Below, one piece after another: positions 1-64,000 of a stretch of DNA of 64,000 bases (positions are counted from its first letter, which is position 1; every line of letters starts with the position of its first letter). The notes under the pieces were generated by a model. That model made no database searches. It saw nothing but the letters and a program-made list of their open reading frames with translations, and was not told the origin of the DNA. The stretch covers positions 372,001 to 436,000 of the forward strand of contig NC_014924.1 of assembly GCF_000185965.1 (NCBI RefSeq), given 5' to 3'. This DNA is from Pseudoxanthomonas suwonensis 11-1 (GTDB lineage Bacteria; Pseudomonadota; Gammaproteobacteria; Xanthomonadales; Xanthomonadaceae). The position numbers and the translations under genes were made by a program.

Positions 1-1
1 C

Positions 2-2179
2 TCCGCCGTGGTCTCGCTGGGGGACGCCCTGGACGTGGATTTCGGCGACCTGCTGGACTGGTTCGCCCAGGACCCGAAGACCCGCGCCATCCTGCTGTAC
101 ATCGAATCCATCCGCGACGCGCGCAAGTTCATGTCCGCCGCGCGTGCCGCGGCCCGCTCCAAGCCGGTCGTGGTGATCAAGTCCGGCCGCCACGAGCAGG
201 GCGCGCGTGCCGCCGCCACCCATACCGGTGCCCTGGCCGGCTCCGACGCGGTGTACGACGCCGCCTTTCGCCGTGCCGGCCTGCTCCGCGTGCACGCGCT
301 GGACGAGCTGTTCGCCGCGGCCGAGACCCTGGGCCACCTGCGCCAGGCCCCGGGCCGGCGGCTGGCCATCCTCACCAACGGCGGCGGCATCGGCGTGCTG
401 GCGGTGGACCGCCTGGTCGACCTCGGCGGCACCCTGGCTACCCTGGACCCGGCCACCGTGCGCGCGCTGGACAAGGTGCTGCCGCCGACCTGGTCGCGGT
501 CCAACCCGGTGGACATCGTCGGCGACGCCGACGCGGCCCGCTACACCGCCGCGCTGGAGGCGCTGCTGCAGGACCCGGGCAACGACGCGGTGCTGGTGAT
601 GAACGTGCCCACCGCGCTGTCGTCCTCGGTCGAGGCCGCCGCCGCCGTGTCCAGGGTGCTGCAGCGGCGGCCGCGCCCGGGCACCGGCAAGCCGGTGCTG
701 GGCGTGTGGCTGGGCGGAGGCCAGGAGGCACTGTCGCGGCTGGATGCGGCCGGGATCCCCACCTATGCCACCGAGGCCGACGCGGTGCGTGGTTTCACCT
801 ACCTGGTGCGCCACCGCGAGGCGCAGCAGGCGCTGATGGAGACCCCGCCCAGCCTGCCCGAGGACTTCGTGGTCGATACCGCGGGCGCGCAGGCGATCGT
901 GGCCCGCGCCCTGGAACAGGGCCGCGGCTGGCTGGATCCGCTGGAAGTGGTCGCCCTGCTGGAGGCCTACGGCATCCCGGTGACCCCGGCCTGGCTGGCC
1001 GCCGACGCCGGGGTCGCGGCCGAGGCCGCGCGCCCGCTGCTGGAAGCGGGAAAGCTGGTCGCGCTGAAGATCCTGTCGCCGGACATCATCCACAAGTCCG
1101 ACGTGGATGGCGTGCGCCTGAACCTGTCCAGCGAGGCCGCGGTGCGCGAGGCCGCCGCCTCGATCCTGGCCCGTGCCCGCGAGCTGCGGCCGAAGGCGCG
1201 GATCGAGGGCGTGACCGTGCACCCGATGGTGGCGCGTTCCAAGGCGCGCGAGCTGATCGCCGGCCTCGCCCACGACCCGACCTTCGGCCCGGTGGTGGTG
1301 TTCGGCCGCGGCGGCACCGCGGTCGAGGTGATCGACGACAAGGCCCTGGCCCTGCCGCCGCTGGACCTGCGCCTGGCCCACGACCTGATCTCGCGCACCC
1401 GCGTCAGCCGCATCCTCAAGGCCTACCGCGACGTGCCGGCGGCCGACGAGCGCGCGGTGGCGCTGGTGCTGGTCAAGCTGGCGCAGCTGGCGGCCGACGT
1501 GCCGCAGATCCGCGAGCTGGACATCAACCCGCTGCTGGCCGACCGCGAGGGCGTGATCGCGGTGGACGCGCGCGTGGCGATCGCGCCACACCCGGGGCCG
1601 GCGCAGAAGGGGCCGTGGCATTCGAGCTTCGTGATCCGGCCGTACCCGAAGGAATGGGAGCGCATGGTCGAGCTGGCCCAGGACCGGCGCATGTTCGTGC
1701 GCCCGGTGCGGCCGGAGGACGAGCAGATGTTCCTGGAGTTCTTCTCCCGGGTCAGCGACGAGGACCTGCGCCTGCGCTTCTTCTCCGCGGTGCGCCACTT
1801 CAGCCACGAATTCATCGCCCGCCTGACCCAGCTCGACTACGCCCGCTCCATCGCCCTGGTGGCGATCGACCCGGACAACGGCGGGATGCTCGGCGCGGTG
1901 CGCCTGCTGGCCGACGCCAACTACGAGCGCGGCGAGTACGGGATCATGGTCCGCTCCGACCTCAAGGGCCTGGGCATCGGCTGGCAACTGATGCGGATCA
2001 TGATCGAGTGGGCCGGCAGCATCGGCCTGAAGGCGGTCGACGGCCAGGTGCTGCGCGAGAACGTGACCATGCTCGCCATGTGCCAGCAGCTGGGCTTCAA
2101 GGTCACGCCCGACCGCGAAGACCCGACGGTGATGGACGTGACCCTGGACGTGGCCACGACCAACGCCGCCGGCGGCTGA
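2..2179 (+). CDS. Pat-type fused acyl-CoA synthetase (ADP-forming)/GNAT protein acetyltransferase, 5'-truncated
   Basis: The reading frame is open from the window edge, so the N-terminus (the start of the CoA-binding domain) lies outside. The visible part runs through the CoA-ligase region, with VSLGDALDVDF near the start and a Gly-rich LTNGGGIGVLAVD near residue 120, then an ATP-grasp domain (about residues 310-540, HKSDVDGVRLNL). A C-terminal GNAT domain follows from about residue 560, with the acetyl-CoA loop at LKGLGIGWQLM. This is the architecture of Pat/Pka lysine acetyltransferases, which acetylate acetyl-CoA synthetase and other proteins; their catalytically decayed ligase half is thought to sense acyl-CoA. 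The family is usually about 890 residues, so roughly 170 are missing here. Confidence 0.9.
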   Translation, partial: SAVVSLGDALDVDFGDLLDWFAQDPKTRAILLYIESIRDARKFMSAARAAARSKPVVVIKSGRHEQGARAAATHTGALAGSDAVYDAAFRRAGLLRVHALDELFAAAETLGHLRQAPGRRLAILTNGGGIGVLAVDRLVDLGGTLATLDPATVRALDKVLPPTWSRSNPVDIVGDADAARYTAALEALLQDPGNDAVLVMNVPTALSSSVEAAAAVSRVLQRRPRPGTGKPVLGVWLGGGQEALSRLDAAGIPTYATEADAVRGFTYLVRHREAQQALMETPPSLPEDFVVDTAGAQAIVARALEQGRGWLDPLEVVALLEAYGIPVTPAWLAADAGVAAEAARPLLEAGKLVALKILSPDIIHKSDVDGVRLNLSSEAAVREAAASILARARELRPKARIEGVTVHPMVARSKARELIAGLAHDPTFGPVVVFGRGGTAVEVIDDKALALPPLDLRLAHDLISRTRVSRILKAYRDVPAADERAVALVLVKLAQLAADVPQIRELDINPLLADREGVIAVDARVAIAPHPGPAQKGPWHSSFVIRPYPKEWERMVELAQDRRMFVRPVRPEDEQMFLEFFSRVSDEDLRLRFFSAVRHFSHEFIARLTQLDYARSIALVAIDPDNGGMLGAVRLLADANYERGEYGIMVRSDLKGLGIGWQLMRIMIEWAGSIGLKAVDGQVLRENVTMLAMCQQLGFKVTPDREDPTVMDVTLDVATTNAAGG

Positions 2180-2242
2180 GGCCGTATCGCGCGGCGTTCA
2201 CGCCGGCTGCCTATCGTTCCTGCAGGACGAAGGAGGTGGCAG

Positions 2243-3175
2243 GTGGACGAGGTCGATGTACTGGTGGTGGGCGGTGGCCCGGCGGGCCTGACCGCCGCCA
2301 CCTACCTGGGGCGGCTGCACCGCCGTTGCCTGGTGGTCGATGCCGGCGACAGCCGCGCGCGCTGGATTCCCGAGAGCAACAACTGCCCGGGCTTCCCGCA
2401 GGGCATCGCCGGCACCGAGCTGCTGGAGCGGCTGCGCGCGCAGGCCGAATCCTTCGGCGCGGTGTTCGAGCATGGCCTGGTGTCCTCGCTCGAGTGCGAC
2501 GGAGACGGCGTGTTCGTCGCCGGCGCGCCCGACGGCCGCCGCTGGCGCGCGCGTGCGGTGATCCTCGCCACCGGCCTCAGCGACCGCCTGCCGGAGCTGG
2601 CCGACGTGGAGGAGGCCGTGGCCAGCGGCGCGCTGCGCCTGTGCCCCGTATGCGACGCCTACGAGGCCAGCGACAAGGCCATCGGCATCTACGGGCCGTG
2701 GGAGACGATCCTCGACCACGTGCCATTCCTGCGCGGCTACAGCCCGCGCCTGACCCTGCTGCCCACCGACGTGGTGCCGGCGACACTGCCGCCCGGCCTC
2801 GACGTGGAGGTGCTGCCGGCCGGCGGCCGCCTGGCGTTCGTCGATGGCCGCTGCGGTTACGTCGTCGACGGCCACTGCCACACTTTCGACACGGTCTATC
2901 CGTTCCTTGGCTGCGAAACCAGCGCGCACCTGGCCAGGCAGGCAGGCGTGGAACTGTCCGACACCGGCGAGATCCCGGTGGACGCGCGCCAGCTCACCTC
3001 GGTGCCGGGACTCTATGCGGCCGGCGACGTGGTCAGCGGACTCAACCAGATCTCGGTGGCGGTGGGCCAGGCGGCGATCGCCGCACTGGGCGTGCACAAC
3101 CGCCTGCCGCCGCGGCCGCGCGAACTGCAGCAGCCACTGGACGCCAACGAACCCGCGGCGCAGGGCGCCGCCTGA
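2243..3175 (+). CDS. Thioredoxin-reductase-like NAD(P)/FAD-dependent oxidoreductase
   Basis: 310 residues. The N-terminal FAD-binding motif [15 protein letters not shown] is followed by a redox-active C-P-V-C-D motif around residue 138 in the position of the thioredoxin reductase CATCD site, and by a C-terminal [21 protein letters not shown] motif. The GTG start at 2243 is preceded by aggagg at 2231-2236 with good spacing, so this start is preferred. The protein is likely a soluble cytoplasmic disulfide or flavin oxidoreductase. Its partner is not evident: no thioredoxin gene lies next to it, and the downstream neighbour prpF is convergent. Confidence 0.85.
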
Positions 3176-3211
3176 GCCGGCCCACCGGGGGGAGGTGCGG
3201 CGGGGCCGGCT
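3175..3211. terminator. Hairpin between convergent genes
   Basis: A 9-bp stem (AGCCGGCCC at 3175-3183 with GGGCCGGCT at 3203-3211) lies between the convergent ends of the flavoprotein and prpF. No T-tract is visible, so a role as bidirectional terminator is only suggested by its position. Confidence 0.3.
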
Positions 3212-3223
3212 GGCGACAGGGCG

Positions 3224-4405
3224 TCAGGCCTGCGGAACCCGCACGTGGCCTTCCATCAGCACCCGCGCGCTGCGGCTCATCACCGCGCGGGTCACGGTCC
3301 ACTGGCCATCGACCTGGGCGACCGAGGCGCCAACGCGCAGCGTCCCGGAGGGATGGCCGAAACGCACCACGTCGCGCGAACCGCCACCGGCGGCGCGATC
3401 TACGAGGGTGCCGGGCACAGCGGCCGCGGTGGCGATCGCGACCGAGGCCGTGCCCATCATCGCGTGGTGCAGCTTGCCCATCGACATCGCGCGCACGTTG
3501 AGGTCGATGTCGCCGGCGGCGATCTGCCTGCCACTGCTGGAAAGGTAATCGCGCGGTGGCGCCACGAAGGCGACCTTGGGCGTGTGCTGGCGCCTGGCAG
3601 CCTCTTCCGGCGAAGAGATCAGGCCCATGCGCAGGGCGCCGGCGACGCGGATCGCCTCCAGCTTCTGCAGGATCGCCGGATCGCCGTTGATCGCCGGCTG
3701 CAGCTCGGCGCCGGTGAAACCGATGGCCTGCGCATCCACGAACACGGTGGGGATGCCGGCGGTGATCAGGGTCGCCTCCAGCGTGCCCACGCCGGGCACC
3801 TCGAGGCTGTCGACCAGGTTTCCGGTTGGGAACATGCTGCCGCCGTCCTCGCCTTCCTCGGCCGGGTCGAGGAACTCGACCACCACCTCGGCGGCGGGGA
3901 AGGTCACGCCGTCCAGCTCGAAATCGCCGGTCTCCTGCACCTGGCCGCCGCTGACCGGCACGCGCACGACGATGGTCTTGCCGATGTTGGCCTGCCACAC
4001 CCGCACTTCGACCGCGCCTTCGTCGGGGATGCGCGCCGGGTCGATGAAGCCGTTGGCCACCGCGAACGGGCCGACCGCGGTGCTGAGGTTGCCGCAGTTG
4101 CCGCTCCAGTCGACGAAGTCCTCCTCGATCGCCACCTGGCCGTAGAGGTAGTCCACGTCATGCCCCGGGCGCGTGGCCGGGCCGATGATCACGCACTTGC
4201 TGGTGCTGGAGGTGGCGCCGCCCATGCCGTCGGTGTGCTTGCCGTAGGGATCGGGCGAACCGATCACCCGCTGCAGCAGGCGGTCGCGCGCCGGACCCGG
4301 TACCTGGGCCTCGGCAGGCAGGTCCTGCAGGCGGAAGAACACGCCCTTGGAGGTGCCACCGCGCATGTAGGTGGCGGGGATACGGAGCTGGGGCTTGTGG
4401 CTCAT
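3224..4405 (-). CDS. prpF: 2-methylaconitate cis-trans isomerase PrpF
   Basis: 393 residues, a normal PrpF length. The N-terminal MRGGTSKGVFF, the DGMGGATSSTSK segment and WSGNCGNLSTAVG are characteristic of the PrpF/AcnD-accessory family with a diaminopimelate epimerase-like fold. The enzyme isomerises trans-2-methylaconitate made by AcnD in the AcnD-PrpF variant of the methylcitrate cycle (propionyl-CoA catabolism). It is the last gene of the acnD / SRPBCC / prpF series. prpB and prpC are not in the window, so the pathway would have to be completed elsewhere on the chromosome. Confidence 0.93.
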   Translation of the reverse strand: MSHKPQLRIPATYMRGGTSKGVFFRLQDLPAEAQVPGPARDRLLQRVIGSPDPYGKHTDGMGGATSSTSKCVIIGPATRPGHDVDYLYGQVAIEEDFVDWSGNCGNLSTAVGPFAVANGFIDPARIPDEGAVEVRVWQANIGKTIVVRVPVSGGQVQETGDFELDGVTFPAAEVVVEFLDPAEEGEDGGSMFPTGNLVDSLEVPGVGTLEATLITAGIPTVFVDAQAIGFTGAELQPAINGDPAILQKLEAIRVAGALRMGLISSPEEAARRQHTPKVAFVAPPRDYLSSSGRQIAAGDIDLNVRAMSMGKLHHAMMGTASVAIATAAAVPGTLVDRAAGGGSRDVVRFGHPSGTLRVGASVAQVDGQWTVTRAVMSRSARVLMEGHVRVPQA

Positions 4406-4442
4406 GGGCTTGGCAAGGGCAAGTAAGGGTGGAGGACGCGGC

Positions 4443-4901
4443 TCAGGGCCCGTCCGGGATTTCGGGTTCGACCAGCTTCGCCAGCATGTCCAGCGAATCG
4501 CGCCATCCCAGGTGGCACATGTCCACCGGGATGGCCGCGGGAATGCCTTCCTGCACGATCGTCAGGTCGGTACCGGCGATGCTGGGCTTCAACGACACGG
4601 TCACGTGCATCTCGCCGGGCAGGTCGGGGTTGTCGAAGGTGTCGGTGTGCCGGAGCAGCTCGTTCTCGACCAGCTCGACGAAGCGTACGCGGAACGATTC
4701 GCTGTTGCCGGTGGAGAAGTTGGTGAAGGCCATGCGGTAGCCCACGCCCGCTTCGAACTCGAGCATGCGCGCGGTGAAGCCATACGGCGGCATCCAGCGC
4801 ACCAGCGCGTTCGGATCGGTGAAAGCGCGGAACACCCTGGCCGGCGGTGCGGCCAGGATGCGGTGCAGGCGGACGGTGCCGGTGGCGTTGGTGTCGGTCA
4901 T
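4443..4901 (-). CDS. SRPBCC (AHSA1/START-like) domain protein
   Basis: 152 residues. RILAAPPARVFRAFTDPNALVRWMPP at the start, cut here across several helices and strands, is the classic opening of Bet v1-like SRPBCC proteins, and the rest fits a single domain. These bind hydrophobic ligands or act as chaperone activators, and their substrate cannot be read from sequence. The gene lies between acnD (46 bp upstream) and prpF (37 bp downstream) in the same direction, so it is probably co-transcribed with the methylcitrate genes. That placement is unusual for acnD-prpF clusters and may or may not be functional. Confidence 0.8.
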   Translation of the reverse strand: MTDTNATGTVRLHRILAAPPARVFRAFTDPNALVRWMPPYGFTARMLEFEAGVGYRMAFTNFSTGNSESFRVRFVELVENELLRHTDTFDNPDLPGEMHVTVSLKPSIAGTDLTIVQEGIPAAIPVDMCHLGWRDSLDMLAKLVEPEIPDGP

Positions 4902-4947
4902 GGTCTTGGTTCCTTTCGGGATGGGTTACATCCCTTCGACGAACCGG

Positions 4948-7566
4948 TCAGGCCGCTTTCGACGCCTCCAGGAAATCCTGGGCGAAGCGCTGCAGCACGC
5001 CGCCGGCCTCGTAGATCGACACTTCCTCGGCCGTTTCCAGGCGGCAGGTCACCGGCACGTTGAGGTCGGTGCCGTCGCGGCGGTGGATGACCAGGGTCAG
5101 CTCCGCGCGCGGGCCACGGGTGCCGACCACGTCGAAGGTCTCGCTGCCGTCGATGCCCAGGGTGAGGCGGGTGGTGCCCGGCTTGAACTCCAGCGGCAGC
5201 ACGCCCATGCCGATCAGGTTGGTGCGGTGGATGCGTTCGAAACCCTCGGCCACGATCGCCTCCACGCCGGCCAGGCGCACGCCCTTGGCCGCCCAGTCGC
5301 GCGAGCTGCCCTGGCCGTAGTCGGCGCCGGCGATGATCACCAGCGGCTGGCGGCGTTCCATGTAGGCCTCGATCACCTCCCACATGCGCATCACCTTGCC
5401 TTCCGGCTCCAGCCGCGCCAGCGAACCCTGGCGCACGCTGCCGTCCTCGTTGCGCACCATCTCGTTGAGCAGCTTGGGGTTGGCGAAGGTCGCGCGCTGG
5501 GCGGTGAGGTGGTCGCCGCGGTGGGTGGCGTAGGAATTGAAGTCCTCTTCCGGCAAGCCCATCTTCGCCAGGTATTCGCCGGCGGCGCTGGTCGGCAGGA
5601 TCGCGTTGGACGGCGACAGGTGGTCGGTGGTGATGTTGTCGCCCAGCACGGCCAGCGGGCGCATGCCGCGCAGCGTGCGCTCGCCGGCCAGCGCGCCTTC
5701 CCAGTACGGCGGGCGGCGGATGTAGGTGCTCATCGGGCGCCAGTCGTACAGCGGCTTCACCGGTTCGCCATGCTCGACGCGCACGTCGAACATCGGCCCG
5801 TAGACCTTGCGGAACTGCTCGGGCTTGACGCTGGCGCGGACGATCGCGTCGATCTCCTCGTCCGAGGGCCAGATGTCCTTGAGCGTGACCGGGTTGCCCT
5901 GCGGGTCCAGGCCCAGCACGTCCTTCTCGATGTCGAAGCGCACGGTGCCGGCGATGGCGTAGGCGATCACCAGCGGCGGCGAGGCCAGGAAGGCCTGCTT
6001 GGCGTACGGGTGGATGCGGCCGTCGAAGTTGCGGTTGCCGCTGAGCACGGCGGTGGCGTACAGGTCGCGGTCGATGATTTCCTGCTGGATCTTCGGGTCC
6101 AGCGCGCCGGACATGCCGTTGCAGGTGGTGCAGGCGAAGGCGACGATGCCGAAGCCCAGCTTCTCCAGGTCCGGCAGCAGGCCGGATTCCTCCAGGTAGA
6201 GCTGCACGGCCTTCGAACCGGGCGCCAGCGAGGTCTTCACCCACGGCTTGCGGGCGAGGCCGCGCGCGTTGGCATTGCGCGCCAGCAGCGCGGCGGCGAT
6301 CACGTTGCGCGGGTTGGAGGTGTTGGTGCAGCTGGTGATGGCGGCGATGACCACCGCGCCATCCGGCAGCAGGCCGCGGGCCTCTTCCTCGCGCGCGGAC
6401 TGCAGCTTGGCCTCGTCGGCGATGCCGCGCTCGGCCAGTGCGGTGGTCGGCAGGCGCCGGTGCGGGTTGGACGGGCCGGCCATGTTGCGCACCACCGAGG
6501 ACAGGTCGAACTCCAGCACGCGCTCGTACTGCGCCTGCTGCAGGTCGTCGGCCCACAGCCCGGCGGTCTTCGCGTAGTTCTCCACCAGTTGCACCTGCTG
6601 CTCCTCGCGCCCGGTCAGGCGCAGGTAGTCCAGGGTTTGCTGGTCCATGTAGAACAGCGCGGCGGTGGCGCCGTACTCCGGGCACATGTTGGAGATGGTG
6701 GCGCGGTCGCCGATGGTCAGCGCCGCGGCGCCCTCGCCGAAGAACTCCAGGTAGTGGCCGACCACGCGCTCCCTGCGCAGGAACTCCGTCAGGGCCAGGA
6801 CCACGTCGGTGGCGGTGATGCCCGGCTGCGGGCGGCCGCTGAGGCGCACGCCGGTGATGTCGGGCAGGCGCATCCACGAGGCGCGGCCCAGCATCACGTT
6901 CTCGGCCTCGAGGCCGCCGACGCCGACGGCGATCACGCCCAGCGCGTCCACGTGCGGGGTGTGCGAGTCGGTGCCCACGCAGGTGTCGGGGAAGGCGACG
7001 CCGTCGCGCACGTAAACAACCGGCGACATCTTCTCCAGGTTGATCTGGTGCATGATCCCGTTGCCCGGCGGGATCACCTCCACGTTGCGGAACGCGTGCC
7101 GGGTCCACTCGATGAAGTCGAAGCGGTCGGCGTTGCGGCGGTCCTCGATCGCGCGGTTCTTCTCGAACGCCTGCGGGTCGTAGCCGCCGCATTCCACCGC
7201 CAGCGAGTGGTCGACGATCAGCTGCACCGGCACCACCGGGTTCACCTGCGCCGGGTCGCCGCCCTTGTCGGCGATCGCGTCGCGCAGGCCGGCCAGGTCG
7301 ACCAGCGCGGTCTGGCCGAGGATGTCGTGGCAGACCACGCGTACCGGGAACCACGGGAAGTCCAGGTCGCGGCGGCGCTCGACCAGCTGGCGCAGGAAGT
7401 CGTCCAGCTGGGCCGGATCGGCGCAGCGCACCAGGTTCTCGGCATGCACGCGCGAGGTGTAGGGCAGGGTCGCCCAGGCGCCGGGCTGCAGGGCCTCGAC
7501 CGCCTCGCGGGCGTCGTACCAGTGCAGGGGGGTACCGGGGAGGGGCTTGCGGTGCTTGGTATTCAT
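4948..7566 (-). CDS. acnD: Fe/S-dependent 2-methylcitrate dehydratase AcnD
   Basis: 872 residues, the expected size for AcnD rather than AcnA. The cluster cysteines are visible in AAITSCTNTSNP and FACTTCNGMSG, giving the three aconitase [4Fe-4S] ligands. The C-terminal swivel domain carries IIAGADYGQGSSRDWAAKG. It dehydrates 2-methylcitrate to 2-methylaconitate, which PrpF isomerises. Presence of prpF downstream supports AcnD over a general aconitase. A region of about 200 bp without a gene separates its start from the end of the nirK operon; I saw no clear promoter in it. Confidence 0.93.
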   Translation of the reverse strand: MNTKHRKPLPGTPLHWYDAREAVEALQPGAWATLPYTSRVHAENLVRCADPAQLDDFLRQLVERRRDLDFPWFPVRVVCHDILGQTALVDLAGLRDAIADKGGDPAQVNPVVPVQLIVDHSLAVECGGYDPQAFEKNRAIEDRRNADRFDFIEWTRHAFRNVEVIPPGNGIMHQINLEKMSPVVYVRDGVAFPDTCVGTDSHTPHVDALGVIAVGVGGLEAENVMLGRASWMRLPDITGVRLSGRPQPGITATDVVLALTEFLRRERVVGHYLEFFGEGAAALTIGDRATISNMCPEYGATAALFYMDQQTLDYLRLTGREEQQVQLVENYAKTAGLWADDLQQAQYERVLEFDLSSVVRNMAGPSNPHRRLPTTALAERGIADEAKLQSAREEEARGLLPDGAVVIAAITSCTNTSNPRNVIAAALLARNANARGLARKPWVKTSLAPGSKAVQLYLEESGLLPDLEKLGFGIVAFACTTCNGMSGALDPKIQQEIIDRDLYATAVLSGNRNFDGRIHPYAKQAFLASPPLVIAYAIAGTVRFDIEKDVLGLDPQGNPVTLKDIWPSDEEIDAIVRASVKPEQFRKVYGPMFDVRVEHGEPVKPLYDWRPMSTYIRRPPYWEGALAGERTLRGMRPLAVLGDNITTDHLSPSNAILPTSAAGEYLAKMGLPEEDFNSYATHRGDHLTAQRATFANPKLLNEMVRNEDGSVRQGSLARLEPEGKVMRMWEVIEAYMERRQPLVIIAGADYGQGSSRDWAAKGVRLAGVEAIVAEGFERIHRTNLIGMGVLPLEFKPGTTRLTLGIDGSETFDVVGTRGPRAELTLVIHRRDGTDLNVPVTCRLETAEEVSIYEAGGVLQRFAQDFLEASKAA

Positions 7567-7773
7567 GGCGGGCAGGTGCGCTGGGGTTGCGCCGGCCTGC
7601 CTGCGGCCGGTGCTTCCGCACTGGCCTGCCGGGCATGCCGGGCATGGATAGGAGGCCCGATCTTACCCCTGCCCATGCGCCCGACCTGCCGGCGGACGCT
7701 GTTTTCCGGGCGTTTGGCGCCTGAATGCGGCGCTTGTGTTGATGCCCGAAATCAATAGGTCGCAGTCAATCTA

Positions 7774-8013
7774 TCAACCACTGCAGCCGCCGCAGCAGAC
7801 CGAGGGCAGGATCTGGATGGCTTCGGCTGGGACGGGCACGCCGGCGGCGGCCAGGACGGTGCGGACTTCGGCGGGTGCGGCGCAGGTGGCCACGCGCAGG
7901 TGGCCGCTCGAGGGGTCGAGGTCGACCAGCGCGGCCGGATCGCTTTCCAGCAAGGCGCGCTCGATCCCTGCCAGGTCGATCCGGGCTGGATCGACGCGGA
8001 TATCGAGTTCCAT
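7774..8013 (-). CDS. Small Cys-tail protein A, paralogue of the protein at 16778-17026 (possible metal handling)
   Basis: 79 residues with no signal peptide. The body reads like a small alpha/beta domain (LVDLDPSSGHLRVAT, then EVRTVLAAAGVPV), and the end is a Cys/Gly tail, VCCGGCSG. I do not recognise a named family. It is clearly related to the 82-residue protein at 16778-17026, which shares VxLDPxxGxxxV, EVxxxLAAAG and a Cys/Gly tail. It is the last gene of the nirK-nirV-SCO-azurin series, 59 bp after azurin. The start ATG has ggag ahead of it. A metallochaperone or copper-storage role for NirK/azurin maturation is an inference from the tail and the neighbours only. Confidence 0.75.
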   Translation of the reverse strand: MELDIRVDPARIDLAGIERALLESDPAALVDLDPSSGHLRVATCAAPAEVRTVLAAAGVPVPAEAIQILPSVCCGGCSG

Positions 8014-8032
8014 GGGGATTCTCCAGGAGCCA

Positions 8033-8064
8033 GCCTTCCGTGCCGCGGGCGCGGCACGGAAGGC
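8033..8064 (-). other. Long perfect hairpin between azurin and small Cys-tail gene A
   Basis: A perfect 14-bp stem (8033-8046 with 8051-8064) closes a 4-base loop in the short gap after azurin and before the small gene. No T-run follows on the minus strand. It could be a partial terminator or an mRNA end-stabilising structure that sets the azurin to small-protein ratio. Confidence 0.55.
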
Positions 8065-8072
8065 GTGGTGGC

Positions 8073-8531
8073 TTACTTGGTGACGACCAGCTTGCCCTTC
8101 ATCATGGCCGAGTGGCCCGGGAAGCTGCAGAAGAAGCTGTAGTCACCGCCGGCGGCGAGGGCCTTGCCCGGGAAGGTGATCCTGGTCTTCTGGCCGCCGC
8201 CGACCAGGTCGGTGTGGGCGATCACGCGGGCGTCGCCCTTCGGCACATAGGCATTGGCGGCGCCGGCCTTGATGCCGTCGCGGGCCAGGCCGGCGACGTC
8301 GGCGGTCTTGGAGACGACGGCGTTGTGGCCCATCGCGGTCACCGGCAGCTTGCCGGTGTGCTCGACCTCGAGGGTGATGGTCGGGCAGCTGGCGGAGACG
8401 GTGGCCTCCTTCAGGTCGAACTTCATCGCGTCGTCGCCCTTGAGCGAGACGGTGCAGTTGCCGGCGGCGTGGGCCATGCCGGCGGCGCCCATCAGGGCCA
8501 GGGCAGCGAGGATGCGGGTACGGTTCTTCAT
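8073..8531 (-). CDS. azu: Azurin, type-1 copper electron carrier
   Basis: 152 residues. A Sec signal peptide ends at AMAHAA-type residues around 22, and the mature protein starts near AGNCTVSLKGDDAM. The blue-copper ligands are all visible: His in VTAMGHN, Cys and His in FFCSFPGH, and the axial Met in HSAMM. Azurin is a periplasmic one-electron carrier and a known donor to copper nitrite reductases. It sits in the same direction and close behind the SCO and nirV genes, so it is probably expressed with nirK under the FNR site upstream of that gene. Confidence 0.95.
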   Translation of the reverse strand: MKNRTRILAALALMGAAGMAHAAGNCTVSLKGDDAMKFDLKEATVSASCPTITLEVEHTGKLPVTAMGHNAVVSKTADVAGLARDGIKAGAANAYVPKGDARVIAHTDLVGGGQKTRITFPGKALAAGGDYSFFCSFPGHSAMMKGKLVVTK

Positions 8532-8567
8532 GGTGTTGCTCCGTGGTGACGAGGGTGGATCGGGGGA

Positions 8568-9188
8568 TCAGTCCGCGGCCAGGGTGGCGCGGACCTGTTG
8601 CAGGAATGCGGGATCGGGAGCGATGCCGGTGACCTCCGAACGTGCGACCTCGCGGCCTTCCGCGTCCAGCAGTACCAGCACGCTGGTGTGGTTGATGCTG
8701 CCGTCCTCGCGGAAGCGGTAGCGGACGCCCAGCACGCTGGCCAGCGCACGCACGGCGTCGCCCTCAGGGCGAAGGTAGCGCCACTCCGGGGGCGTGCGGT
8801 GGTCGGCGGCGACCGCGGCCAGTGCTTCCGGGGTATCGCGCGCGGGATCGAGGGTGATGATGGCCACTCCCAGGCGCGCGCCGTCGGCACCCAGCTGCTT
8901 CTGCAGCGCCTTGGCGTTCTCCAGGATCAGCGGGCACATCAGGTGGCAGTTGCCGTAGAACATCGACACCAGGCGCGGCTGCCCGCGCAGCTCAGGCCAC
9001 TGCAGGGCCTGGCCGTGCTGGTCGGTAAGTGCCGCCTGCACCTGGTAGAGCGAGTCGCCGGGCAGGGATTCGACGACCTGCGATCCGGGCCCCGCCAGGG
9101 CGGCGAGCGCGACCGGTAGCGGGCCGCACACGGAAAGCGCCAAGGCCAGGCCCAGGGCGGTGCGCAGCGGGTTGATGCGGTGTTTCAT
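8568..9188 (-). CDS. SCO1/SenC-family copper chaperone
   Basis: 206 residues with a hydrophobic signal segment (about residues 10-30). The thioredoxin-like domain carries MFYGNCHLMCPLILEN, i.e. the CxxxCP copper site, and a downstream His in INHTSVLVL as third ligand. SCO proteins deliver copper to, or reduce thiols of, CuA oxidases; here the neighbourhood suggests NirK or azurin as client. Its start overlaps the end of the nirV-like gene by four bases (9185-9188), indicating translational coupling. Confidence 0.9.
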   Translation of the reverse strand: MKHRINPLRTALGLALALSVCGPLPVALAALAGPGSQVVESLPGDSLYQVQAALTDQHGQALQWPELRGQPRLVSMFYGNCHLMCPLILENAKALQKQLGADGARLGVAIITLDPARDTPEALAAVAADHRTPPEWRYLRPEGDAVRALASVLGVRYRFREDGSINHTSVLVLLDAEGREVARSEVTGIAPDPAFLQQVRATLAAD

Positions 9189-9991
9189 GGCTGGCTCCTC
9201 GCGCAGCGGAAGCCCAGGTTGCCGAGGGTGGCACCGGGCGTAAGGGCCGACAGCAGGACGAAGCGCTTGACCACGCCGTAGTCGGCCGGATCGTTGAAGG
9301 CCATGGCCGAGGCGCCGCAGTACTGCAGGGCATCGCCGTCGTCCTGGCCGCGGCGGTCGCCGTCACCCAGCAGCGAGCCTGCGTCGCCGGTCCATTCCCA
9401 GTACGCGCCGTGCATGCCGCGCAGGCCGTGCACGTTGGCAGGGGCGTCGGCGGCGGCATCGGGCGCGTGCGGGGTGCCGTCGTTGGCCTGGCGCAGGCGC
9501 CATTGGCGGTCGTGGCGGGCATCGGTGCGGGTGGCGTCGGCCGCCGCGGCGTATTCCCACTCGATGAAGTCGGGCAGGCGTCCGCCGGCGTCGCGGCAGA
9601 ACGCGTCGGCGGCGTACCAGTTCACGTGCACGACCGGCGCGTCCGGATCGAGCTTCGCGCCGGCCGCGTCCGCGCTTTCCCAGTGGCCCAGGTAGCCGGG
9701 GCTGGAGAAGAGCGCGGGAATGCGGTCGCGACGCCACTGCGGCTGGCGCGCCAGGAAGGCGGCGAACTGGGCGTTGCTGACCGGCCGTTCCATCAGCTGG
9801 AACGACGCCACCGGCAGTACCGGGCGGTCGTCCTCGAAGCGCACCGCGGAGCGGAACATGCCGCCGGGGACGGCCCGCCACGCCGGCGCCGACCCATCGG
9901 CGGCCGCGTCCCTGGCGCCGGCCGCGGGCAATGCCGGGGCCAGCGCCAGCAGGGCGGCGATCGCGATGGGAAGGTGCGTGTGGCGGGCCAT
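9185..9991 (-). CDS. nirV: NirV-like formylglycine-generating-enzyme (SUMF1) family protein
   Basis: 268 residues with an N-terminal signal peptide. The FGE-sulfatase fold is seen in VVHVNWYAADAFCRDAGG, LPDFIEWEYAAAAD, the WEWTGD segment and the terminal LGNLGFRCAR. NirV proteins are encoded next to nirK in many denitrifiers; their precise function is not settled, and they lack the usual FGE role in sulfatase activation. It lies 18 bp behind nirK and overlaps the SCO gene. The symbol is assigned by family plus position. Confidence 0.85.
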   Translation of the reverse strand: MARHTHLPIAIAALLALAPALPAAGARDAAADGSAPAWRAVPGGMFRSAVRFEDDRPVLPVASFQLMERPVSNAQFAAFLARQPQWRRDRIPALFSSPGYLGHWESADAAGAKLDPDAPVVHVNWYAADAFCRDAGGRLPDFIEWEYAAAADATRTDARHDRQWRLRQANDGTPHAPDAAADAPANVHGLRGMHGAYWEWTGDAGSLLGDGDRRGQDDGDALQYCGASAMAFNDPADYGVVKRFVLLSALTPGATLGNLGFRCARSQP

Positions 9992-10009
9992 GGCGGCGGT
10001 TTCCGTCCG

Positions 10010-11077
10010 TTACTTGTGGTCGTGGCCCTGGGGCTCGCCCTCGGGGTACTCGATGTCGTGCTGCTGGCCGCTGTAGATGGCGTGGTCCTCCTCGCCGTCG
10101 ACCTTGAGGATGCCGAGCGTGCCCTTGTGGAAGGCACGGAACAGGCTGTGGTCGACCAGCACGAAGTTGCCGGGCACGTCGGCCTTGAACTCGACGATGG
10201 CCGAACCACCGGCCGGGATCAGCGTGGTCTGCACGTTCTCCTGGTACTTGCTGCCGCCCTCGAAGTAGACCTTGTCGAAGATCTCGCCGATGACGTGGAA
10301 GCTGGAGGTCAGGTTGGGGCCGCCATTGCCGACGTACATGCGGATCTTCTCGCCGGCCGTGGCCTGCAGCGCGTTGTCGCCCGTGAGCGATCCGACCGAG
10401 CCGTTGAACACCACGTAGGTCGGCGTCTCGTCGATGCCCTTCTCCAGGCTGAAGGCCTGCAGGCCCTTCTCGCCCGTCGCGCCCTCGGTGTAGAAATCGC
10501 CCTGCATCACGTAGAACTCCTTGTCCACCGGCTCCATGCCTTCCTCCGGTTCGACCAGGATCAGGCCGTACATGCCGTTGGCCACGTGCATCGCCACCGG
10601 GGCCATCGCGCAGTGGTAGACGTACAGGCCCGGGCTGAGCGCCTTGAACGTGAACTGCGTTTCGCGGCCGGGCAGGGTGAACGTCGCCTCGGCGCCACCG
10701 CCCTGGCCGGTGACGGCATGCAGGTCGATGTTGTGGGAGAAGTGCGAGCTGTGGTGGTTCTTCAGCCGGAACTCCACCGTGTCGCCTTCGCGCACGCGGA
10801 TGAAGCTGCCGGGGACCGAACCGCCGAAAGTCCAGAAGTTGTAGGTGACCCCGTCGTCGAGCTGCATCTCCTTCTCGACCATCTCCAGGTCGACGACGAC
10901 CTTGGCCGGGGACTTGCGCGTGATCGAGGCGGGTACCAGCGGCGGCGCGGTCAGCTGCGCCTGCACCACCGGCAGCGGCGCATCGGATGGCTTGGCCCTG
11001 GCGGCAAGGGCGGGCGCGGAGGCCAGGGCGATCACCGCGGCGAGAGCGCCGACGGCCAGGGGATGACTGATCTTCAT
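10010..11077 (-). CDS. nirK: Copper-containing nitrite reductase NirK (AniA-like, class II)
   Basis: 355 residues from ATG 11077; a longer frame to 11179 would cross the FNR box and spoil the signal peptide, so the shorter start is chosen. A signal peptide ([15 protein letters not shown]) is followed by two cupredoxin domains. Copper ligands can be read: SHNIDLHA (catalytic Asp and type-2 His), [18 protein letters not shown] (type-2 His, type-1 Cys, His and Met). That last segment resembles Neisseria AniA more than class I NirK. It reduces nitrite to NO in the periplasm, with azurin a likely donor. It heads an apparent operon nirK-nirV-SCO-azurin-small protein. Confidence 0.95.
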
Positions 11078-11141
11078 GTTCTGCTCTTCTCGTCTTGTCG
11101 GTCTGCGGGACGAACAGTGCGCGTACGGAGCCGCACGGACC

Positions 11142-11155
11142 TTGATCTGCATCAA
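11142..11155. promoter_or_regulatory. FNR-type box for nirK
   Basis: TTGATCTGCATCAA matches the FNR consensus TTGAT-N4-ATCAA perfectly. It ends 64 bp before the nirK start codon. Confidence 0.85.
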
Positions 11156-11190
11156 TCCGCGCCCGTCGGAAGGCACCACCTCGCTGCGGC

Positions 11191-11204
11191 TTGACCCAGG
11201 TCAA
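11191..11204. promoter_or_regulatory. FNR/DNR-type box, central in the nirK/copper-receptor gap
   Basis: TTGACCCAGGTCAA is a perfect palindrome of the CRP/FNR class, lying exactly midway between the two divergent start codons (113 bp from each). It could serve both genes or act as an upstream auxiliary site. Confidence 0.7.
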
Positions 11205-11239
11205 GCCGCAGCGGGGAAGGGGCTTGCAGGGCGGCGCGA

Positions 11240-11253
11240 TTGACCACCATCAA
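11240..11253. promoter_or_regulatory. FNR-type box for the copper receptor gene
   Basis: TTGACCACCATCAA matches the FNR class half-sites with one changed arm base. It ends 64 bp before the ATG at 11318, the same distance as the nirK box on the other side. Confidence 0.8.
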
Positions 11254-11317
11254 GGCCGGCCGGCGTGCCAGGGGGAAGACTTGGGCCACCCGAAGGCAAC
11301 GCGCACGAGGCGCAGCC

Positions 11318-13375
11318 ATGATCCGCAATCCCCTTGCCCATGCCCTTGCCGCCGCGTTGTACGTGGCCGCTCCCGCCGCGCTGGCCGCGGACGGGCATCT
11401 CCATCTGGAAACAGCTCCGACCGACCTGGACGGCGTGGTCGTGCTGGGGGTGGCCCCGGTGGCCGCCGTGACCTTCACCACCGACCCGAAGCTGCCGCGC
11501 CAGCCGGTACCGGCCAGCGACGGCGCCGACTACCTCAGGACCATCCCCGGCTTCTCCACCCTGCGCAGCGGCGGCACCAACGGCGACCCGGTGCTGCGCG
11601 GCATGTTCGGCTCGCGCATCGCCCTGCTGACGAACGACGGCGTGCTCAGCGGTGCCTGTCCGTCGCGGATGGACAATGCCATGTCCTACATCGCGCCGGA
11701 GAGCTACGACCGCCTGACCGTGGTCAAGGGCCCGCAGACCGTGCTGTGGGGCGGCGGCGCATCGGCCGGCACGGTGCGTTTCGAGCGCGAGATCCCGTAC
11801 TTCGACCGGCCCGGCGTGCGCGCGCAGGGCAGCCTGCTGGCAGGCAGCAACGGCCGCAACGACCAGGTGCTGGACGCAAGCGCCGGCACCCCGCGGGGCT
11901 ACCTGCGTGCGTCCGCCAACCGCTCCGAGGCGGACGACTACCGCGCCGGCGACGGCCGCCGCGTGCCCTCGGCCTGGGACAAGTGGAACGCCGACGCCGC
12001 CATCGGCTGGACCCCGGATGCCGACACCGTGCTGGAGCTTTCGGCCGGCACCGGCGATGCCGAGGCGCGTTACGCCGGGCGCGGCATGGACGGCTCGCGG
12101 TTCCGCCGCGACAACCTCGGCCTGCGCTTCGAGAAGAAGCACATGGGTGGCGTGCTCGATGCGGTGGTGGCCAGCCTCTACCGCAACGAGGTCGACCACG
12201 TGATGGACAACTACACGCTGCGCGACCCGGATCCCTCCTCCAGCATGCCCATGCCGATGGCCAGCAACGTCGGCGATACCAGCCAGGGCGGGCGCGTGGC
12301 CCTGACCTTCCAGCACGACAGCTGGGAGCTGACCGCCGGCGTGGATGGCAGGCAGGGCGAACACCGCCGGCGCAGCGCGATGGGCCGCGATGCCTGGCGC
12401 CAACAACCCTGGACCCATGATGCGGACACCGGCACCCTCGGCGTGTTCGCCGAGTCGCACTGGCATATCGACGAGGTGCATCACCTGATGTCGGGCCTGC
12501 GCGTGGACCGCGCCCGCGCCGAGGACCGCCGTGCCACGGTCGGCAGCGGCATGAACGCCATGCCCAACCCGACCGCCGGCCAGCGCCGCGAGGAGACCCT
12601 CGCCGGCGGCTTCGTCCGCTACGAGCACGACATGGCCGGACGCTTCGGCTGGTACGCAGGCCTGGGCCACGCCGAACGCATGCCCGACTACTGGGAGCTG
12701 TTCTCGCCCACGATGGGGCCGCAGGGCGCAGCCAACGCCTTCGCCGGCGTGCAGCCGGAGCGCACCACCCAGCTCGATGCCGGCCTGCAGTTCCGCTCCG
12801 GTGGCGTGGAGGCGTGGGCATCGGTCTACGCCGGCCGGGTCGACGACTACATCGTGTTCGACTACCTGCCCGGCGGCATGATGGGCAGCAGCACCCGCGC
12901 CCGGAACCTCGATGCCGACATCGCCGGCGCCGAGCTGGGCGCCGACTGGAAGCCGCGCTCCGGGCTGAAGTTTGGCGGCGCCCTGGCCTATGCCTGGGGC
13001 CGCACCGACGAGGGTGCGCTGCCGCAGATGCCGCCGCTGGAAGCGCGTCTCTCGGCCAGCGGCGAGCACGGCGACTGGTCCTGGGGTGCGTTGCTGCGGG
13101 TGGTGGCGGCCCAGCACCGCACCAGTACTTCGCAGGGCAACGTGGTCGGGCGCGACCTGGGATCGAGTCCGGGCTTCGCGGTCTTCTCGGTCAACGGCGG
13201 CTATCGCCTCGGCGATCACGTGCGCCTGGCCGCAGGCATAGACAACCTGTTCGACCGCGATTACCGCGAGCATCTCAACGCGGCCGGCAACAGCGGCTTC
13301 GGCTATCCGGCCGAGCCCGAGCGCATCGCCGAGCCCGGTCGCACCGCCTGGCTCAAGCTCAACTTCGAGTACTGA
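11318..13375 (+). CDS. TonB-dependent copper receptor (OprC/NosA family)
   Basis: 685 residues from ATG 11318, preceded by acgagg; the longer frame to 11240 would run through the FNR box. A signal peptide (AAALYVAAPAALA) leads to a plug domain with DPVLRGMFGSRIALLT, GACPSRMDNAMSYIAPESYD and VVKGPQTVLWG, the hallmarks of the TonB-copper receptor family. The 22-strand barrel ends in a terminal aromatic (LNFEY). OprC/NosA proteins import copper across the outer membrane and have been tied to copper enzymes of denitrification. It is divergent from nirK with shared FNR sites, consistent with feeding copper to NirK. Confidence 0.92.
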   Translation: MIRNPLAHALAAALYVAAPAALAADGHLHLETAPTDLDGVVVLGVAPVAAVTFTTDPKLPRQPVPASDGADYLRTIPGFSTLRSGGTNGDPVLRGMFGSRIALLTNDGVLSGACPSRMDNAMSYIAPESYDRLTVVKGPQTVLWGGGASAGTVRFEREIPYFDRPGVRAQGSLLAGSNGRNDQVLDASAGTPRGYLRASANRSEADDYRAGDGRRVPSAWDKWNADAAIGWTPDADTVLELSAGTGDAEARYAGRGMDGSRFRRDNLGLRFEKKHMGGVLDAVVASLYRNEVDHVMDNYTLRDPDPSSSMPMPMASNVGDTSQGGRVALTFQHDSWELTAGVDGRQGEHRRRSAMGRDAWRQQPWTHDADTGTLGVFAESHWHIDEVHHLMSGLRVDRARAEDRRATVGSGMNAMPNPTAGQRREETLAGGFVRYEHDMAGRFGWYAGLGHAERMPDYWELFSPTMGPQGAANAFAGVQPERTTQLDAGLQFRSGGVEAWASVYAGRVDDYIVFDYLPGGMMGSSTRARNLDADIAGAELGADWKPRSGLKFGGALAYAWGRTDEGALPQMPPLEARLSASGEHGDWSWGALLRVVAAQHRTSTSQGNVVGRDLGSSPGFAVFSVNGGYRLGDHVRLAAGIDNLFDRDYREHLNAAGNSGFGYPAEPERIAEPGRTAWLKLNFEY

Positions 13376-13396
13376 GCGCCACGGTGCCCCGCGGCA

Positions 13397-14632
13397 TCAG
13401 CCACCGCGGGCGTGCCTCCAGCTGGCTGCCAGGGTGCAGGCGGCCGCAGTCCAGGTTGCCGCCATCACCAGCCCGGCCGCATGCCCCAGCGGCGGCCAGG
13501 CCATCGCCGCCAGCAGCAGGCCGGACGCCGCCAGGTGTAGGCCGAGGGCGCGGTACATCGCCGCAGCGGGTACCAGCTGGCCGACGCCGGGAATGCGCTG
13601 CCCGCGTGGCGTGCGCTGCCGCAGCTCGATCCATGCCAGGAAGCTGGCGACCTGCAGCAGCATGCCCAGCAGCGTCGCCGGCAGGCCGATGCCCAGCACC
13701 AGCACGCCGACTGCGAGTGCCGGCCTGATCCCGCCGGGGAGTGGCAGCAGGGCGGCGGCCGCGGCCGCAAGCAGCGCCAGCGCGGCGAAGCACCAGGCCA
13801 GGCGCAGTGGGCGGTTGCGCACGTGCGGCGAGCGCCATTGCAGGACCAGCACGCCGGTCGCGAACAGCGCGACCGGAAGCAGCGCCAGTCCGGGCGATGC
13901 CCGCAGCCACTGCCGCGCCCCAGCCAGGCCTGCGGCCAGGCAGGCCACCAGCAACAACATCCATGCCCGCAACAGCCACGGTGGTGGCGTGCGCGTGCCC
14001 TGCAGCATCGGCAGGGTGACCGCGCCGACCGCGGCCAGCAGGCCCACACACCATCCGGCCAGGCCGGTCATGGCGTGCAGGTCCGTCCACGACGCGGTGC
14101 GCGGATGCAGCCAGCCGGTACGTGCGGCGAGCAACAGGCCACCCAGCAGCACCGTCGCCGGGAGCGCGGCCACGGCCAGGCCGATGCCTTCGCGCAATAC
14201 GCGTGCGCCGCTTCCGCGCCGGAGCGCGAGCATCACCGCCGCCGCCGACAGGACTGCGCACGCGCCCAGCAGCAACGTGGCGGCCAGCGCCAGCAGGCGT
14301 GCGGCCGGCCACGGCATGAACGCCGGCAACAGGCAGCCGATCCCGAGGTTGAACGCTGCATGCATTGGCACATACACGCGCGGCCAGGGCAGGGGGCTGC
14401 CTGCCGCCACCGGCAGGAACTGCAGCAGGCTGCCGAGCATGGCGTTGCCGAGCAGGCCCAGCGCCAGCATGTGCACCATCACCAGGGCATGCGGCGACCA
14501 GCGCGATGCCAGCACCAGCCCCCCGTGCCATGCCAGCCACAGCCCCGACAGCACGCCCCAGGCGACCGCGGTGGCGAGGAAACGCAGCGGCAGCGCCGGC
14601 GCGGGCGCCGCGCTGAAAGCCAGGCCGCTCAT
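13397..14632 (-). CDS. Polytopic membrane protein of the NnrS operon
   Basis: 411 residues from the ATG at 14632, which overlaps the DUF2249 stop codon by four bases. About 11-12 hydrophobic helices are visible. Conserved-looking histidines fall in SPHALVMVHMLALGLLGN and VPMHAAFNLGIG, and in LHAMTGLAGWC, a pattern reminiscent of NnrS and haem-copper oxidase subunit I relatives. No complete metal-site signature can be read. As the last gene of the nnrS operon it may act in NO or nitrite stress, or in haem/copper chemistry. The family assignment is tentative. Confidence 0.7.
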   Translation of the reverse strand: MSGLAFSAAPAPALPLRFLATAVAWGVLSGLWLAWHGGLVLASRWSPHALVMVHMLALGLLGNAMLGSLLQFLPVAAGSPLPWPRVYVPMHAAFNLGIGCLLPAFMPWPAARLLALAATLLLGACAVLSAAAVMLALRRGSGARVLREGIGLAVAALPATVLLGGLLLAARTGWLHPRTASWTDLHAMTGLAGWCVGLLAAVGAVTLPMLQGTRTPPPWLLRAWMLLLVACLAAGLAGARQWLRASPGLALLPVALFATGVLVLQWRSPHVRNRPLRLAWCFAALALLAAAAAALLPLPGGIRPALAVGVLVLGIGLPATLLGMLLQVASFLAWIELRQRTPRGQRIPGVGQLVPAAAMYRALGLHLAASGLLLAAMAWPPLGHAAGLVMAATWTAAACTLAASWRHARGG

Positions 14633-14859
14633 GCCTGCGCCGGCTGCGCGTGGCGGATCCGCAACGCCGTCCCGCCGCCCTGCAGGTCGCGCAGCCGCCA
14701 GCGGAAGCCGTCGGCCTCGAGCATCGACAGCAGCGGCAGGGGGCGCATGGGTGTCAGCGCGAACAGGCGGCCGCCAGGTGGCAGCGTCGCCAGCGCGGCG
14801 AGGATGCATTCCATCGGTTGCGGCGGTGGCAGGCCGCGCAGGTCCAGGCGCCGTTGCAT
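14629..14859 (-). CDS. DUF2249 (TusA-like fold) small protein
   Basis: 76 residues: RRLDLRGLPPPQPMECILAA then LPPGGRLFALTPMRPLPLL, matching the DUF2249 pattern of a D-x-R-GL-xPP-xP opening and a turn before the second strand. The fold resembles TusA/SirA, but the Cys of TusA (CPxP) is replaced by PPP. DUF2249 proteins are common beside nnrS and nitrite-reductase genes in denitrifiers, with unknown biochemistry. The start overlaps the stop of the 39-codon ORF, and its stop overlaps the next start. Confidence 0.8.
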   Translation of the reverse strand: MQRRLDLRGLPPPQPMECILAALATLPPGGRLFALTPMRPLPLLSMLEADGFRWRLRDLQGGGTALRIRHAQPAQA

Positions 14860-14978
14860 CAGGCCGGGTCCGTGGGCGACTCCGCGGGACAGGCCAGCTC
14901 GATCCCGGCGGCGTCCAGCATCTCCTGCAGGCCGACGGTGGCGCCCTCCCAGCCGGGCGGCAGTCCTGCCGGGCCCAT
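14859..14978 (-). CDS. 39-residue ORF translationally coupled inside the nnrS operon
   Basis: The gap between the SirB2-like gene and the DUF2249 gene is exactly filled by a 39-codon ORF. Its ATG (14976-14978) shares a base with the upstream TGA, and its TGA shares a base with the DUF2249 ATG (14857-14859). The product is hydrophilic, with a central helix-like stretch (GLQEMLDAAGIELACP) and one Cys, and has no signal or membrane segment. I do not recognise it. The seamless stop/start overlaps argue that it is translated, at least as a coupling relay; a decayed remnant of a longer gene is possible. Confidence 0.5.
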   Translation of the reverse strand: MGPAGLPPGWEGATVGLQEMLDAAGIELACPAESPTDPA

Positions 14979-15382
14979 CACAGCACCCCGGCCAGGTACA
15001 GCGCACCCGCTGGATGGTGGGCGCGGGCGATGCAGTAGGCCTGCAGGAAGCACAGCACCGCCGCCGACAGCAGCGCGACGCGCGTCCCGGTCCCGCGCTG
15101 CGGGCGGAAGGCGAGGATGCCCAGCACCACGTAGCTGGCGACGAAGCCCAGCTTCACCAGCAGCCAGCCATTGGCATAGACCTCGCGCGGCAGGATGGTG
15201 AGCAGCATCATCGCCGCCGTCAGCAGCACCGTGTCGATCCCATAGCTGAGGTAGCGCACCGGCGCGAACCGGGGCCACGCCAGCCCGGCGAGCAGGGACA
15301 GGCCGCGCAGGGCGAAGAAGCTGCCGCTGAGCATCACGGCACTGACGTGGACGAGCTTGATCTGCGGGTAGAACTCGATCAT
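14978..15382 (-). CDS. SirB2-family integral membrane protein
   Basis: 134 residues, four hydrophobic helices. IKLVHVSAVMLSGSFFALRG at the N-terminus, WLLVKLGFVASYVVLG in the middle and a final ARAHHP motif match the SirB2 family. The conserved His residues early and late would face each other across the bundle, as in small haem-binding membrane proteins, but no cofactor is proven. Located 9 bp behind nnrS and coupled to the following short ORF, it may be an accessory to NnrS in NO resistance. Confidence 0.8.
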   Translation of the reverse strand: MIEFYPQIKLVHVSAVMLSGSFFALRGLSLLAGLAWPRFAPVRYLSYGIDTVLLTAAMMLLTILPREVYANGWLLVKLGFVASYVVLGILAFRPQRGTGTRVALLSAAVLCFLQAYCIARAHHPAGALYLAGVL

Positions 15383-15391
15383 GGGAGTGGC

Positions 15392-16636
15392 TCAGCCGGG
15401 ACGTCCGTCGCGGCGCGGGGTGAGGTAGATGTGGCCGATGCGCGCCACCCAGGGCGACAGCGCCAGCAGCCAGCCGATCGCGGCCAGCGCCTGCCACATG
15501 CCCGGATCGGGAAGCACGTCGGCGAGGATGCGCAGGGTGGCGACGAGCTGGATGGCGACGAAGGCGAACCAGGCGATGCCATGCATCCGCAGCGGCCGCC
15601 CGGAATGGCCCTGGGTCACGCGGGTGACCATGGCCACCAGCAGGCTGCCGAAGAAGCCGATGAACAGCGCGTGCATCGGCGCGCGGCCAAGGATGAAACC
15701 GCCATCCAGCGCATAGGTGACGCTCTGCACCAGGTACAGGCCGAAGGTCACCGGCAGCCACGCGGTGCCGACGAACAGCACCGCCAGCAGGCCCGGCATG
15801 CGTCCGCGCGGCCACCAGCGCCACACGGCATGGCCGGTCAGCACCAGCAGTGGCGCATCGGCCAGCCACAGCCAGGCATAGGCGTGCAGCAGTTCCAGCG
15901 CCAGGTGCGCCAGCGCCAGCGGCCACACCGCCGCCAGCCAGGCCATCGGCCGCCACGGGCGATAGCCCGGGACCGCGTTGCCGGCGAAGAAGGGGAACAT
16001 CCGGTGGGCCACCGTGAGGTATACCGGCAGCAACAGGCCGAAGCCACCGAGCTTGATGCTGGCGAAGGCCCACAGCGGCGACGCGCCGAGGACGAAGGCC
16101 AGGAACATCGCCAGCCCCAGCCAGCCGAGCACCAGCGCGGCGAAGCAGGAGCGCGCATGCCAGGTTCGCCCGCGCTCGTCCGCCAGCAGCCGCCCCAGCA
16201 GCACCAGTGCGGTGGTCCAGCCGGCAAGCGCCATCCACAGGCCCACGGTCAGGCCGGCGGCCCAGCCGGAGGCGCCCAACAGGATCGCCAGCTGCCCGCC
16301 CATCAGGTTCGCGCCCACCGGCAGGTAGTGCCGGCGTTGCAGGTCGGGCAGGCCCATCCAGCGCGGGAACACGGTCAGCAGGAAGCCGAACACGAAGCTC
16401 GGCAGGACCAGGTACTGCATCAGGAAGGCGTGCAGCCAGCCGGCCGGGATCGCCAGCTCCGGCATGCTCCAGCCGCCCCAGCGCGCCGAAACCAGCCACA
16501 GCGCCCACCACAGCATCGCCAGCAGCACGTTGGCGGCGCCGATGAAGAACATCAGCCGGTGTGGCGCCTGCGCCAGCCAGGCGGGTGACGGACGCGGCCG
16601 GCCGGGGCGGGGCAGGGGAGCGGTCTCGATATGCAT
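15392..16636 (-). CDS. nnrS: NnrS-family haem-copper membrane protein
   Basis: 414 residues from ATG 16636 (the frame continues nine codons upstream without a better start). Around 12 membrane helices. Family landmarks are APHRLMFFIGAANVLLAMLW, the YLVLPSFVFGFLLTVFPRW segment, VAHRMFPFF, and ALFIGFFGSLLVAMVTRVT. NnrS contains haem and copper and protects cells from NO and nitrosative damage during denitrification. An FNR-type box lies 34 bp upstream. It heads the five-gene series running to 13397. Confidence 0.92.
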   Translation of the reverse strand: MHIETAPLPRPGRPRPSPAWLAQAPHRLMFFIGAANVLLAMLWWALWLVSARWGGWSMPELAIPAGWLHAFLMQYLVLPSFVFGFLLTVFPRWMGLPDLQRRHYLPVGANLMGGQLAILLGASGWAAGLTVGLWMALAGWTTALVLLGRLLADERGRTWHARSCFAALVLGWLGLAMFLAFVLGASPLWAFASIKLGGFGLLLPVYLTVAHRMFPFFAGNAVPGYRPWRPMAWLAAVWPLALAHLALELLHAYAWLWLADAPLLVLTGHAVWRWWPRGRMPGLLAVLFVGTAWLPVTFGLYLVQSVTYALDGGFILGRAPMHALFIGFFGSLLVAMVTRVTQGHSGRPLRMHGIAWFAFVAIQLVATLRILADVLPDPGMWQALAAIGWLLALSPWVARIGHIYLTPRRDGRPG

Positions 16637-16670
16637 GGCCGCAGTCTGGTCCCGGCCAGGCAAGGGCGCC

Positions 16671-16684
16671 TTGACCCAGGTCAG
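16671..16684. promoter_or_regulatory. FNR-type box for nnrS
   Basis: TTGACCCAGGTCAG, one mismatch from the palindrome, 34 bp upstream of the nnrS ATG. Confidence 0.7.
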
Positions 16685-16704
16685 GCCGGAGGCCCGCCGC
16701 GGGC

Positions 16705-16718
16705 TTGACCGGGGTCAA
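16705..16718. promoter_or_regulatory. FNR-type box for small Cys-tail gene B
   Basis: TTGACCGGGGTCAA, a CRP/FNR-class inverted repeat, 59 bp before the GTG start of the small gene. Its closeness to the earlier ATG codons at 16727 and 16745 makes those unlikely as starts. Confidence 0.7.
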
Positions 16719-16777
16719 GGCGGCCAATGCCGCCGCTGCACACCATGGCCACACCTGGAACCAGCAATGAGGCAGCC

Positions 16778-17026
16778 GTGAGCCATGCACCATCCCCGTC
16801 CGACCCGGCCGCAGCCCTGTCCCGCCTGTCCGCGATCAGCGCCGCGCTGCGGCCGCATGATCCGGGCGCACAGGTGGCGCTGGATCCGGACCACGGAAGC
16901 GTACAGGTGCTGACCGTGCTCGACCCGGTCGAGGTCGAGCGGATCCTTGCCGCCGCGGGGATCGCCGCCGGGAAGGCGCAGGCCCGTGGCGACGGCTGCG
17001 GCTGTGGTTGTTCCTGCGGCGGCTGA
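16778..17026 (+). CDS. Small Cys-tail protein B, paralogue of the protein at 7774-8013
   Basis: 82 residues from GTG 16778, which has gagg six bases ahead; upstream in-frame ATGs at 16727 and 16745 sit too near the FNR box. The body (AALSRLSAISAALRP, QVALDPDHGSVQVLT, EVERILAAAG) matches protein A in order and spacing, and the C-terminus is a Cys/Gly run, GCGCGCSCGG, with four cysteines. No signal peptide, so cytoplasmic. Divergent from nnrS and carrying its own FNR-type box. A soft-metal (copper or zinc) binding tail is plausible, but function is unknown. Confidence 0.75.
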   Translation: MSHAPSPSDPAAALSRLSAISAALRPHDPGAQVALDPDHGSVQVLTVLDPVEVERILAAAGIAAGKAQARGDGCGCGCSCGG

Positions 17027-17202
17027 GACCCGGAACCGGCGCCGGTCCGCCGCTTGGCCGGGGTTCATGGGGCCGGGTGCTACCATGCGCCCGAGCCTGC
17101 GGCTCCCATCCTCGCGCGTTCCGCGCGGCCCCAGCGGCCCCCCGATTCGCTCCCTTCCACACCTGAATGGCCCGTCCGCGCGGCCTGCACAGGGAGCAAC
17201 AC

Positions 17203-17874
17203 ATGCCCGGTTACGAAACCCGACAGGAACATGTCGCCATTGGCGGCCACGACTACTGCCTGCGCGTGCTGGCCGACCGCCAGCAGTTCTGGGATCCGGA
17301 CGGGCACGGCGAACGCCTGGGCATCTCCTCGGCGCAATGGGCGCTGTTCGGCCAGCTGTGGCCGGCCGGCCAGCTGCTGGCCCGGGCGATGGAAGACTTC
17401 GACATCGGCGCCAAGCGCATCCTCGAACTGGGCTGCGGCATCGGCCTGGCCAGCCTGGTCCTGCAGCGTCGCGGCGCGGACGTGGTGGCCTCGGACATGC
17501 ATCCGCTGGCGGAGGTGTTCCTCGCCTACAACGCCGCGCTCAACGGCCTGCCGGCACTGCACTACCGCCACCTGCAGTGGGACGAGCCGCTGCCGGAGCT
17601 GGGCCGCTTCGACCTGATCATCGCCAGCGACGTGCTTTACGAGAGCGAGCATGCGGCGCTGCTGGGCGGCGTGGTCGACCGCCATGCGCACCCGAACGCC
17701 GAGGTGCTGGTGGCCGATCCCGGCCGCGGCAACGCCAGCCATCTCAACCGGCAGCTGGCGGCGCGTGGTTTCGGACTCGACGAGCGCCGCTGCACGCTCG
17801 ATGGCGACGAGGTCAGGCGGCATCGCGGCCGCCTGCTGCACTACACGCGCGGCCTGCCCGGCGGCCAGGCATGA
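17203..17874 (+). CDS. Class I SAM-dependent methyltransferase (FAM86/METTL-like)
   Basis: 223 residues from ATG 17203, with agggag upstream. The Rossmann SAM site is RILELGCGIGLASLVLQRRG, followed by acidic VVASDMHP for the ribose and by DLIIASDVLYE in the catalytic position. This pattern resembles the METTL/FAM86 group of protein-lysine methyltransferases, known for SDVLY/E-type motifs, but the substrate is unknown. Its TGA overlaps the start of the next gene (ATGA), so the two are co-translated. Confidence 0.85.
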   Translation: MPGYETRQEHVAIGGHDYCLRVLADRQQFWDPDGHGERLGISSAQWALFGQLWPAGQLLARAMEDFDIGAKRILELGCGIGLASLVLQRRGADVVASDMHPLAEVFLAYNAALNGLPALHYRHLQWDEPLPELGRFDLIIASDVLYESEHAALLGGVVDRHAHPNAEVLVADPGRGNASHLNRQLAARGFGLDERRCTLDGDEVRRHRGRLLHYTRGLPGGQA

Positions 17875-18203
17875 GCCGCGCCGGCGCCCGCCACGGCAGG
17901 TGCACGGCCGAGTGCAACCACTGCGACGCGGTGTGCTGCCGGCTGACGGTGGTGCTGGACGCGACCGACCACGTCCCCGAGCACCTGACCGAGCTGCTCC
18001 CGGGCGGCGTGCGGGTGATGGCGCATGGCGCCGACGGCTGGTGCATCGCGCTCGATGCGGAGCACCGCAACTGCGGGATCTACGAGGACCGGCCGGATAC
18101 CTGCCGGCGCTTCGTGATGAACGGGCCGTACTGCCGTTCGGTGCGCAGCGAGCACCAGGCGCACCTGGCGGGCAAGCCGGCGATACCGCTGCTGCTGCGC
18201 TGA
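17871..18203 (+). CDS. YkgJ-family cysteine cluster protein
   Basis: 110 residues. Cysteines are arranged as CTAECNHCDAVCC near the N-terminus, then CIALD, NCGIYEDRPDTCRRF and YCRS, the Cys/His pattern of the CxxCxxxCC cluster (YkgJ, UPF0153) family. Such proteins likely bind zinc or an Fe-S centre; their function is poorly known. It overlaps the methyltransferase stop by four bases, so it may act with it. The sequence after its stop is the long repeat-bearing intergenic region. Confidence 0.85.
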   Translation: MSRAGARHGRCTAECNHCDAVCCRLTVVLDATDHVPEHLTELLPGGVRVMAHGADGWCIALDAEHRNCGIYEDRPDTCRRFVMNGPYCRSVRSEHQAHLAGKPAIPLLLR

Positions 18204-18407
18204 CCTGCTCGCACTCTCCCAACGGGAGATGGGACGGCCACCGGCGTCTGCCTGCACGCCGTCATCCTCGACACACCTGCCCTTTCTCCAAGCCCCGTAG
18301 GGGAGGAACTCAAGCGCGCGAGGCCCGGATATAGCGAGCGACTCCGGCCGTTGTCGTGGCCCGGTCTTTGCCGTTGCCTTTGCCGTTGATTCTGCTGTTG
18401 CTCTCCC

Positions 18408-18640
18408 CTCCCGTTGGAGCGAACCGAGCATCGCAGCGGCGATGGGGGCTTCAGAGGCCCGCATGTCTGAGCGAAGCGAGTTTGCGGGCCGTCCCCCATC
18501 GACGCGAGAAGCGCAGGGGACCGGCCGGCGCAGCCGGCCGGTTCGCGACCGGGCCTGCTTTCTTCTTGGTTACTTCTTCTTTGCAGGAGCAAAGAAGAAG
18601 TAACTCGCCGTAGCCGCGCAGCGGCGGGCGAAACAGATTT
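18408..18640 (+). repeat. Dispersed intergenic repeat, left arm of a large inverted pair
   Basis: The stretch from the GAGCGAACCGAGCATCG region to about AAACAGATTTT recurs, inverted and diverged, at about 18785-19040. A perfect 45-bp core lies at 18453-18497. It also contains its own short palindromes (GCAAAG/CTTTGC types, CCGGCC). Short ORFs crossing it look like repeat translation, not genes. Confidence 0.8.
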
Positions 18641-18784
18641 TGACTTTGGCTTCCGCCTTGGCCTTTTGATTTGGCTATGACTTGCGCTTGGCTTTGGCTC
18701 CTGCCTTGAAGGACCTTGGTCCCTTCGTTGTTGTTTGGGAGCCAACTAGGAACAAGAAAGCAGGCTCCTGCGGAGCCCGGGAGC

Positions 18785-19040
18785 AAAAGCTTTCGCCAGC
18801 CGCTTCGCGGCTTGGGCGAGTCACTTTTCTTTGCTTGTGCAAAGAAGAGCTTCACAGCAGCCGAATGGCTGATCAAAGTAACCAAAAGAAAGCACAGCCC
18901 GAACCGCTCGCCCGCCCGGCTTCGCCGGTCGGTAACCTGCGCTTCTCGCACCGGCGGGGGACGGCCCGCAAACTCGCTTCGCTCAGACATGCGGGCCTCT
19001 ACGCCCCCGCCGGCACTCCGATGCTCGGCTCGCTATAACG
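18785..19040 (-). repeat. Dispersed intergenic repeat, right arm of a large inverted pair
   Basis: Inverted homologue of the left arm, with the perfect 45-bp core at 18956-19000. The central spacer (18641-18784) is a low-complexity run rich in TTGGC/CTTTG. The flanks outside both arms also mirror each other (GTTGCCTTTGC types on the left, the reverse on the right). The whole 18204-19128 gap holds no gene that I can support. Confidence 0.8.
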
Positions 19041-19128
19041 GGCGGGAAGGAGCAACAGCAAAGGCAGAAGCAAAGGCAACAGCCGAGGCACAGCCACACC
19101 TGATGCGGACGCAAGGCACTGCGATGAC

Positions 19129-19159
19129 AAAAAAAGACGGGCCGCGAATGCGGCCCGTC
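19129..19159 (-). terminator. Rho-independent terminator of norB
   Basis: On the minus strand a 10-bp stem (GACGGGCCGC with GCGGCCCGTC, loop of four) is followed by seven T residues, 23 bp past the norB stop codon. Confidence 0.9.
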
Positions 19160-19182
19160 CTGTGTCCAGATTCCTGGAGCTA

Positions 19183-21480
19183 TCAGCGGCGCGGCACGAT
19201 CGCCGCCGCGGCGACGGTGGTGGCCGACGAGACCGGGGCACCACGCTTCGGTGCCACCCACAGCCGGAACACGAACCAGGCCAGCGACACCGCGCCGACG
19301 CTGAACAGCGTGTCGGCCGGGACGCGCATCCATACCAGCAGGTCGACGATCGGCTGCTGCATGAACTCCGCCGAGCGCGCGAACCAGTAGCCGTGCTCGA
19401 TCGCCGCGTCCAGCTGCAGGATGCCCAGCGGCAGCAGGGTGAACAGCGACATGCCGGCCAGGCCGATGTTGAGCGACCAGAAGCTGGTCTTCAGCAGGCG
19501 CTCGCTCCACTGCAGGTCGGGCTTGAGCCCGCGCAGGCAGAACAGCATCAGGCCGATGCCGAGCATGCCGTACACGCCGAACATCGCGGTGTGGCCGTGG
19601 TTGGCGGTCAGGTTCAGGCCCTGCATGTAGTACAGCGGCAGGGGCGGGTTGATCAGGAAGCCGAACAGGCCGGCGCCCACCAGGTTCCAGAACGACACCG
19701 CCAGGAAGAACATGATCGGCCACTTGTAGCGGGCCATCCACGGCGTGGCCTTGCCCAGCCTGTAGTTGTGCCAGGCCTCGAAGCCCACGTAGGCCAACGG
19801 CACCACTTCCAGCGCCGAGAAGCTGGCGCCCAGGCCGATGACGGCGGTCGGGGTGCCGGTGAAGTACAGGTGGTGCAGGGTGCCGAGCACGCCGCCGGCC
19901 ATGAAGATGATGGTGGCGAACAGCACCGCGACGGTGGCCGAACGCACCTGCAGCAGGCCCAGGCGGGTGAACAGGAAGGCGATCACCGCCACCGCGAAGA
20001 CCTCGAAGAAGCCTTCCACCCACAGGTGCACCACCCACCAGCGCCAGTACTCGACCATCGACAGGTGGCTGTGCTCGCCCCACATCAGACCGGCCGAATA
20101 GAACACGCCGATCGCGACCACCGACAGGAACAGCAGGCCCACGATCGAGCGCGACTCGGCGCCCTTGCGCATCGCCGGCCACAGGGCGCGACCGACCAGG
20201 GTGAGCCACAGCAGCAGGCCGACGAACAGGAACCACTGCCAGAACCGGCCCAGGTCGACGTATTCCCAGCCCTGGTGGCCGAACCAGAAGTTGTGGGCCA
20301 GGCCCAGCTTCTGCATCACCGCCATCCACTGCCCGGCGAAGGAGCCGACCACGATCACCAGCAGGCAGGTCCACAGCAGGTTGACGCCCAGGCGCTGGAA
20401 CTTCGGCTCGTACCCGGAGATGGCCGGGGCGATGTACAGGCCCATGCCGAGCCATGCGGTGGCGATCCACAGCACCGCCAGCTGGGTGTGCCAGGTGCGG
20501 GTCAGCGAGTAGGGCAGGATCTCGGACAGGGCGAAACCGTAGGCCTCCTGGCCTTCGACCTGGTAGTGCGCGGTGGTCGCGCCCAGCAGGATCTGCACCA
20601 GGAACAGCGCGATCACCACCCAGAAGTACTTGGCGGTGGCGCGCATCGACGGCGTGACCTTGATCAGCGCCAGCGGGTCGCTCTTCGGCAGGACCGGCTG
20701 CATCTCCTCGCCATGGCTGGTGGCATAGTGCCAGCCCAGCAGGCCGACGCCGGCGATCAGGAACAGCACACTGAACACCGTCCAGATCAGCAGGTTGGAC
20801 GGCGGGGTGTTGCCGACCAGCTCGTCATGCGGCCAGTTGGCCGTATAGCTGATCTCCGAACCGGGACGCTCGGTCACCGAGGCCCAGGCCGCCCACCAGT
20901 AGAACGCGGCGAGCTGGCGGCGGTGTTCGGCCCCGGGCACCGTGTCGTTGCGCATGGCGTAGGCCTCGCGCAGCTCAGCCGTGGCCGGGTCGTTGGAGAA
21001 CAGGCTCTCGTAATGCGCGGACACCTTCGCCATCGCCGCGGCGCGCTCGGCGTGGAGGGTGATGGTCGCGGTGCCGGCGTCCCAGGTGTTGGGGCGCAGC
21101 AGCGCCTGCACGCGCTTGGCGTAGGCGGCCTGGGTCGGTTCGTCCAGCTGCCTGTACGAATCAACGCCATGCTCGCGCGCGGCCCAGGCATCGAGGATGG
21201 CCTCGGCCTCGCGGTGCAGCCAGTCCGCGCCCCAGTCCGGGGCCACGTAGCCGCCGTGGCCCCAGATCGAGCCCAGTTGCTGGCCGCCGATCGACTGCCA
21301 GACCTGGCGTCCGGTCTCGATGTCGGCGCGGGTGTAGACGACGGTGCCGTCGGTGGTGACCACCTGTTCCGGCATCGGTGGTGCCTGGCGGTGGATCTCG
21401 CTGCCAACCCACAGCAGGGCGGCGAACGAGGCAAAGAGCAGGACCGCCAGGCCTGCCCAGAGCTTGCGTGTTGAATCCAT
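19183..21480 (-). CDS. norB: Quinol-dependent nitric oxide reductase (qNor, NorB/NorZ)
   Basis: 765 residues from ATG 21480, the length of the single-subunit qNor with a fused cytochrome-c-like N-terminal domain but no CxxCH haem motif. About 14 membrane helices. The N-terminal periplasmic part includes GRQVWQSIGGQQLGSIWGHG, and the catalytic core has HLWVEGFFEVFAVAVIAF with the His and Glu of the haem b3-FeB site, and HHLYFTGTP. It reduces NO to N2O using quinol. No norC is adjacent, in keeping with qNor. It follows fnr, with an FNR-type box between them. Confidence 0.93.
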   Translation of the reverse strand: MDSTRKLWAGLAVLLFASFAALLWVGSEIHRQAPPMPEQVVTTDGTVVYTRADIETGRQVWQSIGGQQLGSIWGHGGYVAPDWGADWLHREAEAILDAWAAREHGVDSYRQLDEPTQAAYAKRVQALLRPNTWDAGTATITLHAERAAAMAKVSAHYESLFSNDPATAELREAYAMRNDTVPGAEHRRQLAAFYWWAAWASVTERPGSEISYTANWPHDELVGNTPPSNLLIWTVFSVLFLIAGVGLLGWHYATSHGEEMQPVLPKSDPLALIKVTPSMRATAKYFWVVIALFLVQILLGATTAHYQVEGQEAYGFALSEILPYSLTRTWHTQLAVLWIATAWLGMGLYIAPAISGYEPKFQRLGVNLLWTCLLVIVVGSFAGQWMAVMQKLGLAHNFWFGHQGWEYVDLGRFWQWFLFVGLLLWLTLVGRALWPAMRKGAESRSIVGLLFLSVVAIGVFYSAGLMWGEHSHLSMVEYWRWWVVHLWVEGFFEVFAVAVIAFLFTRLGLLQVRSATVAVLFATIIFMAGGVLGTLHHLYFTGTPTAVIGLGASFSALEVVPLAYVGFEAWHNYRLGKATPWMARYKWPIMFFLAVSFWNLVGAGLFGFLINPPLPLYYMQGLNLTANHGHTAMFGVYGMLGIGLMLFCLRGLKPDLQWSERLLKTSFWSLNIGLAGMSLFTLLPLGILQLDAAIEHGYWFARSAEFMQQPIVDLLVWMRVPADTLFSVGAVSLAWFVFRLWVAPKRGAPVSSATTVAAAAIVPRR

Positions 21481-21539
21481 GATGCGGCCTCTCCGGCATG
21501 GGGACGCTCGCATCTTCGGCAGCGGGGCCGTGGCCGGCC

Positions 21540-21553
21540 CTGACGCAGGTCAA
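21540..21553. promoter_or_regulatory. FNR-type box for norB
   Basis: CTGACGCAGGTCAA, one half-site perfect and one with a single change, 59 bp upstream of the norB ATG and just downstream of the fnr stop. Confidence 0.7.
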
Positions 21554-21584
21554 GCCACGTGCAATGGCGCCTGCCGGAGCGTGA

Positions 21585-22343
21585 CTACTCGCGCAGGACG
21601 GCCAGTGCCAGCGCCTCGAGGCGCTCCATGTCCAGCACTTCCACGTCGCGCAGCTTGATGTGCAGCACGCCTTCCTGCTCGAAGCGGCGCAGCACGCGGC
21701 TGACGGTTTCCGGGGCCAGGCGCAGGTAGTTGGCGATGTCGGTGCGCGACATGGTCAGCTGGAAGCGGCGCGGCGAGAAGCCGCGCGCGGCCAGCCGCCG
21801 CGACAGCCCGATCAGGAATGCGGCCATGCGCTCGTCGGCGGTGTTGTCGCGGGCGAACAGCGAGGCCACGCCGATGTCGCGGCTCATCAGCCGGAACAGG
21901 TGCTGCTGCAGGTTGGGCAGGCGCTGCGCCAGCAGCGCGATCTTGGGGAACGAGAACCGGCACAGCATCACCGTGTCCAGCGCCACCGCATTGCAGGGAT
22001 AGCGGTCGTCGTGGATCGCGTTGAGGCCGATCACCTCGCCCGGCAGGTGGAAGCCCAGCACCTGCTCGTGGCCGTTGCGGTCGACCTGGTAGGTCTTGAC
22101 CGTGCCCGCGCGCACCGCGGCGATGGCGCCGAAGGGATCGCCCTCTCGGAACACGTGCTCGCCCGGGTGCAGCGGGCCGACGTGCTCGACCAGCACGTGC
22201 AGGTCCATCAGCGCGGCCTTGTCCATGCCCTCGGACATGCAGGCCTGCGAGAACGCGCAGGTGGAGCAGAAGGTCAGCGCGTCGCCGTCGTCGGCCATGA
22301 CGGCCGGACCGGTGCGCGGGAAGACTACCCCGGGTGTATTCAT
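21585..22343 (-). CDS. fnr: Fnr-type oxygen-sensing transcription regulator
   Basis: 252 residues from ATG 22343. Cysteines at 26, 29 and 35 (CSTCAFSQAC) and at 117 (RYPCNAV) reproduce the FNR [4Fe-4S] ligand set, so this is a true oxygen sensor rather than the cluster-free DNR type. A cyclic-nucleotide-like beta-roll is followed by a C-terminal helix-turn-helix whose recognition helix ETVSR matches FNR contact residues Glu, Ser and Arg. Co-directional with hemN 19 bp upstream. It is the natural candidate to bind the TTGAT/TTGAC boxes in this window. Confidence 0.95.
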   Translation of the reverse strand: MNTPGVVFPRTGPAVMADDGDALTFCSTCAFSQACMSEGMDKAALMDLHVLVEHVGPLHPGEHVFREGDPFGAIAAVRAGTVKTYQVDRNGHEQVLGFHLPGEVIGLNAIHDDRYPCNAVALDTVMLCRFSFPKIALLAQRLPNLQQHLFRLMSRDIGVASLFARDNTADERMAAFLIGLSRRLAARGFSPRRFQLTMSRTDIANYLRLAPETVSRVLRRFEQEGVLHIKLRDVEVLDMERLEALALAVLRE

Positions 22344-22362
22344 GCACGCCACTCCAGCGCCG

Positions 22363-23763
22363 TCACACGGTGCGCGAGTACCGGGGCGCGGCGGAATCGT
22401 TGGCGGGGGCAAGGTAGCGGTCGAAGCACATGGCGATGATACGCAGGAGCAGGCGCCCGCGCTGGGTGGCCTGCAGGCCGTGCCCGCCAAGTTCGACCAG
22501 GCCATCGGCCTGCAGCGGTTGCAGCCGCTCCAGGGCCTCGGCGAAATAGTCGCGGAAATCGATCACGTGGCGGCGGCCCAGGGCGTCGTAGTCCAGCCGG
22601 CCGTGGCACATCAGCTGCTGGATCACGTCGGCGCGGATCACGTCGTCCTCGTCCATGCGCATGCCGCGCCAGACCGGCAGCCGGCCTTCGTCGATCGCCT
22701 GCTCCCAGCCGCCGATGTCGCGCGGGTTCTGGCTGAAGCTGGCGCCGATGTGGCTGATCGCGCTGACGCCCAGGCCGACCAGGTCGCTCTCGGCATGGGT
22801 GGTGTAGCCCATGAAGTTGCGGTGCAGGCCGCCATCGCGCTGGGCGCGCGCGAGTTCATCGGTCGGCAGGGCGAAGTGGTCCATGCCGATGTATTCGTAG
22901 CCGGCCTGGCCCAGCTTCTCGATCGCCAGGCGCAACAGGTCCAGCTTCTGTTCGGCCGAGGGCAGGTCCTCGGCGTGGATGCGCTGCTGCGGGCGGAACA
23001 GGTTGGGCAGGTGGGCATAGCCGTAGATCGCGAGCCGGTCCGGGCGCACCTGCAGGGTGGTGTCCAGGGTGCGCTCGAAGCCCTCCAGGGTCTGCTTGGG
23101 CAGGCCGTAGATCAGGTCCACGTTGACCGAGCGGAAGCCGTGCGTGCGGCAGGCCTCGATGATGCCGAGGGTCTGCTCCACGCCCTGCACGCGGTTGACT
23201 GCCTGCTGCACCACCGGGTCGAAGTCCTGCACCCCGAGGCTGGCGCGGTTGAAGCCGGCCGCAGCCAGCTCGCCGACCTCGGCCGGGGTGATGAAGCGCG
23301 GATCCAGCTCGATCGAGCAGTCCATGCGCGCGCCCGGCGCGAAATGGAAATGCCGGCGCAGCACGTCCATCACCTCGGCGATCTGCGCCGGCTCGAGGAA
23401 GTTGGGCGTGCCGCCGCCGAAATGCACCTGCTCGACATCGCGGTCGCGGTCGAACAGCTCGGCGACCATGCCGATCTCGCGGTACAGCCGGGTCAGGTAG
23501 GCCGCGCCGCGCGCCTTGTCGCGGGTGATGATCCGGTTGCAGCCGCAGTAGAAGCACGGGCTGGTGCAGAACGGCACGTGCAGGTACAGCGAGATCGGGC
23601 GCGGGATCGGGTCGCCGTTGCTGGCGGCCGCCACCGCGCGCAGCTCCGCTTCGCCGAAGCCCGCGCTGAACTGCGGCGCGGTCGGATAGGAGGTGTAGCG
23701 CGGCCCCGGCACGTCGTAGCGCTGGAGCAGCTCCGGGTCGAACAGGGAGGACAGGCTGGCCAT
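22363..23763 (-). CDS. hemN: Oxygen-independent coproporphyrinogen III oxidase HemN
   Basis: 466 residues. The radical-SAM cluster motif CTSPCFYCGCN gives CxxxCxxC, preceded by SLYLHVPF and followed by VEQVHFGGGTPN. Length and the C-terminal HemN domain (GMDHFALPTDEL, FMGYTTH) agree with a true HemN rather than HemW. It makes protoporphyrinogen haem precursors without oxygen, as needed for NnrS, qNor and Nap cytochromes. An FNR-type box lies 34 bp upstream, and fnr follows. Confidence 0.95.
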   Translation of the reverse strand: MASLSSLFDPELLQRYDVPGPRYTSYPTAPQFSAGFGEAELRAVAAASNGDPIPRPISLYLHVPFCTSPCFYCGCNRIITRDKARGAAYLTRLYREIGMVAELFDRDRDVEQVHFGGGTPNFLEPAQIAEVMDVLRRHFHFAPGARMDCSIELDPRFITPAEVGELAAAGFNRASLGVQDFDPVVQQAVNRVQGVEQTLGIIEACRTHGFRSVNVDLIYGLPKQTLEGFERTLDTTLQVRPDRLAIYGYAHLPNLFRPQQRIHAEDLPSAEQKLDLLRLAIEKLGQAGYEYIGMDHFALPTDELARAQRDGGLHRNFMGYTTHAESDLVGLGVSAISHIGASFSQNPRDIGGWEQAIDEGRLPVWRGMRMDEDDVIRADVIQQLMCHGRLDYDALGRRHVIDFRDYFAEALERLQPLQADGLVELGGHGLQATQRGRLLLRIIAMCFDRYLAPANDSAAPRYSRTV

Positions 23764-23797
23764 GGACGCAGGCTAGGCCTGCCCGGGGGCCCTGTCC

Positions 23798-23811
23798 TTG
23801 ATGCAAGTCAA
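23798..23811. promoter_or_regulatory. FNR-type box for hemN
   Basis: TTGATGCAAGTCAA, two intact half-sites of the FNR class, 34 bp upstream of the hemN ATG. Confidence 0.8.
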
Positions 23812-23885
23812 AGCCGGCCCCTCCGGTGCACCAGCTTCAGCAACGTGAGGACAGGTCCCGTTCCGCGGCGCCCGCCGGCAGGCTT

Positions 23886-24398
23886 TCAGCGCCGCTCGCG
23901 GTCGAGGTCGCCGGGCACCGCGAAGCCTGCGCGCTGCAGCGCCCCGAGCAACTTGCCGGCCTCGCCTGTGCTGGAGCGGGCCATGTCGGCGATGACGTCG
24001 CGGGCGCAGCTGGCCTCGGCCCGGTGCAGCGAAGCCTGGTCGATCGGTTCCGGAAGGCGCGCCACCAGCAGGGTTTCCAGTTCGGCGAGGTAGGCCCGCA
24101 GGCGGGTCCTGTCCTCCGCCGAGGCCGCGTCGGTGGCGGCGTCGCGGGCATTGAACAGGGCGATCACCGCGGGATGGCTGGCCGGGTGGCGCGGCCCCGC
24201 CAGCAGGCGCCAGCCAAGGACGACGATGGCGACCAGCAGGCAGCCGGCTACCGCGAGCCGGGCGGGACCGACGGGGGATTGGCCGGGCAGCAGCACCGCG
24301 GCGGCGGCGATGGCCAGGACAAGGATGGCGATGGCCGGCACGGTGCGGCCTTGGCCCACGTGGCGCGGCTTCGCGGGAGTGTTGGTGGAGTGGCTCAT
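23886..24398 (-). CDS. Uncharacterised two-helix membrane protein
   Basis: 170 residues from ATG 24398. Two adjacent hydrophobic helices (about residues 20-38 and 45-66) precede a soluble helical region of about 100 residues rich in Ala/Arg/Glu, ending GDLDRERR. I do not recognise a family and see no catalytic motif. It lies between hemN and nasT in the reverse direction to nasT, and may be a lineage-specific envelope protein. Coding character is supported by the hydrophobic-then-helical pattern and start-codon context only. Confidence 0.6.
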   Translation of the reverse strand: MSHSTNTPAKPRHVGQGRTVPAIAILVLAIAAAAVLLPGQSPVGPARLAVAGCLLVAIVVLGWRLLAGPRHPASHPAVIALFNARDAATDAASAEDRTRLRAYLAELETLLVARLPEPIDQASLHRAEASCARDVIADMARSSTGEAGKLLGALQRAGFAVPGDLDRERR

Positions 24399-24662
24399 GG
24401 GGTGTTGCCTGGTGGGGCGAGGGGCGGGCGGCAGCGGCGTGCCCGGGATGGCGTGTGGCTGGCCCACTACGGGGGTGATACCGGGCGGCCTTCCCCGGTA
24501 ACGGCCACGCCTGCCCGCGGTTTGAGCCCCGGACGCCGTCTTCGATCCCGATCAGTGACCGCGGCCGCGCTTTGGGGCCCGGCGCGAGCCGCGCGCGCAG
24601 CCAGGCCAACCGCGGCCGGGCGTAGCCGCCCTGCCGGCCCGGGCGATCCGGTTCCCACAGGG

Positions 24663-24685
24663 CCGATGTTGCATGGCAACATCGG
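24663..24685. promoter_or_regulatory. Perfect palindrome upstream of nasT
   Basis: CCGATGTTGC and GCAACATCGG flank a 3-base centre, a 23-bp inverted repeat ending 25 bp before the nasT ATG. It could be an operator or an RNA hairpin. The rest of the 24399-24710 gap shows nothing recognisable. Confidence 0.5.
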
Positions 24686-24710
24686 GCTACTCCCCGCCCT
24701 CCGGGTCCCG

Positions 24711-25283
24711 ATGCCGCGCGTCCTCCTGGTCAACGACACGGACAAGCCGATCGCCGAGCTGCGGCAGGCGCTGGCCGATGCCGGCTGCGAGGTGCTGTCG
24801 CACGTCTCCACCGCGGGCCTGCTGCGCGCGGTGCAGGAGCAGCAGCCGGACGTGGTGATCCTGGACGTGGAATCGCCCTCGCGCGACACCCTTGAACAGC
24901 TGGCCATCGTCGACCGGCAGGCGCCGCGCCCGGTGGTGATGTTCTCGGCCGACGGCGACGAGCGCCTGATCCGCGAGGCGCTGGGCGCTGGCGTGGCCGC
25001 CTACGTGGTCGACGGGCTGGCGCCGGGACGGCTGGCGCCGATCCTGCGCGTGGCCATGGCCCGCTTCGAGCAGCAGGCGCACCAGCGCCAGCGGGTGGAC
25101 GAGCTCGAACAGCGGCTGCAGGACCGCAAGGACATCGAACGCGCCAAGGGCCTGCTGATGGACCGCCGCGGCATGGCCGAGGCCGAGGCCTACGCCGCGC
25201 TGCGCCAGCAGGCGATGAAACAGGGCCTCAAGCTCGCGGACGTGGCGCGCCGCATCCTGGCCATGGCCGACCTGCTGGGCTGA
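24711..25283 (+). CDS. nasT: NasT-type ANTAR antitermination regulator
   Basis: 190 residues. An N-terminal receiver-like domain (PRVLLVNDTDKPIAELRQAL, Asp in VVILDVESPS) is followed by a coiled coil and a C-terminal ANTAR domain (about 130-187: RKDIERAKGLLMDRRGMAEA, LRQQAMKQGLKLADVARRI). ANTAR proteins bind tandem hexaloop hairpins in mRNA leaders and prevent termination. Here the target is very probably the leader at 26574-26611. nasS follows after 4 bp and would hold NasT inactive without nitrate or nitrite. Confidence 0.93.
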   Translation: MPRVLLVNDTDKPIAELRQALADAGCEVLSHVSTAGLLRAVQEQQPDVVILDVESPSRDTLEQLAIVDRQAPRPVVMFSADGDERLIREALGAGVAAYVVDGLAPGRLAPILRVAMARFEQQAHQRQRVDELEQRLQDRKDIERAKGLLMDRRGMAEAEAYAALRQQAMKQGLKLADVARRILAMADLLG

Positions 25284-25287
25284 TCGC

Positions 25288-26352
25288 ATGACCGATACCC
25301 GCGCCACCGCCACCTCCCTCCGCCCGCTCGACCTGGGCTTCATGCCGCTGCTGGACGCCGCGCCGCTGCTGGCCGCCTCGCACCTGGGCCTGGACCGGCG
25401 CCACGGCCTGCAGCTGCGCCTGCACCGGCAGCCGTCGTGGGCCACGCTGCGCGACCGCCTGCTCACCGGCGAGCTGGACGCGGCCCAGGCGATGTCGGCG
25501 ATGGTGCTGGGCGTGCAGGCGGGGATCGGCGGTCCGCAGGCGGACCTGGCCATCCTGCTGGGCCTCAACCGCAACGGCCAGGCGATCGCACTGGCGTCGG
25601 CGCTGGCCGACGGCCTCGCCCAGGGATGCCCGTTGCCGGAGTTGCTGCGCGCGCTGCCACGGCGGCCGGTGTTCGCCCAGACCTTCCCCACCGGCACCCA
25701 TGCGCTGTGGCTGTACTACTGGCTGGCCGCGCAGGGCGTGGATCCGCTGCGCGACATCGAGGCGGTGACCCTGCCGCCGTCGCGCATGCCGCAGGCGCTG
25801 GCGGCCGGCGAGCTGGATGGCTTCTGCGCCGGCGAGCCCTGGGGCGCGGAGGCCGAGAACCTGGGCGCGGGCCGGCGCGTGGTTGCCAGCGGGCAGCTGT
25901 GGCCCGGGCATCCGGAAAAGGTGCTGGCGACGCGCCGCAGCTTCGCCGCGCTGGAACCGGAGGTGTCGGTCGCCCTCACCGCGGCGGTGCTGGAAGCCTG
26001 CCGCTGGCTGGACGCTGATCCAGACCATCGTCGCCAGGCCGCGCAGTGGCTGGCGGCGGACGACGCGATCGACGTGCCCGCGCAGCGCCTGCTCGCCGGC
26101 CTGCTGCCGGTCGGCGAGCCCGGCCAGCTGTTGCAGTTCCATGCCGGTGGCCAGGCCAACTTCCCGTGGATCTCCGACGGCCGCTGGATCCTCGGCCAGT
26201 TCCGCCGCTGGGGCTGGCTGCCGCCGGTGGATGGCGACGACGCCTGGCTGGCGGATGTATTCCGCACCGGCAGCTACCGCGAGGCTGCGGCGATGCTGGG
26301 CGTGCCGGTGCCGGACGAGCACTCGCGCCCGGGCGCACCCACGCCGTCCTGA
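25288..26352 (+). CDS. nasS: NasS-type cytoplasmic nitrate sensor (NrtA-like)
   Basis: 354 residues, no signal peptide, in keeping with the cytoplasmic NasS rather than periplasmic NrtA. Family landmarks are LDLGFMPLLDAAPLLAAS, QAMSAMVLGVQAGIGG, a HALWLYYWLAAQGVDP segment, GELDGFCAGEPWG and QANFPWISDGRWILGQ. NasS binds NasT in the absence of nitrate and releases it on nitrate binding. The order nasT-nasS with 4 bp between them indicates a two-gene operon ahead of the regulated nas genes. Confidence 0.92.
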   Translation: MTDTRATATSLRPLDLGFMPLLDAAPLLAASHLGLDRRHGLQLRLHRQPSWATLRDRLLTGELDAAQAMSAMVLGVQAGIGGPQADLAILLGLNRNGQAIALASALADGLAQGCPLPELLRALPRRPVFAQTFPTGTHALWLYYWLAAQGVDPLRDIEAVTLPPSRMPQALAAGELDGFCAGEPWGAEAENLGAGRRVVASGQLWPGHPEKVLATRRSFAALEPEVSVALTAAVLEACRWLDADPDHRRQAAQWLAADDAIDVPAQRLLAGLLPVGEPGQLLQFHAGGQANFPWISDGRWILGQFRRWGWLPPVDGDDAWLADVFRTGSYREAAAMLGVPVPDEHSRPGAPTPS

Positions 26353-26360
26353 GCGCCACA

Positions 26361-26398
26361 TGCACGCGCACGGTGCGCGACGGCACCGCGGAGGTGCA
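26361..26398. promoter_or_regulatory. Two NtrC-like enhancer sites
   Basis: TGCACG-N5-GGTGCG at 26361-26377 and GGCACC-N5-GGTGCA at 26382-26398 fit the NtrC consensus TGCACC-N5-GGTGCA. Their centres are 21 bp apart, two helical turns, and about 145-165 bp upstream of the predicted sigma-54 start site. Confidence 0.7.
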
Positions 26399-26508
26399 TG
26401 AGGCCGTCCAGTGGCGTCCGCCGGCTGTTCGACCCGGCGTCCAGGCAATCCCGCGAAACCAAGGCACAGCAAGGCTTCGCGTGACTTGTGCTGCACCGCG
26501 GCGGAAGT

Positions 26509-26523
26509 TGGCACGCTGATTGC
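26509..26523 (+). promoter_or_regulatory. Sigma-54 (RpoN) promoter of the nas operon
   Basis: TGGCAC-N5-TTGC gives the invariant GG (26510-26511) and GC (26522-26523) with 10 bases between, as required at -24/-12. Transcription would start near 26535. Confidence 0.85.
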
Positions 26524-26573
26524 GTAGTCCCTGGTGCGGGCGCAACGACGTGCACGCATCAAAACCTGCAAGC

Positions 26574-26611
26574 CCGGCCAACGGCGGCCGGCACCAAGAC
26601 AACGGCGTCTT
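26574..26611 (+). ncRNA. ANTAR-target tandem-hairpin leader RNA
   Basis: First hairpin: CCGGCC/GGCCGG stem (26574-26591) with hexaloop AACGGC. Second hairpin: AAGAC/GTCTT stem (26596-26611) with the identical hexaloop. A 4-base linker separates them. Paired hexaloops with A at position 1 and G at position 4 are the known recognition element of ANTAR proteins such as NasR and NasT. The second hairpin uses part of the 5' strand of the terminator that follows, so the two structures exclude each other. Confidence 0.85.
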
Positions 26612-26645
26612 CCGGCCACCCGGCCGGGAGGCGCTTTTTTGTTTT
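26605..26645 (+). terminator. Intrinsic terminator in the nas leader (attenuator)
   Basis: A 13-bp stem including G-T wobbles (26605-26617 with 26622-26634, loop of four) runs straight into TTTTTTGTTTT. It lies 42 bp ahead of the transporter start codon, so read-through would be needed for expression. NasT binding to the tandem hairpins should block it. Confidence 0.9.
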
Positions 26646-26686
26646 CCAGCTCCGCGGTGCCCCCACCGCTGCCAGGAGAGACCCGG

Positions 26687-27895
26687 ATGGACCGTTCGTT
26701 CTGGAAAGCCGGACACACGCCGACCCTGCTGTCGGCCTTCCTCTACTTCGACCTCAGCTTCATGGTCTGGTACCTGCTGGGCCCGATGCAGGTGCAGATC
26801 GCGCAGGCGCTGCAACTGGACACCCAGCAGCGCGCGCTGATGGTGGCCGTGCCGATCCTGTGCGGTGCCGTGCTGCGCCTGTTCCTCGGCCTGCTGGCCG
26901 ACCGCATCGGCGCCAAGACCACCGGCGTGCTGGCGCAGATCGTGGTGATCGCCGCGCTGGCCGTGGCCTGGCGGCTGGGCGTGCACAGCTTCGGCCAGGT
27001 GCTGCTGCTGGGCGTGATGCTGGGCGTGGCCGGCGCCTCGTTCGCGGTGGCGCTGCCGCTGGCCTCGCGCTGGTATCCGCCGCAGCACCAGGGCACGGCG
27101 ATGGGCATCGCCGGTGCCGGCAACTCCGGCACCGTGTTCGCCGCGTTGCTGGCGCCCGCACTTGCGGTGGCCTACGGCTTCCAGAACGTGTTCGGCCTGG
27201 CCTGCATCCCGCTGCTGCTGGTGCTGGCGGTTTTCTGGACCTTTGCGCGCGAGGCGCCGGTGGTGGTGGCGCGCAAGGGACTGGGCGACTACGCACGGGT
27301 GCTGGTTGGCAACCGCGACTCGTGGTGGTTCATGTTCTTCTACGCGATCACCTTCGGCGGCTTCTCCGGCTTCGCCAGCGCGCTGCCGGGCTATTTCCAC
27401 GACCAGTTCGCGTTCGAACCGAAGGTCGCCGGCTGGGCCACCGCCGCCTGCGTGCTGGCCGGCTCGGTGATGCGGCCGCTCGGCGGCGTGATCGCCGACC
27501 GCATCGGCGGCACCCGTTCGCTGCAGGCGGTGTACGCCGCGGTGACGGTGCTGGTGGCCGCCGCGGCCTTGCAGGTGGGCGGCCCGGTGGTGACCGTGGC
27601 CCTGTTCGTGCTGACCCTGCTGTGCCTGGGGGCAGGCAATGGCGCGGTGTTCCAGCTGGTGCCGCAGCGCTTCGGCGCCGAGATCGGATTGATGACCGGG
27701 CTGATCGGCATGGCCGGCGGCGTGGGCGGCTTCCTGCTGGCGGCCGGGCTGGGCGTGGTCAAGCAGCAGGCCGGCAGCTACGGCCCGGGCCTGTGGCTGT
27801 TCGCCGGCATCGCCCTGGCGGCCTCGCTGTGCCTGGTCGGGGTGAAGCAGCGCTGGCGCGTCGGCTGGGCACGCCTCGGCGACGCCCGCGTGTAG
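26687..27895 (+). CDS. NarK/NasA-type nitrate transporter (MFS, NNP family)
   Basis: 402 residues from ATG 26687, preceded by aggagag; the longer frame to 26534 lies in the leader RNA. Twelve membrane helices. The NNP signatures appear in MGIAGAGNSGTVFAA and the second copy around LGAGNGAVFQLVPQRF, with the arginines of helices 2 and 8 in LRLFLGLLADRIG and VMRPLGGVIADRIGG. It imports nitrate, possibly with nitrite exchange, for the cytoplasmic NasA/NirBD pathway encoded behind it. First gene of the attenuated operon. Confidence 0.93.
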   Translation: MDRSFWKAGHTPTLLSAFLYFDLSFMVWYLLGPMQVQIAQALQLDTQQRALMVAVPILCGAVLRLFLGLLADRIGAKTTGVLAQIVVIAALAVAWRLGVHSFGQVLLLGVMLGVAGASFAVALPLASRWYPPQHQGTAMGIAGAGNSGTVFAALLAPALAVAYGFQNVFGLACIPLLLVLAVFWTFAREAPVVVARKGLGDYARVLVGNRDSWWFMFFYAITFGGFSGFASALPGYFHDQFAFEPKVAGWATAACVLAGSVMRPLGGVIADRIGGTRSLQAVYAAVTVLVAAAALQVGGPVVTVALFVLTLLCLGAGNGAVFQLVPQRFGAEIGLMTGLIGMAGGVGGFLLAAGLGVVKQQAGSYGPGLWLFAGIALAASLCLVGVKQRWRVGWARLGDARV

Positions 27896-27938
27896 CGGTT
27901 CCTTCAGTTCCTTCCTCCCCCACAGCAGGCAGACCGCC

Positions 27939-28796
27939 ATGGGCTACGTGAGCCCCTCCGAACTGGCCGCGAAGATGGTCGACGCAGGCCAGGCCAAGAT
28001 CCTGATGTCCACCCGCGACACCGTCATCCGCGCCTACATGGCCGGCGCGATCCTCGCCCTGGCGGCCGCGTTCGCGGTGACCGTCACCGTGCAGACCGGG
28101 CAGCCGCTGCTGGGCGCGCTGCTGTTCCCGGTCGGCTTCTGCATCCTCTACCTGCTCGGCTTCGACCTGCTGACCGGGGTGTTCACCCTGTGCCCGCTGG
28201 CGGTGATCGACCGCCGCCCCGGCTGCACCTGGCGCGGGGTGCTGCGCAACTGGGGCCTGGTGTTCGCGGGCAACTTCGCCGGCGCGCTGACGGTGGCGGT
28301 GTTCATGTCGATCATCGTCACCTTCGGCTTCAGCACCGCGCCGGATGCCATCGGCCAGAAGCTGGGGCATATCGGCGAGGCGCGCACCCTGGGCTATGCC
28401 GCCCACGGCGCGGCCGGGATGCTGACCCTGTTCGTGCGCGGCGTGCTGTGCAACTGGATGGTCTCCACCGGCGTGGTCGGGGCGATGGTGTCCTCCCACG
28501 TGTCCGGCAAGGTCATCGCCATGTGGATGCCGATCATGGTGTTCTTCTACATGGGCTTCGAGCACTCCATCGTCAACATGTTCCTGTTCCCGAGCGGACT
28601 GATGCTCGGCGGGCAGTTCTCCTTCGGCGACTACCTGGTCTGGAACGAGATCCCGACCGTGGTCGGCAACCTGGTCGGTGGCCTGACCTTCGTCGGCCTG
28701 ACGATCTACGCCACCCACGCCCGCACCGCCGCCGGCGCCGCCCGTGTCCCGCCTGCGCCGGCCCCGTCGCCGGGCGCGGCTGCCGGGAGCGCCTGA
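27939..28796 (+). CDS. nirC: Formate/nitrite transporter family channel (NirC-like)
   Basis: 285 residues, six membrane helices. FNT landmarks include an N-terminal MGYVSPSELAAKMVDAG, GVLCNWMVSTG in helix 4, and FEHSIVNMFLFP, the family's conserved central-constriction segment. The C-terminal tail is Ala/Pro-rich and probably disordered. With nirB and nirD downstream it most likely carries nitrite, as NirC does, supporting uptake or relief of nitrite. The symbol is by context; formate transport cannot be excluded. Confidence 0.85.
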   Translation: MGYVSPSELAAKMVDAGQAKILMSTRDTVIRAYMAGAILALAAAFAVTVTVQTGQPLLGALLFPVGFCILYLLGFDLLTGVFTLCPLAVIDRRPGCTWRGVLRNWGLVFAGNFAGALTVAVFMSIIVTFGFSTAPDAIGQKLGHIGEARTLGYAAHGAAGMLTLFVRGVLCNWMVSTGVVGAMVSSHVSGKVIAMWMPIMVFFYMGFEHSIVNMFLFPSGLMLGGQFSFGDYLVWNEIPTVVGNLVGGLTFVGLTIYATHARTAAGAARVPPAPAPSPGAAAGSA

Positions 28797-29363
28797 GTGC
28801 AGCCGGCCATGGCCAACCCGACGATCACACCGCATGACGCCTTCGTTGCCATGGATGGCGACGCCTCCCTGCACGCGGCAACGGTGCGGATCGTGGTCGA
28901 TCCGCTGACCGGCCCGGAGATCGCGGCACTGCTGCAGGAGCACCTGGACGAGATGTACCGGCTGTCACCGCCGGAAAGCGTGCATGCGCTGGACCTCGAT
29001 CGCCTGCGTGCGCCGGACATCACCTTCTGGAGCGCATGGGATGGCGACGGCCTGCTTGGCTGTGGCGCGCTGCGCGAGCTGGATCCGGCCCACGGCGAGG
29101 TCAAGTCGATGCGCACCGCGGCGCGCGCGCGTCGCCGCGGCGTGGCGGCGGCGCTGCTGTCGCGGGTGGTCGAAGAGGCGCGCCGTCGCGGCTACCGGCG
29201 GCTCAGCCTGGAGACCGGCAGCCAGCCCGCCTATGTGCCGGCACGCGCGCTGTACGCGCGTGCCGGCTTCCGTCCCTGCGCTCCGTTCGCGGATTACGTC
29301 GAGGACCCCTGTTCCACGTCCATGACCCTGGCCCTGCAGGGGCCAAGCGAGGAAACACGATGA
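28797..29363 (+). CDS. GNAT-family N-acetyltransferase inside the nas operon
   Basis: 188 residues from GTG 28797, directly behind the nirC stop; ATG 28809 is an equal alternative. GNAT core: LLGCGALRELDPAHGEVKSM, then the acetyl-CoA loop RRRGVAAALLSRVV and YVPARALYARAGFRPC. It resembles YsnE/PhnO-like small-molecule or peptide acetyltransferases. Its stop overlaps the nirB start (ATGA), so it is translated with the nitrite reductase genes. A link to nitrogen assimilation is only positional. Confidence 0.85.
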   Translation: MQPAMANPTITPHDAFVAMDGDASLHAATVRIVVDPLTGPEIAALLQEHLDEMYRLSPPESVHALDLDRLRAPDITFWSAWDGDGLLGCGALRELDPAHGEVKSMRTAARARRRGVAAALLSRVVEEARRRGYRRLSLETGSQPAYVPARALYARAGFRPCAPFADYVEDPCSTSMTLALQGPSEETR

Positions 29364-31825
29364 AGAAGCCCAGGCTGGTGGTGGTGGGCAACGGCATGGC
29401 CGGCATCCGCACGCTCGAGGAGCTGCTGAAGCTGGTGCCCGGGATGTACGACATCACGGTGTTCGGCGCCGAGCCGCATCCCAACTACAACCGCATCCTG
29501 CTGTCGCCGGTGCTGGCCGGCGAGCAGGACTTCGACGACATCGTGCTCAACCCGCTGTCCTGGTACGCGGACAACGGCATCACCCTGCACCTGGGCAAGG
29601 AGGTCACCCGGATCGACCGCGTGCACCGCAAGGTGGTCGCCGCCGACGGCACCGAAGCCGAGTACGACCGCCTGCTGCTGGCCACCGGCTCGGTGCCCTT
29701 CATCCTGCCGATCCCCGGCAAGGACCTGAAGGGCGTCATCGGCTACCGCGACATCCACGACACCCGCACCATGATCGAGACCGCGAAGGTGAAGCGGAAC
29801 GCGGTGGTGATCGGCGGTGGGCTGCTCGGGCTGGAGGCGGCCAACGGCCTCAGGCAGCGCGGCATGGAGGTGACCGTGGTGCACCTGGCCGGCTGGCTGC
29901 TGGAGCGCCAGCTCGACCCGGTGGCTGGTGCGCTGCTGGAGAAGTCGCTGCGCGAGCGCGGGCTGGACTTCAGGCTCAACACCTCGACCACGGAGATCGT
30001 CGGCAACGAGGCTGGCGAAGTGGCCGCGGTGCGCTTCTCCGACGGCGGGGAGGTCGCCGCCGACCTGGTGGTCATGGCCGCCGGCATCCGTCCCAACACC
30101 GCCCTGGCCCAGGCCGCCGGCATCCACTGCAACCGCGGCATCGTGGTCAACGACACCCTGCAGACCTACGACCCGCGGGTGTACGCGGTGGGCGAATGCG
30201 CGGCGCACCGCGGCATCGCCTACGGCCTGGTCGCGCCGCTGTTCGAGCAGGCGAAGATCTGCGCCAACCACCTGGCGACCTTCGGCATTGGCATCTACAA
30301 GGGCTCGGCGGTGTCGACCAAGCTCAAGGTCACCGGCATCGACCTGTTCTCCGCCGGCGACTTCATGGGCGGGGAGGGCACCGAGGAGATCGTGCTGTCG
30401 GATCCGGCCGCCGGCCTGTACCGCAAGCTGGTGATCCGCGACGACCGCCTGGTCGGTGCCTGCCTGTACGGCGACACCGCCGACGGCGCCTGGTACTTCA
30501 AGCAGATCAAGGACGGCACCGCGATCGGCGGGCGCCGCGACACCCTGGCCTTCGGCGAGACCGCGATGGGCGAGGCCGGCACCGCCGGCCAGGACCGCGC
30601 CGCGACCATGGCCGACACCGATGAGGTCTGCGGCTGCAACGGCGTGTGCAAGGGCACCATCGTCAAGGCGGTGCGCGAGCAGGGCCTGTTCACCGTGGAC
30701 GAGGTGAAGAAGCACACCAAGGCCGCCAGTTCCTGCGGCTCGTGCACCGGCCTGGTCGAGCAGATCCTGATGAACTGCCTGGGTTCCAACTTCCAGGAGA
30801 CGCCCAAGACCAAGGCGGTGTGCGGCTGCACCAGCCTCACCCATGGCGAGGTGCGCCAGGCGATCCGCGAGCACCACCTGGTCAGCCACGCCCAGGCCTA
30901 CGCCTTCATGGAATGGCGCACGCCCAACGGCTGCGCCACCTGCCGGCCGGCGATCAACTACTACATGCTCTCGACCTGGCCGCGCGAGGCCGTGGACGAC
31001 CCGCAGAGCCGCTTCATCAACGAGCGCGCCCACGCCAACATCCAGAAGGACGGCACCTTCTCGGTGGTGCCGCAGATGAAGGGCGGCGTCACCAATCCCT
31101 CCGAGCTGCGCCGTATCGCCGACGTCGCCGACAGGTACGCCATCCCCATGGTCAAGGTCACCGGTGGCCAGCGCATCGACCTGCTGGGCGTGCGCAAGGA
31201 GGACCTGGTCGATGTCTGGCGCGACCTGGGGATGAAGTCCGGCCACGCCTACGGCAAGTCGATCCGCACGGTGAAGACCTGCGTGGGCAGCGAGTTCTGC
31301 CGCTTCGGCACCCAGAACAGCACGCAGATGGGCATCGACCTGGAAACCATGCTGGCCAACATGTGGAGCCCGCACAAGGTCAAGCTCGCCGTGTCCGGCT
31401 GCCCGCGCAACTGCGCCGAAAGCGGGATCAAGGACGTGGGCATCATCGCGGTGGATTCGGGATGGGAGATCCACGTCGGCGGCAACGGCGGGATCCGAAC
31501 CGAGGTCGCGCAGTTCCTGTGCAAGGTGCGCACGGCCGAGGAAGTGAAGGAATACACCGGCGCCTTCCTGCAGCTGTACCGCGAAGAGGCGTACTACCTG
31601 GACCGCACCGTGCACTACATCCAGCGCGTGGGCCTGGAATACGTCAAGCGCAAGGTGGTCGAAGACGCCGAAAGCCGGCGCGCGCTGTACGAGCGCCTGC
31701 TCTATGCGCTGGAAGGCCTGCCGGATCCGTGGCAGGCGCAGATCGCCGGCGAGCGTCCGCGCGAGTACACGCCGCTGAAGCTGGAGGCGCCGGAGCGGCG
31801 CATCCCTGCGACCCTGGAGGACTGA
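29360..31825 (+). CDS. nirB: Assimilatory NADH-nitrite reductase large subunit NirB
   Basis: 821 residues. The N-terminal FAD/NAD(P) reductase half starts RLVVVGNGMAG, with a second dinucleotide site VVIGGGLLGLEA. A BFD-like [2Fe-2S] domain follows near residue 420 (CGCNGVCKG and CGSC). The sulfite/nitrite-reductase half carries the siroheme-[4Fe-4S] cysteines in TCVGSEFCRFG and SGCPRNCAES. It reduces nitrite to ammonium in the cytoplasm. It overlaps the GNAT stop and is one base ahead of nirD. Confidence 0.96.
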   Translation: MKKPRLVVVGNGMAGIRTLEELLKLVPGMYDITVFGAEPHPNYNRILLSPVLAGEQDFDDIVLNPLSWYADNGITLHLGKEVTRIDRVHRKVVAADGTEAEYDRLLLATGSVPFILPIPGKDLKGVIGYRDIHDTRTMIETAKVKRNAVVIGGGLLGLEAANGLRQRGMEVTVVHLAGWLLERQLDPVAGALLEKSLRERGLDFRLNTSTTEIVGNEAGEVAAVRFSDGGEVAADLVVMAAGIRPNTALAQAAGIHCNRGIVVNDTLQTYDPRVYAVGECAAHRGIAYGLVAPLFEQAKICANHLATFGIGIYKGSAVSTKLKVTGIDLFSAGDFMGGEGTEEIVLSDPAAGLYRKLVIRDDRLVGACLYGDTADGAWYFKQIKDGTAIGGRRDTLAFGETAMGEAGTAGQDRAATMADTDEVCGCNGVCKGTIVKAVREQGLFTVDEVKKHTKAASSCGSCTGLVEQILMNCLGSNFQETPKTKAVCGCTSLTHGEVRQAIREHHLVSHAQAYAFMEWRTPNGCATCRPAINYYMLSTWPREAVDDPQSRFINERAHANIQKDGTFSVVPQMKGGVTNPSELRRIADVADRYAIPMVKVTGGQRIDLLGVRKEDLVDVWRDLGMKSGHAYGKSIRTVKTCVGSEFCRFGTQNSTQMGIDLETMLANMWSPHKVKLAVSGCPRNCAESGIKDVGIIAVDSGWEIHVGGNGGIRTEVAQFLCKVRTAEEVKEYTGAFLQLYREEAYYLDRTVHYIQRVGLEYVKRKVVEDAESRRALYERLLYALEGLPDPWQAQIAGERPREYTPLKLEAPERRIPATLED

Positions 31826-31826
31826 C

Positions 31827-32192
31827 ATGCCCACGAATGCCAACTGGATGCGGGTGTGCACGCTCGGGGAGATCCCGCTGCTGGGATCGCGCGTGCTGGA
31901 CTGCGGGCAGGGGGAGGCCATCGCCCTGTTCCGTCCCGAGGCGGGCAAGGTGTTCGCCCTGGCCGACCGCTGCCCGCATCGCGGCGGTCCGCTGTCGCAG
32001 GGCATCGTCGCCGGGGAAACGGTGACCTGCCCGCTGCACGGCTGGAACATCCGCCTCGACGACGGCCAGGCCTGCGCCCCGGACGTGGGCTGCGCCCGCA
32101 CCTATCCCGTGCAGCTGCGCGGCGATGAGGTGTGGCTGGCGCTGCCACTGGAACCGGCCACGCCGGTGGGCGCAGCGGAGGCGGTGGCCTGA
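31827..32192 (+). CDS. nirD: Nitrite reductase small subunit NirD (Rieske)
   Basis: 121 residues. A Rieske [2Fe-2S] site reads CPHRGGPL and CPLHGW, i.e. CxH with CxxH. Length and position behind nirB are typical. It pairs with NirB in cytoplasmic nitrite reduction. Its TGA shares a base with the nasA ATG, so the two are translationally coupled. Confidence 0.95.
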   Translation: MPTNANWMRVCTLGEIPLLGSRVLDCGQGEAIALFRPEAGKVFALADRCPHRGGPLSQGIVAGETVTCPLHGWNIRLDDGQACAPDVGCARTYPVQLRGDEVWLALPLEPATPVGAAEAVA

Positions 32193-34972
32193 TGGATGGC
32201 GCCGTCCGCACCGCGCAGGCGCCGCCGGCGGTGGAGCGGCGCACCACCCGCAGCACCTGCTGCTACTGCGGCGTGGGCTGCGGCGTGCTGGTGCACAGCC
32301 GGCACGATGCCGCCGGCGAACGCATCACGGGCGTGGAAGGCGATCCCCTGCATCCGGCCAACCTGGGCCGCCTGTGCAGCAAGGGTCGCACCCTGGCCGA
32401 GACCGCGCGCAGCCTGCACGGCCGCGCCCTGGTGCCGGAGCTGCGCCACCGCCGCCAGGATCCGCGCCCGCCGGTGGACTGGGCTGTGGCGCTGGACAGC
32501 GTGGCCGACCGCCTGGCCAACATCGTCGAGCGGCATGGTCCGGACGCGGTGGCGTTCTACCTGTCCGGGCAGCTGCTGACCGAGGACTACTACGTCTTCA
32601 ACAAGCTGGCCAAGGGCCTGCTGCGCACCAACAACATCGATACCAACTCGCGGCTGTGCATGTCCGCCGCGGTGACCGGCTACAAGCTGGCCTTCGGCGC
32701 CGACGGCCCGCCCACCTGCTACGAGGACCTGGAACACGCGAAGACCGTGCTGTTCGCCGGCAGCAATGCCGCCTGGGCGCATCCGGTGCTGTTCCGGCGG
32801 CTGGAGGAGGCGCGGGCGAAGGATCCGGACGTGCGCTGGATCGTGGTCGATCCACGCCGCACCGATACCGCGGCCATGGCCGACCTGCACCTGCAGATCC
32901 AGCCCGGCACTGACGTGGCCCTGTTCAACGGCATGCTCCACCACCTGGTGTGGGAGGGGCTGCTCGACCAGGCCTTCATCGACCGCCACACCACCGGTTT
33001 CAGCGAACTCAAGCGCCTGCTGCGCGACTACAGCCCGCGCATGGCGGCGGAGATCTGCGGCGTGCCGGTCGAGGACCTGGTCACCGCGGCCGAGTGGTTC
33101 GGACGCAGCGCGGCGTCGCTGTCGCTGTACTGCATGGGCCTGAACCAGTCGGTGCACGGCACCGACAAGAACCTCGCCCTGATCCACCTGCACCTGGCCA
33201 CCCGCCAGCTGGGCCGCCCGGGGGCGGGGCCGTTCTCGCTCACCGGCCAGCCCAATGCCATGGGCGGGCGCGAGGTCGGCGGCATGGCGACCATGCTGGC
33301 CGCGCACCGCGAGATCACCGATCCGGCGCACCGCGCCGAGGTCGAGGCCCTGTGGCAGCTGCCGCAGGGCAGCCTGCCGCCACAGCCGGGACTGGCGGCG
33401 GTGGAGTTGTTCGAGGCGGTGCGCGCCGGCCGGATCAAGGCCATCTGGATCGCATGCACCAATCCCGCGCATTCGATGCCCGACCTCGGCCCGGTACGCG
33501 AGGCGCTGCAGCGCGCCGAGCTGGTGATCGTGCAGGAGGCCTTCGCCAATACCGATACCGTGCCCTATGCCGACGTGCTGCTGCCGGCCGCCACCTGGGG
33601 CGAGAAGGAGGGCACGGTCACCAATTCCGAGCGCCGCATCTCGCGCGTGCGCGCGGCGGTGGCGCCGCCGGGGCAGGCGCGTCCGGACTGGTGGATCGCG
33701 CGCGAAGTGGCGCTGCGGCTGGAAGCGCGTTTGGCCGCACCGGGCGCCGCGCCGCTGTTCGCGGCCGACACGCCTGCGGCGATCTTCGCCGAGCACCGCG
33801 CGCTGACCGTGGGCCGCGACCTGGATATCGGCGGGCTGGATTACGCCGTGCTGGAGCAACGCGGTCCGCAGCAGTGGCCGTTCCGGGCCGGTGCGGAGCA
33901 GGGTGACGCGCGTCGCTATGCCGACGGCGTGTTCGCCACCGCCGATGGCCGCGCACGCTTCCATGTCACCCCGTACCGGCCAGTCGCCGAGCCGACGTCG
34001 GCGCGTTTCCCGCTGCGCCTGCTGACCGGGCGCCTGCGCGACCAGTGGCATGGCATGTCGCGCACCGGGCGGGTTCCGGCGCTGTACACGCATAGCCCCG
34101 AGCCTGCGCTGCGCATGCACCCCGAGGATGCGGCACGGCGCGGCCTCAAGGCCGGCGAGCTGGTGCGCGTGTCCAGCAAGCGCGGCGGCCTGGTATTGCC
34201 GCTGGAGCTGTCCGACGAGGTCGGCTCCGGCACCGTGTTCGCGGCCATGCACTGGAGCGGCCAGCACCTGGCCAGCGGCGGCATCAACGAGCTCAGCCAG
34301 CCGGCGGTCGACACGCGCTCGCGCCAGCCCGAGCTCAAGCACGCCGCGGTGCGGGTGGAGAGGGCGGACTTCAGCTGGCACCTGCTGGCCGCGCGCCGTG
34401 GCGAGGTGCTGGCGATGCACGCGGCCGTGCAGCCGTTGCTTGCGGCCTGCGGCTACGCCTCGGTCACGCTGCAGCCGGACGTGGATCCGGAGGCGGTCGA
34501 AGGCAGCGGCTGGGTGGTGCTGCGCGCTGCGGCCTCCGGGGCGATGCCAGCCGACTGGCAGGCCGCGCTGGAGAACGCGCTGGGCCTGGCCGCCTCCGCC
34601 GACACCCTCGAGTACCGCGACGCCCGCCGCGGCCAGCTCAAGCGCGTGGCCTGGCGCAGCGTCGCCAGCGGCAGCCATATCGACGGCCTGCTGTGGAGCG
34701 ACGTCCGTCGCGGGGGCGAAGCCCTGCTGCGCACCGCGCTGGCCGGCGATCCCTGGCAGGGCTCGCGCCTGGCCGCCTTCGCCGCGCTGCCCGAGGTCGC
34801 ACGTGACCCGGTGGTCTGCGTCTGCCGCCAGGTCAGCGAATCGGCGATCCAGGCCGAAGTGCGCGCCGGCGCCGACCTGCCCGCGCTCAAGCAGCGCCTG
34901 GGCTGCGGCACGGTCTGCGGCTCCTGTGTTCCACAGCTCACCCGCTTCGTCCGCCAGGCCGCCAGCGCCTGA
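32192..34972 (+). CDS. nasA: Assimilatory nitrate reductase catalytic subunit NasA
   Basis: 926 residues from ATG 32192. An N-terminal [4Fe-4S] site (CCYCGVGC, then RLCSKG) leads to the Mo-bisMGD domains, with the Mo ligand region NIDTNSRLCMSAAVTGYK, then GSNAAWAHPV and FSLTGQPNAMGGREVGG. The C-terminal 50 residues form a BFD-like [2Fe-2S] domain (VCVCRQ, CGTVCGSC), as in enterobacterial NasA. There is no Tat signal, so the enzyme is cytoplasmic. It reduces imported nitrate to nitrite for NirBD. Confidence 0.95.
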   Translation: MDGAVRTAQAPPAVERRTTRSTCCYCGVGCGVLVHSRHDAAGERITGVEGDPLHPANLGRLCSKGRTLAETARSLHGRALVPELRHRRQDPRPPVDWAVALDSVADRLANIVERHGPDAVAFYLSGQLLTEDYYVFNKLAKGLLRTNNIDTNSRLCMSAAVTGYKLAFGADGPPTCYEDLEHAKTVLFAGSNAAWAHPVLFRRLEEARAKDPDVRWIVVDPRRTDTAAMADLHLQIQPGTDVALFNGMLHHLVWEGLLDQAFIDRHTTGFSELKRLLRDYSPRMAAEICGVPVEDLVTAAEWFGRSAASLSLYCMGLNQSVHGTDKNLALIHLHLATRQLGRPGAGPFSLTGQPNAMGGREVGGMATMLAAHREITDPAHRAEVEALWQLPQGSLPPQPGLAAVELFEAVRAGRIKAIWIACTNPAHSMPDLGPVREALQRAELVIVQEAFANTDTVPYADVLLPAATWGEKEGTVTNSERRISRVRAAVAPPGQARPDWWIAREVALRLEARLAAPGAAPLFAADTPAAIFAEHRALTVGRDLDIGGLDYAVLEQRGPQQWPFRAGAEQGDARRYADGVFATADGRARFHVTPYRPVAEPTSARFPLRLLTGRLRDQWHGMSRTGRVPALYTHSPEPALRMHPEDAARRGLKAGELVRVSSKRGGLVLPLELSDEVGSGTVFAAMHWSGQHLASGGINELSQPAVDTRSRQPELKHAAVRVERADFSWHLLAARRGEVLAMHAAVQPLLAACGYASVTLQPDVDPEAVEGSGWVVLRAAASGAMPADWQAALENALGLAASADTLEYRDARRGQLKRVAWRSVASGSHIDGLLWSDVRRGGEALLRTALAGDPWQGSRLAAFAALPEVARDPVVCVCRQVSESAIQAEVRAGADLPALKQRLGCGTVCGSCVPQLTRFVRQAASA

Positions 34973-34996
34973 CCCCCGAACTACTGGAGAACCGCC

Positions 34997-35791
34997 TTGG
35001 CCCGCGACCCCCGTCACCCTGCCGATCTCCGCCGCCCGCCCGCCGAGGTGGTGCTGCTGTCCGCCGGGCCCGGCGACCTGGAACTGCTGACCCTCAAGGC
35101 GGTGCGTGCCCTGCAGGAGGCCGAGGTGCTGCTGCTGGACGAACTGGTCGATCCGGGCATCGTCGAACTGGCGCCGCATGCGCGGGTGGTGCGCGTGGGC
35201 AAGCGTGGCGGATGCCGCTCCACGCCGCAGGCCTTCATCTGCCGGCTGATGCGGCGCTACGCGCTGCAGGGCCTGCGCGTGGTGCGGGTGAAGGGCGGCG
35301 AGGCGCTGATGTTCGGCCGTGCGGGCGAGGAGATCGCGTTCCTGCGCGAGGCCGGCGTGCCGGTACGCATCATCAACGGTGTCAGCGCCGCCTTCGCCGC
35401 CGCCGCATCGCTGGGCGTCTCCCTGACCCACCGTGAACACTGCCACGGCGTCACCTTCGTCACCGCGCACACGGCCGACCACGGCGAGCCAGACTGGGAT
35501 GCATTGGCGCGCGGCGGTACCACCTTGGCTATCTACATGGGCATGGGCCGGCTCGCCGGCATCGCGCGTGCGCTGCTGGCCCATCTTCCGGCCGGGACGC
35601 CCGCGGCGGTGGTGCAGGGCGCCTCGCGTGAGGACGAACGCCTGGTCGTGGACACGCTTGGGGGCCTGGCCGAGATGCAGGCCACCCATCGCGGCGCGCC
35701 GGGCGTCATCCTGGTCGGCGCGGCCCTGGGCGAGGCCATTGGCGTGGCCACGGAGGCTGCGTCGTGCATGGAGCGGATGGTCGCGTCCTGA
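34997..35791 (+). CDS. cobA: Uroporphyrinogen-III C-methyltransferase
   Basis: 264 residues; the TTG start at 34997 has ggag upstream. SUMT motifs: VVLLSAGPGDLELLTLKA, VVRVKGGEALMFGRAGEE, IINGVSAAFAAAASLG with SLTHREH, and IYMGMGRL. It makes precorrin-2 for the siroheme of NirB, hence its place at the end of the nas operon. The usual KGGDP element reads KGGEA, a variant worth noting. There is no CysG oxidase/chelatase half, so those steps need another protein. Confidence 0.9.
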   Translation: MARDPRHPADLRRPPAEVVLLSAGPGDLELLTLKAVRALQEAEVLLLDELVDPGIVELAPHARVVRVGKRGGCRSTPQAFICRLMRRYALQGLRVVRVKGGEALMFGRAGEEIAFLREAGVPVRIINGVSAAFAAAASLGVSLTHREHCHGVTFVTAHTADHGEPDWDALARGGTTLAIYMGMGRLAGIARALLAHLPAGTPAAVVQGASREDERLVVDTLGGLAEMQATHRGAPGVILVGAALGEAIGVATEAASCMERMVAS

Positions 35792-35804
35792 GGCAGATGG
35801 GCGC

Positions 35805-35820
35805 GACCGCGTACGCGGTC
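35805..35820. promoter_or_regulatory. Perfect 16-bp palindrome between cobA and napE
   Basis: GACCGCGTACGCGGTC is self-complementary. It may be a weak transcription stop after cobA or an operator for nap. I saw no FNR-type box in this gap (35792-35931). Confidence 0.4.
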
Positions 35821-35931
35821 ACGGATGCGCGGAGTGGCGCCATGCTTCCCGCACTGCGGCAAGCCCCGTCCCAGCCGATCGTGCTAGCCTCCGTCGCGTA
35901 CTGCACTGGACCAGCCTGGGAAGGTAGGAAC

Positions 35932-36105
35932 GTGGAGCAGGTGCCGGGCCCGAAGATGGAGGTGACCCGCAGGCAGGAGCGCATCGCGTTCCTGCTGGTG
36001 ACAGCGGTGGTGTTCCCGCTGCTCGCGATCCTGGTCGTTGCCGGCTACGGCTTCATGGTCTGGATGTGGCAACTCCTGTTCGTGGGCCCGCCGACAGGGC
36101 CATGA
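35932..36105 (+). CDS. napE: Periplasmic nitrate reductase subunit NapE
   Basis: 57 residues from GTG 35932, which has aaggtagg before it; the inner ATG 35956 is an alternative. One membrane helix of the NapE type (AFLLVTAVVFPLLAILVV, then GYGFMVWMWQ) and a basic N-terminal side match the family. NapE is a small subunit of unknown exact role in the nap operon. Its stop overlaps the napF start. Confidence 0.88.
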   Translation: MEQVPGPKMEVTRRQERIAFLLVTAVVFPLLAILVVAGYGFMVWMWQLLFVGPPTGP

Positions 36106-36605
36106 CCATGTCCAGCGGCACACTCACGCGGCGGGCATTGCTGTTCGGCAGCGTGGATGATCGCGGCCCGCGCCCACCCTGGTCGGTAATCGGCGAGGAT
36201 TTCGGCACGCGTTGCACCGGTTGCGACGCCTGCATCCACGCCTGCCCGGAACGCGTTCTTCGGCGGGCCGCCGATGGCCTGCCGCGTTTCGATCCGTCCG
36301 CCGGCAGCGGCGAGTGCACGTTCTGCGGGGCGTGTGCCGCGGCCTGCACCACTGGCGCGCTGGACAGCGGGCAGGCGCGGCCCTGGAGCCTGCGTGCGAA
36401 GGTCGGGGAGGGCTGCCTGCCCGCCAGTGGCGTCGTCTGCGCCAGCTGCCGCGAGGTTTGCCCCGAGCTGGCGATCCGGGTGCCCCCCGGAGGCCGCGGC
36501 GCGGCCTGGATCGACGCCGCGCGTTGCACCGGTTGCGGTGCCTGCGTCGGCGTCTGCCCGGCCGGGGTGGTCGCGCTGTCCGAAGCCGAGGAAGCCTGCG
36601 CATGA
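36102..36605 (+). CDS. napF: NapF-type polyferredoxin maturation protein
   Basis: 167 residues from ATG 36102. Four Cys clusters can be seen: CTGCDACIHACP, CTFCGACAAACTTGA, CASCREVCPE and CTGCGACVGVCPAG, i.e. three or four [4Fe-4S] sites, as in NapF. There is a twin-arginine-like LTRRALLFG near the start, although NapF works in the cytoplasm on NapA maturation. The stop overlaps the napD start (ATGA). Confidence 0.92.
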   Translation: MTMSSGTLTRRALLFGSVDDRGPRPPWSVIGEDFGTRCTGCDACIHACPERVLRRAADGLPRFDPSAGSGECTFCGACAAACTTGALDSGQARPWSLRAKVGEGCLPASGVVCASCREVCPELAIRVPPGGRGAAWIDAARCTGCGACVGVCPAGVVALSEAEEACA

Positions 36606-36907
36606 ACGACGAGCGGCACGCCGAGGTGCATATCGCGTCCTTCGTGCTGCAGCACCGTGCCGACGCGCTGGACGTCGTACGCGCCGCGCTGGCCGCCGAA
36701 CCGGAACTCGAGCTGGCCATCGCCGGTGACACCCGCAGCGTGGTGCTTTGCGAGACCGCCGACCGGTTCCGGGTGATGGACCTGATCGACGCTCTGCGCG
36801 AGGTGCCCGGCGTGCTCAACGTCCTGCTGGTCCACCACCACGCCGAGCCACCCGAAGCGCTCGACGAACCCGTTTCCCCGGCCGTTGCCAGTGGAGCATC
36901 CGCATGA
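36602..36907 (+). CDS. napD: NapD chaperone for NapA
   Basis: 101 residues. [20 protein letters not shown] at the start, [21 protein letters not shown] towards the end, form the ferredoxin-like NapD fold. NapD binds the Tat signal of NapA to hold export until the molybdenum centre is in. It overlaps napF upstream and napA downstream by four bases each, so the three are tightly coupled. Confidence 0.92.
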
Positions 36908-39399
36908 GCACGACGCGTCGCGATTTCATCCGCACCAGTGCCATCGCCACCGCGGCGGCGGCCGCGGGCCTGTCCCTGCCCGGATCCGGCACCAACGTGG
37001 TCACCGAGGGCGACCAGGTCAAGCTCAAGTGGGACAAGGCACCCTGCCGCTACTGCGGCACCGGCTGCGGGGTCAACGTCGCGGTGCGCGATGGCCGCGT
37101 GGTCGCCACCCACGGCGACGTGCATGCCGAGGTCAACCGCGGCATCAACTGCGTCAAGGGTTACTTCCTGTCCAAGGTGCTGTACGGTGCCGACCGCCTG
37201 ACCATGCCGCTGCTGCGCAAGAAGAACGGCGCCTACGCCAAGGACGGCGAGTTCACCGCGGTGTCCTGGGACGAGGCCTTCGACGTGATGGCCGAGCAGT
37301 TCAAGCGCGTGCTCAGGACCAGGGGCGGCGAGGGCATCGGCATGTTCGGCTCGGGGCAGTGGACCATCTGGGAGGGCTATGCCGCGACCAAGCTGATGCG
37401 CGGCGGCTTCCGCAGCAACCACCTGGATCCCAACGCGCGCCACTGCATGGCCTCGGCCGCCTACGGCTTCATGCGCACCTTCGGCATGGACGAGCCGATG
37501 GGCTGCTACGACGACATCGAGGCGGCCGACGCGTTCGTCCTGTGGGGCTCGAACATGGCCGAGATGCACCCGATCCTGTGGACCCGGGTCACCGACCGCC
37601 GCCTGTCCCACCCGCACGTGAAGGTGGCGGTGCTGTCCACCTTCGAGCACCGCAGCTTCGAGCTGGCCGACATCCCGGTGGTGTTCAAGCCGCAGACCGA
37701 CCTGGTGATCCTCAACTACATCGCCAACCACATCATCCGCACCGGGCGGGTGGACCGGCAGTTCGTGGAGAAACACGCCACCTTCAAGCGCGGCGCGACC
37801 GACATCGGCTACGGCCTGCGCCCGGAGCATCCGCTGGAGGCGGCCGCCAGCGGCGCGGCCGATCCCGGTGCCGGCGAGCCGTGCAGCTTCGACGACTTCG
37901 CCCGCCTGGTTGCGCCCTATACGTTGCAGCGCGCGGTGGAGATGACCGGGGTCGAGGCCGGATGGCTTGAGCAGCTGGCCGAGCTCTACGCCGATCCCAA
38001 GGTCCGGGTGATGTCGTTCTGGACCATGGGCTTCAACCAGCACACCCGCGGGGTGTGGGCCAACAACATGGTCTACAACATCCACCTGCTGACCGGGAAG
38101 ATCTCCACGCCCGGCAACAGCCCCTTCTCGCTGACCGGGCAGCCCTCGGCCTGCGGCACCGCGCGCGAGGTCGGCACCTTCAGCCACCGCCTTCCGGCGG
38201 ACATGATGGTCGCCAATCCCGAGCACCGCCGGCATGCCGAGGAGATCTGGAAGCTCCCGCAGGGCCTGCTCAATCCCAAGCCCGGCTACCACGCGGTGGA
38301 GCAGAACCGCGCGCTGAAGGACGGCCTGCTCAACGCGTACTGGGTGCAGGTCAACAACAACATGCAGGCCGGCGCCAACCTGCTGCAGGAAACCTGGCCT
38401 GGCTACCGCAACCCGGACAACTTCATCGTCGTCTCCGACGCCTATCCCACGGTGACCGCGCAGGCCGCCGACCTGATCCTGCCGGCGGCGATGTGGGTGG
38501 AGAAGGAGGGCGCCTACGGCAATGCCGAGCGGCGCACGCAGTTCTGGCACCAGCTGGTGCAGGCCCCGGGCGAGGCGCGTTCGGACCTGTGGCAGCTGAT
38601 GGAGTTCTCGAAGCGCTTCACCACCGACGAATGCTGGCCGAAGGAGATCCTCGAGGCCAACCCCGCGTACCGCGGCAAGACCCTGTTCGAGGTGCTTTAC
38701 GCCAACGGCAAGGTGGATGCCTTCCCGCTTTCGGACATCGAGGAGGGCTATGCCAACGTCGAGTCGCAACACTTCGGCTTCTACGTGCAGAAGGGCCTGT
38801 TCGAGGAATACGCCGAGTTCGGCCGCGGCCATGGCCACGACCTGGCGCCGTTCGACGACTACCACCGGGCGCGCGGGCTGCGCTGGCCGGTGGTGGCCGG
38901 CAAGGAAACCCGCTGGCGCTACCGCGAGGGCACCGACCCCTACGTGAAGCCCGGAACCGGGTTCCAGTTCTACGGCAACAAGGACGGCAAGGCGGTGATC
39001 TGGGCGCTGCCCTACGAGCCGCCGGCCGAGTCGCCGGACACCGAGTACGACCTGTGGCTGGTCACCGGGCGGGTGCTGGAGCACTGGCATTCCGGCTCGA
39101 TGACCATGCGCGTCCCCGAGCTGTACCGCGCGTTCCCGGCGGCGGTGTGCTTCATGAACCCGGACGACGCGCGGGCGCGCGGGCTCAAGCGCGGCGACGA
39201 GATCCGGGTGCAGTCGCGCCGCGGGGAGATGCGTACCCGGGTGGAGACCCGCGGCCGCAACCGCATGCCACGCGGGGTGGTGTTCGTGCCCTGGTTCGAT
39301 GCCGGCCAGCTGATCAACAAGGTCACCCTGGACGCGACCGATCCGATTTCCAAGCAGACCGACTACAAGAAGTGCGCGGTAAGGGTCCTCCCCGCCTAG
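36904..39399 (+). CDS. napA: Periplasmic nitrate reductase NapA
   Basis: 831 residues. Tat signal [20 protein letters not shown], then the N-terminal [4Fe-4S] motif [11 protein letters not shown] and GINCVKGYF. The Mo ligand Cys lies in [20 protein letters not shown], followed by [25 protein letters not shown] and [17 protein letters not shown], typical of NapA. It reduces nitrate in the periplasm, receiving electrons from NapB/NapC. It supports aerobic or anaerobic nitrate respiration or redox balancing, distinct from the assimilatory NasA next door. Confidence 0.97.
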
Positions 39400-39409
39400 G
39401 AGACGCACC

Positions 39410-39994
39410 ATGGACAAGCGCAAGCTGTTGCTGGCCATCCCCCTGGCGCTGCTGCTGGGAGCGTTGCTGTTCTTCCTGGGCTGGCTGCTGGGCCGCGGGC
39501 TGGCGGCTGCGGACAAGGATCGCGTGCCGGCGCCGCAGGCGAGCAGCGCGCCGGTGGACGCGCGCGCGGTGTTCATCCCCGGCAACGGCCAGATCGATGC
39601 CATCCGCCGCGGCGTGCCGGTGGACCAGGAGGGCCACCCGCCGCCCATGGCGCGGGTGGAGAACACCGACATCAAGCGCGTGCGCGCCTACCCGATGCAG
39701 CCGCCGACCATCCCGCATGCGGTGGACGGCTACCAGGTGGACCGCAACAGCAACCGCTGCATGCTGTGCCACGCCCGGGCGAATGCCGCCACTTTCCAGG
39801 CGCCCCCGGTCAGCGTCACCCATTACATGGACCGCGACGACCAGTTCCTGGCCGCGATCTCGCCCCGTCGTTACTTCTGCATGCAATGCCACGTGGTCCA
39901 GACCGATGCGCCCACTTTGGTGGCCAGCGGCTTCCGCGACATCGACAGCCTGCTGGCCGAGCCCGCGGAAGCCGCGCCGGCGGAGGTGCATTGA
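39410..39994 (+). CDS. napB: Dihaem cytochrome NapB
   Basis: 194 residues. An uncleaved or cleaved N-terminal hydrophobic segment (LLLAIPLALLLGALLFFLG) is followed by two CxxCH motifs, CMLCH and CMQCH, and distal histidines in THYMDRDDQF. NapB is the electron-entry subunit of the Nap complex in the periplasm. ATG with aggagac 7 bp upstream. It abuts napC. Confidence 0.95.
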   Translation: MDKRKLLLAIPLALLLGALLFFLGWLLGRGLAAADKDRVPAPQASSAPVDARAVFIPGNGQIDAIRRGVPVDQEGHPPPMARVENTDIKRVRAYPMQPPTIPHAVDGYQVDRNSNRCMLCHARANAATFQAPPVSVTHYMDRDDQFLAAISPRRYFCMQCHVVQTDAPTLVASGFRDIDSLLAEPAEAAPAEVH

Positions 39995-40594
39995 ATGTTC
40001 CGCCGCATCCGCCGCCAGGTGTCGCTGCTGTGGCTGACCCTGCGCTCGCCGAGCCGCTACTACAGCCTCGGCTTCCTGACCGTCGCCGGGTTCATCGCCG
40101 GGGTGCTGTTCTGGGGCGGCTTCAATACCGCCCTTGAGGCGACCAATACCGAGAAGTTCTGCACCAGCTGCCACGAGATGCGCGACAACGTATTCGAGGA
40201 GCTGAAGGCCACGATCCACTACACCAACCGATCCGGGGTGCGCGCCACCTGCCCGGACTGCCACGTGCCGCACAACTGGACCGACAAGATCGCGCGCAAG
40301 ATGCAGGCCTCCAAGGAGGTCTGGGGCAAGATCTTCGGCACCATCAACACCCGCGAGAAATTCCTCGACGAGCGCCTGGTGCTGGCCACCCACGAGTGGG
40401 CGCGGCTGAAGGCCAACGACTCGCTGGAGTGCCGCAACTGCCACGACTTCGATTCCATGGACCTGACCCGCCAGGGCGCGCGGGCCGCCCAGGTCCACAA
40501 GCTGTGGCTGGGTACGGGCGAGAAGACCTGCATCGACTGCCACAAGGGCATCGCCCATCGCCTGCCGGACATGGCCGGCGTGCCGCAGGGCTGA
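39995..40594 (+). CDS. napC: Tetrahaem membrane-anchored quinol dehydrogenase NapC
   Basis: 199 residues. One N-terminal anchor helix ([18 protein letters not shown]) and four CxxCH motifs (CTSCH, CPDCH, CRNCH, CIDCH) define NapC. It passes electrons from quinol to NapB. It starts immediately after the napB stop. It is the last gene of napEFDABC; the sequence behind it turns lower in GC and shows gene remnants. Confidence 0.96.
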
Positions 40595-40876
40595 GCACCT
40601 GCACATCGGATTGGATCCGTTGCATGCGCCGGCGCATGGAGCGTTGTTCGATCGTGCGCTCATGAACGGGTTACGCAATGTCATGAGCGGATTCGCAAAA
40701 CCCACCCTGTTAATGGCTGGAACTCACAACTCATTTATCGGGTCGAACTGTAGATTCCTCTCGTAGCTCGCGCATATCCCCCACGATCTGCGTTGACCTC
40801 CTACCAGGACCTCCGCTGCTCCCTTCCAGGGTGCGGCGCGGGACACGTCAGCCCCGATAAAACGAGCCCCCCAGCG

Positions 40877-41299
40877 ATGCCATCCACCGTCCCCGCCCCA
40901 GTCGGTGCAGTCGCACTCCGGGAACAGAAGCCGCTACGGCTTCCCCCGCGTGATCCACGGGGACGCTTCATCCGCCGCCAGTCGGCGTCGGTGCTGCCGC
41001 AGGCCCACCATCACAGCATCCCGGTGTTGTTCGTCGTCTCCGAGATGGCCGACTTCATCAAGGCCGGTGGCCTGGGCGACGTCGCTTCGTCGCTGCCGCG
41101 CGCGCTGCGCCCGGCGTGCGACGTGCGGGTGCTGATCCCGGGCTATCCCGAAGTCCTGCAGCGGATCCGCTGCATGAACGTGGTTGGCCGGGTCAAGGCC
41201 CATGCCGGCCTGCCGGAATGCCGCATCGGCATGACCCACCAGAAGGCCTATTGCGCCGAGAGGTTGGAGTTCGACCGGGTGACGGTACTTGCACCTTGA
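40877..41299 (+). pseudogene. glgA: 5' fragment of glycogen synthase glgA
   Basis: From ATG 40877 the frame shows a basic leader, then PVLFVVSEMADFIKAGGLGD and ALRPACDVRVLIPGYPEVLQ, the N-terminal ADP-glucose-binding region of GlgA. Similarity stops around 41230 (GLPECRIG) and a foreign 23-residue tail runs to a stop. A full GlgA needs about 480 residues or more, so this is a truncated remnant. Lower GC around it and a frameshifted neighbour suggest a recombination junction. Confidence 0.8.
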
Positions 41300-41681
41300 G
41301 CAGGGTCACAGCCGCTGCTCATCGTACGGTCGTGAGCGCGGACTTGCGGGTATGCGAACTTTTTGCCTTCCTGCAGGCCGCACGCCGCCTGGACGACACA
41401 TCGACCCTGAACACGGGCCGCGTGCCGCCGACTACGCCGCGTGGCTGCGGCGTAAGGGTTATTTCGAACTTGATGACGCGGCATTTGCGCTCTTGCACGA
41501 GGCTTGCTGGGGCCACAGTGACGGCCTTGTTGAAGCTGCGCCTACGATCCAGGTCTGCTGGGATTCGGATCGCCTGGATCTCAGCCGCGTCGGGATCAGC
41601 TATCTCTGCGCCGATGAGCGTAGGAAGCCCGAGCGGATCGCCGCTGCGATGGCTTGGTCCGGTGAATGGCGAGAGGCCTGA
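41296..41681 (+). pseudogene. Frameshifted fragment of an uncharacterised protein gene
   Basis: Two frames together give one protein-like segment: VVSADLRVCELFAFLQAARRLDD (read here as several short pieces) up to about 41396, then, one frame over, HIDPEHGPRAADYAAWLRR, FELDDAAFALLHEAC, and IQVCWDSDRLDLSRVGI to 41681. The His/Asp pattern (DPEHG, HSDG, CWDSDRLDL) suggests an HD-like metal-dependent hydrolase family of unknown function. The break near 41395-41402 and the missing N-terminus indicate a dead gene. Confidence 0.6.
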
Positions 41682-41750
41682 GCAAGTCCAAGAGTGTCAG
41701 GGGCGTTTCGATACTAGCAGCGAACTTTCGGCCGCAAGACTTGTGCACGG

Positions 41751-41826
41751 GACCGGGCACGAACCGGGCACGAACCGGGCACGAACCGGGCACGAACCGG
41801 GCACGAACCGGGCACGAACCGGGCAC
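41751..41826. repeat. 11-bp tandem repeat, about seven copies
   Basis: GAACCGGGCAC is repeated six times exactly from 41761 to 41826, with one copy lacking one base at 41751-41760. Unit length is not a multiple of three, and there is no spacer, so it is neither a coding repeat nor CRISPR. Confidence 0.95.
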
Positions 41827-41911
41827 AGGCTGTTTCCGGGTCGTCCACGGTCGGACCTCGATCAGCCTGAAAAAGTGGCCTCGGCTTTTTCGTGCCCGGG
41901 AGTCTAGGCAC

Positions 41912-41938
41912 AAAAAAGCCCGCATCAATGGCGGGCCT
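41912..41938 (-). terminator. Terminator behind tRNA-Met
   Basis: On the minus strand a GCCCGC/GCGGGC stem with a 7-base loop is followed by six T residues, about 35 bp past the tRNA 3' end. Confidence 0.8.
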
Positions 41939-41973
41939 TTCTTCATCTAACGCGTTGTTCTTGATAGAAATTC

Positions 41974-42050
41974 TGGTGGCTATGGGTGGACTCGAACCAC
42001 CGACCCCAGCATTATGAGTGCTGTGCTCTAACCGGCTGAGCTACATAGCC
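41974..42050 (-). tRNA. tRNA-Met (CAT), elongator type
   Basis: 77 bases including encoded CCA. All four arms pair: acceptor GGCTATG with CATAGCC, D-arm GCTC/GAGC, anticodon stem CAGCA/TGCTG around CTCATAA (anticodon CAT), T-arm with GTTCGAGTC. The first acceptor pair is G-C, as in elongator rather than initiator tRNA-Met. Confidence 0.95.
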
Positions 42051-42081
42051 AGAATTCCAAAATTGTACGCCGTGACCCTCA

Positions 42082-42122
42082 CATTATGAGTGCTGTGCTC
42101 TAACCGGCTGAGCTACGTAGCC
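42082..42122 (-). pseudogene. 5' remnant of a second tRNA-Met
   Basis: 41 bases match the 5' half of the intact tRNA-Met (42010-42050) with one change. The sequence then departs: the 3' side of the anticodon stem is TGTGA instead of TGCTG, and no T-arm or acceptor 3' strand follows. It is probably what is left of a tandem tRNA pair. Confidence 0.85.
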
Positions 42123-42283
42123 GAAACCACGGATCTTCCGCGCCCCTGACGGTGCGCCTGATGACGTTGCCGGCCGGGGAACTGCGAATTCTTCATGTTC
42201 CTGGCCGCGCTGTCAATCGGCGCTTGTCGCCCCGCCGGGGGCGTGGCATTGTCGGGCCAGTCGAATTTTACGGAGTCCGCATC

Positions 42284-42883
42284 GTGATCGATCCGGACGG
42301 ATACAGGCCGAACGTCGGCATCGTGCTCATGCGCGCCGACGGACAGGTGTTCTGGGCGCGCCGGGTGCGCCGGGACGGCTGGCAGTTCCCGCAGGGCGGG
42401 ATGCGCAGCGACGAAACCCCGGTGGAGGCGATGTACCGGGAGCTCTACGAGGAGACCGGCCTGGCCCCCGAACATGTCGAGCTGCTGGGGGCCACCCCCG
42501 GCTGGCTGCGCTACCGGCTGCCCGGGCGGGCGATCCGCCGCGGCGGCCCCGGCCCGGTGTGCATCGGCCAGAAGCAGGTCTGGTTCCTGCTGCGCCTGGT
42601 CGGCGACGAGTCCCTGGTGCGCTTCGATACCACCGACAGCCCCGAGTTCGACCACTGGCGCTGGGTGGACTTCTGGTACCCGGTCGAGCACGTGGTGACC
42701 TTCAAGCGCGGCGTCTATGCCCGTGCCCTGCGCCACCTGGCGCCGCTGGCCACCAGCAGTGGCGCCACCCTGCGGCAGATGCCGGGCGCGGCCCAGCAGG
42801 CGTGGATGCCGGGCAACAGCGCCGGGCATGACCGCCCGCGCCGGCGTCCCCGGCACCAGGCGGGCGGTCGTTCATCCGCCTGA
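42284..42883 (+). CDS. rppH: RNA pyrophosphohydrolase RppH
   Basis: 199 residues from GTG 42284 (cggag upstream); the longer frame to 42152 reaches into the tRNA region. [20 protein letters not shown] and the Nudix box [20 protein letters not shown] with TGL are typical, as is the [10 protein letters not shown] region. RppH removes pyrophosphate from mRNA 5' ends to start decay. The C-terminal tail of about 40 residues is Arg-rich, probably disordered. Confidence 0.95.
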
Positions 42884-42912
42884 ATCGGAGGCTGGCGTCT
42901 GGCGCTGGATGC

Positions 42913-42932
42913 AATTGACAACGGTTCTCATT
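42913..42932. promoter_or_regulatory. Fur-box-like site upstream of bfd
   Basis: AATTGACAACGGTTCTCATT resembles the Fur inverted repeat (AATGAGAA-type arms around a central base pair). It ends 40 bp before the bfd start, fitting iron-regulated bfd expression. Confidence 0.65.
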
Positions 42933-42972
42933 CCGTGTGGAATGACGCCGGGTTCAGTCATATGAGAACGCC

Positions 42973-43170
42973 GTGTACGTCTGCATCTGCAATGGGGTGA
43001 CCGACAGCCAGGTCCGCGAGGCGGTCGAGGCCGGCTGCGGCAGCGTCGCCGAACTGACCATGCGTACCGGCTGTGGCGCCACCTGCGGTACCTGCCTGCC
43101 GCTTGCCGCCGACCTGGTCGCCGAATACCAGGCGCGCGCGCTGCCCCTGCCCCTGCTGCAGGCGGCCTGA
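42973..43170 (+). CDS. bfd: Bacterioferritin-associated ferredoxin Bfd
   Basis: 65 residues, GTG start. The [2Fe-2S] ligands read MYVCICNGVTD and CGATCGTC, the BFD pattern. Bfd releases iron from bacterioferritin by electron transfer. bfr follows about 100 bp on, and a Fur-like box precedes it. The same domain type occurs inside NirB and at the end of NasA in this window. Confidence 0.93.
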   Translation: MYVCICNGVTDSQVREAVEAGCGSVAELTMRTGCGATCGTCLPLAADLVAEYQARALPLPLLQAA

Positions 43171-43276
43171 CCTTCCCGGCCGCGCAGGCCGGGGAATGAA
43201 CACGATTCGCGTTACCTCGCCGCGGCCGCCGGCGCGCTAGAGTGCGCGCATCCCCACGGCAGAGGAGCGCCGGTCC

Positions 43277-43719
43277 ATGAAAGGCGACGCGAAGGTCATC
43301 CAGTACCTCAACAAGGCCCTGTACAACGAGCTGACCGCGATCAACCAGTACTTCCTGCACGCCAAGATGCTGAAGAACTGGGGGCTCAAGGAGCTGGCCG
43401 AGCACGAGTACAAGGAATCGATCGACGAGATGCACCACGCGGACTGGCTGTCCGAGCGCATCCTGTTCCTCGAGGGACTGCCGAACTTCCAGGCGCTGGG
43501 CAAGCTGCGCATCGGCGAAGGCCCGCGCGAAGTGCTGGAGTGCGACCTGGCGCTGGAGCTGGAAGGCATCCCGCTGCTGCGCGAGGCGATCGCCTACTCC
43601 GACTCGGTCGGCGACTACGTCAGCCGCCAGCTGTTCACCAAGATCCTCGACAACGAGGAAGAGCACGTGGACTGGCTGGAAACCCAGCTCGACCTGATCG
43701 CCCGCATCGGCGAGCAGAA

Positions 43720-43747
<28 letters not shown>
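43277..43747 (+). CDS. bfr: Bacterioferritin Bfr
   Basis: 156 residues, a four-helix bundle. Ferroxidase ligands lie in [33 protein letters not shown] (which holds the haem-binding Met) and [12 protein letters not shown]. It stores iron in 24-mers. Its last 28 bases overlap the 3' end of the convergent sensor kinase gene. Confidence 0.95.
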
Positions 43748-46614
<2,867 letters not shown>

Positions 46615-46616
46615 CG

Positions 46617-48521
46617 CTACAGCACCGCGTTCTGGAAGTCGAAGTCCAGCTCGCTGCCGACCGAGCTGACCAGGTTGCCCTGCACGAAGTCGATGCCGGC
46701 CATCCACATCGCCGCCGCGGCCTGCGGGTCCTCGATCTGCTGGCCGATCACCAGCAGGCCGAGGCCATGGGCCTTGTCGATCACCTCGCGCAGCTGGTCG
46801 CGCAGCTTCTGGTCGTTGTGCGCGGCGGCGAAGCGGCCGGCCATGCGCATGTAGCCCAGCTGCAGCTGGCCCAGCAGCACCTCGGCCTCGGGCCCGGGCT
46901 CGTACTGGCCGAGGCAGAACTGCACGCCGACCTGCATCATCCGCTGGCAGAAGCTGGCCAGGGCCACGCTGTGGACCAGGGCATCGGCCAGGCGCAGGTC
47001 GATGATCACCGCGCCACCGTCGATGCCGCGCGCGCTGATCGCCTGCAGCAGCCAGTCGGCATAGGCCTCGCGCACCAGCGTGCGCGGCGACTGCGAGACG
47101 AACAGCTGCAGCGGGCTGCCGTCGCGGGCGCGCCGCGCGACCAGGTCCAGCGCGTGTTCCATGACCTGCTGGTCGAGGTCGGTGATGCGCCCGCTGGCTT
47201 CCGCCGCCGGGACCACCTGGCCGGCCGACAGCACCGTGCCGTCGGCCTGGCGCAGGCGCATCAGCACCTGGTAACGGGCCTGGTCGCTGCCGGCGACGGC
47301 GACCACCGGCTGGTAGGCCAGCTCGATCTCGCCTTCCAGCAGGGCCATCTGTTCCTGTTCTTCCTGGGCGCTGGGCGGCACGTAGCCGGCCACGCCCTCC
47401 GGCAGCAGGCGCGCCTGCAGCGCGGCGCGCTCGGTGGCCTCCAGTGCCGCGGTGGCGCTGTCGAAGCCGCCGGGCAGGGCCGCGTGGCCAACCGCGCTGC
47501 GCAGCTGCAGCGGTTCGCCCTCGCGCACCTGGAAGGTCTCGGTGGCCAGGCGCGCGCGTACTTCCGCCGCGATTCCCTGCAGCTGCTCCGGGGTCGTATC
47601 GCGGACCAGGGCCAGGAAGCTGTTGTCGTTGAGCCGGGCCAGCGGCGCCGGCGCGGCGATCACCGCCAGGCGGCGGCCGGCCTCGGCCATCAGGCGCTCG
47701 AAGGCGGCATAGCCGAAGCGCTCGCGCAGGCTCAGGGCGCCGGAGATCTCGACGAAGAACAGGCCGCCGTCGGTGCCGGCCTGGAGCATCTCGTCGACCT
47801 GCTGCAGCAGCCAGCTGCGGGTGGCCAGGCCGGTTTCCGGGTGGCTGCGCAGGGTCGGCACCGCCACCGTCGGCGCGGCGGCATTGGCCAGCTCGCGCTG
47901 GGCGCGGCTGCGCTGGATGCGGTTGGAGAGCGCGGCGATCAGGTGGCGCGGCCGCACCGGCTTGACCAGGCAGTCGTCGGCGCCGGCCTCCAGCACCTCG
48001 AACTGGCGGTCGGTGTCCGGCTCGCCGGTCAGGAACACGATCGGCAGCAGCTGGCAGCCCGGCTGCTGGCGCACCAGGGTGGTCAGGCGCTTGCCGTCCA
48101 CGCCTGGCAGGTGCAGGTCCATCAGGATCAGGTCCGGCTCGAACCGGGTGATGGCCTCGATCAGGCCTTCCGGCTGCATCAGCACCTCGGCCTGCATGCC
48201 GGCCCCGTGCAGCACGCTCTGCGCGAACAGGGCCTGCGGGCGGTCGTCCTCGACCACCAGGATGCGGTAGGGCTCTTCGTCGGTGGGGTTGAGCACCGGT
48301 GCCGGGGTCGGCTCCGGTCCGGTCCAGGTGGCGCCCGGGGCGGCGGCGGCACCCGGTGCGGACGGCGGGCGCGCGGCAGGAGCCAGCGCCTCGGCCTCGG
48401 CCGGGGTCTCCACGGCATCGCGGGTCCAGCGACGCCAGTAATGCGGTGGCGGCGTTTCGGCGCGTATGCGCTGGCGCGCGGCCGGATCCTCCGGCACGGG
48501 CGCTGGGTCTCGTGCGGCCAT
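46617..48521 (-). CDS. FimX-like REC-GGDEF-EAL protein with degenerate catalytic sites
   Basis: 634 residues from ATG 48521. A Pro/Ala-rich N-terminus precedes a receiver domain ([30 protein letters not shown]). The GGDEF signature is RLNDNSF, not GGDEF. The EAL signature reads YQVLMRLR, and the DDFG-like metal loop is [10 protein letters not shown], so neither synthesis nor hydrolysis of c-di-GMP is expected. This resembles FimX, a c-di-GMP-binding effector of type IV pili and twitching. It sits directly upstream of the hybrid kinase, whose Hpt may phosphorylate this receiver. Confidence 0.88.
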
Positions 48522-48599
48522 CAATGGCTCCCCAATTGGGCCTGCATTATGTGACCAATCCCTCTATCGGGTACAACCCTGCACGCGGTCATCCCGCGG

Positions 48600-49184
48600 T
48601 CATCCCGCGGCCATCAGGCGGCGCACGCCGCGCGCCATCAGCCGCCAGATCCACCACACCAGCAACGCGCCCAGCACGCTGATCCCGACCACGATCGCCA
48701 GTGCCAGCCACGGGTGCGCAAGCGCCAGGGCCAGTCCGCCGACGACGATGGTGTCCTCGGTCGCCGAGGCCGCCCAGTTGCTGACCGGTTCAGGCGATGT
48801 GTTCAGGAGTGCGCGGGTGCCCGACTTGAGCGCGTGGCTGGCCAGAGCGACGCCCGCGCCCGCAGCCAGCGCGCCGGCGCCGAGCTCGCCGTCCGGGGAC
48901 AGCGCGGCGGCGGCCAGGAACGCACCGGCCGGGATCCGGGCCAGGGTCTGCAGCAGGTCCCATACCGAATCCACGCCCGGAATCTTGTCGGCGAAGAATT
49001 CGGCCAGCGCCAGTGCGCCGGAGGTGCCCAGCACCCACCACGACTGGGTGGCTTCCAGCGCCGGCGGCAGGTCGACCCAGCCGAGCAGGCCGGCCAGGCC
49101 CACGCCGAATACGGTCAGGTAGGCGCGGATACCGGCCATCCAGGCCAGCAGCAGGCCGATCACGAAGACGTGGGCGTCGGTCAT
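48600..49184 (-). CDS. DUF4126-family membrane protein
   Basis: 194 residues from ATG 49184; the frame continues upstream but across a poor context. Four to five hydrophobic helices with AGIRAYLTVFGVGLAGL, ALAEFFADKIPGVDSVWD and a GSGTRALLNTSPEP-like segment (here KSGTRALLNTSPEPV) match DUF4126. Function unknown. Upstream at about 48587-48613 a GGTCATCCCGC motif is repeated in tandem at its 3' end. Confidence 0.85.
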   Translation of the reverse strand: MTDAHVFVIGLLLAWMAGIRAYLTVFGVGLAGLLGWVDLPPALEATQSWWVLGTSGALALAEFFADKIPGVDSVWDLLQTLARIPAGAFLAAAALSPDGELGAGALAAGAGVALASHALKSGTRALLNTSPEPVSNWAASATEDTIVVGGLALALAHPWLALAIVVGISVLGALLVWWIWRLMARGVRRLMAAG

Positions 49185-49311
49185 TGCGGTTTCCGGGGGG
49201 CGGACGGCGGCGGCCGGGGGATCGGGGGCGGCTGACGAAGCCGTTGCCCCTCCTATGGTTACACTCCCCAACCATCGCCCGCAGTATAGGCAGAAACGAT
49301 CCAGGCCCTCG

Positions 49312-50040
49312 ATGACCGAACCATCGCCCCGCTTCCGTGTCGTTCCCAGCCGTCGCATCCCCGACCGGACCTTCAGGATCCTGCTGGCCGTGGCCTGGCT
49401 TGCGAGCCTGGTGGTCGTGGCCCTGGTTTCGACCCGCCTGGCCGCACCGGGGCTGGCGAACGTGCGCGACGGTGCACGCACCGCCCAGCGCGACGCCGAG
49501 CAGCGCCAGCGCCAGCTGGAGGAACTGGGCCAGCGGGTGATCACCCTGGAGCGCTCGGACCAGATCAGCCGCGCCGCCAATATCGAGCTGCAGGCCTCGC
49601 TGGCCGAACGCGACGAGGAGATCGCCGGCCTGCGCGCCGATGTTGCCTTCTACGAGCGGCTGGTCGGCTCGACCAGCCAGCGCAAGGGCCTGAGCGTGCA
49701 CTCCATCGAGTTCGCCCCGGAGGAGGCCGGGACCTGGCGCTACCGCGCGGTGCTGACCCAGAACCTCAACCGCGGCGCGATCAGCCAGGGGCAGATGCGT
49801 TTCACCGTCGAGGGCGTGCGCGGCGGCAAGCTGGCCAGCATCGGCTGGGACGAGCTGGTGCAGCGCAAGGATGCCGGCGGACAGGCGTATTCCTTCCGCT
49901 ACTTCCAGGAACTGGACGGCAGCGTGATGCTGCCCAAGGATTTCACGCCGCAACGTGTGCGAGTCTTGCTGCGGGGCAACGGCGGGGACGCCGAGCAGAC
50001 ATTCGACTGGAAGACCGCCGGCAGCGGGGGAGGCAGGTGA
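49312..50040 (+). CDS. DUF6776-type membrane-anchored coiled-coil protein
   Basis: 242 residues from ATG 49312. One N-terminal helix (about 22-42), a coiled coil (about 50-110, RDAEQRQRQLEELGQR and similar), then a beta-rich periplasmic domain ending FDWKTAGSG. It overlaps the bactofilin gene start (GTGA), a common pairing in this family of bacteria. It may help place the bactofilin scaffold at the membrane. The family name is by resemblance. Confidence 0.8.
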   Translation: MTEPSPRFRVVPSRRIPDRTFRILLAVAWLASLVVVALVSTRLAAPGLANVRDGARTAQRDAEQRQRQLEELGQRVITLERSDQISRAANIELQASLAERDEEIAGLRADVAFYERLVGSTSQRKGLSVHSIEFAPEEAGTWRYRAVLTQNLNRGAISQGQMRFTVEGVRGGKLASIGWDELVQRKDAGGQAYSFRYFQELDGSVMLPKDFTPQRVRVLLRGNGGDAEQTFDWKTAGSGGGR

Positions 50041-50531
50041 GCATGTTCAGCAGCAAGAAGAAGTCCGGCCAGCGCAATGGCTACACCATCGACACCCTGA
50101 TCGGCCCGGACGTGGTGATCCGCGGCGACCTGGTGTTCAGCGGTGGCCTGTACGTCGAGGGCCGGATCGAAGGCACCGTGCAGGCGGCCGAGGGGAAGCC
50201 GGCGAGCCTGGTGCTGGCCGAGGGCGGCACCATCGAGGGCCAGATCCGCGTCCCGGTGGTGGTGATCAACGGCAAGGTCAGCGGCGACGTGCACGCCAGC
50301 GAGCGGGTCGAACTGGCCCAGCAGGCGCGCGTGGAAGGCGACGTCCACTACGCCGTGGTCGAGATGAACGCCGGTGCCCAGCTGACCGGGCGCCTGGTCC
50401 ATGCCCAGCCGCAGGCGCAGCGCGCGTTGCCGGCACCGGACCCGGAGCGCGGCCAGGAACAGGGCAAGGAGCGCGGCAAGGACAGGGAAAAGGGCGCGGC
50501 CAAGGCTGAACTGGCCGCCGCCGAGGCTTGA
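50037..50531 (+). CDS. Bactofilin
   Basis: 164 residues; GTG 50037 overlaps the upstream stop, ATG 50043 is an alternative. A right-handed beta-helix of short repeats ([49 protein letters not shown]) is typical of bactofilins, cytoskeletal polymers involved in cell shape. The C-terminus is a charged Gln/Lys/Glu-rich tail. Confidence 0.93.
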
Positions 50532-50562
50532 ACGGGGCGCCCGGCGCCCCCATGCTGGCCGC

Positions 50563-50931
50563 ATGATTCCGCTTCCTACCGTTCCCAGCTACCAGCAGCT
50601 GGACCAGCCGCTGCGCTTCAGCAGCGCCGCCGCGGCCAAGGTCCGCGAGCTCATCTCCGAAGAGGGCAACGCGGACCTGAAGCTGCGGGTGTACATCCAG
50701 GGTGGCGGCTGCTCCGGTTTCCAGTACGGCTTCGAGTTCGACGAGAACCAGGCCGAGGACGACATGGCGGTCGCCACCGACGGTGTCACCCTGCTGGTCG
50801 ATCCGCTGAGCCTGCAGTACCTGATGGGCGCCGAGGTCGACTACAGCGAAGGCCTCAGCGGCGCCCAGTTCGTGATCCGCAACCCCAACGCCAAGACGAC
50901 CTGCGGCTGCGGCAGCAGCTTCAGCGTCTGA
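50563..50931 (+). CDS. erpA: Iron-sulfur insertion protein ErpA
   Basis: 122 residues from ATG 50563. A-type carrier cysteines are all present: [11 protein letters not shown] and [11 protein letters not shown] at the end. ErpA passes Fe-S clusters to apo-proteins, which here could include many of the enzymes upstream. A GC-rich palindrome precedes it without a T-run. Confidence 0.95.
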
Positions 50932-50951
50932 ACCCCGCCGGGGACGCGCCG

Positions 50952-51866
50952 GTGGCCACGCCTGTCGCTGCCGCCATGCTCTCCGGGTACGCCTTCGGCG
51001 ACGCCGGGCTGGACCGTTCCGACGCGCTGCGTGGTGATGCCGACGCGCTCGCAGGGCTTTGGCCAGGCGCGCGCGTGCTGCTGCTGGATGGCGACGGCCG
51101 GGCCGCCGCCGATGCCGAAGGCCAGCCCCTGCTGCTGGCCGGTGCCCAGCTCGGCGACCACTTCGACGACGCCATCTTCCTGGGCATCGACCCGTGCGGG
51201 CAGGCGCACTTCGCCCTGCAGGCAACGGCCGGCATCGAGGTGCCGCGCTGGATCGACCTGCGCCGCGCCGCGGTGGCCTGGCCGGCGACCGTGGGCGGGG
51301 CCTTCGCCTATGCGCGGGGGATGCTGCACTGGCGTACCCGCAGCCGGCATTGCGGCGTTTGCGGCGAACGCCTCGGGTTCCAGCGTGGCGGCTTCGTCGG
51401 CCACTGCCCTGGCTGCGCCACCGACCACTATCCGCGCGTCGACCCGGCGGTGATCGTCGCCGTCGGCGACGGCGAGCGCCTGCTGCTGGGCCGCCAGGCC
51501 AGCTGGATCGCGGGCCGCTGGTCGGTGCTGGCCGGCTTCGTCGAGCCCGGCGAGACGCCGGAGCAGGCGGTGGTGCGCGAGGTCCACGAGGAAACCGGGG
51601 TGCGGGTGCGCAGCTGCCAGTACCTGGCATCCCAGCCCTGGCCGTTCCCCGGCTCGCTGATGCTTGGCTACATCGCCGAAGGCGAGCCCGACCTGCCGCG
51701 CACCGACGGCGAGCTGGAGGATGCGCGCTGGTTCAGCCGCGAGGAAGTCGGCCAGGCCCTGGCCCGGGGCGAGGACGCCAGTAGCGGGCCGATCATGCCG
51801 TCGTCGCTGTCCATTGCCCGCGCCCTGGTCGAGCACTGGTATGCCGGAGCCGGCGGCGCCGGCTAG
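50952..51866 (+). CDS. nudC: NAD(+) diphosphatase / RNA decapping Nudix hydrolase NudC
   Basis: 304 residues; GTG 50952 start, with ATG 50976 also possible. A zinc ribbon (CGVCGERL and CPGC), the Nudix box GFVEPGETPEQAVVREVHEE followed by TGV, and the NudC array SQPWPFPGSLM are all visible. It hydrolyses NADH and removes NAD caps from RNA. Adjacent to erpA and the ampE-like gene in the same direction. Confidence 0.93.
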   Translation: MATPVAAAMLSGYAFGDAGLDRSDALRGDADALAGLWPGARVLLLDGDGRAAADAEGQPLLLAGAQLGDHFDDAIFLGIDPCGQAHFALQATAGIEVPRWIDLRRAAVAWPATVGGAFAYARGMLHWRTRSRHCGVCGERLGFQRGGFVGHCPGCATDHYPRVDPAVIVAVGDGERLLLGRQASWIAGRWSVLAGFVEPGETPEQAVVREVHEETGVRVRSCQYLASQPWPFPGSLMLGYIAEGEPDLPRTDGELEDARWFSREEVGQALARGEDASSGPIMPSSLSIARALVEHWYAGAGGAG

Positions 51867-51886
51867 TATCCGCGCACGGAGGCTCC

Positions 51887-52780
51887 ATGTTCACGACCCT
51901 GGTCGCGGTGATCATCGCCCTGGTGCTTGGCCACGTGGCGCCGGCGGTGCTGGCACCGCTGCGCAGCTACACCTGGTATTCGCACCTGCAGGACTGGCTG
52001 GCCACCCAGCTGGCGGACGGCGGTCCGTGGCGCACCCGTTGGGGCATCGCGCTGGTGGTGCTGCCGCCGGTGCTGCTGGTCCTGCTGTTGCAGCTGGCGC
52101 TAGGCCGGGTGCTGTACGGCTTCCCCGGCCTGCTGTTCGCGATCGTGGTGCTGGTCCTCACCTGGGGACCGCGCGACCTGGACGTGGACGTGGAGGCGGT
52201 GCTGGATGCGGACGACCCGCAGCAGCGTCGCGCCCGGCTCGACCAGCTCGCGTCCGAGCCCGGCCAGGTGGTGGGCGAAGGCCCGGCCCTGCCGGCGGTG
52301 ATCGCCCGCACCGCGCTGCGGCGCTGGTTCGCGGTGCTGCTGTGGTTCCTGCTGCTCGGCCCGGCCGGCGCGGTGCTGTACCGCCTGCTGGAACGTTCCG
52401 CCTTCGGTATTCACCTGGACCCGCTGCCGGAAGAAAACGCCGCCGGCGCGCGCTGGCTGCTGCGCTGGATGGAATGGCCCGCGGCACAGCTGATGACCCT
52501 GGCCATGGCCCTGGCCGGCAACTTCGACCTGGTCAGCCGCGCCTGGCGCCATGCGGGCGGGACGCGCTGGAACCCGGAAAGCCGCTTCCTCGAGGCCGCC
52601 GCGCGTGCCGCGGTGGTCGGCGAACTGGCCGAGGAGGCCGAGGAGGACCTGGCGGCAGGACGCCTGCCCGCCCGCGGCGAGCTGGCCGAACTGCGCGACG
52701 CGATGAACCTGGTCTGGCGGATGCTGCTGCTGTGGCTCGCCCTGCTGGCCCTGCTGGTGATCGCCGGCTGGGTGGGCTAG
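51887..52780 (+). CDS. AmpE-like (CobD/CbiB-related) membrane protein
   Basis: 297 residues, four or five helices. FTTLVAVIIALVLGHVAPAV at the start and LLWFLLLGPAGAVLYRLLER in the middle are the AmpE/CobD hallmark, and ELRDAMNLVWRMLLLWLAL closes the protein. AmpE is a signalling modulator around beta-lactamase induction. No ampD is adjacent in the window, so the role here is open. Confidence 0.85.
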   Translation: MFTTLVAVIIALVLGHVAPAVLAPLRSYTWYSHLQDWLATQLADGGPWRTRWGIALVVLPPVLLVLLLQLALGRVLYGFPGLLFAIVVLVLTWGPRDLDVDVEAVLDADDPQQRRARLDQLASEPGQVVGEGPALPAVIARTALRRWFAVLLWFLLLGPAGAVLYRLLERSAFGIHLDPLPEENAAGARWLLRWMEWPAAQLMTLAMALAGNFDLVSRAWRHAGGTRWNPESRFLEAAARAAVVGELAEEAEEDLAAGRLPARGELAELRDAMNLVWRMLLLWLALLALLVIAGWVG

Positions 52781-52863
52781 CGGCGCCACGCAGGAAGGGA
52801 GGCACCATTGCCGGTGGGCGCGTCGCCACGCGCCTGCAAAACTGCGGACCAGGCGACCGTGTT

Positions 52864-53277
52864 TCAGCCCGGCGCGAGCAGGGTGAAGGGGAACCATGGC
52901 AGGTTGCGCGCGACCCAGTAACCCGGCAGCAGCACCAGCCACAGCTTCGGCTCCAGCACCCAGCGCATCAGCGGCGCCAGCACGCGCGGCTGCCAGCCGC
53001 CGGACCAGGCCAGCATCAGCGGCACCACGCCGATCAGGGAAACGCCCAGCGGATTCATCGCGAAGGCGCGGACGAGGTCGCCATGGGCCAGCGCATGCAT
53101 CGCCCGGGTCAGCCCGCAGCCGATGCAGAACCAGCCGGTGAAGGCGCGGAACATGCACGGCGGGAACGGGTTGCCGGCCACGTTTGGATCATATGTGCGC
53201 AGCAACCAGAATCCGGCGCCGGCCGCCAGGGCGGCCGACGCCAGCGTCGCGATCCACAGCGGTCGCGACAGGGCCAT
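52864..53277 (-). CDS. DUF2752 membrane protein
   Basis: 137 residues, three helices. The family core is visible as PPCMFRAFTGWFCIGCGLTR then AMHALAHGDLVRAFAMNPLG. The two cysteines before the second helix (C-I-G-C) are conserved in DUF2752, of unknown function. Four bases behind the dispanin-like gene, a pairing often seen and suggestive of a shared membrane role. Confidence 0.88.
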   Translation of the reverse strand: MALSRPLWIATLASAALAAGAGFWLLRTYDPNVAGNPFPPCMFRAFTGWFCIGCGLTRAMHALAHGDLVRAFAMNPLGVSLIGVVPLMLAWSGGWQPRVLAPLMRWVLEPKLWLVLLPGYWVARNLPWFPFTLLAPG

Positions 53278-53280
53278 CGA

Positions 53281-53619
53281 TCAGCCCTGCATCTGCTGCA
53301 TGGCCTGCATGTACTGCTCCATGCCGCCGGTAGTCATGAACCAGATGTTGATCAGCAGGCCGATGATGGCCAGCGCGGTGGCGACCCAGCACCAGGTCTT
53401 GGCAGTGGCCGAAGCACGGCGCGCGCCTTCCAGGTCGCCGCGGTTGAGCGCGGAATTGACCTTGCTGGAGAACACGATCGCGACGATGCCCAGCAGGCCC
53501 AGCGGGCAGCACAGGCAGGTGGCGAGGATGGTGGAGACGATCGACCAGGCCAGGTAGTTCGGCACCGGGCCGTGCAGGGGCTCGGCGTTCTGGGCGGGCG
53601 GCGGTGGGACGTAGCTCAT
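53281..53619 (-). CDS. CD225/dispanin-family small membrane protein
   Basis: 112 residues. A Pro-rich N-terminus is followed by two helices with the CD225 signature: NYLAWSIVSTILATCLCCPL, then GIVAIVFSSKVNSALNRGD and the A-rich second helix. Related to eukaryotic interferon-induced transmembrane proteins; the bacterial role is unknown. Co-directional with the DUF2752 gene. The 53620-53970 gap behind its start shows no gene that I can support. Confidence 0.88.
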   Translation of the reverse strand: MSYVPPPPAQNAEPLHGPVPNYLAWSIVSTILATCLCCPLGLLGIVAIVFSSKVNSALNRGDLEGARRASATAKTWCWVATALAIIGLLINIWFMTTGGMEQYMQAMQQMQG

Positions 53620-53970
53620 CGTGGTGCTCCAGCAGGGAATGAAAGCCGTGACGCCGGCTTATGCGCTGGCATGGCCGCCGGTCCTGCGCAGCCTGCCGGG
53701 AAAGGAAACTCGGGACCGGCGTGGCCGGGAAAAGGATACGCGCCGGGGCGAAGGGCCGGCCGCGATGCATGGAGGCATGCCGGCTGCGTTACTGGCGTGG
53801 CCGACGCTTCCCGGTTGCAGGGAACGCGCGCGCCACGTCCGATGGCTTCCGGCATCGCATCCATGCTGGTGTGTGCTTCCCCTGGCAACCGCCCAAGCCT
53901 AACCGACCGGCAGCAAGCCGGCAAAGACATGCTCAGGCACTGCCGGGCAGGACCCAGGCCGTCGCCAGGC

Positions 53971-55878
53971 TCAGGCCGCGTCGCCGCGCAGTTCGCGTAC
54001 GCGGGCTTCCAGTGCTTCCGCGCTCACCGCCCCATGCAGTGGCGCCCCGGCCACAACCTCCACCCGTGCGCGCAGGCGCCGTGGCACGCGCATGCGGCCC
54101 AGACGCGAGTCGCGCCGGCTCCACATGCTGGCCCACAGCCCGCGCAGCGCCATCGGCACCACCGGGACCGGGCGCCCGGCGGCGGCGGTGCGTGCCAGGA
54201 TCCGTTCCACGCCGGACTTGAAGGTGGCGATCCCGCCGTCCTTCGTCAGCGCTCCCTCGGGGAAGATGCAGACCAGTTCGCCCTCGGCCAGCGCAGCGTC
54301 GATGGCGTCGAACGCGCGCTGCATGCGCGCGGGATCCTCGCGCGCGCCGGCAATGGGGATCGCGCGGGCGGTGCGGAAGATCCAGCTCATCACCGGGATG
54401 TCGAAGATCCGGTAGTACATGACGAAGCGCACCGGGCGCGGGATGCTCGCGGCCAGGACCAGCGCATCCATGTAGCTGACGTGGTTGCACACGATCACCG
54501 CCGCGCCCTCGTCCGGCACGTGCGCCTCCACGCCGCGCACGCGCAGCCGGTACAGCACCCGCACCAGCACCCAGCTGAGGAAGCGCATCAGGAACTCGGG
54601 CACCAGGGCGAAGATCCACGCCGCCACCAGCACGTTGGCGATGGCCAGGGCCAGGAACAGCGTCGGGCTGCTCCAGCCCAGCATGCCCGCGCCAAGGCCG
54701 ACCAGCGCCGCCAGCACGATGAAGCCGGAGTTCTGGATGTTCAGCGCCGCGAACACCCGCGACATCTGCGAGGAAGGCGTGCGGCTCTGGATCAGTGCGA
54801 ACAGCGGCACCACGAAGAAGCCGGTGAAGACGCCGATGCCCAGCAGGTCGACGACGATGCGCAGGCTGCCGGGCTGGGCCAGGAAGCCGGCCACGTCCAG
54901 CCCGGTGACGGGCGCCGCGCCGGGGCGGGCGAAGTACAGGTCCAGCAGGAACGCGCTCATGCCGGCCGCGCCCAGCGGCACCAGGCCGATCTCCACGGTG
55001 CGCGCCGAAAGCTTCTCGCACAGCAGCGAGCCGGTCCCGGTGCCGATCGAGAACAGCGCCAGGGCGCAGATGTAGAGCGAGGCCGAGCCGGACGCGCCGC
55101 CCAGGTGGAGCTCGGCATAGCCCGGCAGCTGCGAGGTGATGATGGTGCCGAAGAACCAGAACCAGGACACGCCGAGGATGGCGTTGCGCACCGCCGGCTG
55201 GGCGCGCGCCATGCGCAGCACCGCCAGCGACTCCGGCAGCGGGTTCCAGCCGATCTTCAGGTCCGGGGCGCCGGCGTCCACCCGCGGGATCATCCGCGCG
55301 ACCAGGTTGCCGGCGATGGCCAGGGCCACGATCGCCGCGGCCGCCGCCTCCGGGCCGTGCGCGCCGGCGACCTGGAAGATCAGGCCGCCGGTGATCATGC
55401 CGCCGAGGATCGATATCGAGGTGCCCATCTCGACCAGCCCGTTCCCGCCGGTCAGCTCCTCGGGCTTGAGGATGGCCGGCAGCACCGAGTACTTCACCGG
55501 TCCGAACAGGGTCGACTGCAGGCCGGTGCAGAACAGCGCCACCAGCAGCAGCGGCATCGACTGCAGCAGGAAACCCACCGCCGCCAGCGACATGATCACG
55601 ATCTCCATCGTGGTGGTGACCACGATCAGGCGCTGCTTCTCCAGCTTCTCGGCCACCTGCCCGGCGATGGCCGAGAACAGGAAGTAGGGCACGATGAAGA
55701 TCGCCGGGGCGATGACCGCGTAGGTCGAGCGCTCCTCCGCGCTGACGCCGAGGAAGAACAGCAGGCCGATGATGGCCTGGCGGTAGACGTTGTCGTTGAA
55801 GGCGCCGAGCGCCTGCACGATGAAATAGGGCAGGAAACGGCGCTGGGTCAGCAGCGCGAACTGGCTGTGGGCGGCCAT
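53971..55878 (-). CDS. LplT-like MFS transporter fused to PlsC acyltransferase
   Basis: 635 residues from ATG 55878. About 12 N-terminal helices (FIVQALGAFNDNVYRQAIIG, typical of LplT) are followed from about residue 430 by a PlsC domain with the HX4D motif NHVSYMDALVL and FPEGALTKDG. This resembles Aas-LplT systems without the acyl-ACP synthetase part. Proposed role: flipping lysophospholipid inward and re-acylating it at the inner leaflet. Confidence 0.92.
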   Translation of the reverse strand: MAAHSQFALLTQRRFLPYFIVQALGAFNDNVYRQAIIGLLFFLGVSAEERSTYAVIAPAIFIVPYFLFSAIAGQVAEKLEKQRLIVVTTTMEIVIMSLAAVGFLLQSMPLLLVALFCTGLQSTLFGPVKYSVLPAILKPEELTGGNGLVEMGTSISILGGMITGGLIFQVAGAHGPEAAAAAIVALAIAGNLVARMIPRVDAGAPDLKIGWNPLPESLAVLRMARAQPAVRNAILGVSWFWFFGTIITSQLPGYAELHLGGASGSASLYICALALFSIGTGTGSLLCEKLSARTVEIGLVPLGAAGMSAFLLDLYFARPGAAPVTGLDVAGFLAQPGSLRIVVDLLGIGVFTGFFVVPLFALIQSRTPSSQMSRVFAALNIQNSGFIVLAALVGLGAGMLGWSSPTLFLALAIANVLVAAWIFALVPEFLMRFLSWVLVRVLYRLRVRGVEAHVPDEGAAVIVCNHVSYMDALVLAASIPRPVRFVMYYRIFDIPVMSWIFRTARAIPIAGAREDPARMQRAFDAIDAALAEGELVCIFPEGALTKDGGIATFKSGVERILARTAAAGRPVPVVPMALRGLWASMWSRRDSRLGRMRVPRRLRARVEVVAGAPLHGAVSAEALEARVRELRGDAA

Positions 55879-56042
55879 GCGGCTCTCCGCGGGACTGGCG
55901 CGGAGCCTAGCAGAGCGCACCGCGCGGTGGATGCCGCCGGTCCCGCAACCGGGGGCCGGGAACGATCCGTTGCGTGGGTCCCTGCGCCATGCCGGCGTTG
56001 CGGGCTTACAGTGGCCCGGATCCCTGCACGACGGAGTCCGAC

Positions 56043-56903
56043 GTGGACGCCAATGCCCTGATGCCGGCCGCCTTCCTCGGCCACGGCAGCCCGATGAACG
56101 CGCTGGAGCGCAACCGCTACACCGATGCGTGGCGCGCCTTCGGCGCGGACTCGCCGCGGCCGCGCGCGATCCTGGCCGTGTCCGCGCACTGGTACGTCAA
56201 CGCCACCGCGGTCACCGCGATGCCCCGGCCGCGCACCATCCACGACTTCTACGGCTTCCCCCAGGCGTTGTTCGACGTGCAGTACCCGGCGCCGGGCCTG
56301 CCGGAGCTGGTGGAGGAGGTGGCCGATGCGGTGTCGCCGGACCAGGTCGGTGCCGACCTGGATGGCTGGGGCCTGGACCACGGCACCTGGTCGGTGCTGG
56401 TGCACGCCTTCCCGAAGGCCGACGTGCCGGTGGTGCAGCTGTCGATCGACGCGCGCAGGCCGCCGGAGTGGCACCTGGCCCTCGGCGCGAAGCTGGCCGC
56501 GCTGCGTTCGCGCGGGGTCATGGTGATCGGCAGCGGCAACGTGGTGCACAACCTGCGCGCGATCGACTGGCACCAGCCCGACGGCGCCTTCGACTGGAAC
56601 CGCCGCTTCGAGGAGGCCGCGCACGGGCTGATGCTGGAGCGGCCGCATGACGTGCCCTCGCTGGTCGCGCATCCGGATTACCGCCTGGCCGTGCCCAGCC
56701 CAGACCACTTCCTGCCGCTGCTGTACATCGCCGGCCTGGCCGCGGCGGCCGGGCATCCGGCGCGGCCGCTGGTCGAGGGCTACGCGTACGGCTCGCTGTC
56801 GATGACCTCGTACGGCCTGGACAGCCACGGGCCTGCCGCCGGCGGCGGTCCCGGCGCGGCGCCGATCGAGACCTCGCTGCCGCCGGAACAGGCCAACGTC
56901 TAG
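56043..56903 (+). CDS. ygiD: LigB-like dioxygenase, 4,5-DOPA extradiol type (YgiD)
   Basis: 286 residues from GTG 56043 with gga upstream; ATG 56061 also possible. Metal-binding histidines lie in FLGHGSPMNALE, ILAVSAHWYV, and WGLDHGTWSVLVHAFP, then GSGNVVHNLRAID. Zinc-type LigB dioxygenases of the YgiD group cleave DOPA or similar catechols in vitro; the natural substrate is unclear. Confidence 0.9.
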   Translation: MDANALMPAAFLGHGSPMNALERNRYTDAWRAFGADSPRPRAILAVSAHWYVNATAVTAMPRPRTIHDFYGFPQALFDVQYPAPGLPELVEEVADAVSPDQVGADLDGWGLDHGTWSVLVHAFPKADVPVVQLSIDARRPPEWHLALGAKLAALRSRGVMVIGSGNVVHNLRAIDWHQPDGAFDWNRRFEEAAHGLMLERPHDVPSLVAHPDYRLAVPSPDHFLPLLYIAGLAAAAGHPARPLVEGYAYGSLSMTSYGLDSHGPAAGGGPGAAPIETSLPPEQANV

Positions 56904-56945
56904 CGCGGCGGCTACCATCGGGCGTCCCCCGCTGGAGCCGCGCGC

Positions 56946-58253
56946 ATGAAGCCCCTGGTCCTGTCCTGCCTGCTGGCCGCCCAGCTCGGTGCTGCCCTGC
57001 CCGCCGCCGCGGCCGACGCCTCCGTCGCCACGACCGCGGCGCGGGCGCAGTACCCGGCGATGGTGGAGTGGCGGCGTGACTTCCATCGCCATCCGGAACT
57101 GGGCGGATACGAGACCCGCACCGCTGCCGCCATCGCCCGCGAGCTGCGCGCGCTGGGACTGGAGCCGCGTACCGGCATCGCCCGCACCGGCGTGGCCGCG
57201 GTCCTGCGCGGTGGCCGACCCGGTCCGCGCATCGCCCTGCGCGCGGACATGGATGCGCTGCCGGTCGAGGAAGCCACCGGGCTGCCATTCGCGTCCACCG
57301 TGCGCTCGACCTATCGGGGCCAGCCGGTGGGCGTGATGCATGCCTGTGGCCACGACCTGCACGTGGCGATCCTGCTGGGCGTGGCCCGCGCCCTGGCCGA
57401 ACGCCGCCAGGAACTGGCGGGCGAGGTGATGTTCGTGTTCCAGCCTTCGGAGGAAGGTCCGGACGAACCGGGCGCGCCATTCGGCGCGCGGCTGATGCTG
57501 GACGAGGGCGTGTGGAAGGACTACCGCCCGGAGGCGGTGTTCGGCCTGCACGTGTGGTCCGGGCTGCAGGTGGGCCAGGTCGGCTTCCGCAGCGGCCCGC
57601 TGCTGGCCAGCGCCGACGAGTGGGCCCTGACCGTGCGCGGGCGCCAGACCCATGGCTCGCGGCCCTGGGACGGCGTCGATCCGATCACCGTCGGTGCGCA
57701 GATCCTGCTGGGAACGCAAAGCATGATCGCGCGCCAGGTGAACATCGCCAGCACGCCGGTGGTGCTGACCGCCGGCCAGTTCAACGCCGGCGTGCGCTTC
57801 AACATCATCCCCGACGAGGCGAAGCTGGTCGGCACCCTGCGCACCTTCGATCCGCGCGTGCGCGAGGACGTGGTCGCGCGCTTCGAACGCATCGCCCGGG
57901 ACTATGCGCACGCCGCCGGCGCCACGGCGGAGCTCGAAGTGGTGAACAACGCACCGGCCACGATCAACGACCCGCAGCTGGCGCGGCGCGTGCTGGCCTC
58001 GCTGCAGGCCGCGGCCGGCGCGGACAATGTCGTCGAGATGCCGCTGCAGACCATCGCCGAGGACTTCTCGCAGTTCGCCAACGAGGTGCCGGGTGCGTTC
58101 TTCCTGGTCGGCACCACGCCGGCCGGGCAGGAGCCGGCGCAGGCGCCGATCAATCACTCGCCGCACTACGCACCCGACGAGGCGGCGCTGGAGCATGGCG
58201 CGAAGGCGATGCTGCAGGTGGTGCTGGACTACCTGGACGGCACGTCCGGCTGA
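56946..58253 (+). CDS. Secreted M20-family amidohydrolase
   Basis: 435 residues with a Sec signal peptide (MKPLVLSCLLAAQLGAALPA). M20 metal ligands: MHACGHDLHVAILLG, VFQPSEEGPD, VFGLHVWSG and a final HSPHYAPDE, as in amidohydrolases of the hippurate/IAA-amino acid type. It would cleave N-acyl amino acids in the periplasm or outside. The substrate is unknown. Confidence 0.9.
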   Translation: MKPLVLSCLLAAQLGAALPAAAADASVATTAARAQYPAMVEWRRDFHRHPELGGYETRTAAAIARELRALGLEPRTGIARTGVAAVLRGGRPGPRIALRADMDALPVEEATGLPFASTVRSTYRGQPVGVMHACGHDLHVAILLGVARALAERRQELAGEVMFVFQPSEEGPDEPGAPFGARLMLDEGVWKDYRPEAVFGLHVWSGLQVGQVGFRSGPLLASADEWALTVRGRQTHGSRPWDGVDPITVGAQILLGTQSMIARQVNIASTPVVLTAGQFNAGVRFNIIPDEAKLVGTLRTFDPRVREDVVARFERIARDYAHAAGATAELEVVNNAPATINDPQLARRVLASLQAAAGADNVVEMPLQTIAEDFSQFANEVPGAFFLVGTTPAGQEPAQAPINHSPHYAPDEAALEHGAKAMLQVVLDYLDGTSG

Positions 58254-58257
58254 GCCT

Positions 58258-59397
58258 TCAGCGGACCCGTGGCTGCGCGGCGAACCACGGCCGCAGCCGG
58301 CGCAGCGCCTCTTCCACGTGCACCGTGGCCGGGGCGAAGCTGAAGCGGATGAAGTGGTGGCCATCGACCGGGTCGAAGTCCACGCCCGGGGCCAGGGCAA
58401 CGCCCGTGTCCTCGAGGATGCGCCGGCACAGCCCGAGGCTGTCGTCGGTCAGGTGGGCCACGTCGGCCCAGACGTAGAACGCGCCGTCGGGCGGGGCGAT
58501 GCGCTCCAGGCCCAGGCCGGGCAGGGCGTCCAGCAGCAGCTGGCGGTTGCGCGCGTAGGTGGCGCGATGGCCTTCCAGCTCATCCACGCAATCCATCGCC
58601 ACCAGCGCAGCCTGCTGGCTCGGCGAGGGCGGGGTCAGGAACAGGTTGCCGGCGTAGGCGCGCGCGGTGTCCACGTGCGAGGGCGGCACCAGCAGCCAGC
58701 CCAGGCGCCAGTCCACCATCGAGTAGTACTTGGAATAGCTGTTCACCACCATCGCATCCGGCGCGTACTGCAGGATCGAGTGCGCCGGCTGCGTGTAGTG
58801 CAGGCCGTGGTAGATCTCGTCGGAGAGCAGGACGATGCCGCGCGCGCGGCACACGTCCGCGATGGCGCGCAGCTCTTCGGGTTCGATGATGGTGCCGGTG
58901 GGATTGGCCGGGCTGGCGAGGATGACGCCGGCCGGCGCCGGATCCAGCGCCGCGATCGCCGCGGCGGTCAGCTGGTAGCGGCTTTCCGGGCCGCAGCCGA
59001 TCTCCAGCGGCTGCAGGCGCGCGGCGATGGCGGTGTTGCGGTAGGCGATGTAACCGGGACGGGCGAAGGCGATGCGGTCGCCGGCTTCGAAGCGCGAGAG
59101 CATCGCCAGCAGCAGTGCCGGCGAGGCGCCGCAGGTGAGGATGACCTGCGCCGGATCCACGTCCACGCCGTAGGCGTCGCGGTAGTGGCGGGCGATGCGC
59201 GCCCGCAGCGGCACGCTTTCCCAGTAGCCCGGCGGCGGCTGGTCGAGGCCTTCGCGCACCGCCGCCAGCGCCGCGGCCGGTGCCGGCGTGGACGGCTGGC
59301 CGAACTCCATGTGCACGACCGGGCGACCTCCAGCCTCCAGCGCACGCGCCAGCTGGCTGATGGCGATCGCGCGGAACGGTTCTACGCGACCGCCCAT
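58258..59397 (-). CDS. Class I/II PLP aminotransferase
   Basis: 379 residues. GQPSTPAPAAALAAV, TCGASPALLLAMLS, ILASPANPTGTII with the conserved NPTG, DEIYHGLHY, and the PLP lysine in VVNSYSKYYSMVDWRLGW. The final Arg of FIRFSF binds the substrate carboxylate. Behaves as an aspartate/alanine-type aminotransferase; substrate unknown. It follows purD by 4 bp and may be co-expressed. Confidence 0.9.
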   Translation of the reverse strand: MGGRVEPFRAIAISQLARALEAGGRPVVHMEFGQPSTPAPAAALAAVREGLDQPPPGYWESVPLRARIARHYRDAYGVDVDPAQVILTCGASPALLLAMLSRFEAGDRIAFARPGYIAYRNTAIAARLQPLEIGCGPESRYQLTAAAIAALDPAPAGVILASPANPTGTIIEPEELRAIADVCRARGIVLLSDEIYHGLHYTQPAHSILQYAPDAMVVNSYSKYYSMVDWRLGWLLVPPSHVDTARAYAGNLFLTPPSPSQQAALVAMDCVDELEGHRATYARNRQLLLDALPGLGLERIAPPDGAFYVWADVAHLTDDSLGLCRRILEDTGVALAPGVDFDPVDGHHFIRFSFAPATVHVEEALRRLRPWFAAQPRVR

Positions 59398-59401
59398 GGC
59401 C

Positions 59402-60694
59402 TCAGTTGCCCTGCTCGCGGGCGATCGCGCGCCAGCCGATGTCGCGGCGGCAGAACGCGTGGGCCCAGGAGATCGCGTCCACGCCGGTGTAGGCGCGGCG
59501 CTGGGCGTCGGCCACGCTGTCGCCCAGCGCGGTCACGCACAGCACGCGGCCGCCGGCGCTGGTGACGTTGCCGTCGTCATCCAGTGCGGTGCCGGCATGG
59601 AACACCTTGACGTCGGCGGGCACCGCGTCGAGACCGCTGATGACTTCGCCGGTCACCGGCGAGTCCGGGTACGGACGCGCGGCGATCACCACGCCCAGCG
59701 AGGGCCGCGGATCCCACTGCGCCTGGACCTCGTGCAGGCGGCCGTCGATCGCCGCCTCGACCAGGTCCAGCAGGTCCGACTGCAGGCGCAGCATCACCGG
59801 CTGTGTCTCCGGGTCGCCGAAGCGCACGTTGAACTCGATTACCTTCGGCGCGCCGGAGGCATCGATCATCAGCCCGGCGTAGAGGAAGCCGGTGAACGGG
59901 GTGCCGTCGGCGGCCATGCCGGCCACGGTCGGCTCCACCACCTCGCGCATGATCCGCGCGTGCACCTCCGGGGTGACCACCGGCGCCGGCGAGTACGCGC
60001 CCATGCCGCCGGTGTTGGGGCCGGTATCGCCATCGCCCACGCGCTTGTGGTCCTGCGAGGTGGCCATCGGCAGCGCGGTCTTCCCGTCCACCATCGAGAT
60101 GAAGCTGGCTTCCTCGCCCTCGAGGAACTCCTCGATCACCACGCGCGCGCCGGCATCGCCGAAGGCGTTGCCCGAGAGCATGTCGCGTACCGCGGCCTCG
60201 GCTTCCTCCAGGGTCATGGCCACGATCACGCCCTTGCCGGCGGCCAGGCCGTCGGCCTTGACCACGATCGGCGCGCCCTTCTCGCGGATGTAGGCGAGGG
60301 CCGCGTCGACCTGGGTGTGCACTGCGTAGAACGCGGTCGGGATGCCGTGGCGGGCGAGGAAATCCTTGGCGAAGGCCTTGCTGCCTTCCAGCTGCGCGGC
60401 CGCGGCGGTGGGGCCGAAGATGCGCAGGCCGGCCCCGCGGAAGCGGTCGACCACGCCGGCCACCAGCGGCACCTCGGGACCGACCACGGTCACTGCCACG
60501 CCCTCGTCGCGGGCAAGCTGGAGCAGGCCATCGAGGTCGGTGACCTTGACCGCGGCGTTGCGGCACTTCGCCTCGGTGGCCGTGCCGGCATTGCCGGGGG
60601 CGACGATCACTTCGCTGACGCGCGCCGACTGCGCGAGCTTCCATGCCAGCGCGTGCTCGCGCCCGCCGGAACCGATGACCAGGACCTTGCTCAT
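59402..60694 (-). CDS. purD: Phosphoribosylamine-glycine ligase PurD
   Basis: 430 residues. KVLVIGSGGREHALAWKLAQ at the start, ATP-grasp residues in VVKADGLAAGKGVIVA, and NVRFGDPETQPVMLRL are PurD-typical. It performs the second step of de novo purine synthesis. purH lies further upstream, separated by a GNAT gene and an apparent terminator. Confidence 0.96.
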   Translation of the reverse strand: MSKVLVIGSGGREHALAWKLAQSARVSEVIVAPGNAGTATEAKCRNAAVKVTDLDGLLQLARDEGVAVTVVGPEVPLVAGVVDRFRGAGLRIFGPTAAAAQLEGSKAFAKDFLARHGIPTAFYAVHTQVDAALAYIREKGAPIVVKADGLAAGKGVIVAMTLEEAEAAVRDMLSGNAFGDAGARVVIEEFLEGEEASFISMVDGKTALPMATSQDHKRVGDGDTGPNTGGMGAYSPAPVVTPEVHARIMREVVEPTVAGMAADGTPFTGFLYAGLMIDASGAPKVIEFNVRFGDPETQPVMLRLQSDLLDLVEAAIDGRLHEVQAQWDPRPSLGVVIAARPYPDSPVTGEVISGLDAVPADVKVFHAGTALDDDGNVTSAGGRVLCVTALGDSVADAQRRAYTGVDAISWAHAFCRRDIGWRAIAREQGN

Positions 60695-60793
60695 GAGGGA
60701 AGGGAATCGCGGGAAAGGGAACGCGATTCTAGCGTGCCCGCCGCGCCTGGCCCTGCGGGCGCGGTGCTTTCCCGCGCAACCGCTGCCGCGCTG

Positions 60794-61300
60794 TCAGGCT
60801 TCGCCCTGGAGGCCGAAGGCCGGATGCAGCACGACTTCGCCGGCCGAAGCCGCATCGGTGAAGCGCAGGGCCTGGAACGCGCCCTCGGGCGCGCCCGGGA
60901 GGGTCAGCGCTGGCTCGGCCATGAAACCGAAGCGGCCGTAGTAGGCCGGGTCGCCCAGCACCACGCAGCCGTTGGCCTCGCGTGCCTGCAGTTCGGCCAG
61001 GCCGGCGCGCACCAGGGCGGCGCGGACGCCGTGGCCCTGGTCGGCCGGATCCACCGCCAGCGGACCGAGCACGTACCAGCCGTCGCCATCGCGCGAGGGC
61101 CGTGCCGGCGAGAACGCGATGTGCCCGGCGACGCGGCCGTCGATATCGGCGACCAGTGACACCGCCAGGGCGTTGTCCGCGCGCAGGGTGTCGACGATCC
61201 GGGTCTCGAGCTTCCCCTCGCCGGGATACTTGGCGAACGCCTTGCGCAGCACGGTACAGATGGCGTCGATGTCCTCGGGGCCTTCCTCGCGGATCCACAT
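60794..61300 (-). CDS. GNAT-family N-acetyltransferase (YhbS-like)
   Basis: 168 residues. AGHIAFSPARPSRDGDGWYVL, then the acetyl-CoA loop DQGHGVRAALVRAGL and VLGDPAYYGRFGF, match the YhbS-type GNAT. Substrate unknown. It lies between purH and purD in the same direction, but is probably separated from purH by a terminator at 61413-61440. Confidence 0.88.
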   Translation of the reverse strand: MWIREEGPEDIDAICTVLRKAFAKYPGEGKLETRIVDTLRADNALAVSLVADIDGRVAGHIAFSPARPSRDGDGWYVLGPLAVDPADQGHGVRAALVRAGLAELQAREANGCVVLGDPAYYGRFGFMAEPALTLPGAPEGAFQALRFTDAASAGEVVLHPAFGLQGEA

Positions 61301-61412
61301 TGGCGCGTTCTCCTTTGCGTGTGGTCGGCCCGCGCTGCGGGGCGGCTGTCGGGGGCCACCCTACGGGCGCGGCGGCGAATGCCGGGTGATGCCGGCCGTG
61401 CCACGAACGGAA

Positions 61413-61440
61413 ACGGCCGCGCCTGCAAGGGCGCGGCCGT
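61413..61440 (-). terminator. Terminator-like hairpin behind purH
   Basis: A perfect 11-bp stem (61413-61423 with 61430-61440, 6-base loop) followed on the minus strand by a short TTTCC run, 33 bp after the purH stop. Confidence 0.65.
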
Positions 61441-61470
61441 CCGCTACCAGCCAGCCGGGTCGCGCGGGGC

Positions 61471-63059
<1,589 letters not shown>

Positions 63060-63130
63060 GGGTGGCGGCAGGGTGCGGGGAAAGAGGCGGAATTATAGCC
63101 GCCGGCCCCCGTCGGGCCGCCCGGGCGGAC

Positions 63131-63406
63131 TCAGACCAGCCCGTAGTCCTTGAGCTTCTTGCGCAGGGTGGCGCGGTGGATGCCCAGCAGGGCCGCGGCG
63201 CGGCTCTGGTTTCCGTCGCAATGGTTCAACACCTCGACGAACAGCGGGATCTCCATTTCGCGCAGGACGATCTCGTAGACATCGTTGGCTTCGACCCCGT
63301 CCAGGTCGCGCAGGTAGCGCCTGACCGACTGCGCCACGTGCTCGCGAAGAGGCGGGCGGGAGGCGGGGCGGCCGGCGTCGGCGCGGGAAGGGGCGTTCTG
63401 CTGCAC
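63131..63406 (-). CDS. fis: DNA-binding protein Fis
   Basis: 91 residues from GTG 63406; an upstream ATG at 63436 would give 101. [39 protein letters not shown] and the helix-turn-helix [20 protein letters not shown] are typical of Fis. A nucleoid protein and growth-phase regulator. In this group it normally lies behind the DUF3426 gene, as here. The start is uncertain, since no strong ribosome site is visible. Confidence 0.9.
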
Positions 63407-63486
63407 GTGGGATTCCGTGAGGCGATGCGCGTGCATCAAGCGGGTTGGGGAGTCTAGCGCGGCCATCCGGCCGCTGCCATTGGCCA

Positions 63487-64000
63487 TCAGTGGAACCTGA
63501 AGGCGAACGCCACCGTACCCGGTGCCGGTTCCTGCACCACGAAGGTGACCTGGGCGCTCTGTCCTGGTGCAAGCAGGCCTTCGGGTGGCTCGCCGAGGTA
63601 CTGCGCTGGCGTGAACACGCCGCTGCCGGTGGTGCGGCCGTCGGCATCGGACAGCGACAGCTGCAGGGTCGGCCAGGCCTGGGCCCAGCGCGCATCGTTG
63701 CGGAAGGTGGCATCGACCCGCAGGGTGCCGGCAGCCTGGCCGGGGCGCACGCTGCGCTCGACCATGGTGAATGCGGATGGCTCGTGCCAGGCAGGCAGCG
63801 AGCAGCGCAGCAGCGCGCAGGCCTGCAGCACGAGCGGACGCCATTGCGGATCGGCGGCCAGCCGCGCGCGATCTGCCAGCAGCACCTGCAGTCCCAGCAG
63901 CAGCGCCAGTGCGGCCAGCAGCGGCCATTGCCAGTGGCGGCGCAGCGCGGCGGTGGCAGCCAGCGGCGCACGTACGGTTGGGGCGGGCGCGGGGCTCGCG
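63487..64000 (-). CDS. DUF3426 protein, N-terminus outside the window
   Basis: The reading frame continues past the right edge. The visible C-terminal part has one membrane helix ([19 protein letters not shown]) and a beta-rich periplasmic domain ([35 protein letters not shown], ending AFAFRFH), as in DUF3426. These proteins often have an N-terminal zinc ribbon, which would be outside here. The function is unknown. Confidence 0.85.

Follow-up and report, generated by a model that had tools for sequence, protein, structure and literature searches.

The window analysed was a stretch of 64,000 nucleotides (positions 372001-436000) of the 3,419,049-base genome of Pseudoxanthomonas suwonensis 11-1. 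Nitrate-assimilation genes followed one another on its forward strand, beginning with nasT and nasS (Table 1). NasT was 98% identical to NasT of Pseudoxanthomonas suwonensis DSM 17175, and nasT was the only ANTAR gene of the whole genome. As in NasS-NasT systems, a NasT with receiver and ANTAR domains adjoined an NMT1/NrtA-type NasS and the nas genes; the one-protein NasR type was not indicated, since NasT had a receiver domain and, by Pfam, no NIT domain fused to ANTAR. Specificity of the MFS transporter for nitrate would follow from its gene context, and the tetrapyrrole methylase was the probable uroporphyrinogen methyltransferase for siroheme.

Within the nas operon, a GNAT acetyltransferase gene (28797-29363) separated the nitrite transporter gene from nirB, with start and stop codons closely packed. 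Near nasT, the minus strand encoded a quinol-type nitric oxide reductase-like protein and an Fnr/Crp-like regulator (19183-22505; translation judged by eye). A 10-bp inverted repeat immediately 5' of nasT (CCGATGTTGC-ATG-GCAACATCGG, 24663-24685) may be an operator or an RNA hairpin controlling nasTS; its core ATGTTGCATGGCAACAT had one exact copy in the genome, and was exact or near-exact 5' of nasT in the other Xanthomonadaceae loci displayed.

Table 1. Genes and predicted control elements of the nitrate-assimilation locus (positions in the window).
Feature	Position	Strand	Evidence and remarks
nasT (response-regulator receiver and ANTAR RNA-binding domain)	24711..25283	+	Pfam Response_reg 5.6e-13, ANTAR 1.5e-19
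nasS (nitrate/nitrite sensor, relative of periplasmic binding proteins)	25288..26352	+	Pfam NMT1_2 2e-77; directly 3' of nasT
NtrC-like site 1, TGCACGCGCACGGTGCG	26361..26377	.	9/10 to TGCAC-N7-GTGCA; position kept in relatives
NtrC-like site 2, GGCACCGCGGAGGTGCA	26382..26398	.	9/10 to TGCAC-N7-GTGCA; position kept in relatives
Sigma-54 promoter, TTGGCACGCTGATTGC (-24 GG, -12 GC)	26508..26523	+	TGGCA/TTGC columns invariant in 35 leaders
H0, promoter-proximal hairpin, loop AACGAC (26544-26549)	26532..26561, core 26536-26557	+	dG -15.3, z -2.5; covariation
H1 hairpin, loop AACGGC (26580-26585)	26572..26592	+	6/7 pairs covary; dG -12.9
H2, putative antiterminator hairpin, loop AACGGC (26601-26606)	26596..26611	+	Weak alone, -3.3 kcal/mol
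Intrinsic terminator, 14 pairs	26604..26635	+	dG -28.5 kcal/mol, z -5.1; T-rich tail 26635-26645
narK-type MFS transporter, putatively for nitrate/nitrite	26687..27895	+	Pfam MFS_1 1.6e-38; first gene past the attenuator
Formate/nitrite-type transporter	27939..28796	+	Pfam Form_Nir_trans
Assimilatory nitrite reductase large subunit, NirB/NasB type	29360..31825	+	Pfam Pyr_redox_2, Fer2_BFD, NIR_SIR
Nitrite reductase small subunit (Rieske; nasE)	31827..32192	+	Pfam Rieske
Assimilatory nitrate reductase (molybdopterin, NasA type)	32198..34972	+	Pfam Molybdopterin, Molydop_binding, Fer2_BFD
Tetrapyrrole methylase	34997..35791	+	Pfam TP_methylase

All control elements lay between nasTS and the transporter gene, where the initial annotation had placed them, and the two NtrC-like sites 21 bp apart and the TGGCAC-N5-TTGC promoter that it had proposed were both present. 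The start-to-start distance of the two sites corresponded to two helical turns, and two sites of such quality occurred by chance in 0.1% of dinucleotide shuffles of the control region. The leaders of relatives (n = 42) contained 45 NtrC-like sites of 9/10 quality, against 1.0 expected, most of them near -145 and -124 relative to the promoter. As a bare pattern the sigma-54 box carried little weight: the 3.4 Mb contained 5 exact matches, and one-mismatch counts scarcely exceeded control. The genome encoded NtrC (683 bits against a cut-off of 558.6), with a perfect NtrC box (TGCACTAAATTGGTGCA) directly 5' of the gene upstream of ntrC, and two RpoN proteins, both above the family cut-off (G000:C1:1206701 and 1656299). 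A -24/-12 element with paired upstream NtrC sites, in a genome with ntrC and rpoN, points to a promoter of the NtrC/sigma-54 type. With the -12 C at 26523, transcription (+1) would be expected to start near 26535, so that the RNA would open with H0, perhaps without the outermost pairs of that hairpin (26532-26534), which lie 5' of the predicted +1.

Two hairpins with AACGGC loops had been recognised in the leader by the initial annotation; both were present (H1 and H2), and a third (H0), whose hexaloop is likewise of the A-N-N-G type, had been overlooked. The terminator overlapping the second hairpin was also found as described, with 26604-26611 common to it and to H2 (-28.5 against -3.3 kcal/mol), and was the only strong terminator within 24600-29400. 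The whole-leader fold had a z of -4.1, and in the minimum-energy fold the first two hairpins coexisted with the terminator. The mutual exclusivity that had been ascribed to the hairpins and the terminator therefore held for H2 only, as in known ANTAR attenuators. Each of the three hexaloops had A1 and G4 and was closed by a C-G pair, which never varied in H0 and H2 and varied once in H1 (34 distinct rows). The leader thus had the features of the ANTAR dual-hairpin motif (at least two A1/G4 hexaloop hairpins, C:G closing pairs and a second hairpin overlapping an intrinsic terminator) except for the number of exactly two hairpins, there being three here and in most Xanthomonadaceae leaders; it was classed as a variant of that motif because the functional core was retained.

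The conservation of the leader was followed in an alignment of 35 rows (34 Xanthomonadaceae and one Neisseriaceae bacterium). In the H0 stem, both partners had changed in 7 of 9 pairs, and the paired cells made up 95.6%; the P. suwonensis H0 had an internal G-A mismatch. The covariation score of the three hairpins was 0.324, against 0.172 for shuffled alignments, a comparison that kinship among the sequences can inflate, and at most 0.115 with the strands slid, which is the safer control. Loop positions 1 to 4 of H0 (AACG) and the closing C-G pair were invariant in all rows, and positions 5 and 6 drifted (AACGGC, AACGGG, AACGAG, AACGAC). These loop variants break pairing with the terminator, which argues against a loop kept merely for that pairing. 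The pattern matched the A1, G4 and terminal C:G signature that SELEX had found for NasR (PMC7496416). The H0 loop lay 20-21 nt past the -12 GC in 49 of 55 distinct leaders of the family. Judged by this conservation, the third hexaloop hairpin is best regarded as a conserved variant of the known ANTAR leader design.

The NasS-NasT systems of the Paracoccus denitrificans nasA leader (PMC3795266, PMC5424462) and of Azotobacter vinelandii nasAB (cited there) share with P. suwonensis a receiver-plus-ANTAR NasT, a NasS sensor, genes that adjoin the nas operon, leader hairpins with a terminator, and ntr control; two hairpins (HI and HII) were mutated in the Paracoccus papers, whereas P. suwonensis has three A1/G4 hexaloops, the first at the predicted RNA 5' end. 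Klebsiella oxytoca nasF (PMC3369936, PMC7496416) has A1/G4 hexaloops P1 and P2 with C-G loop-closing pairs, P2 overlapping the terminator, and nitrate-responsive antitermination, but NasR senses nitrate by its own NIT domain, and P. suwonensis uses a separate NasS and an extra hairpin. The EutV-regulated eut leaders (PMC3369931) likewise have hexaloop hairpins in pairs, and their P2 cannot form together with the terminator; they differ in belonging to an ethanolamine system of Firmicutes with two hairpins. No description of a third hexaloop hairpin was found in the papers examined, and it may have been reported elsewhere before.

Natural losses of the loop signature were informative as to the roles of H0 and H1. 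Both hairpins had A1/G4 in 51 of 55 distinct Xanthomonadaceae leaders (script and check by eye). The signature was lost in H0 only in three leaders (L216, L217, L218), which kept the H0 stem, and in H1 only in one (L227, identical in leader sequence to L034), where H1 had become CCCGGC-AGCC-GCCGGG; no leader (0/55) had lost it in both, and therefore H2 and at least one upstream partner were always kept in the leaders of this family. The strict hairpin counter overlooked H1 stems mismatched near the loop (e.g., L017, L024) and H0 in L230 and L237; hairpins missed in this way were inspected by eye and excluded from the loss counts. The three family members without the H0 loop signature indicate that H0 may be dispensable in some leaders and is probably not essential in all, and the pattern of losses suggests that H0 and H1 are interchangeable partners for H2. 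With considerable confidence, the region that controls the nitrate-assimilation operon is read as a predicted NasS/NasT attenuator behind an Ntr promoter, in which H0 and H1 would be alternative or joint partners of H2.

A standard two-hairpin attenuator formed by H1 and H2, with H0 as a leftover or as a hairpin that only stabilises the 5' end, in neither case bound by NasT, was considered unlikely. It agrees with the two hairpins of the described ANTAR motif (PMC3369931) and with the three relatives that have an H0 stem without loop A1/G4, but a stabiliser would have no need of the A1, G4 and closing C-G pair that stay constant across 35 leaders even as loop positions 5 and 6 change. The leader of L034, which kept H0 and lost the H1 loop, and the recurrence of extra A1/G4 hexaloops in other families also count against it. 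That H0 and H2 are the true binding pair, with H1 serving chiefly to space and juxtapose them, was judged quite improbable: L034 and several other families have a middle tetraloop or a non-A1/G4 hexaloop with the distal hairpin intact, but H1 had A1/G4 in 54 of the 55 distinct family leaders, and three members have H1 without a proper H0 loop.

There was little likelihood that most transcription of the operon comes from nasTS read-through, with the sigma-54 promoter in a minor role. The end of nasS is 334 bp from narK, on the same strand and with no other strong terminator, and nasTS transcripts would also reach the attenuator, but the promoter and the NtrC sites were strongly conserved in relatives. 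The lack of another strong terminator between nasTS and the attenuator makes it probable that 26604-26635 also terminates nasTS transcripts when nitrate is absent. It was very hard to credit that H0 is a DNA palindrome for a transcription factor near the start site and not an RNA element, for although dyad symmetry at a fixed promoter distance would likewise yield paired changes, an invariant asymmetric centre (AACG) with freely varying arms is the reverse of a typical operator, and G-U pairs, which fit RNA, were common in the H0 stem.

Under the favoured arrangement of H0 and H1 as alternative or joint partners of H2, nitrogen limitation would activate NtrC, which would bind the paired sites and fire the sigma-54 promoter. 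By default the transcript would open with H0 and H1, and the terminator would then form. In published work on relatives, nitrate frees NasT from NasS, and NasT then binds leader RNA (PMC3795266); blocking of the terminator is ascribed to an ANTAR dimer that grips two hexaloops (PMC3369936). In P. suwonensis, nitrate or nitrite would likewise make NasS let go of NasT, which would clamp H2 and an upstream partner hexaloop and deprive the terminator of the H2 3' strand, and RNA polymerase would read on into the transporter, nirB and nasA genes. H0 and H1 would already be folded by the time H2 is transcribed, so that NasT could load on them early and catch the weak H2 ahead of the much stronger terminator. 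The elements, with their conservation, covariation and spacing, were read from the sequence itself; that NasT binds each of the hairpins, that it is loaded early and that the region works as a two-input gate are proposals based on homology and architecture. The two-input gate put forward by the initial annotation fits all elements, their conservation, the known systems, and the NtrC, RpoN and sole ANTAR genes, once the number of hairpins and their exclusivity with the terminator are corrected. A two-input nitrate gate at this locus would be a new instance of an arrangement known from other bacteria.

At gathering thresholds, Rfam found only a tRNA in the window. The leader scored 28.4 bits with RF03032 (narK RNA; gathering score 43.2) and 23.6 bits with RF00625 (P11; gathering score 70), and a weak tfoR match was dismissed as terminator-like similarity. 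The consensus of narK RNA and that of P11 each had a sigma-54 box (GGCaCAgcucUUGCU and UUGGCACAagcaCUGC, respectively) and A1/G4 hexaloop hairpins, and genomic matches of the two families (L060-L082) mostly had a sigma-54 box, hexaloop hairpins and a terminator near nasT/nasS. RF03032 resembled the P. suwonensis leader in its sigma-54-like box, in P1 with CAACGGCG and in an unannotated second hairpin (CGAC-AAAGAC-GUCG), and differed in that the model is without a third hairpin. Its 5' part was misaligned here: the promoter part was placed on 26539-26553, which is H0, the actual promoter being at 26508-26523. RF00625 was similar in its sigma-54 box, its hexaloop hairpins (AACGAU and AAAGGC) and its overlapping terminator, but it is named an sRNA (Pseudomonas), and in L073 the loop of its middle hairpin was closed by G-C. 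Both families appear to be NasT-type attenuators that include their own sigma-54 promoter. The narK family appears to include promoter DNA and to have left its second hairpin unannotated, which was possibly noted before; a function is thereby suggested for this RNA, whose 5' part would be promoter DNA and not RNA.

Among class genomes, 76 of 369 had a NasT homologue, as did 75 of 395 family genomes, and a heuristic script gathered 52 distinct leaders from the family and 57 from elsewhere. Upstream, 40 of the 52 and 17 of the 57 had a further A1/G4 hexaloop hairpin (stem length at least 5), compared with 0.8 and 0.5 in shuffles; some of the 17 were distant single partners, so that the true number of three-hairpin leaders is smaller. 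All C-G-closed hexaloop hairpins upstream in the 57 other leaders had A1 and G4 (19/19; about 1 in 16 expected). Clear three-hairpin leaders included L047, L066/L069/L104, L097, L158, L174, L176 and L177, and in several other families the middle hairpin was without A1/G4 and the distal hairpin retained it. A model built from family leaders (R2) matched leaders in several other families; some matches were without one hexaloop, so that an R2 match alone is no proof of three hairpins. R2 had one match in the P. suwonensis genome. Apart from the leader, the pattern matched the genome once, at 1043724 and over 64 nt, and this was treated as chance, not as a second leader.

Antitermination by ANTAR proteins is generally explained by one protein dimer gripping two hairpins. 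A wider reading is slightly favoured, according to which Xanthomonadaceae and several other families have NasT leaders with three (sometimes four) ANTAR hexaloops, the upstream two would be interchangeable partners or a preloading platform for NasT oligomers, and the rule of one dimer and two hairpins would be a special case. By the same reading, the sigma-54 promoter would set the first hexaloop at the 5' end of the RNA, and narK RNA and P11 would likewise be promoter-plus-attenuator units. The natural single losses (H0 only or H1 only, never both) provide ready mutants for the number of hairpins that NasT needs, and bear as well on whether NasT acts as an oligomer and on whether the likelihood of read-through depends on early loading at the 5' end.

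Further arrangements of leaders were observed in individual loci. L158 (G121:C4:296427-308990) had a nas region with a pair of attenuators, one of three hexaloop hairpins and the other of four. In Pigmentiphaga and relatives (L041, L042, L044, L045, L048, L051), the leader behind nasTS had a canonical H2 and no clear canonical partner; a second leader lay about 3 kb upstream of nasT in L042, L044, L045, L048 and L051, with a canonical partner in all except L048.
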